From IMG/VR virus record IMGVR_UViG_3300046002_002560, positions 1 through 21,974 of that record: a stretch of 21,974 nucleotides of DNA, one strand, 5' to 3'. The stretch's first letter is position 1, and each line of letters starts with the position of its first letter. A model generated the notes under the pieces. It was not told the DNA's origin. It did not search any database and worked only from the letters and a program-made list of their open reading frames with translations. Of the stretch, positions 1 through 21,974 are shown piece by piece. The stretch comes from a virus. Position numbers and translations under genes: made by a program.

Positions 1-1
1 A

Positions 2-478
2 TCAAGTTCACACGGTGATTCTAAGGTTAAGTCTTCTGAAGAAATTGATGTAGCAAAATCTCAAATCAAAGATTTAATTAAACCTGAACATCATTCAAAG
101 TATCCTATATCTAAAATTACCAGTATTACCCATGGACGTAAAATTTATAGAGACGCAAGTGCTGCTGGTCATCTTAAAGAAGAAGTTGAATTGGATGAAG
201 CAAAGAAAGAACCTATGGAAGTTTACCATACTGGTTACTCTGCTGCACTTCAACACGCTGAGAAACATCTAAACAAACAAGGTTATGAAATCCATCCTGA
301 TGATTGGCAAGAACATATTAGTCATGGTCCATCTAAACCATCTGAGGGTAAAACTGTTAAACTGCACGTACCATTACATAAAGATGGTGTAAAATCTAAA
401 AAAGTGGCGCACATCCAAGTATATAACCGAGGTAATACAATACCAAAGAATAATGAACTGAATATGTATGTCAACTAA
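2..478 (+). CDS. C-terminal part of a phage protein, probably virion-related
   Basis: The reading frame is open from the first bases of the window, so this is the 3' end of a gene that starts outside it. The internal ATG at 191 lies in the middle of the open frame and is not a convincing start. The visible part is about 158 residues, lysine- and glutamate-rich at first (EEVELDEAKKEP), then a compact domain with YEIHPDDWQEHI, GPSKPSEGKT and a tail ending NNELNMYV. From memory, similar C-terminal domains occur on head or scaffold-associated proteins of marine T4-like phages, but I cannot name the family. The next gene is an Ig-domain structural protein, which fits a virion role. The function is inferred only from this context. 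Confidence 0.7.
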   Translation, partial: SSSHGDSKVKSSEEIDVAKSQIKDLIKPEHHSKYPISKITSITHGRKIYRDASAAGHLKEEVELDEAKKEPMEVYHTGYSAALQHAEKHLNKQGYEIHPDDWQEHISHGPSKPSEGKTVKLHVPLHKDGVKSKKVAHIQVYNRGNTIPKNNELNMYVN

Positions 479-517
479 TCAACTAAATAACTAATAATTT
501 ACTAAAAGGAAAATAAA

Positions 518-1324
518 ATGAGTTTATGGGGAAATAGAGATTCGTTCTCAATTACAGGTACAAGCGTTAGTGTAGTAAATGGTTCACCTACTGTTACTAG
601 CAATGGTGTTACAGGAACTACATTCTTAACAGACTTTCAAGAAGGTGATACAATTGTTATTGCCACAGTTAAGTATAAAATTTATAAAATAGTATCTGAT
701 ACTGTTATCACCTTAGTCGCTAATTATGCTGGGTCTACTGCTACTGTGGTAAATGCAAACCTTAAAGGCGCAGATATTCCTAAATATATCTTACAAGATG
801 ATTTACAATATATCTTCTTTGTATCTGAAGAGGAAGCAATGATTGTATCAAACCACAATAGAGGTATTAATGGCGCTGGTTGGTGGAAAATTTTAGAATA
901 TACCGACTCTGATGGTAATCCAAGACATAAAACTGAATTGTTAGTAGCAATGGATGTTCTTAACGCTGTTTCAAGTGATGCTGCGGACGATTTAACTGTT
1001 GCAGATGCATCAGCAATTATTTCTATATCAGTACAACCAGTTAACCGCTCAATTGCTTCTGGTGCTAATACTACATTCCCTGTAACTGCTTCTGTTACTG
1101 GTGGCGGTGCTGTTACTTATCAATGGCAAAAAGCTGTTGCTGGGTCTAACAAGTTTACTAACTTAACTAATGCTGGCATTTACTCTACTGTTACTACAGC
1201 AACTCTAAATCTTACTGCAGCAGTTGCTGGCAATAATGGAGACAGATATAGAGTATTGTTAGGTTCTACTGTACAGGGTGCTCCTGCCGTCACATCTACT
1301 CCAGGTATATTAACTATCACATAA
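518..1324 (+). CDS. Virion structural protein with C-terminal Ig-like domain
   Basis: 268 residues, ATG preceded by AAAAGGAAA. The N-terminal part (about 1-165, starting MSLWGNRDSFSITGT) contains an SH3/beta-rich looking stretch and a conserved-looking segment around GAGWWKILEYTDSDGNPRHKTE (read as two pieces: GAGWWKIL and DGNPRHKTE). The C-terminal part (about 172-268) has the hallmarks of an Ig-like fold: ISVQPVNRSIASG, then TYQWQKA, then GDRYRVLL, the W and Y spaced as the B and F strands of bacterial/phage Ig domains. Such domains decorate tailed-phage capsids and tails and are thought to bind carbohydrates on cells. Residue use is Thr/Ser/Val/Ala-rich with almost no cysteine, typical of virion surface proteins. 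Exact virion location is not shown by the sequence. Confidence 0.75.
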   Translation: MSLWGNRDSFSITGTSVSVVNGSPTVTSNGVTGTTFLTDFQEGDTIVIATVKYKIYKIVSDTVITLVANYAGSTATVVNANLKGADIPKYILQDDLQYIFFVSEEEAMIVSNHNRGINGAGWWKILEYTDSDGNPRHKTELLVAMDVLNAVSSDAADDLTVADASAIISISVQPVNRSIASGANTTFPVTASVTGGGAVTYQWQKAVAGSNKFTNLTNAGIYSTVTTATLNLTAAVAGNNGDRYRVLLGSTVQGAPAVTSTPGILTIT

Positions 1325-1332
1325 TGGATATA

Positions 1333-1352
1333 GGGGATTGAAATATATCCCC
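1333..1352 (+). promoter_or_regulatory. Hairpin burying the only purine-rich ribosome site before the next gene
   Basis: GGGGAT at 1333-1338 pairs perfectly with ATCCCC at 1347-1352 around an 8-base loop, ending 4 bases before the ATG at 1357. There is no other Shine-Dalgarno-like stretch between the stop at 1324 and this ATG, so the AGGGGA strand is either the sequestered ribosome site or the stem acts as a weak transcript 3' end. No T-run follows, so it is not a standard terminator. Confidence 0.45.
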
Positions 1353-1356
1353 ATTT

Positions 1357-1734
1357 ATGATTGAGAAATTGACCAATGAGAATTTTTTATTATATTGTAT
1401 GAAACATTATGATAATCCTCAATGTCAAACTTTAAAAGAGTTTGAGGAGGATTTGAATAGAATACAATATTTACAGAAATTGCTTATAAGATATACAGAA
1501 GTAGATGAATTAAGGGAACGATTGATACTAAACCATTTAATCGTTCTCATTAATTTATTTAATGATGCTACAATAAATATATTGTTCTTTAAGATAGAAT
1601 CCAAACTATGGAATATCTTAATAACATTTTTGATATATCTAAACAGAATGCCTAATGAATTACCTCAATACGGTATTATTACATCAAATTTTATACTTGA
1701 TGATTATATCATAACACATTTAAGGAAAATATGA
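1357..1734 (+). CDS. Conserved phage protein of unknown function
   Basis: 125 residues, beginning MIEKLTNENFLLYCMKHYDNPQC and containing an ERLILNHLIVLINLF segment. The NNFLLYAxKHYDNP...EERLILNHLI pattern is, from memory, a short protein family conserved in marine T4-like phages beside structural and packaging genes; its role is unknown. The protein is mostly helical and hydrophobic in the middle but has no clear transmembrane signal. The ATG at 1357 is favoured because it matches the conserved N-terminus, even though no accessible ribosome site is visible (see the hairpin just upstream). Its stop overlaps the next start as ATGA, which suggests translational coupling to the following gene. 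Confidence 0.75.
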   Translation: MIEKLTNENFLLYCMKHYDNPQCQTLKEFEEDLNRIQYLQKLLIRYTEVDELRERLILNHLIVLINLFNDATINILFFKIESKLWNILITFLIYLNRMPNELPQYGIITSNFILDDYIITHLRKI

Positions 1735-2267
1735 TGTCTAGGATTGTTGATAATTTAATTGCGTTTCGCATACTTACATTACTAGTTAAACCTTTTCCTG
1801 AAACTGATGCCTTTCGGTTAGGTATAATTGACAAGAATGGTAAGAATCTCGTACCATCTTCTAAACTGAGTACAGAAGAAGAAAAAGATTCATATGATTA
1901 TCTCCATAGGTTAGTATTCAATTTAAAAAAATTGATTAATAAATTACCTGGAGGCGATGCTAAAATAAAAAATATTGTAGCTGCACTATTTTTAATAAAA
2001 GAACAATTAAAAATAAATGATGGCGAACTCATTAGCGAGTCTAAGCTATTACAAACAATAAATCTTAATGTTATCTTTGCCGAAGAAACATTAATGGTAA
2101 CTAGATTATTGGAAGATGGTGAAGGTCCAGCAAATATCTCAATGCCTGCAGATGGTTCATCTTCAAAAGTATCAACTGATATTCCAGCTAAAAGGATAAG
2201 TAAAAAAATTATTCGCAGACAATCATTTAAACCTGTAGCTGTTGATTTAAATCAACGAGCATTATGA
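1731..2267 (+). CDS. Conserved T4-like phage protein, possible prohead-protease inhibitor
   Basis: 178 residues. The first ~120 residues are helical, with IVDNLIAFRILTLLVKPF, TDAFRLGIIDKNGK and a YLHRLVFNLKKLINKLPGG segment, followed by a low-complexity Ser/Pro linker and a basic end. This N-terminal pattern is familiar from marine T4-like phages, where I recall the family being labelled either virion protein or inhibitor of the gp21 prohead protease. I cannot confirm that label from sequence. Two adjacent ATGs (1731, 1734) are possible starts; AAGGAAAAT lies just before the first. It overlaps both neighbours by ATGA, so it is translated as part of one chain with the flanking genes. Confidence 0.65.
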   Translation: MMSRIVDNLIAFRILTLLVKPFPETDAFRLGIIDKNGKNLVPSSKLSTEEEKDSYDYLHRLVFNLKKLINKLPGGDAKIKNIVAALFLIKEQLKINDGELISESKLLQTINLNVIFAEETLMVTRLLEDGEGPANISMPADGSSSKVSTDIPAKRISKKIIRRQSFKPVAVDLNQRAL

Positions 2268-2860
2268 TTTTTTTATTAAACTTTTTGCCAGATTGGATAT
2301 TCTACGCTTCAGCCTTGGTAGGTGTGATAGGAACAATTTTAGTTATGGTATTTGGAGGATTGATACCTATACAATATAAGTTAGGAATACAAATATTATC
2401 TGCATTTCTATTAGCTATAGGTGTATTCTTTATTGGTGGAATAACAAATGAAGCAGAATGGCAGCTGAAAGTTAAAGAAATGGAAGCAGTTGTAGCAAAA
2501 CAAGAACTTGCTGCTGAAAAGATTACTACTGAAGTTGTAACTAAATATGTTGACCGTGTTAAAATCGTTGAAGGAAAGACCCATGAGATTATTAAAAAAG
2601 TACCCATTTATATTACAAAAGAATCTGATGATAAGTGTACTATTAATAATGGGTTTGTCAGCTTGCACAACTCTGGTGCCAGTCAAACCAAAGTTCCCAA
2701 CACCACCAGAGATGTTAATGAAGAAGCCTCCAATGTTAAACTCTCTGAAGTCGCAATAACTGTTAGCCAAAACTATGGAACATACTATCAAATAAGTGAA
2801 CAGTTGAAATCTTTACAAGAATGGATTCAAAAGCAAAAGGACTTAGATAGTGGAAAATAA
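2264..2860 (+). CDS. Rz-like inner-membrane spanin (i-spanin)
   Basis: 198 residues. The N-terminus has two hydrophobic helices, about residues 10-31 and 40-60, separated by a short loop (IPIQYKL), followed by a long charged, heptad-rich region (about 65-115) and a C-terminal helix ending QEWIQKQKDLDSGK. A membrane anchor plus periplasmic coiled coil is the i-spanin plan; i-spanins join an outer-membrane lipoprotein to fuse the two membranes at lysis. The decisive support is the small lipoprotein gene nested inside it in another frame (2583-2759), the classic Rz/Rz1 arrangement. Two anchors rather than one is unusual and would put the N-terminus in the periplasm. The start overlaps the previous stop (ATGA). 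Confidence 0.7.
   Translation: MIFLLNFLPDWIFYASALVGVIGTILVMVFGGLIPIQYKLGIQILSAFLLAIGVFFIGGITNEAEWQLKVKEMEAVVAKQELAAEKITTEVVTKYVDRVKIVEGKTHEIIKKVPIYITKESDDKCTINNGFVSLHNSGASQTKVPNTTRDVNEEASNVKLSEVAITVSQNYGTYYQISEQLKSLQEWIQKQKDLDSGK
2583..2759 (+). CDS. Rz1-like outer-membrane lipoprotein spanin, nested in the i-spanin gene
   Basis: This ORF runs entirely inside the Rz-like gene, shifted by one frame. From the ATG at 2583 it encodes 58 residues: a basic start (MRLLKKYPF), a hydrophobic stretch (MISVLLIMG), then the lipobox LSAC, so the cysteine would be lipidated and the mature peptide would be about 31 residues. The mature part is proline-rich (PVKPKFPTPPEM, KKPP), as in known Rz1 proteins. 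An upstream ATG at 2547 would add 12 charged residues and spoil the signal peptide; an ATG at 2628 gives a shorter signal without basic residues. A nested o-spanin gene is established for lambda-type phages; here function is inferred from lipobox, proline content and position. Confidence 0.75.
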   Translation: MRLLKKYPFILQKNLMISVLLIMGLSACTTLVPVKPKFPTPPEMLMKKPPMLNSLKSQ

Positions 2861-3251
2861 CCTTAATACTGAAGTAGCAGTTCTTCAATCAGTTGTCTAT
2901 AAGATAGATAATACCGTCGCTGAAATAGCAAAATCATCTGCTGAGGTTACCAGACTCCTAGCTGTACATGACTCCAGGATTAATAATTTAGAAACTGGAA
3001 GTAAAGAAACTATTACAGATGTCAGGGATTTATATAAGAAAATGAATGATAATACTAAGGAAATTCTAAGTAAAATAGACGATATGGAGGTTCGTATTGA
3101 AGATAAAATCAAGGAACATACTGATAAGTCATCCATTCAACATAAATTAATATCTGATAGATTGACAGTATTAGAAAACTGGAGATGGTTAGTTGTAGGA
3201 GGAGCTATTGCTCTAGGATTTCTTCTTAAACATTTAGATGTTTTTAAATAA
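2850..3251 (+). CDS. Coiled-coil protein with C-terminal membrane anchor, lysis-region
   Basis: 133 residues with a GTG start at 2850 preceded by AAAAGGA; it overlaps the spanin gene by 11 bases. Residues 1-105 are a nearly continuous amphipathic helix with heptads (VAEIAKSSAEVTRLL, KIDDMEVRIEDKIKEH), and residues 112-128 form one transmembrane helix (WLVVGGAIALGFLL) with a short tail. The plan resembles XhlA-type phage proteins, which help holins or anchor lysis components, but no specific motif allows a firm name. Position directly after a spanin pair supports a lysis or cell-envelope role. It closes this co-directional block; a promoter for the replication genes follows. Confidence 0.65.
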   Translation: MENNLNTEVAVLQSVVYKIDNTVAEIAKSSAEVTRLLAVHDSRINNLETGSKETITDVRDLYKKMNDNTKEILSKIDDMEVRIEDKIKEHTDKSSIQHKLISDRLTVLENWRWLVVGGAIALGFLLKHLDVFK

Positions 3252-3339
3252 TTACAACTATTAGTATTTATTTCATAGCCTACATAGTCATTATACACTC
3301 TTGTCAACATAAGTCAAGGAAAATAAAAAAATAAATTAG

Positions 3340-3368
3340 TTGTTTTATAGTTTAGATTATTATATAAT
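3340..3368 (+). promoter_or_regulatory. Sigma70-like promoter for the primase gene
   Basis: TTGTTT and TATAAT separated by 17 bases in the 143-base gap before the primase gene; the rest of that gap (3252-3339) shows no other signal I can support. Confidence 0.6.
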
Positions 3369-3394
3369 AGTATTTTAAATCTGAGAGGTTGACT

Positions 3395-4423
3395 ATGCTT
3401 TATATTGATATCACATATGCCAATCGTCTTGGTTCGTATTTAAGAAATTTCAAACACAAATCGCAATACCTATGGAACTACTCGTGCGTAGTTTGTGGCG
3501 ACTCAGCCTCTAAACAAAACAAAGCTAGAGGATATATCTATAGACAAAAGACAGGATTATTCTGTAAGTGTCACAAGTGTGGGTATTCAACTAATCTAGG
3601 AAACTTAATCAAGTTTGTCGATTCTAATTTATATACCGAATATGTTATGGAACGGTATAAAAATAATGCTAAACCTAGAAATGATCACAGAAAGATAGAA
3701 GAAGTAATACCTCTATTAAAGACCATTAAACTTGATTTATTAGAGGACGATGTTCTTTCTAAATTAAAGAGAGTTGATAAATTAGCGGATACTCATTATG
3801 CTACTAAATATCTAACTAAAAGAAAGATACCTATTGATTTATGGCACCTGTTTTATTATACACCTAAGTTCTTTAAGTATGTTAATGAAAACATCAAACA
3901 TCAATTTCCTAAGCTAGACCAAGATCACCCTAGATTGGTTATACCTTTCTTTAATGCTTTTGGTAAGTGTTTTGCACTTCAAGGTAGATCATTTGGCAAA
4001 GAAATACCAAAATACTACACTATAAAGATTGATGATACTGAAGAAAAGATATTTGGTCTTGAGCGAGTAGACTATAGCAAGAGAATTTTGATTACAGAAG
4101 GACCAATTGATTCTTTATTACTTCCTAATGCGTTGGCAGTATCAGGTTCTAGTTTTGATTCTCCTACTATTAAACAGATATTAACAAATGCTATTATCAT
4201 TTCAGACAACGAACCAAGACATCCTGAGATAGTTAAAATCATAGGAAAGAATATTGATAAAGGGTATTCAGTGTGTCTTATGCCAGAATCTTTTAAACAC
4301 AAAGATATAAATGATGCTATAATAGCTGGTATGGATATAAATGATGTTGTTGATATAATTAATGATAATACATTTTCGGGCATTGAAGCTAAATTAAGGT
4401 TTGCTACTTGGAAAAAGATATGA
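3395..4423 (+). CDS. 61: DNA primase, T4 gp61 type
   Basis: 342 residues from the ATG at 3395, the same length as T4 gp61. The ATG follows GAGAGG with a 6-base gap; the TTG six bases upstream is less likely. An N-terminal zinc-binding site is visible as CVVCG (about 28-32) and CKCHKCG (about 52-58). A TOPRIM-like catalytic core follows: EGPIDSLLLP with the acidic EGPxD motif, then IIISDNEPRHPE carrying the second acidic cluster. The enzyme makes short RNA primers for lagging-strand synthesis and works with the gp41 helicase, which is not in the window. Its stop overlaps the start of a tiny membrane-protein gene. Confidence is high from motifs plus length. Confidence 0.9.
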   Translation: MLYIDITYANRLGSYLRNFKHKSQYLWNYSCVVCGDSASKQNKARGYIYRQKTGLFCKCHKCGYSTNLGNLIKFVDSNLYTEYVMERYKNNAKPRNDHRKIEEVIPLLKTIKLDLLEDDVLSKLKRVDKLADTHYATKYLTKRKIPIDLWHLFYYTPKFFKYVNENIKHQFPKLDQDHPRLVIPFFNAFGKCFALQGRSFGKEIPKYYTIKIDDTEEKIFGLERVDYSKRILITEGPIDSLLLPNALAVSGSSFDSPTIKQILTNAIIISDNEPRHPEIVKIIGKNIDKGYSVCLMPESFKHKDINDAIIAGMDINDVVDIINDNTFSGIEAKLRFATWKKI

Positions 4424-4581
4424 TGATATTGATATATATTATTTTATTTGTTATAATAATTACCTTTATACCAGTATTACTTTCTATATTCGTTGCACTC
4501 ATTAGAATAACTTTATTCTTTGCGCACTGGATAATAGGACTAATATTAATATTCTATATAATTACATATTTTACACAATAA
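4420..4581 (+). CDS. Tiny hydrophobic membrane protein
   Basis: 53 residues, starting MMILIYIILF and ending IIGLILIFYIITYFTQ. The ATG overlaps the primase stop (ATGA), with GGAAAAAG upstream. Nearly the whole protein is hydrophobic, with a central ALIRITLFFAHW that may separate two membrane helices (about 5-26 and 36-50). It fills the whole gap between primase and thyX, which argues that it is real rather than chance. I know no family for it. Candidates are a small host-envelope modifier or holin-like peptide; neither is shown. Confidence 0.55.
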   Translation: MMILIYIILFVIIITFIPVLLSIFVALIRITLFFAHWIIGLILIFYIITYFTQ

Positions 4582-4590
4582 GGAACAAAC

Positions 4591-5436
4591 ATGGCATGTG
4601 AAGTGAAAATAATTGAGGACTCTCTTAATCCAATAAACGAAATAAGACTGACTACATTTCAATTAAGATACTGGAGAAGCATACACTCCGAATTCATGAC
4701 CCATAGGGTATTCAGTAGAAACGCTTCAAGTAGTAGAGCAATCCCTATTAAAACTTTTTTAAAGCAAGTATGGAATGATCCAGCAGGTCCTATTCATTGG
4801 GGGTCTAACAATGCTGGTATGCAATCTAAAGGAGAATTAATAGGATTCAAAAAATGGTTTGCTAAATCTATGTGGTCTTTTACAGGAAAGGTTGTGTGCT
4901 GTCTTGTTTGGTTAGTTAATAAAGTAGCCTCTCCACACAAACAAACATTTAATAGAATGCTTGAGCCTTGGCAATACATTTCAGTCATTGTTACTGCTAC
5001 TGATTGGGATAATTTTTTTGAGTTGCGAGACCATTCAGATGCTCAACCTGAAATACAAGAGCTTGCTAGAATGATGAAAGTAGAGTATACTAATTCAATA
5101 CCTACTAAAAAAAGATATCATTTGCCATACATAAACAAAGAAGAACAAATGTGGGTTGAATATATAGGCGATGAACATCTTCAGATAAGAACACTAATGA
5201 AGATATCTGCTGCCAGATGCGCTAGAGTGTCTTATTTAACACATGAAGGCAAAACACCTACCATACATAATGATATTAAATTATATGAACAATTAGTTGG
5301 AGGAGTTCCTCTCCATGCCTCTCCAACAGAGCATCAAGCAACATCAATGGAAAATACAGACTATATAAGAAACTTCAGAGGTTGGGAACAACATCGTGTG
5401 ATTGTAGAACAAGATATATTTAAAGGAATAGAATGA
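4591..5436 (+). CDS. thyX: Flavin-dependent thymidylate synthase ThyX
   Basis: 281 residues; ATG preceded by AAGGAAC. ThyX converts dUMP to dTMP using FAD, NADPH and methylene-tetrahydrofolate, supplying thymidine for an AT-rich genome. The signature HRx2SxNx2SxR is present as HRVFSRNASSSR at residues 38-49; the residue before it is Thr rather than the usual Arg. RCARVSYLTHEG near residue 210 and a late HASPTEHQA segment match the C-terminal substrate-binding part of phage ThyX proteins. It begins the nucleotide block thyX-nrdB-nrdA and overlaps nrdB by ATGA. ThyX instead of a T4-type ThyA is common in marine T4-like phages. Confidence 0.93.
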   Translation: MACEVKIIEDSLNPINEIRLTTFQLRYWRSIHSEFMTHRVFSRNASSSRAIPIKTFLKQVWNDPAGPIHWGSNNAGMQSKGELIGFKKWFAKSMWSFTGKVVCCLVWLVNKVASPHKQTFNRMLEPWQYISVIVTATDWDNFFELRDHSDAQPEIQELARMMKVEYTNSIPTKKRYHLPYINKEEQMWVEYIGDEHLQIRTLMKISAARCARVSYLTHEGKTPTIHNDIKLYEQLVGGVPLHASPTEHQATSMENTDYIRNFRGWEQHRVIVEQDIFKGIE

Positions 5437-6422
5437 TAAGATTATTAGAACCAAAAACAACCTATACAACTGATTATCCAACAGCCATAGAATTTGCTAA
5501 ACAACAAGCTGAAATCTTTTGGCTACCAGATGAAATTGAAGTAGAAAAAGACCTCCATGATTTAAAAACTAATTTTACTGAATCAGAATATCATGGTGTT
5601 ATTTCTACTCTAAAATTATTTACAATGTATGAATTATCAGTAGGAAACGATTACTGGCAGAATTATGTAGGTAAAATATTCCAAAGACCTGATATACAAA
5701 GAATGGCTACTACATTCGCCTTTATGGAGATAGGAGTTCATGCTCCATTCTATAATAAGATTAATGAAATTCTAGGTTTAGATACTGATGAATTTTATAA
5801 TGATTATTTGAACGATGAAGTTTTAAAGAATAGAATGGAATGGATAGGGAAACGAGTAGAAAAAAGAGATTCTGTATATAATATTCTTAAGTCGATAGGT
5901 ATCTTTTCAATGATTGAGGGTGCTATATTATACAGTTCATTTGCCTTTCTAAAACATTTTAATAATGTTGGCAAGAATAAACTTATAAACATTAATGCTG
6001 GGATTAACTTTTCTGCTATAGATGAAACACTACATAGTCAGGCAGGCGCATGGTTATTTAGGACTCTATTAAAAGAAGCGGTTGATGCTGGTGTTATATC
6101 TGAAGAAGCATTATTAGAATTAAGAACTGAACTTGAAGATACTACAAAAGTTATTCTCGAGCATGAAACAATTATTATAGATAAGATATTTGAAAAAGGA
6201 CATATTAAAGGTATTACAGAAAATCAATTAAAAAACTTTGTTGAATCAAGACTAGATACATGTCTTAAAAATCTAGGGTATAAAATGATATTTAAACCGT
6301 CATATAATCCTATAGCAGATTGGTTCTATCGTGATTTAGAATCAAGCACATTACACGATTTCTTTTCATCCACTGGCAATGATTATAATAGAGCATGGTC
6401 AGAAGGCAAATTCCAATGGTAA
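5433..6422 (+). CDS. nrdB: Class I ribonucleotide reductase beta subunit NrdB
   Basis: 329 residues. This subunit carries the metal centre that starts radical chemistry in ribonucleotide reduction, in complex with NrdA. Likely ligands are E67 (in MYELSVGND), E99 and H103 (MEIGVHAPFY), E162 (SMIEGAIL), E198 and H201 (IDETLHSQAG). Y107 is four residues after H103, the spacing of the E. coli radical tyrosine Y122 after H118. Two features differ from E. coli: the first ligand would be Glu rather than Asp, and the second pair is ExxxH rather than ExxH. The ELxVHAPFYNK form is, from memory, common in marine phages. The ATG overlaps the thyX stop, with AAAGGAATAG as ribosome site. Confidence 0.92.
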   Translation: MIRLLEPKTTYTTDYPTAIEFAKQQAEIFWLPDEIEVEKDLHDLKTNFTESEYHGVISTLKLFTMYELSVGNDYWQNYVGKIFQRPDIQRMATTFAFMEIGVHAPFYNKINEILGLDTDEFYNDYLNDEVLKNRMEWIGKRVEKRDSVYNILKSIGIFSMIEGAILYSSFAFLKHFNNVGKNKLININAGINFSAIDETLHSQAGAWLFRTLLKEAVDAGVISEEALLELRTELEDTTKVILEHETIIIDKIFEKGHIKGITENQLKNFVESRLDTCLKNLGYKMIFKPSYNPIADWFYRDLESSTLHDFFSSTGNDYNRAWSEGKFQW

Positions 6423-6586
6423 CCGAGCAATTAAAAATGATAGAAGACGCACAAGTAAGATATTTAAGAATGGAACTAGCAAAGGCAACTGATCCTAAAA
6501 GAAGACAAGAATTAAAAGAACAACTGGATAAGTTAGATGAAGGTCTAGGCGAAATTAGTGAGAAACAAACATTATTGGTGGAGTGA
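6416..6586 (+). CDS. Small helical protein between nrdB and nrdA
   Basis: 56 residues from the ATG at 6416, which overlaps the end of nrdB; AGAAGG lies about 9 bases upstream. An earlier in-frame ATG at 6395 lies deeper inside nrdB and lacks a better site. The sequence is one charged helix (MIEDAQVRYLRMELAK, RRQELKEQLDKLDEGL), likely a short coiled coil. It ends directly against the nrdA start with no gap. No function is known to me; the location suggests it is co-expressed with, and may associate with, the reductase. Confidence 0.65.
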   Translation: MVTEQLKMIEDAQVRYLRMELAKATDPKRRQELKEQLDKLDEGLGEISEKQTLLVE

Positions 6587-8293
6587 ATGGTAAAAATTAA
6601 AAGTATATACGATGAATTAGGAGAAGAACGCCGGCTTCTCCAGGCTGAAGGTAAGTTGCCTGAATGGGTAACTACACCCGCATATCAGATGTTAAAGGAA
6701 AATTATCTTTCAAAGAAGTATCCAGATTTGAAATCGGTTTATATCAGAGTAGCCTCACATGCGGCACGATATACTTCTAATCAAATATTATGGGAGAATA
6801 AGTTCTTTAATCTATTATGGAATGGTTATCTTGCCGCATCAACTCCTGTATTGTCAAATATGGGCTCAGATATTGGATGCCCAGTAAGTTGCTCAGGAGG
6901 ATTTATAGAAGATTCTGTTTATTCATTCTATGGCGCTCAACAAGAAGCGGCAGTTCTATCTAAAAATGGTTTTGGTACGTCAGGATATCTAGGAGCAATT
7001 AGACCTAGAGGTTCTAAGATAGCTGGTATTAAAGGCGCAGCCTCTGGAGTTCTTCCTGTATTTAAAGACTTTGTTCAAATGTCAAGAGACATTTCTCAAG
7101 GCTCTCAGAGAAGAGGAGCGTGGGCGGGTTATATTGAAATAGACCACAGTGATTTTTTTGAACTGGTAAACCATATTAGTAAAAATCCTGACGATGCTAA
7201 TATAGGATGGAATATTACAGATGCTTTTATAACTAGACTTGAATCAGGTGATAAAGACGCAATTAGCAGATATCAAAAAGCTCTGAAATTAAAGATGGTT
7301 ACTGGAAAAGGATATTTTAACTTTATTGATAAAGTCAATAGACAAAATCCTCAGATGTATAAAGATAGAAACCTATCAGTTAAAGCTTCAAATTTGTGTA
7401 CAGAAATTACCCTGTTCTCAGATGAAGATCACACTTTTAGTTGTGTGCTATCTTCAATGAATGCTAGTCTATATGACGAATGGAAAGATACTGATGCGGT
7501 ATTTGATGCTACAGTATTTTTAGATTGCGTCAATCAGGATTTAATAGAAATTGGTAAAACCACTCCAGGAATGGAGAGAGTAGTAAGATTTGCTAAGAAG
7601 AGTAGAGCATTAGGTTTAGGTCTATTAGGATTTCATACTTATCTTCAGGATCATATGATTTCTTTTGAATCTATGGATGCTTATTATAAAAACACTGAGA
7701 TATTTAAATATTTAAATGATGAATCATTGAGAGCCTCACAGTGGATGGCTAAAGAATTTGGTATGCCTTTGTGGTGTAAAGGTTATGGAGTTAGAAACAC
7801 CCACAGAATTGCTATAGCACCTAATCTTAGTTCAGCTTTAATATGTGGTTCTGTTAGTCAAGGAATTGAACCAATCTATAAGAATGCATATGTACAGAAC
7901 ACTTCAGCTGGAAAGATGGAAAGAGTCAATCCTTCTTTATTAAAAGTAATGAAAGATAAAGATGTTTATTCAAATGAAACTATCAAAGATATCATTAGTC
8001 ATAATGGTTCAGTTCAGCATGTTGATTGGCTGAACAATGAAGAAAAGGCAGTATTTAAAACCGCATTTGAAATTGACCAGAAACAGATTATTAGACTTGC
8101 CTCAGCAAGGCAACGATATATAGACCAAGCACAGAGCATTAATCTATTCTTTAGTGCGGATGAAAATGAAGAATATATTAGTGAAGTACACAAAATGGCA
8201 TTCCTTGATCCTTATATAAAGAGTCTATACTATATAAGGAGTGAGTCAGGAGTGAATGTAAGTAAAGGCGAATGCACAGCTTGTCATGGATAA
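6587..8293 (+). CDS. nrdA: Class I ribonucleotide reductase alpha subunit NrdA, lacking the ATP-cone
   Basis: 568 residues, against about 750-760 for E. coli or T4 NrdA. Catalytic residues are all visible: C102 (PVSCSGG) and C286 as the active-site disulfide pair, N269-C271-E273 (NLCTE) with the thiyl-radical cysteine, Y548-Y549 on the radical path, and a C-terminal CTAC (C563, C566) that relays electrons from a thioredoxin or glutaredoxin. The active-site cysteine is at 102 instead of 225, so the N-terminal ATP-cone, which shuts the enzyme off when dATP is high, is absent. Such an enzyme is expected to escape dATP feedback, useful during phage DNA synthesis. It abuts the preceding small gene and forms one unit with nrdB. 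Confidence 0.94.
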   Translation: MVKIKSIYDELGEERRLLQAEGKLPEWVTTPAYQMLKENYLSKKYPDLKSVYIRVASHAARYTSNQILWENKFFNLLWNGYLAASTPVLSNMGSDIGCPVSCSGGFIEDSVYSFYGAQQEAAVLSKNGFGTSGYLGAIRPRGSKIAGIKGAASGVLPVFKDFVQMSRDISQGSQRRGAWAGYIEIDHSDFFELVNHISKNPDDANIGWNITDAFITRLESGDKDAISRYQKALKLKMVTGKGYFNFIDKVNRQNPQMYKDRNLSVKASNLCTEITLFSDEDHTFSCVLSSMNASLYDEWKDTDAVFDATVFLDCVNQDLIEIGKTTPGMERVVRFAKKSRALGLGLLGFHTYLQDHMISFESMDAYYKNTEIFKYLNDESLRASQWMAKEFGMPLWCKGYGVRNTHRIAIAPNLSSALICGSVSQGIEPIYKNAYVQNTSAGKMERVNPSLLKVMKDKDVYSNETIKDIISHNGSVQHVDWLNNEEKAVFKTAFEIDQKQIIRLASARQRYIDQAQSINLFFSADENEEYISEVHKMAFLDPYIKSLYYIRSESGVNVSKGECTACHG

Positions 8294-8296
8294 ATT

Positions 8297-8536
8297 ATGA
8301 AACGAATGATACACATAAATCAGCATATTATCAAGTCAAACAATAAAACAGGAGAGCGAAAACCTGTCATTACTTGTAAGACTTATAATGCTAATATATA
8401 CGGGTATGAGGTAGACTTTATCAATGGCAAGGTTATGTACAGTCCTGATAAACCACTATCTTGTGGTGCTAAAGTATGGATAGAAACAACAGAACCTGTT
8501 CAGGTATTGACTGAATCAGGATGGCAAACTTTATAG
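8297..8536 (+). CDS. Conserved small phage protein downstream of nrdA
   Basis: 79 residues, starting MKRMIHINQHIIKSNNKTGERKP and containing a VITCKTYNANIYGYEV stretch and DKPLSCGAKVWIET. A protein with the pattern HINQHxIxxNxKTG...PLSCGAKVWIET is, from memory, widespread in marine T4-like phages near nrd genes, without known role. Predicted as mainly beta-stranded, soluble. The start is 3 bases after the nrdA stop, so it is translated from the same transcript. It may be a regulatory or DNA-related small protein, but nothing in it proves this. Confidence 0.7.
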   Translation: MKRMIHINQHIIKSNNKTGERKPVITCKTYNANIYGYEVDFINGKVMYSPDKPLSCGAKVWIETTEPVQVLTESGWQTL

Positions 8537-8542
8537 GAAAAT

Positions 8543-8965
8543 ATGAAAAAATTATTAATGTTATTATTGTTATCAACTTCAGTATATGCTGAAGTTTATG
8601 ATTACCCAATTACAAGAGTTATTGATGGAGATACAGTAGAATTTCAAGCACCATTTCTACCAGCACCATTGAAGCCTGTATTATCAATTCGTGTATTGGG
8701 TGTAGATACTCCAGAAAAGGGTTTTAGGGCACTATGTCCTGAAGAAGCAGCATTGGGCGAAGCAGCATCAAAGTTCACTAAGAAACTGGTGGCAGATAGC
8801 AAAAAACAACAAGTTTCATTGGTAAAATGGGATAAGTATGGTGGGCGTGTACTAGGCGATGTACTACTAGATGGCAAGAGTCTATCAGAAGAATTAGTCA
8901 AAAAGGGATACGCAAGACCTTACTTTGGCGATAAAAAGGCATCTTGGTGTCCACAAGGGAAGTAA
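8543..8965 (+). CDS. Exported staphylococcal-nuclease-like (SNase) protein
   Basis: 140 residues. The first 16 residues (MKKLLMLLLLSTSVYA) form a textbook signal peptide with a likely cut before EVYDYP. The rest is an SNase/thermonuclease fold: ITRVIDGDTVEF, the SIRVLGVDTPEKG segment with the arginine and TPE glutamate of the active site, GGRVLGDV with the second arginine, and LVKKGYARPY. SNases are calcium-dependent phosphodiesterases cutting DNA and RNA. With a signal peptide the enzyme would act in the periplasm or outside, perhaps on DNA of competitors, on degraded host DNA at lysis, or for scavenging; its target is not shown. ATG preceded by AGGAAAAT. Confidence 0.85.
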   Translation: MKKLLMLLLLSTSVYAEVYDYPITRVIDGDTVEFQAPFLPAPLKPVLSIRVLGVDTPEKGFRALCPEEAALGEAASKFTKKLVADSKKQQVSLVKWDKYGGRVLGDVLLDGKSLSEELVKKGYARPYFGDKKASWCPQGK

Positions 8966-8966
8966 A

Positions 8967-9113
8967 ATGATAAAAAAACTATTTAACTGTGATATATGCG
9001 AAACACAAGGAATGATTTCAATTAGTTCTACTGATATAGACCTCGACGATATTGGACATTGTCCTGTATGTGGATCTCCTTTATTAAGCGATGATTTCGA
9101 AGACGAAGAATAA
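8967..9113 (+). CDS. Small zinc-ribbon protein
   Basis: 48 residues from the ATG at 8967, which follows AAGGGAAGTAAA and sits directly after the nuclease stop. Two CxxC pairs, CDIC (8-11) and CPVC (about 35-38), 24 residues apart, form a probable zinc ribbon, and the C-terminus is strongly acidic (DDFEDEE). Tiny zinc ribbons of this type in phages often bind nucleic acid or RNA polymerase, but there is no specific match. Its stop is immediately followed by the next start. Confidence 0.65.
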   Translation: MIKKLFNCDICETQGMISISSTDIDLDDIGHCPVCGSPLLSDDFEDEE

Positions 9114-9533
9114 ATGTGGAAGTACAAGGATGTAGAAGTGGATACTCTACCAAAATGTATTGGGTTTGTATATAGAATCACAAACACTATTTCAGGCAGA
9201 GCGTATATTGGTAAAAAACTCTCACACTTTACCAAGACATCCTTAAAGACTGTTACATTAAAGTCTGGTATTAAAAAGAAGAAAAAAGTCAAAACTTTAG
9301 TTGAATCAGACTGGAAAACATACTGGTCTAGTTCTACTGAACTTCAGAATGATGTAAAAGAGTTAGGTGAAGAAAACTTCACCAGAGAAATACTCTTTTA
9401 TTGTCAGACGAAAGGAACCCTTTCCTATATAGAAGCAAGGGAGCAGTTTTCCAATAAAGTCCTTGAATATCCAGACCTTTGGTACAACGGAATTATTCAG
9501 GTAAAAATCCATCGTTCTCATGTAAAATTATAA
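9114..9533 (+). CDS. GIY-YIG-like putative endonuclease
   Basis: 139 residues. Near the N-terminus GFVYRITNTISGRAYIGKK has the paired VY...YIG strands of the GIY-YIG nuclease fold. A basic insertion (IKKKKKVK) and SDWKTYWSSSTEL follow, then LSYIEAREQF, where the glutamate could be the metal-binding catalytic residue, and a C-terminal YNGIIQVKIHRSHV. From memory the same layout is a conserved gene of marine T4-like phages, usually labelled Seg-like homing or GIY-YIG endonuclease. Its conservation and co-directional, gapless position after the zinc ribbon make a resident phage function as likely as homing. No ribosome site is evident; translation may be coupled to the previous gene. Confidence 0.7.
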   Translation: MWKYKDVEVDTLPKCIGFVYRITNTISGRAYIGKKLSHFTKTSLKTVTLKSGIKKKKKVKTLVESDWKTYWSSSTELQNDVKELGEENFTREILFYCQTKGTLSYIEAREQFSNKVLEYPDLWYNGIIQVKIHRSHVKL

Positions 9534-9541
9534 AATAATTG

Positions 9542-9570
9542 TTGACTTTCTTATCCACATCAATTATAAT
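9542..9570 (+). promoter_or_regulatory. Sigma70-like promoter
   Basis: TTGACT, 17 bases, TATAAT, directly after the GIY-YIG gene. The -10 and everything after it up to 9654 are copied at 10216-10307, but the -35 and spacer differ from that copy. Confidence 0.8.
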
Positions 9571-9654
9571 AAGTCTTAGTTAATTGAGAGAGATTATATC
9601 ATGTCAATATTCCAAAGTAGTTACGAAGAAAACAAAGCAATCGGTGAGTTTAGA
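9563..9654 (+). repeat. 92-bp perfect direct repeat, first copy
   Basis: Identical over 92 bases to 10216-10307 (offset 653). It spans the -10 box, the leader with GAGAGAGATT, and the first 18 codons of the gene that is intact at 10254. The copy marks the left edge of an inserted segment. Confidence 0.95.
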
Positions 9655-9666
9655 ATCAATGTTTGA
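9601..9666 (+). pseudogene. Truncated 5' copy of the 10254 gene (21-codon remnant)
   Basis: The ATG at 9601 with its full leader opens a frame identical for 18 codons to the gene at 10254 (MSIFQSSYEENKAIGEFR), then runs INV and stops at TGA 9664-9666 inside foreign sequence. With an intact promoter and ribosome site it may still be translated as a leader peptide ahead of the gene at 9697. Confidence 0.85.
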
Positions 9667-9700
9667 TGATGTTTATTTTCAAAAAGAGTGGATAAAATGA
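9659..9700 (+). pseudogene. 3'-end remnant of a small alarmone hydrolase gene
   Basis: 9659-9698 matches 20665-20704, the end of the intact MESH1-like gene, at 38 of 40 positions; both differences are silent. In its original frame it encodes MFDDVYFQKEWIK and ends in TGA at 9698-9700, overlapping the ATG of the next gene as ATGA. It therefore looks like the tail of a second hydrolase gene carried in with the gene that followed it. The remnant still supplies the purine-rich AAAAAGAGTGG used as ribosome site. Confidence 0.85.
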
Positions 9701-10191
9701 ATAAGAAAGAATTTTTCTATGGCAATTGGATTTCTGGTAATATATTTCCATACACATTATCTGAAGAAGAAAAACAAGAAGAGGAAGAAATGTCTACTAC
9801 AAAAAGATGTCCTAGTTGTAAATACATAAAGACAATAAGTAAGTTTTCTCTAAAAAAAGAAAATTGTGATAAATGTTTTCGTAACCCAAAACCTAATTCT
9901 AATAAAGAACAGGAAGAAGAATATTTTATTAGTAGGTGGGAAAATGCAGGAAAAACTACTCCTACATTTTATGATAAACTATCTGATTCTTTATGGCAGT
10001 CAGAACTACAAGAAAGATGTGAAAATGGTGAAATGACTATGGGTACTAATTGGTCTATTGGTAAAAAAACTTCATATAAAGGTTCTATTCAACAATACGG
10101 ACTAACAGGTATATTTAAAGATTCTGATGGAATTCCTATTAAAGGTAAAATAGATTTAGATGAAATTTTTAAAGATTTTCCTATAAAATAA
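9697..10191 (+). CDS. Inserted gene: zinc-binding protein of unknown function
   Basis: 164 residues from the ATG at 9697; a GTG at 9688 would add three residues but lies in the hydrolase remnant. An acidic stretch (EEEKQEEEEM, about 24-33) is followed by a four-cysteine unit, CPSC (39-42) and CDKC (about 57-60), with the KxIxxFSLKK spacing typical of small zinc ribbons at the N-termini of some phage HNH and endonuclease VII-like proteins. No HNH or nuclease residues follow; the C-terminal half (TMGTNWSIGKKTSYKGS, GIFKDSDGIPIKGK) is unfamiliar. The gene lies between two copies of a 92-bp repeat and next to a foreign gene tail, so it was probably brought in by recombination. Function unknown. 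Confidence 0.7.
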   Translation: MNKKEFFYGNWISGNIFPYTLSEEEKQEEEEMSTTKRCPSCKYIKTISKFSLKKENCDKCFRNPKPNSNKEQEEEYFISRWENAGKTTPTFYDKLSDSLWQSELQERCENGEMTMGTNWSIGKKTSYKGSIQQYGLTGIFKDSDGIPIKGKIDLDEIFKDFPIK

Positions 10192-10194
10192 TTC

Positions 10195-10223
10195 TTTACT
10201 TTTGAATTTAGATAGATTATAAT
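10195..10223 (+). promoter_or_regulatory. Sigma70-like promoter
   Basis: TTTACT, 17 bases, TATAAT. Its spacer (TTTGAATTTAGATAGAT) is close to that of the promoter at 10772, suggesting the two promoters are duplicates of one another. Confidence 0.75.
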
Positions 10224-10307
10224 AAGTCTTAGTTAATTGAGAGAGATTATATCATGTCAATATTCCAAAGTAGTTACGAAGAAAACAAAGCAATCGGTGA
10301 GTTTAGA
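10216..10307 (+). repeat. 92-bp perfect direct repeat, second copy
   Basis: Identical to 9563-9654. This copy is continuous with the intact downstream gene and marks the right edge of the inserted segment 9655-10215. Confidence 0.95.
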
Positions 10308-10538
10308 CTTCCTGAATTTGGTACTTATTTTGAGTATAAATTGAGTGAAGGATCTGCTCCTGGGCAAGGAACTTGGGGTATTGATAATGGATTCCTCCAT
10401 GAGATTGCTATCTTTGATGGTTCAATTCGGTTTGCTAATGTAAAGAAGACAGTTGCCTATGTTGCGGTTGATGAAGATGATGATGGTAACCCTGTTGTTG
10501 AGAAATGGTTAATAAAACATACTTGGAAAAGAACATGA
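10254..10538 (+). CDS. Small phage protein of unknown function
   Basis: 94 residues, ATG after GAGAGAGATTATATC. The sequence is rich in aromatic and beta-forming residues (FGTYFEYKLSEGSA, GIDNGFLHEIAIFDGS), with an acidic DEDDDGN turn near residue 78 and a C-terminal WLIKHTWKRT. No domain is recognised. Its first 18 codons and leader exist as a second, truncated copy at 9601. The stop overlaps the next start (ATGA), so the next gene is probably translated with it from the promoter at 10195. Confidence 0.65.
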   Translation: MSIFQSSYEENKAIGEFRLPEFGTYFEYKLSEGSAPGQGTWGIDNGFLHEIAIFDGSIRFANVKKTVAYVAVDEDDDGNPVVEKWLIKHTWKRT

Positions 10539-10768
10539 ACAAAGCAGGGCGTGACCATTATAATTTGTTACAAGCAATGAAACATGAATGGGAAAATCCA
10601 CCTAAAGGATTCAATCCATCATATGATTCAGTCAAACAAGAAGCACATTACCGTAAAGAGAAGATGATTAAATCCAAGTTGGATGATTATCATAGAACAC
10701 TAAAACGAGTTCCTAATGATGAATATTATGACCTTATGGATGCTTATGAGGAACAATTAAGAAAATAA
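10535..10768 (+). CDS. Small charged phage protein of unknown function
   Basis: 77 residues from the ATG at 10535, chosen because it overlaps the previous stop as ATGA and follows GGAAAAG; the in-frame ATG at 10505 lies inside the previous gene. The protein is helical and highly charged (MNKAGRDHYNLLQAMKHEWE, KEKMIKSKLDDYHRTL) with many Tyr and His. No family recognised. It is the last gene before the promoter at 10772. Confidence 0.6.
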   Translation: MNKAGRDHYNLLQAMKHEWENPPKGFNPSYDSVKQEAHYRKEKMIKSKLDDYHRTLKRVPNDEYYDLMDAYEEQLRK

Positions 10769-10771
10769 GTG

Positions 10772-10800
10772 TTGACATTCGAAATTAGATAGTTTATAAT
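10772..10800 (+). promoter_or_regulatory. Strong sigma70-like promoter
   Basis: TTGACA, 17 bases, TATAAT: both boxes match the consensus exactly, followed by AACTTATCATTTGAAATT and a GAGAGAA ribosome site before the ATG at 10834. Confidence 0.85.
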
Positions 10801-10833
10801 AACTTATCATTTGAAATTAAGAGAGAATATATT

Positions 10834-11250
10834 ATGGCTTATATGAATCAAGCAAAGAAAGCAATCATCAATAACTTGATGCAACCAATCTTAAAGAAGT
10901 ATAAAGTTAAAGCAACACTTTCAGTAGATAATATGTCTACTATCAACCTAAACATCAAATCAAGTGCCTTTGACTTTGTTGGTATCTACAACAAGTATCT
11001 TACAGAACAATTTGCTTGGAAAAATCCAAACGAAACTTTTACAAACCGTGAACATTTCAAATTGACTCATGGATGGGTTGATGACTATTACAGTGGAACA
11101 GAGTTGAATTTCTTTCAAGAAGCGTTTGCTGCATTACAAGGTGCTGGTTATTATAACAACACTGATTCACAAATCGACTATTTCGACACGGCATATTACT
11201 TCTATATCAATGTAGGTAACTGGAACAAACCTTATCAACAAACTGTTTGA
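10834..11250 (+). CDS. Phage protein of unknown function, early promoter
   Basis: 138 residues. The N-terminal ~55 residues (KYKVKATLSVDNMSTINLNI) look like a small alpha/beta unit, and the C-terminus YFDTAYYFYINVGNWNKPY is a recognisable pattern: YFDxxYYxxInVGxWxKPY occurs at the ends of small proteins in many phages and plasmids. I weakly recall it from large-polyvalent-protein-associated domains (LPD29-like), which would fit a counter-defence or early host-modifying role, but I cannot confirm this. Expression from an exact consensus promoter suggests it is made early and strongly. Confidence 0.65.
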   Translation: MAYMNQAKKAIINNLMQPILKKYKVKATLSVDNMSTINLNIKSSAFDFVGIYNKYLTEQFAWKNPNETFTNREHFKLTHGWVDDYYSGTELNFFQEAFAALQGAGYYNNTDSQIDYFDTAYYFYINVGNWNKPYQQTV

Positions 11251-11260
11251 GGAATATATT

Positions 11261-11443
11261 ATGTTTAAATATGGTGTTTATAGTTATGGTGGGGCAATTG
11301 GTACTTCAGGTACTACTATGGTAAAATCTTTCGATAATAAAGAAGATGCTAAGAAATGTGCTAAAGGTTATAATTCTGCTTTAAGTGTGGGTGAAAAGAA
11401 ATATTATGGCATGAAATATAATGTTAGAATTTTTAGGGTTTAG
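11261..11443 (+). CDS. Small phage protein of unknown function
   Basis: 60 residues; ATG preceded by GAGGAATATATT. Glycine- and tyrosine-rich (MFKYGVYSYGGAIGTSG) with a basic, lysine-rich middle (NKEDAKKCAKGY) and a short beta-like end (YNVRIFRV). No domain recognised. It sits 10 bases after the previous gene and shares its promoter at 10772. Confidence 0.6.
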   Translation: MFKYGVYSYGGAIGTSGTTMVKSFDNKEDAKKCAKGYNSALSVGEKKYYGMKYNVRIFRV

Positions 11444-11453
11444 AAAATAAGTG

Positions 11454-11482
11454 TTGACATAGATTAAAAAATATATTATAAT
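11454..11482 (+). promoter_or_regulatory. Strong sigma70-like promoter for the helicase gene
   Basis: TTGACA, 17 bases, TATAAT, both exact consensus; TTATAAATT follows at 11486-11494. Confidence 0.85.
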
Positions 11483-11520
11483 AACTTATAAATTAAATTA
11501 TTGAGACAAGTGAGAGAAAA

Positions 11521-12939
11521 ATGAAAGCAATCGATTTAGTAAATGTAACACGCCAGCCATTAATAGATTTATACAATTCAAACGTATCATTCTACGGTAG
11601 TGATGAAATAATAATAAATGCAATGGCGGCAGGTTCAGGTAAAACCTTCTTATTAGCAAACAGCCCTTTACAAGTCCTAAATGATCTTAGAGAGAAATAT
11701 AAAACACCTCAAACAATGTATGTGTTTTCTGCACCAAGTTGTGCGATAGTTTCAGACTTATTACAATCTAGTAAAGATTGTATTGAAAAGATTCTAAAAA
11801 CTAATACACACACTATTATGCTTATACCAGAATCAGAGTATTCAGATTATTGGAAAAGTTTAGAATATAATTATAATCTTAAGATTGTCCATTCAATGTC
11901 TATGGTAAACTTTCTTAGAAAGTCATTGTTAAATACTAATACTAATATAATTATTTTTACCTCAAACCAAACTATACAATCACAATATGAACATTTTACA
12001 ATATTAGTCAATACTGTTCCTAGTTTTATTGGTATAGATGAAGCTCATACTTTCTTAGGTGTGTCAACAGCAGAACTATATTATGCAGTTATGGAAAATT
12101 CGGCATTAGCCTTCACTGGCAAGTATTTCAAATTAATACACTCATTAGTTGTAAATGCCATAACAACTGTAACAGCTTATACTGGAACTCCTACAATGGA
12201 ACATAGAGGTAAAGTTACCCAAATTGAAAATTCTCCATTTAAATATGTTCCTTTTGATAAAGATGATAGTAGCAAAAAAGATATAGTTAGTATTAACTTT
12301 TTATCGGGTTACATAAAAGACCCTGAACCTAATCAGTATTTTCCTAAATGGTTAGAAGATAAAGTAGTTGCCTATTTTAATGCTGGTATATCTCAATATG
12401 TAAGCAAACCAAACAAAGGTTCATTCCACTTTATAAAATTACCTTCTGGCAATCCTATGAGATATATTTTAAATAATGGATATAGATATTTAGATGAAAA
12501 TGCTAAAAATGTATTATTTTATCACTCAGATAGTAAAATAAAATTATCAGTTTTAACTCGTACTGGTTATAAGATAGTAGGAAAAAAACTTAAAGATGCT
12601 AAGAAATTGTTGCTTGATAAGTCCAATAGTTATAATACTATTTGTGTCGTAAATGCTGGTTCTACTGGATGGGATTTACCTCCCATAAATGAAATAACTT
12701 GGCTTTCTTCATCTGCTAAACAATTAGAACAATATAATTTTACTCAAACTGTTTGTAGAGGTAACCGAGTATATGAGGATCTTGACCTAACTATAAACAT
12801 TAGACTTCTTTCAGGTACTCGTTCGGCTCTTAAATATCTTGCAGAATCAACATATGAAACTGATGGAAAAATATATAACACTATTATGGCAGCAGCTAAT
12901 GGAGATCTGCCTTTAATTTCAGCAGAAGAGTGGAAATAA
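11521..12939 (+). CDS. SF2 DEAH-box helicase, divergent
   Basis: 472 residues; ATG after GTGAGAGAAAA. Motif I is AAGSGKT (36-42), motif II is DEAH (173-176), motif III may be TAYTGTP around residue 220, and a C-terminal RecA-like domain ends with motif VI as QTVCRGNR (Q409, R413, R416). VVNAGSTGWDLPPINE before it fits motif V. This is a superfamily 2 nucleic-acid ATPase. It is not a clear UvsW, Dda or gp41: the order fits SF2, but the sequence between motifs is unfamiliar and the protein has no visible extra DNA-binding domain. The place between small early genes and DNA ligase fits a repair, recombination or anti-host role. Confidence 0.8.
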   Translation: MKAIDLVNVTRQPLIDLYNSNVSFYGSDEIIINAMAAGSGKTFLLANSPLQVLNDLREKYKTPQTMYVFSAPSCAIVSDLLQSSKDCIEKILKTNTHTIMLIPESEYSDYWKSLEYNYNLKIVHSMSMVNFLRKSLLNTNTNIIIFTSNQTIQSQYEHFTILVNTVPSFIGIDEAHTFLGVSTAELYYAVMENSALAFTGKYFKLIHSLVVNAITTVTAYTGTPTMEHRGKVTQIENSPFKYVPFDKDDSSKKDIVSINFLSGYIKDPEPNQYFPKWLEDKVVAYFNAGISQYVSKPNKGSFHFIKLPSGNPMRYILNNGYRYLDENAKNVLFYHSDSKIKLSVLTRTGYKIVGKKLKDAKKLLLDKSNSYNTICVVNAGSTGWDLPPINEITWLSSSAKQLEQYNFTQTVCRGNRVYEDLDLTINIRLLSGTRSALKYLAESTYETDGKIYNTIMAAANGDLPLISAEEWK

Positions 12940-12941
12940 TA

Positions 12942-12970
12942 TTGACTAATACCAAGGATGGTGTTATAAT
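12942..12970 (+). promoter_or_regulatory. Sigma70-like promoter for DNA ligase
   Basis: TTGACT, 17 bases, TATAAT starting 3 bases after the helicase stop. The 16-base run after it, TACTCATACTTTGAA, is repeated after the promoter at 14339. Confidence 0.85.
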
Positions 12971-13000
12971 TACTCATACTTTGAATAACTGAGACATATA

Positions 13001-14335
13001 ATGATATTACAAATACTGCAAGAACTTGAAGCAAACAACTCTAGGAACTTCAAAATCGAATTGTTGACCAAACATAAAGACAATGAACTTCTAAAAGAAG
13101 TTTGTAGATTAGCAAATGATCCATTCACTCAGTTCTATCAAAGAAAGATTCCAAAGTATGAACCTAATACTTTTCTCCTAAGTGATAATAATCTAGATTG
13201 GGCTATCCAAGAATTAGTTGAACAATTAGCTAGTCGTAAAATTACTGGCAACAATGCTATTTCTCACCTCGTGTTCATCCTCGAGAACGTAACAGCAAAC
13301 AACGCCAAGGTACTCGAACGAATCATCCAAAAAGATTTGAAGTGTGGTGTTAATACTTCAACAATCAATAAGGTTTGGAAGAACCTAATACCAGAATTCC
13401 CTTGTATGTTATGTTCAGCGTTTGACCAAAAGTTGGTCGATAAGATTACATTCCCAGCCATAGTCCAAAAGAAAGAAGATGGTATGAGATTCAATGCTAT
13501 TGTTAAATTTGATAGAGATTTAAAAGGTACTGTTGAGTTTCGTTCTAGGAATGGTAAAGAGATTTCATTATTAGGTAGTCTTGAACAAGAATTTATTGAG
13601 TTGGCTTATGGTAAAGACCTTGTATTTGATGGTGAACTTTTAGTGTATGATACAGTTGAAACAGATTCAAAAGGTAAGATATGTGATCGCCAAACTGGTA
13701 ATGGTATCCTAAACAAAGCAGTAAAGGGAACTATATCAAAAGAAGAAGCAGATAGAGTGGTTGCTACTCTTTGGGATCAAATTCCATATGAGGATTTCAT
13801 TGCTGGTAAATGTGACCAGAGATATAGTTATAGATTAAAAAGATTAGAATATCTTATTGAAAGATGTGATGTATATAGGAAAATTGAATTGGTTGACACT
13901 TTTGATGTTCATTCATTAGAACAAACTCAAACAATATTCCAGAATTATCTTGATGATGGCGATGAAGGCATCATTCTTAAAGATCCAAACTCATTATGGG
14001 AAAACAAAAGATCAAAAGGTCAAATCAAGTTTAAGGCGGAGCTGGATTGTGATTTGAAAGTCTTGTCTGTTATATCTGGTACTGGTAAATATGCTAATGC
14101 CATTGGTTCATTATATTGTGAATCTGCTGATGGTGTTGTAAAAGTATATGTTGGTTCTGGATTCAATGATGAACAGAGAAACGCCTCACCGAGTGAATAC
14201 TATGGCAAAATCATATCTGTAAAGTATAATGCTAGAATTAAAAATGTAAAAGATGGGGAATCATTGTTTCTCCCAATCTTTCTTGAAATACGGAATGATA
14301 AAGAATTTGCAGATACTTCTAATGATATAAAATAA
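13001..14335 (+). CDS. 30: ATP-dependent DNA ligase, T4 gp30 type
   Basis: 444 residues, a little shorter than T4 gp30 (487). The N-terminus (MILQILQELEANN, KHKDNELLKEVCRLA) follows the T4 enzyme, including the RKITGNNAI and RIIQKDLKCGV stretches of its DNA-binding domain. The nucleotidyltransferase core has KEDG with the nucleophilic lysine K158, the FDGELLVYD motif, DEGIILKDPN and KFKAELDCDLKV, and an OB-like C-terminal domain. It seals nicks, joining lagging-strand fragments after RNase H removes primers. The ATG is chosen because it matches the T4 N-terminus, though only GAG is visible as ribosome site. Confidence 0.95.
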   Translation: MILQILQELEANNSRNFKIELLTKHKDNELLKEVCRLANDPFTQFYQRKIPKYEPNTFLLSDNNLDWAIQELVEQLASRKITGNNAISHLVFILENVTANNAKVLERIIQKDLKCGVNTSTINKVWKNLIPEFPCMLCSAFDQKLVDKITFPAIVQKKEDGMRFNAIVKFDRDLKGTVEFRSRNGKEISLLGSLEQEFIELAYGKDLVFDGELLVYDTVETDSKGKICDRQTGNGILNKAVKGTISKEEADRVVATLWDQIPYEDFIAGKCDQRYSYRLKRLEYLIERCDVYRKIELVDTFDVHSLEQTQTIFQNYLDDGDEGIILKDPNSLWENKRSKGQIKFKAELDCDLKVLSVISGTGKYANAIGSLYCESADGVVKVYVGSGFNDEQRNASPSEYYGKIISVKYNARIKNVKDGESLFLPIFLEIRNDKEFADTSNDIK

Positions 14336-14338
14336 TAG

Positions 14339-14367
14339 TTGACCCATTAATACGAGTATGCTATAAT
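14339..14367 (+). promoter_or_regulatory. Sigma70-like promoter
   Basis: TTGACC, 17 bases, TATAAT, then TACTCATACTTTGAA as after the ligase promoter. Confidence 0.8.
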
Positions 14368-14399
14368 TACTCATACTTTGAAATTAATGAGATTATACT

Positions 14400-14723
14400 A
14401 TGAAAACTGAAATTGAAACCTACTTGAACTTTATCTCTAACGACTATAAAAAAAGATTTTGTGTTCCTAAATACTTTGACCATATGCAAATAATGAACAA
14501 ATCTTTTGAAGATTCATTATCTTACCAAGACGGTAAAGTTTATATCAAAATTATTATTAAAGACAGTTCCGCCCACTCTTTTATCGTCAAAGAAGATACT
14601 AAACAATTCAAAAAAGGTGACATTCTAAAAGCAGCAAGTTGGAAGGCTCCTGCCAAAAACTTCGCTCGTGGTAATGTTTTTAATGTTGATTCGTATAAAA
14701 ATGTTCAATGGTGTGGAGCATAA
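14400..14723 (+). CDS. Conserved small phage protein of unknown function
   Basis: 107 residues. The N-terminal half is charged and helical (NFISNDYKKRFCVPKYFDHMQ), and the C-terminal half has the run KKGDILKAASWKAPAKNFARGNVF. From memory, that motif (KxGDIxKxASWKAPAKxxARGNV) recurs in small proteins of marine T4-like phages with no assigned role. It has its own promoter at 14339 and is followed by a hairpin rather than another close gene, so it may be a single-gene transcript. Confidence 0.7.
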   Translation: MKTEIETYLNFISNDYKKRFCVPKYFDHMQIMNKSFEDSLSYQDGKVYIKIIIKDSSAHSFIVKEDTKQFKKGDILKAASWKAPAKNFARGNVFNVDSYKNVQWCGA

Positions 14724-14732
14724 TAATGGGGT

Positions 14733-14748
14733 GGGACATCCGTGTCCC
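14733..14748 (+). other. Stable UNCG-type hairpin in the intergenic gap
   Basis: GGGACA, loop TCCG, TGTCCC: a 6-bp stem with a UNCG-class tetraloop in the 95-base gap after the 14400 gene. No T-run follows, so it is more likely to protect or mark an mRNA 3' end than to terminate by itself. Confidence 0.55.
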
Positions 14749-14818
14749 GAACTTCCATGTTCAAGAGTGCTTCCTTACATAGGTATTTATAATAATTTAA
14801 AATGAGGAAAATAAGTAA

Positions 14819-15004
14819 ATGAGTGATTTTATAAAGATGTCCGCTTTAATTGGATTAGTAACTGTTTTATTAGTAGGAATTCCTATAGCAGTAATTGAGT
14901 CTATGAATGTATTATTTCCTAGTGTTCTAATAGAATTAAATTTTAGCACATGGTTATCGACTCTAGTTCTTATTCTAGTATTCGCACCTAAATCCCCTTT
15001 ATGA
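14819..15004 (+). CDS. Small two-helix membrane protein
   Basis: 61 residues; ATG preceded by GAGGAAAATAAGTAA. Two hydrophobic segments, about residues 8-28 (ALIGLVTVLLVGIPIAVI) and 41-56 (FSTWLSTLVLILVFA), separated by a short loop, with few charges. It reads as a small inner-membrane protein. No family recognised. It is followed 10 bases later by the dsbA-like gene, so the two are probably on one transcript, although no clear promoter is visible just before it. Confidence 0.55.
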   Translation: MSDFIKMSALIGLVTVLLVGIPIAVIESMNVLFPSVLIELNFSTWLSTLVLILVFAPKSPL

Positions 15005-15014
15005 GTAAATAAAA

Positions 15015-15269
15015 ATGATATCAACACCGACAGACCGCAAAAAAGTAAAAGACGCTATTTCCGAGATTTCAGATTCTATGACTCGTATTGAGGCAGAGAG
15101 GGAATTGATTAAAGATATTGTTAATGATATCTCAGAAAATCATGAGATACCAAAGAAGTTTGTAAAAGCATTAGCAACTGTATACCATAAACAATCATTC
15201 TCCACTGTTGAGGCTGAACAAGAAGAATTTACATTGCTATACGAAACTTTATTTGAGTTACAGAAATAA
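15015..15269 (+). CDS. dsbA: DsbA-like double-stranded DNA-binding protein
   Basis: 84 residues, close to the 89 of T4 DsbA. The sequence is one helical domain: KKVKDAISEISDSMTRIEAE, RELIKDIVNDISE, then KKFVKALATVYHKQSF and an acidic end. The SxSMTRxExERxLIKxI and KLATVYHxQ pattern is what I recall from DsbA homologues of T4-like phages. In T4, DsbA binds double-stranded DNA near late promoters and modulates late transcription. The ribosome site is weak (GAGTAAATAAAA), so translation may depend on the membrane-protein gene just before it. Confidence 0.7.
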   Translation: MISTPTDRKKVKDAISEISDSMTRIEAERELIKDIVNDISENHEIPKKFVKALATVYHKQSFSTVEAEQEEFTLLYETLFELQK

Positions 15270-15270
15270 C

Positions 15271-15299
15271 TTGACATGTTTGTTTATTCGTTGTATAAT
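15271..15299 (+). promoter_or_regulatory. Strong sigma70-like promoter
   Basis: TTGACA, 17 bases, TATAAT, both exact consensus, beginning 2 bases after the dsbA stop; TTATAAATT follows at 15303-15311. Confidence 0.85.
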
Positions 15300-15326
15300 T
15301 ACTTATAAATTCAAATTGGAAATATA

Positions 15327-16466
15327 ATGGCTATCAGAACTAAAAAAATCGAAAAGAGCGAAGGTTATATTGCGAATAAACAAAATACCGCCGAAAAACG
15401 TAGAGAAAAGGCTAATGCTTTTTCAGCTATGTTTAAAGGAGGAGACGAACCCAAAACAGATCCGTTTGATTACAGAGTTTCTTTAATGAAGGCTCTTAAT
15501 TGGTATAACGTATCAGCGGATTTAAAAACTGTAAGAAGTTATGTTAATGACTATCTTATTAGTACAGAAAGAAAGCAGTTAATACCAATAATGAATCAAG
15601 TACCTGACTACGATGTTAGATCGCTTGGTTTCCTATGTCGTTTAAAAATGCGAGGTCAATATCTTGAAGAATTACATGAATTATCTATCGAGGAGATTGT
15701 GGGTAAGTTACTTACTAGCATCAATTCAGCTCCAAAACAAGTTCAAGTGGTTAAAAAAGTAAAAGTAGATAACACCTATAAATTGGCAGTTGAATATTCA
15801 GAAGCGTTTGAGGAAGCAATTGACAACTTTGTAAAGGATAAAAAAACTGATTTTAATGCGTTAGATTACTTAAAATCAAAAGATATGCCTGCCCAAATTT
15901 CTAAAAAGATGGGACAATATTATGCTTCTATGGTATCAGAATTAAAAGAGGCTCAGGTTGATGAAGATTTACAAGAAGGATATTCAAATTTTACAACTTC
16001 ACAATTAAAAAAGTTTATAACATTAGTTGAATCTATGGTTACAGCTTGTAATCAACAAGTACAATCTGTAAAGGTTAAGAAACCAAGAAAAGCAAAACTT
16101 GTATCACCTATTAAATTAGTTTCAAAATTGAAGTATTTGAAAGAGTTTGTTGAATTGAGTTTAAAATCTATTCAACCTACATCTATTATAACTAATTCAG
16201 AACTGTGGACTTATAATACAAAGTACAGAAAATTGGCAATATACAAGGCAGAAAAAGGTAATAAATTGACTGTAAAAGGCACATCAATTTTAGGATATGA
16301 TGTTACGTTATCTAAACAGGTTATGCTACGAAAACCAGAGGAATTCTTTAAGAATAATCCTATCGCTAAACTTGCGTTAATGAACGGAATGAAAGAAGTG
16401 AAAACAAAACCTGTAACACCTAATGGAAGAATTAATGATGATACTATTTTATTAGGAGTTTGGTAA
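15327..16466 (+). CDS. Conserved T4-like phage protein of unknown function
   Basis: 379 residues. It starts with a basic, probably disordered segment (KRREKANAFSAMFKGG), followed by a helical domain with FDYRVSLMKALNWYNV and DVRSLGFLCRLKMRG, a lysine-rich linker (VKVKKPRKAKL, about 250-260) and a C-terminal part with SELWTYNTKYRKLAIY, LSKQVMLRKPEEFF and a final NDDTILLGVW. This end is, from memory, typical of a conserved protein found just before rnh in marine T4-like phages. Basic segments suggest nucleic-acid contact. It overlaps rnh (TAATG), so the two are translationally linked. Function unknown. Confidence 0.75.
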   Translation: MAIRTKKIEKSEGYIANKQNTAEKRREKANAFSAMFKGGDEPKTDPFDYRVSLMKALNWYNVSADLKTVRSYVNDYLISTERKQLIPIMNQVPDYDVRSLGFLCRLKMRGQYLEELHELSIEEIVGKLLTSINSAPKQVQVVKKVKVDNTYKLAVEYSEAFEEAIDNFVKDKKTDFNALDYLKSKDMPAQISKKMGQYYASMVSELKEAQVDEDLQEGYSNFTTSQLKKFITLVESMVTACNQQVQSVKVKKPRKAKLVSPIKLVSKLKYLKEFVELSLKSIQPTSIITNSELWTYNTKYRKLAIYKAEKGNKLTVKGTSILGYDVTLSKQVMLRKPEEFFKNNPIAKLALMNGMKEVKTKPVTPNGRINDDTILLGVW

Positions 16467-17362
16467 TGATATTATTAGATTACTCGCAGGTGTGTTTGTC
16501 TGCTATATTACCATTCTCAAAGGACTTGAATAAGTCAGATGATGAAGTTAGGAATCTTGTTCGTCATGTAGTGCTATCTAATATTCTTACTTATAAAAAG
16601 AAATATGGTAAAGATTATGGAAATATTGTTGTATGTTGTGATGGTAGAGAGTATTGGAGAAAAGAGGTTTTTCAATACTATAAGGGGTCAAGGAAAAAGA
16701 ACAGAGACAAGTCTGCTTTAAATTGGAAGCTGATTTTTGATATATTATCAGAAATGAGGCAAGATTTAATTGATACCTTTCCCTATAAAGTAATACATAT
16801 CAATAGAGCAGAAGCAGATGATGTTATTGCGATATTAGCTGAATGGTCGCAGACTAATGAGTTAGTACAAGAAGGTATGTTTGAAGAACCTGAAAAGATG
16901 ATGATTGTATCAAGCGATGGAGACTTCCTACAACTACAGAAATATAACAATGTATCTCAGTGGTCACCTAATACAAAAAAGTTACTTAAAATGAGTCATA
17001 GAGACCTTCATGAGAAGTATATTACTCATATTGTAAAAGGAGACTCGGGAGATGGCATCCCTAATATATTAAGCAAAGATGAGGTGTTAGTAACAGATGG
17101 CATTAGACAGACTCCTTTAAGTTCTAAGAGGCTAGAAGAGTTCATTGAGGTTGGTAAGTCAGCTTGTAGAACTGATGATGAAATACGAAACTGGGATAGA
17201 AATGAAACACTTATTTCATTTGGATGTATTCCTGAGGATATACGAGAAGAAATTATTAATACATATAACACAACAACACCTAAAAGAGATTCAATGAAAT
17301 TAATGAACTATTTTATGAAACATAGGTGCAACTTATTACTATCAGAATTGGGTAACTTTTAA
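16466..17362 (+). CDS. rnh: RNase H / 5'-3' exonuclease, T4 Rnh type
   Basis: 298 residues from the ATG at 16466, which follows AGGAG with a 7-base gap; the TTG at 16460 is less likely. This FEN-family nuclease removes RNA primers and adjacent DNA from the lagging strand. Metal-binding residues are visible in order: LLDYSQVCLS (first Asp), CCDGREYWRKE, NRAEADDVIAIL, SSDGDFLQL and KGDSGDGIPN. The same sequence of motifs and the total length match T4 Rnh (305 residues). It works with the ligase and primase encoded in this window. The stop overlaps the next ATG by one base. Confidence 0.94.
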   Translation: MILLDYSQVCLSAILPFSKDLNKSDDEVRNLVRHVVLSNILTYKKKYGKDYGNIVVCCDGREYWRKEVFQYYKGSRKKNRDKSALNWKLIFDILSEMRQDLIDTFPYKVIHINRAEADDVIAILAEWSQTNELVQEGMFEEPEKMMIVSSDGDFLQLQKYNNVSQWSPNTKKLLKMSHRDLHEKYITHIVKGDSGDGIPNILSKDEVLVTDGIRQTPLSSKRLEEFIEVGKSACRTDDEIRNWDRNETLISFGCIPEDIREEIINTYNTTTPKRDSMKLMNYFMKHRCNLLLSELGNF

Positions 17363-17814
17363 TGACAAAATTTGTAACTGAAATGTTGGATGAGATCAAT
17401 GCAGATCCAACTAAAATTGAGGAATATAAGAGCAGTAATGCTATGAAGTTGGTGTTTGAATTTGCTTTCAATCCAGCAAATAAATTTGTATTGCCTGAAG
17501 GCAATCCACCATACAGAGAAGATGCGGCGCCTTTAGGTATGAGTCCTGCTAATCTGTTAATGGAATTGAAAAGGTTATATGTATTCTGTAGAGCAGATTT
17601 ACAAGCTATAAGACGAGAAACTTTATTTATACAGTTGCTTGAGAATGTACATCCTTCAGAGGCTAAGGTCGTTCTAGCTATCAAGGATCAAACCTTAACT
17701 AAACTATACAAGAAAATTACACATAAATTAGTATACGATGCTGGGTTAGTTACAGTTGCTCCAGAGGTTAAGCAGTCAAAAAAGGCACGAACATTGGCTG
17801 GAGCAGACCTTTAG
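17362..17814 (+). CDS. Conserved T4-like phage protein (probably DUF6433)
   Basis: 150 residues. Highly recognisable segments are EMLDEINADPTKIEEY, FVLPEGNPPYREDAAPLGM, RRETLFIQLLENVHPSEAK and IKDQTLTKLYKKIT. From memory this is a protein family of unknown function (I believe DUF6433) found directly after rnh in marine T4-like phages, and I cannot verify the number. It is helical with a basic C-terminus. Tight overlap with rnh (TAATG) and conservation of this order suggest a replication-linked role, but no catalytic motif is visible. Confidence 0.8.
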   Translation: MTKFVTEMLDEINADPTKIEEYKSSNAMKLVFEFAFNPANKFVLPEGNPPYREDAAPLGMSPANLLMELKRLYVFCRADLQAIRRETLFIQLLENVHPSEAKVVLAIKDQTLTKLYKKITHKLVYDAGLVTVAPEVKQSKKARTLAGADL

Positions 17815-17853
17815 CGCCAGCCAAAAAAGACACAACTATTTTTGAAAAAAGCG

Positions 17854-17882
17854 TTGACTTTTTAAAAACTATGATTTATAAT
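17854..17882 (+). promoter_or_regulatory. Sigma70-like promoter for the co-chaperonin
   Basis: TTGACT, 17 bases, TATAAT in the 84-base gap before the GroES-like gene, whose ribosome site AAGGAATTGAG follows directly. Confidence 0.85.
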
Positions 17883-17898
17883 AAGATAAGGAATTGAG

Positions 17899-18165
17899 AT
17901 GGGATTTAAACCAATAAGAAAAAATGTACTGATTGCTCAGATTAAAAGAAAGACAACTACTGAATCAGGTATCATTATTGAAGGTGTTAAAAGTGTCGCT
18001 GATACTGAAACAGCAAGAGTGTTGGGTATTGGTGATGAAGTCACTATGGTTCAAGTGGGCGATGAATTATTGGTAGATTGGAGTAAAACAGGTGTTATTA
18101 CCCTAGATGGGGAACAACGGTGTGTGATAGACGAAAGTAATATTATTGCTGTACTAGATAGATAG
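17899..18165 (+). CDS. 31: GroES/gp31-like co-chaperonin
   Basis: 88 residues, the size of a Cpn10 subunit. FKPIRKNVLIAQIKRKTTTESGIIIE at residues 3-28 follows the GroES N-terminal strand and mobile-loop start (xRPLxDRVLVxxxxxxxxxxGGIxLP), followed by ARVLGIGDE, VQVGDELLVDW and a final YxxIDESNIIAVL-like end (VIDESNIIAVL). T4 gp31 replaces GroES so that GroEL can fold the large capsid protein; the same role is likely here. The mobile loop is shorter than that of T4 gp31. The gene has its own promoter, and a structured RNA element begins about 15 bases after its stop. Confidence 0.88.
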   Translation: MGFKPIRKNVLIAQIKRKTTTESGIIIEGVKSVADTETARVLGIGDEVTMVQVGDELLVDWSKTGVITLDGEQRCVIDESNIIAVLDR

Positions 18166-18179
18166 AAAAGAAAACACCT

Positions 18180-18243
18180 CAAATGTCGGGAGATACAATT
18201 TGAATAACGGTGCAGTAAAAGTCTGTGATATCTCCCCCTAATT
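18180..18243 (+). ncRNA. Candidate structured RNA element, unit 1
   Basis: Hairpin CAAAT/ATTTG (18180-18184, 18198-18202); its loop holds GGGAGATA (18188-18195), which pairs perfectly with TATCTCCC (18229-18236), making a pseudoknot. Between them AACGGTG leads a second hairpin CAG-TAAAAGT-CTG (18213-18225). The unit ends CCTAATT, as do units 2 and 3. It lies just after the co-chaperonin gene, so it would be the 3' end of that mRNA. Family unknown to me. Confidence 0.55.
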
Positions 18244-18258
18244 ATTATAAAATAAGTC

Positions 18259-18287
18259 TTTACTTTTTGAAATAGTCGTAGTATAAT
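18259..18287 (+). promoter_or_regulatory. Sigma70-like promoter for RNA elements and tRNAs
   Basis: TTTACT, 17 bases, TATAAT, then AAC and TTATAAATT. Placed to start a transcript carrying RNA units 2 and 3, tRNA-Pro, tRNA-Thr and the tRNA-like element. Confidence 0.75.
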
Positions 18288-18300
18288 AACTTATAAATTA

Positions 18301-18403
18301 AAGAATTAATCGTTTGTGAAGTTTTTAAACGAAAGTAAAACACTACAGTCTGGCATGGGACTGATAACTGGTGGGGTAAGAGTCCCTAAATATGTCCCTA
18401 ATT
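18301..18403 (+). ncRNA. Candidate structured RNA element, unit 2
   Basis: Begins AAGAATTAATCG. Hairpin CGTTT/AAACG (18311-18331) is followed by AAAGTAA, hairpin CAGTC/GACTG (18346-18363) with loop GGCAT that can pair with ATG-CC at 18392-18397 across one bulge, then AACTGGTG and hairpin GGG-TAAGAGT-CCC (18374-18386), ending CCTAATT. Same order as units 1 and 3 with changed stem bases. The 20-mer GGTGGGGTAAGAGTCCCTAA is shared exactly with unit 3. Confidence 0.6.
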
Positions 18404-18406
18404 AAA

Positions 18407-18511
18407 AAGAATTAATCGGAGTAATTTACCGAAAAGTAAGCACTGCCAATAGTAGAAGGCGAATCTACTGGAACAACGGTGGGGTAAGAGTCCCTAATTA
18501 CGCACCTAATT
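18407..18511 (+). ncRNA. Candidate structured RNA element, unit 3
   Basis: Begins AAGAATTAATCG, 106 bases after the same start in unit 2. Hairpin CGG...CCG, then AAAAGTAA, hairpin AGTAG/CTACT (18451-18469) with loop GGCG that could pair weakly with CG and CC at 18501-18506, AACGGTG, hairpin GGG-TAAGAGT-CCC (18482-18494), ending CCTAATT two bases before tRNA-Pro. Confidence 0.6.
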
Positions 18512-18513
18512 TT

Positions 18514-18590
18514 CGGAATGTAGCTCAGCTTGATAGAGCTGTGCGTTTGGGGCGCACAGGTCCAAGGTTTGAATCCTTGTATTCCGACCA
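18514..18590 (+). tRNA. tRNA-Pro (anticodon TGG)
   Basis: 77 bases with encoded CCA. Acceptor CGGAATG/TATTCCG, D-stem GCTC/GAGC, anticodon stem GTGCG/CGCAC with loop TTTGGGG (anticodon TGG at 18548-18550), T-arm CAAGG-TTTGAAT-CCTTG. All arms pair normally. It is followed by the AU-rich linker GTTTTATTAATAAT. Confidence 0.93.
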
Positions 18591-18604
18591 GTTTTATTAA
18601 TAAT

Positions 18605-18679
18605 GCTCCCTAAGCATAAGTGGCGATGCAGTTGACTTGTAATCATCATAAATCGGTTCGATTCCGGTAGGGAGCTCCA
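18605..18679 (+). tRNA. tRNA-Thr (anticodon TGT)
   Basis: 75 bases with encoded CCA. Acceptor GCTCCCT/AGGGAGC, D-stem GCAT/ATGC, anticodon loop CTTGTAA (anticodon TGT at 18638-18640) on stem GTTGA/TCATC with one T-T mismatch, T-arm ATCGG-TTCGATT-CCGGT. Position 8 is A instead of the usual T, a small oddity. Confidence 0.87.
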
Positions 18680-18683
18680 AATT

Positions 18684-18746
18684 ATCGCCATCTTCTAATG
18701 GTAGGATCCTGTATAGGGAATGAGTGTTCGACTCACTCTGGCGATA
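18684..18746 (+). tRNA. Short tRNA-like element or tRNA pseudogene, identity not assignable
   Basis: 63 bases. Acceptor ATCGCCA/TGGCGAT is a perfect 7-bp stem and the T-arm GAGTG-TTCGACT-CACTC is perfect, with a D-like arm TTC-TAATGGTA-GGA. Only 15 bases remain for the anticodon arm and variable loop, about 7 too few; TCC-TGTATAG-GGA is the best stem, with G rather than T at position 33. No CCA is encoded. The stop codon of the minus-strand endonuclease lies in its T-arm. Confidence 0.55.
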
Positions 18747-19278
18747 ACTTCTTACCTGTACGGGAAGCAGTTCTTTTAGATATTGTTTCAGCAGATAGTT
18801 TCTTACCTGTATGAGAAGCAGACAGTTTTGCTTTATGTTCATCAGAAAAAGTTCTTCCTGTGTTAGAAGCAGACATTTTTGCTTTTGTTTCATCAGAATG
18901 GGGGTTTTGTTTTTTACCTGTATGAGAAGCAGACAGTTTTGCTTTATGTTCGGCAGATAGAGTTCCTCCTTTTAAAGAGCCACCGTTAATGCCATTTTCT
19001 GGTATTAGATTTGCCCACTCATTGGAATTTACAATATCCCAATGTTCAGATATTAATAATGCGACTTCAGTTATTGAAGTATCTATATATGGTTCTGATA
19101 ACCAGATAGTTTTAACAAATTGTTTGCCGTGTTTTTTGATATGGCGTTTCCAATGTTTACCTGAACCTAGATATTTGTATGGATTTGATTTTGTGGTCTT
19201 ACCAAAATATTTTAATCCAGTAACTGAATGCTTCTTAATGTAAAGGTAGGTTGGGATTAAGGGTGTATAAATATTCAT
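18733..19278 (-). CDS. GIY-YIG homing endonuclease with NUMOD3 repeats
   Basis: 181 residues on the opposite strand to every other gene. The N-terminus has the GIY-YIG pair as YLYIKKHSVTGLKYFGKT, then YLGSGKHWKRHIKKHG and a putative catalytic glutamate in TEVALLISEHWD. The C-terminal 75 residues hold four NUMOD3-type DNA-binding repeats (SAEHKAKLSASHTGKK and variants). The ATG at 19278 follows TAGGAG by 8 bases. The last codons (LSPE and stop) are the complement of the acceptor and T-arm of the tRNA-like element, so the gene ends inside it. Homing endonucleases spread by cutting alleles that lack them; tRNA-cluster insertion fits this. A late-type promoter lies upstream on its strand. Confidence 0.88.
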   Translation of the reverse strand: MNIYTPLIPTYLYIKKHSVTGLKYFGKTTKSNPYKYLGSGKHWKRHIKKHGKQFVKTIWLSEPYIDTSITEVALLISEHWDIVNSNEWANLIPENGINGGSLKGGTLSAEHKAKLSASHTGKKQNPHSDETKAKMSASNTGRTFSDEHKAKLSASHTGKKLSAETISKRTASRTGKKLSPE

Positions 19279-19342
19279 GCTGATACTCCTAGTAAGTTAT
19301 TAGAGCCAATAGGAATTAGTAGTTCCGTGATTGGCGTTTTTA

Positions 19343-19371
19343 TTGACTTATAACAGAATCTGTTATACAAT
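19343..19371 (+). promoter_or_regulatory. Sigma70-like promoter for the RNA array and tRNA-Gly
   Basis: TTGACT, 17 bases, TACAAT, reading toward the RNA units at 19395. The spacer is almost wholly a palindrome (separate entry). Confidence 0.7.
19349..19367. promoter_or_regulatory. 19-bp perfect palindrome inside the promoter: candidate operator
   Basis: TATAACAGAATCTGTTATA: two 8-base arms around AAT, lying between the -35 and -10 boxes and overlapping the first two bases of the -10. A dimeric repressor bound here would block the promoter. The binding protein is unknown. Confidence 0.6.
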
Positions 19372-19372
19372 G

Positions 19373-19380
19373 TATTTATA
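19373..19380 (-). promoter_or_regulatory. T4-type late promoter for the homing endonuclease
   Basis: On the minus strand this is TATAAATA, the exact T4 late promoter core read by the gp55 sigma factor, about 95 bases upstream of the endonuclease start. I-TevI of T4 is also expressed from a late promoter. Confidence 0.55.
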
Positions 19381-19394
19381 TAAAATAATATTTC

Positions 19395-19442
19395 AATGCC
19401 GAAAGATGGGACAACTGCGTAGCGGAAGTCAAAGACGGCACT
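19395..19442 (+). ncRNA. RNA-array unit 0 (48-base structured hairpin)
   Basis: AATGCCG pairs with CGGCACT (one A-C mismatch). Inside, GAC-aa-CTGC-gta-GCGG-aa-GTC forms a long symmetrical hairpin. It is separated from the next unit by TTATAAAG. Confidence 0.45.
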
Positions 19443-19450
19443 TTATAAAG

Positions 19451-19533
19451 CACATTCATTGGCTATCAGACAATACTGGTATAATCCCTTGTAACATATT
19501 TGAGATATATGGGGAGGTCATTCTCGGAGTGTG
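19451..19533 (+). ncRNA. RNA-array unit 1 (83 bases, tRNA-like features)
   Basis: Closed by the 7-bp stem CACATTC/GAGTGTG (one G-U). Contains CATAT-TTGAGAT-ATATG (19495-19511), a 5-bp stem with 7-base loop and T at the position of U33, like an anticodon arm (GAG). The T-arm position has only a 3-bp stem, and the D region is far too long for a normal tRNA. Confidence 0.4.
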
Positions 19534-19543
19534 CTTTATAAAA

Positions 19544-19634
19544 CACATTCGCCCTTGATCAGGTTCAGCTGGATTGCTGAGTAAGTGCTGGTATGTACTA
19601 TGCTTAACACGGTTCAATTCCGTGACAGAGTGTG
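19544..19634 (+). ncRNA. RNA-array unit 2 (91 bases, tRNA-like features)
   Basis: Closed by CACATTC/GAGTGTG, as in the previous unit. Contains hairpin TCAGC/GCTGA (19565-19580), resembling a D-arm, and a perfect T-arm CACGG-TTCAATT-CCGTG (19608-19624). Three bases (ACA) lie between T-arm and closing stem, where a real tRNA has none, so it is a degenerate tRNA or another structured RNA. Confidence 0.45.
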
Positions 19635-19644
19635 TTTTATTAAA

Positions 19645-19716
19645 CATATTAGTCGGGTTTATATAAATTCGCTTACTCGTTAAGAATAGAGGCGACTAAA
19701 ACTATTCTATAGTATG
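19645..19716 (+). ncRNA. RNA-array unit 3 (72 bases)
   Basis: Possible closing stem CATATTA/TAGTATG (one G-U), a changed version of the CACATTC/GAGTGTG stem. It competes with a perfect TTAGTCG/CGACTAA stem (19649-19655, 19693-19699) and a small ACTAT-TCT-ATAGT hairpin, so the fold is uncertain. The linker TTTTATTAAATATT leads to tRNA-Gly. Confidence 0.35.
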
Positions 19717-19730
19717 TTTTATTAAATATT

Positions 19731-19804
19731 GCGGGATTAGTTTAATGGTAAAACTGGAGTTTTCCAAACTTCTGTCATCGGTTCGATTCCGTTATCCCGC
19801 TCCA
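19731..19804 (+). tRNA. tRNA-Gly (anticodon TCC)
   Basis: 74 bases with encoded CCA. Acceptor GCGGGAT/ATCCCGC, D-stem GTTT/AAAC, anticodon stem GGAGT/ACTTC with loop TTTCCAA (anticodon TCC at 19763-19765), T-arm ATCGG-TTCGATT-CCGTT with one mismatch. Confidence 0.9.
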
Positions 19805-19825
19805 TTTTATATTAATAGGTGAATT

Positions 19826-19999
19826 ATGCAACATATACAATATATAACATCGTTTATCGCATTATGCGGTTTGATTGCTGTATCAATTTATACAGTAAAC
19901 CACGAAGATACCGTTAAGATGGAAATAGCAGCAAAAGCAGGATTAATACAATGTCGTGAAGAGTCATTCGTATTATGGAAAAAAGAATGTAACAAATAG
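19826..19999 (+). CDS. Small membrane protein
   Basis: 57 residues; ATG preceded by AATAGGTGAATT. A single hydrophobic helix (about 6-23, YITSFIALCGLIAVSIY) is followed by a charged, soluble tail with KAGLIQCREES and a final WKKECNK, containing two cysteines. Single-anchor proteins with this KAGLxxC...WKKxC tail are, from memory, common small genes in marine phages, role unknown. It lies between tRNA-Gly and another tiny gene, with 8 bases to the next start. Confidence 0.65.
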   Translation: MQHIQYITSFIALCGLIAVSIYTVNHEDTVKMEIAAKAGLIQCREESFVLWKKECNK

Positions 20000-20007
20000 G
20001 AGATATC

Positions 20008-20121
20008 ATGGCAGGAAAAGGCAGCAAACCAAGACCATTCACAGATAAAAAGAAATTTGATGATAACTGGGATATGATTTTTGGCAAGAAGAAGGAAAAA
20101 GAACCAGAAGATAAGAAATAA
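20008..20121 (+). CDS. Tiny conserved phage protein (MAGKGSKPRP type)
   Basis: 37 residues; ATG preceded by AGGAGATATC, a strong ribosome site. The start MAGKGSKPRPFTDKKKFDDN and the WDMIFGKKKEKE end match a tiny, basic phage protein that I recall from many unrelated tailed phages (M-GKG-KPRP, then D-xx-ixxxF/W). Its function is not known. The conserved start, strong ribosome site and snug fit between neighbours support it as a real gene despite its size. Confidence 0.7.
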   Translation: MAGKGSKPRPFTDKKKFDDNWDMIFGKKKEKEPEDKK

Positions 20122-20124
20122 TGC

Positions 20125-20152
20125 TTGACTTATGTTCTCATTATAGTATAAT
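20125..20152 (+). promoter_or_regulatory. Sigma70-like promoter for the alarmone hydrolase
   Basis: TTGACT, 16 bases, TATAAT; TTATAAATT follows at 20156-20164 and GAGAGAGAA is the ribosome site of the next gene. Confidence 0.8.
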
Positions 20153-20178
20153 GAATTATAAATTGAATTGAGAGAGAA

Positions 20179-20706
20179 ATGAATAAGTTTTTGAAAGCAT
20201 TAAGAACCGCAAGTATAGCCCATAAGTTTCAAACGAGAAAGGATGGTCATACGCCATTCATTAATCACCCTATCCAAGTTGCACAGTTGATTAGTTCTGT
20301 TGGTGGAATCCAAGATGAAGTTATCTTATGTGCCGCAATTCTTCATGATATCATTGAAGATACCCCTACTACATATGATGAAGTAAAAAATATGTTTGGT
20401 TTTGTTGTCGCTGATATCATTGTAGAATGTTCTGATGATAAGGATCTTCCTAAAGCAGAACGAAAACGTCTTCAAGTAGTAGAAGTTAATAGTAAATCTC
20501 ATGAAGCAAAGATTGTTAAGTTGGCAGATAAGATTGCTAATATGACTGATATCATTGTCAACCCACCCAACAATTGGGATAAAGAACGAAAGTTAGAATA
20601 CTTTTATTGGGCTAAAGAAGTAGTTGATGCTGGCCTACGAGGTATTAATCCTGGTCTTGAAGCGATGTTTGATGATGTTTACTTTCAGAAAGAGTGGATA
20701 AAATAA
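20179..20706 (+). CDS. MESH1-like small alarmone hydrolase (HD domain)
   Basis: 175 residues, almost the size of human MESH1 (179). HD-domain metal ligands are H30 (FINHP), H56-D57 (ILHD) and D117 (KLADK), with E60-D61-T62 completing the HDxxEDT motif of (p)ppGpp hydrolases. The spacings H-26-H-D-60-D are those I recall for MESH1 (H35, H61, D62, D122). The family removes the 3'-pyrophosphate from (p)ppGpp; MESH1 also acts on NADPH. In a phage it could lower host stringent response so that ribosome and nucleotide synthesis continue. There is no synthetase domain. Its last 40 bases recur at 9659-9698. Confidence 0.85.
   Translation: MNKFLKALRTASIAHKFQTRKDGHTPFINHPIQVAQLISSVGGIQDEVILCAAILHDIIEDTPTTYDEVKNMFGFVVADIIVECSDDKDLPKAERKRLQVVEVNSKSHEAKIVKLADKIANMTDIIVNPPNNWDKERKLEYFYWAKEVVDAGLRGINPGLEAMFDDVYFQKEWIK
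20665..20704 (+). repeat. 3' end of the hydrolase gene duplicated at 9659-9698
   Basis: 40 bases with two silent differences from 9659-9698. This copy is part of the intact gene. Confidence 0.85.
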
Positions 20707-20715
20707 GGATCAAAA

Positions 20716-21027
20716 ATGCAAAGATATAAACAAAAATATATTGAGGTTGGACCAATGGTTAAATCTGATACAGGCGATTGGGTTAAATATAAAGAGTTTG
20801 AAGATACACTTAATGTTAATGAAGAATCGTGGTGTGAGATAGTTAAAGAACGTAATACAGAAATTGATATTTTACAAAAAGATTGTCAACATTTTGGCGA
20901 TGACAATATAGAATTAGAACACAAGAATACTAAATTATTTTCATTATTGGTGATGTCAACTGTATTTAACTTTGTATCAATAGTGGCTGCTGTATTCTTT
21001 ATTATTGATATAATGGGGATTGCGTAA
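20716..21027 (+). CDS. Small membrane-anchored protein
   Basis: 103 residues; ATG preceded by AAGGATCAAAA. The N-terminal 75 residues are soluble and charged (KSDTGDWVKYKEFEDTL, EIDILQKDCQHFGDDN), perhaps a short coiled coil, followed by one transmembrane helix (about 76-99, SLLVMSTVFNFVSIVAAVFFII). A C-terminal anchor with a cytoplasmic head is the simplest topology. No family recognised. It is on the hydrolase transcript. Confidence 0.6.
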   Translation: MQRYKQKYIEVGPMVKSDTGDWVKYKEFEDTLNVNEESWCEIVKERNTEIDILQKDCQHFGDDNIELEHKNTKLFSLLVMSTVFNFVSIVAAVFFIIDIMGIA

Positions 21028-21033
21028 ATAGTT

Positions 21034-21039
21034 TATAAT
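21034..21039 (+). promoter_or_regulatory. Possible -10 box, no good -35
   Basis: TATAAT in AGTTTATAAT, the same context as the promoter at 10772, but no TTGACA-like box at 16-18 bases upstream. Weak call. Confidence 0.35.
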
Positions 21040-21077
21040 TAACTTTTTAAATTAATTCAACAACGAGGAAATATAAT

Positions 21078-21260
21078 ATGGCATTAGCACCAAAGGCAAG
21101 TCGTCCAAGAAATACCCCACTTTTAACACGCAATGGTAGAATTAGAATTAAACAGTTAAGCGTAACAAAATTAACTGAAATGGCTGAGAAATCATCTAGC
21201 AAACGAGTTAAAGGTAAAGTAATTAGAAGATTGTTATTGTTAGCTAAAAAAAGTAAGTAG
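21078..21260 (+). CDS. Small strongly basic protein
   Basis: 60 residues; ATG after GAGGAAATATAAT. Very rich in Lys and Arg (KASRPRNTPLLTRNGRIRIK, KRVKGKVIRRLLLLAKKSK) with few acidic residues, so it probably binds nucleic acid or another acidic partner. No known family. It is followed by another small basic gene with no gap. Confidence 0.6.
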   Translation: MALAPKASRPRNTPLLTRNGRIRIKQLSVTKLTEMAEKSSSKRVKGKVIRRLLLLAKKSK

Positions 21261-21261
21261 T

Positions 21262-21429
21262 ATGAGTATGGATCGGTGGAAGCAAGAAAAACAGATCAAA
21301 AAGGCTAAAAAGTCCTCAGTTAAAACCTTAATTCAAGAAGGTTCAAGTTTACAATTAGCAAAAAGATTAGTTGATACTGCATATAAACGGATTAGGACAG
21401 ATACTACCAATGAAGACATTAATGGCTAA
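21262..21429 (+). CDS. Small basic helical protein
   Basis: 55 residues starting MSMDRWKQEKQIKKAKKSS, ATG 2 bases after the previous stop. Lysine-rich N-terminus and a helical middle (LQLAKRLVDTAYKRIRT), then an acidic tail. It is too short for many gene-finders. It overlaps the start of the next gene. Support is its tight fit and codon continuity; no homologue is recognised. Confidence 0.5.
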   Translation: MSMDRWKQEKQIKKAKKSSVKTLIQEGSSLQLAKRLVDTAYKRIRTDTTNEDING

Positions 21430-21589
21430 AGGGCTCTACAAAAATGATGTAATTATTGAGAAAGACAATAAATTTCGTATAGTTAAAATTGAACACAATA
21501 ATAATAAAGGTATTGTTGAAGTTTGGTTAGGAAGAAATGGGCAACAAACTAAATTATTTAATCCTAATGACGTGGTGATTATAGAATGA
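21410..21589 (+). CDS. Small beta-rich protein of unknown function
   Basis: 59 residues from the ATG at 21410 (MKTLMAKGLYKNDV), with AGGA 13 bases upstream; the ATG at 21422 (MAKGLYKND) is an equally possible start. The sequence, with LYKNDVIIEKDNKFRIVKIE and NNKGIVEVWLGRNGQ, suggests a small SH3/KOW-like beta barrel. No named family. It ends in ATGA shared with the next gene. Confidence 0.5.
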   Translation: MKTLMAKGLYKNDVIIEKDNKFRIVKIEHNNNKGIVEVWLGRNGQQTKLFNPNDVVIIE

Positions 21590-21974
21590 AAATAGCGTAT
21601 GGTTCTGATATTCATTTAGAAATCAGAACCCTTGAAATTAATAACACAGAAGATGCTAAGGTATTAGTATTGGCTGGTGATATTTGTACTGTTACAGATT
21701 TAGATCCATTACACGAGGATGATTATGTTGGATACTTTAGAAGTCAACGAATACATAACTTTTTCAAAGATTGCTGTGATAAGTTCGAAAAGGTCATCTA
21801 TATTATGGGTAACCACGAACATTATCATCATCAGTTCTACGATACAATAGGTAGATTAAAGACAAATCTAGGGTATCTTCCTAATCTACATATACTTGAT
21901 AGAGAAGCAATTACTATTGCTGGAACTACCTTTGTATGTGGAACTCTTTGGTCTGATATGAATAACGAAGACCC
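21586..21974 (+). CDS. Calcineurin-like metallophosphoesterase (cut by window end)
   Basis: The first 129 residues are visible; the gene runs off the right edge. Metal-site motifs appear in family order: SDIH (7-10), LAGDI (about 29-33) and GNHEHYHH (about 75-82), then a GTLWSD segment. These are the DxH, GDxx and GNH[ED] motifs of the calcineurin-like superfamily, which includes nucleases and phosphatases such as Mre11/SbcD and UDP-diacylglucosamine hydrolases. T4-like phages carry similar single-domain enzymes with unproven substrates. The ATG overlaps the previous stop. The GNH motif followed by HY is common in marine phage copies. Confidence 0.85.
   Translation, partial: MKIAYGSDIHLEIRTLEINNTEDAKVLVLAGDICTVTDLDPLHEDDYVGYFRSQRIHNFFKDCCDKFEKVIYIMGNHEHYHHQFYDTIGRLKTNLGYLPNLHILDREAITIAGTTFVCGTLWSDMNNED

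Follow-up and report, generated by a model that had tools for sequence, protein, structure and literature searches.

Three related units precede a phage tRNA array

The window, the whole stretch of DNA that was analysed (21,974 nt; positions 1-21,974 of the IMG/VR record IMGVR_UViG_3300046002_002560), is a piece of a tailed-phage genome that encodes a DNA primase, a ribonucleotide reductase, an ATP-dependent DNA ligase, an exonuclease and a GroES-like protein. ARAGORN identified a small tRNA array (Pro, Thr and Gly). Between the GroES-like gene and tRNA-Pro lie three related units, all on the + strand (Table 1), the first of which follows the stop codon of the GroES-like gene while the third ends 2 nt before the tRNA. 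Their parts occur in the order P0 (an upstream hairpin in units 2 and 3; unit 1 lacks a clear one), A-rich linker, P1, P2, P1', P3, short linker, pseudoknot strand and TAATT. A first-pass annotation had proposed three related RNA elements before the tRNAs, and a reading of the sequence located every stem that it named: the changing 5-bp hairpins (P2), the TAAAAGT and TAAGAGT loops on CAG/CTG and GGG/CCC stems (P3), the upstream hairpins CGTTT/AAACG and CGG/CCG of units 2 and 3, the common ends CCTAATT, the pseudoknot of unit 1 and the weaker ones of units 2 and 3. Absent from that annotation was P1, a 4-bp stem (CACY/GGTG) around the variable hairpin, present in each of the three units.

Table 1. 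Features of the unit region and tRNA array of the window.
Feature	Position	Strand	Details
GroES-like co-chaperonin gene	17899-18165	+	Upstream of unit 1; phrog_3188, E 5.6e-13
Unit 1	18163-18243 (core)	+	Model R1 match, 85.3 bits
Unit 1 P1	18175-18178 / 18209-18212	+	CACC / GGTG
Unit 1 P2	18180-18184 / 18198-18202	+	CAAAT / ATTTG
Unit 1 P3	18213-18215 / 18223-18225	+	CAG / CTG; loop TAAAAGT, 18216-18222
Unit 1 pseudoknot	18188-18195 / 18229-18236	+	GGGAGATA / TATCTCCC
Putative sigma70-type promoter	18259-18287	+	TTTACT-17-TATAAT; between units 1 and 2; inferred
Unit 2	18310-18403 (core 18329-18403)	+	R1 match, 78.7 bits
Unit 2 P0	18310-18315 / 18327-18332	+	TCGTTT / AAACGA
Unit 2 P1	18341-18344 / 18370-18373	+	CACT / GGTG
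Unit 2 P2	18346-18350 / 18359-18363	+	CAGTC / GACTG
Unit 2 P3	18374-18376 / 18384-18386	+	GGG / CCC; loop TAAGAGT
Unit 2 pseudoknot	18352-18356 / 18392-18396	+	GGCAT / ATGTC; one G-U
Unit 3	18417-18511 (core 18429-18511)	+	R1 match, 81.9 bits
Unit 3 P0	18417-18419 / 18429-18431	+	CGG / CCG
Unit 3 P1	18441-18444 / 18478-18481	+	CACT / GGTG
Unit 3 P2	18451-18455 / 18465-18469	+	AGTAG / CTACT; plus CC 18446-18447 / GG 18470-18471
Unit 3 P3	18482-18484 / 18492-18494	+	GGG / CCC; loop TAAGAGT
Unit 3 pseudoknot (weak)	18459-18461 / 18501-18503	+	GCG / CGC; certain part only
tRNA-Pro(TGG)	18514-18590	+	Directly 3' of unit 3
tRNA-Thr(TGT)	18605-18679	+	Next in array after tRNA-Pro
tRNA-Gly(TCC)	19731-19804	+	Final array tRNA called in the window

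The promoter-like site between units 1 and 2, a probable promoter inferred from its sequence, would give a single transcript that contains the tRNAs together with units 2 and 3. The count of promoter-like sites in the region is not above that in shuffled sequence, and no + strand terminator was seen in the unit region. The AT-rich segment of this type (TTTACT-17-TATAAT) recurs at 18245-18302, 11440-11497, 15285-15314 and 10182-10203 with 78-95% similarity, and may represent a promoter class of the window phage itself.

Several other features of the array were observed. A tRNA-like stretch at 18685-18747 (cgccatcttctaatggtaggatcctgtatagggaatgagtgttcgactcactctggcga), missed by ARAGORN, is possibly an unusual or broken tRNA; it lies directly before a homing endonuclease gene (18733-19278, - strand, opposite to the tRNAs) whose C-terminal end contains a four-copy repeat. 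Genes of this kind are also found within tRNA clusters in T4 (segB) and in phages that carry the units. Three tandem stretches of ∼80-100 nt each at 19437-19725, not called as tRNAs, are bounded by long inverted repeats (AAAGCACATTC..GAGTGTGCTTT, AAAACACATTC..GAGTGTGTTTT and AAACATATTAG..TAGTATGTTTT), and one of them contains a tRNA-like T-arm, CACGGTTCAATTCCGTG. Similar stretches come after RNA units at loci L010 and L037, and a further inverted-repeat-bounded stretch is found at ∼770-900 (- strand) of L523; those of the window may represent unusual tRNAs or a further RNA family. GroES-like genes are located in or beside tRNA arrays of unrelated phages, as in the window, at 3579-4081 of L567 (Burkholderia phage BcepSaruman) and 9914-10340 of L504 (Stenotrophomonas phage DLP_6), which may be coincidence.

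The units belong to an uncatalogued family of phage RNAs

The search for homologues started from a DNA pattern based on the conserved core, which identified relatives in viral contigs at one to four copies each. An alignment of 16 units was used to build covariance model R1, and searches with R1 gave additional, more distant units. In BLAST searches window unit 3 displayed a weak match to unannotated DNA between tRNA genes of the Pseudomonas putida phage PpuM-Amme-3 (vB_PpuM-Amme-3), which R1 also matched; the element is located near 90133-90214 of that record. With the PpuM-Amme-3 unit and its relative in phage UAVern as BLAST queries, a group of Pseudomonas phages of 92-102 kb was reached (ventosus, Bitten, vB_PF_Y1-MI, phiK7A1, Boevelstad, PseuGesM_254 and PPSC2), all of which contain the element between tRNA genes, where it is mostly unannotated. 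In PPSC2, a phage of P. fluorescens, it is located at 92564-92645. BLAST with the units of L423 and L147 gave no relatives among isolated phages. A descriptor search requiring all parts of the fold returned 30 matches at a score of at least 45, compared with 0.7 in shuffled sequence, although the loci had partly been picked by the core pattern. About 40 units of the family were recovered here, some in phage contigs from metagenomes and others in Pseudomonas phage isolates (Otagovirus-type phages and the P. putida PpuM phages). The window units are members of a previously uncatalogued family of folded RNAs of phage tRNA arrays, ∼75-105 bases in length. The first-pass annotation had proposed a covariance model and a homologue search as the means of checking its claim; many homologues with compensatory changes were indeed recovered, and the existence of a conserved structured RNA family is, in our judgement, virtually certain.

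More diverged units were also observed, with as many as three in one array; in some of them the pseudoknot is bulged and the P3 loop altered (for example, TAAGAAC). These are located on the - strand of L390 (1647-1727, plus another stretch upstream of tRNA-Trp) and on the - strand of L461 (8566-8647, 8771-8871 and 9089-9168).

A second covariance model, R2, was run over the whole records of member phages, in which its matches were confined to the tRNA regions, with the exception of L081. This locus displays a weak pseudoknot and no tRNA within ∼10 kb on either side, and is retained as doubtful. No member was detected by R2 in T4, KVP40, PaP1, Felix O1, My1, DLP_6, S-CRM01 or phiCbK, nor in Aeromonas 65, Boopy, mar003J3, BUCT-ZZ01, VpaJT_1, BcepSaruman or V13, many of which carry tRNA arrays; as strict filters were used, weak members in these 15 control phages could have been missed. 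Two of these phages had been candidates on other grounds: the BLAST match in BcepSaruman consists of a tRNA only, and that in Ruegeria phage V13 comprises 27 bases within a coding gene and is not matched by the model. Loci that fitted the DNA pattern but lack nearby tRNAs, including 29 bacterial genome contigs, were judged in context to be chance. In such pattern-picked, tRNA-less loci R2 scores below ∼35 were not trusted, since selection alone gives up to 33 bits. The restriction of R2 matches to tRNA regions, their absence from the control phages and the chance nature of the bacterial matches show that this is a phage family tied to tRNA arrays and far from universal. In a subset of large phages it is widespread, and it has no entry in the databases searched. 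Among Rfam 15 models (including riboswitches, ribozymes, RNase P, T-box, tmRNA, GOLLD and ROOL) only tRNAs reached the gathering threshold in the window, L496 and L390; the best non-tRNA match over units was RAGATH-30, at 20 bits against a threshold of 59.5. This agrees with the earlier view that the units resemble no known RNA family, and no description of the family was found in the open-access literature.

A conserved fold that includes a covarying pseudoknot

The common fold consists of the upstream hairpin P0, an A-rich linker, the 4-bp P1 around the variable hairpin P2 and, directly after P1, the 3-bp hairpin P3 with the loop U-A-N-R-A-G-U. The loop of P2 pairs with a strand located 3' of P3, creating a pseudoknot. 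In the 16-unit set 91.8% of cells are paired compared with 77.2% in shuffles, the covariation score is 0.458 (0.189 in shuffles) and two-sided changes number 34 (12.2 in shuffles). Across 26 diverse units P1 and P3 are paired in 99.5% of cells, with a covariation score of 0.636 versus 0.181 in shuffles, and pairing falls to 36-53% when the partner strand is slid by 1-3 columns. In the wide set P1 occurs as CACC/GGTG, CACT/AGTG, CACG/CGTG, CACA/TGTG, CTGC/GCAG, CGGT/GCCG and CGCA/TGCG, and P3 as CAG/CTG, GGG/CCC, CGG/CCG, TAG/CTA and TGG/CCA.

As P2 and the pseudoknot vary in length, and MAFFT gave no structural alignment of P2 and its loop for distant classes, these two elements were tested by partner swapping rather than by column counts. 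The pseudoknot pairs are fully exchanged across phages (for example, GTTGCTTC/GAAGCAAC, TTCCAATA/TATTGGAA, ACGTTAA/TTAACGT and GTCAGCG/CGCTGAT). In the swap test on 21 classes, from which units chosen with knowledge of their pseudoknot were excluded (L081 was dropped from the second test), cognate strands gave a mean of 13.7 compared with 9.0 for non-cognate strands, and none of 200,000 permutations reached the observed sum. A looser version, in which the whole stretch between the P1 strands was admitted, was weaker (3 of 100,000 permutations). For P2 the equivalent figure was 0 of 100,000, in a set that includes some units chosen by a descriptor requiring P2. The P0 hairpin also exceeds expectation from shuffled sequence (0 of 300) and displays compensatory pairs, with CAGG/CCTG in L496 replaced by CGGG/CCCG in L497 and L502. 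The inference of the first-pass annotation, that stem changes which keep pairing reflect selection on RNA structure, is thus supported, since P1, P2, P3 and the pseudoknot all covary significantly. It should be noted that single-sequence folding energy is ordinary with respect to shuffles (z of -0.8 to +0.9), and the case therefore rests on comparison and not on stability. The retention of shape while the sequence changes indicates that the family almost certainly does something.

The pseudoknot is not equally evident in all members. It is weak in window unit 3, L510 has no good contiguous one and that of L154b, which looks like a chimera of two classes, is poor; L154b and L510 count against its universality. 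Members at L345, L398, L495-L500 and L510 contain an extra hairpin, P2b, between P2 and P1', and the core therefore tolerates a three-way-junction form. At L332 (3520-3660), where the unit is surrounded by a closing helix (AAGGCAA/TTGCCTT), the pseudoknot strand GTTGCTT has a second copy further upstream, within the P0 region. The tail GAAGCAAC could thus pair with one copy or the other, an alternative that is a possible switch.

P3 resembles a T-loop

The P3 loop comprises 7 nt and is closed by a G-C pair in 26 of 26 units. Its variants, TAAAAGT, TAAGAGT, TACAAGT, TATAAGT and, in the second PpuM unit, TGAGAGT, all fit U-N-N-R-A followed by two bases. In alignment A2 the closing G-C and loop positions 1 (U), 2 (A), 5 (A), 6 (G) and 7 (U) do not vary, whereas position 3 varies most freely and a purine occupies position 4. 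Variation at other loop positions is seen in two more diverged units that are not part of this alignment. Loop variation is under-sampled except in members found by BLAST, as the patterns used to scan for distant homologues required part of the loop. In T-loops generally, position 3 is the unstacked residue (PMC4810234). P3 meets the sequence criterion for this motif, namely U-N-N-R-A with a Watson-Crick closing pair, a variable position 3 and a purine at position 4, and has the same G-C-closed pattern as the T-loops of the tRNA T-arm, RNase P (J11/12-J12/11), T-box Stem I and the ribosomal L1 stalk. The assignment of P3 as a T-loop has good sequence support but is not proven; an intercalating base from a partner strand and a U-A reverse-Hoogsteen pair would be expected by analogy. 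RNAs that bind the tRNA elbow contain two interdigitated T-loops, whereas only one is evident in the family units. The fold that surrounds known T-loops likewise differs from that of the units, which none of the corresponding Rfam models matches.

Units are placed on the tRNA strand, often within a narrow range of distance from the next tRNA

All but one (L081) of the 32 listed units have tRNAs within 3 kb on the same strand and none on the opposite strand. The distance from the end of P3 to the next tRNA is 16-28 nt in 15 of the 32, no unit falls at 29-118 nt, and in the others, where a tRNA is present, it is at least 119 nt. Several units occupy precisely the space that separates two tRNAs. 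About half have no recognised tRNA directly downstream; in the window, for example, unit 1 is followed by the promoter-like site and unit 2 by unit 3. Many different tRNAs occur downstream (Pro, Thr, Tyr, Asn, Gly, Ser, Gln and Ile), and there is therefore no link to one amino acid. The regular spacing favours a tight relation to the next tRNA, but a strict need is made less likely by units that have no adjoining tRNA and by the many tRNAs that lack a unit. The first-pass annotation had suggested processing of the tRNA transcript, self-cleavage or gene control as possible roles. Placement in the arrays of unrelated phages fits an RNA gene of the array, or tRNA-linked processing, better than control of protein genes.

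Possible roles of the units

In the absence of RNA data we lean, with moderate confidence, towards the view that the units are discrete noncoding RNA genes of large tailed phages, situated within tRNA arrays and excised during tRNA processing, whose products act in trans. Fold, compensatory evolution, location and copy number are matters of observation here, whereas transcription, processing, stability and function are inferred. The units would be transcribed within the tRNA precursor, in the window from the promoter-like site at 18259-18287; RNase P, in cleaving at the 5' end of the next tRNA, would also set the 3' terminus of the unit, whose 5' terminus would arise when the tRNA before it is processed at its 3' end. 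Pseudoknot and putative T-loop would confer a compact, nuclease-resistant structure on a stable RNA, which may accumulate in infected cells, as RNAC and RNAD of T4 do, and act in trans. Judged from the T-loop and the company of tRNAs, a plausible partner would be a protein or RNA that handles tRNA. More specifically, the RNA might target the tRNA machinery of the host, either by decoying or inhibiting a defence that cuts tRNA or an enzyme that processes it, or as a helper that clamps the tRNA elbow. This proposal is tentative and we regard it as doubtful; if true, the family would constitute a widespread class of small RNAs delivered together with phage tRNAs. Three observations count against units acting in trans as RNA genes: the many units that do not directly precede a recognised tRNA, the weak pseudoknots of window unit 3, L510 and L154b, and the strong divergence of P2 and the pseudoknot between copies within one phage, which any shared trans target must tolerate.

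That units lie so close to a downstream tRNA is equally compatible with a role in cis. The strongest alternative, although we consider it unlikely, is that the fold is merely an insulator or processing signal, which helps the precursor to fold or presents the next tRNA and is then degraded. The very narrow spacing between P3 and the tRNA in 15 of the 32 units is consistent with such a leader, as is the variety of downstream tRNAs, which is expected of a generic one. The T-loop, moreover, is part of the motif by which RNase P and T-boxes bind the tRNA elbow, although there it occurs as an interdigitated pair. About half of the units, however, do not directly precede a detected tRNA, and in the window the promoter-like site separates unit 1 from the array. 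Most tRNAs of the same arrays lack the element, which is therefore not needed for their processing.

A self-cleaving ribozyme, by which the precursor would be split into its tRNAs, would explain a compact pseudoknotted fold, a feature of several known small ribozymes, and the presence of conserved unpaired bases (the A-rich linker and the UANRAGU loop) near tRNA ends. Self-scission is purely inferred, and we think this reading quite improbable, though not excluded: no Rfam ribozyme family matches the units even at E 10, the T-loop and A-rich strand account for the conserved unpaired bases, and phage tRNAs need no ribozyme for their release. Still less probable is an RNA polymerase antitermination element, similar to put of HK022, that permits read-through of a long untranslated tRNA array. 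Units 2 and 3 do lie just after the promoter-like site and before the tRNAs; elements are, however, also scattered within arrays, several in each and far from any evident transcription start, and they end near tRNAs rather than start near promoters. The position of window unit 1 just downstream of the GroES-like gene might suggest a riboswitch or other control element for neighbouring protein genes, but this is highly improbable given that adjoining protein genes vary between phages while the tRNAs are constant, that one array contains several differing copies and that the window region displays no + strand terminator. Finally, that degenerate tRNA genes or tRNA-like pseudogenes mimic a new fold is barely credible: despite their location in tRNA arrays, their 7-nt T-loop-type loop and the tRNA-sized gaps that they fill, the units are not called by ARAGORN or the Rfam tRNA model, which call their neighbours, they lack an acceptor stem and anticodon arm, their topology is unlike that of tRNA (P3 follows P1 on the 5' side and the pseudoknot crosses P2), and decay would not leave 99.5% pairing.

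Comparison with known systems

ToxI-type antitoxins of type III toxin-antitoxin systems are small pseudoknotted RNAs, present in several copies, that function in phage-host conflict. In contrast to ToxI repeats, the family units are diverged and interleaved with tRNAs, and they have no Rfam match. PADLOC identified no toxin gene among the six window proteins that neighbour the units, and at other loci the units are flanked by tRNAs and varied genes. GOLLD and ROOL, which are far larger than the family units, resemble them in being structured RNAs of phages and prophages. The paper on GOLLD and ROOL (PMC12286853) also mentions tRNA arrays.

The combination of a probable T-loop with a covarying pseudoknot, outside Rfam, is of interest for RNA structural biology, and annotation pipelines at present leave the stretches occupied by the units blank. 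The reasons why phages carry many tRNA genes are still debated, and the two non-tRNA RNAs of the T4 cluster, RNAC and RNAD, which derive from the tRNA region and have been seen by Northern blot, have no known role (PMC9697503, PMC3014915). Here a conserved RNA family occupies a similar niche in many phages, including culturable ones of Pseudomonas putida, P. fluorescens, P. protegens and P. syringae, and its presence in these renders the question of function testable. Like the family units, RNAC and RNAD (species 1 and 2 stable RNAs; noncoding, ∼120-140 nt) are located in a tRNA cluster, beside tRNAs and on the tRNA strand. They are not members of the family: with filters off, the best R1 score in the T4 region was 7.7 bits, which is chance, and R2 found no match in the whole T4 genome. 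RNAC contains a tRNA-like T-arm sequence, and by eye neither RNA follows the plan of P1, P2, P3 and pseudoknot. RNAC and RNAD are thus the closest precedent in the niche, unrelated by model: the fold and the family described here are new, while the setting, that of extra RNAs within a phage tRNA cluster, is known from T4.
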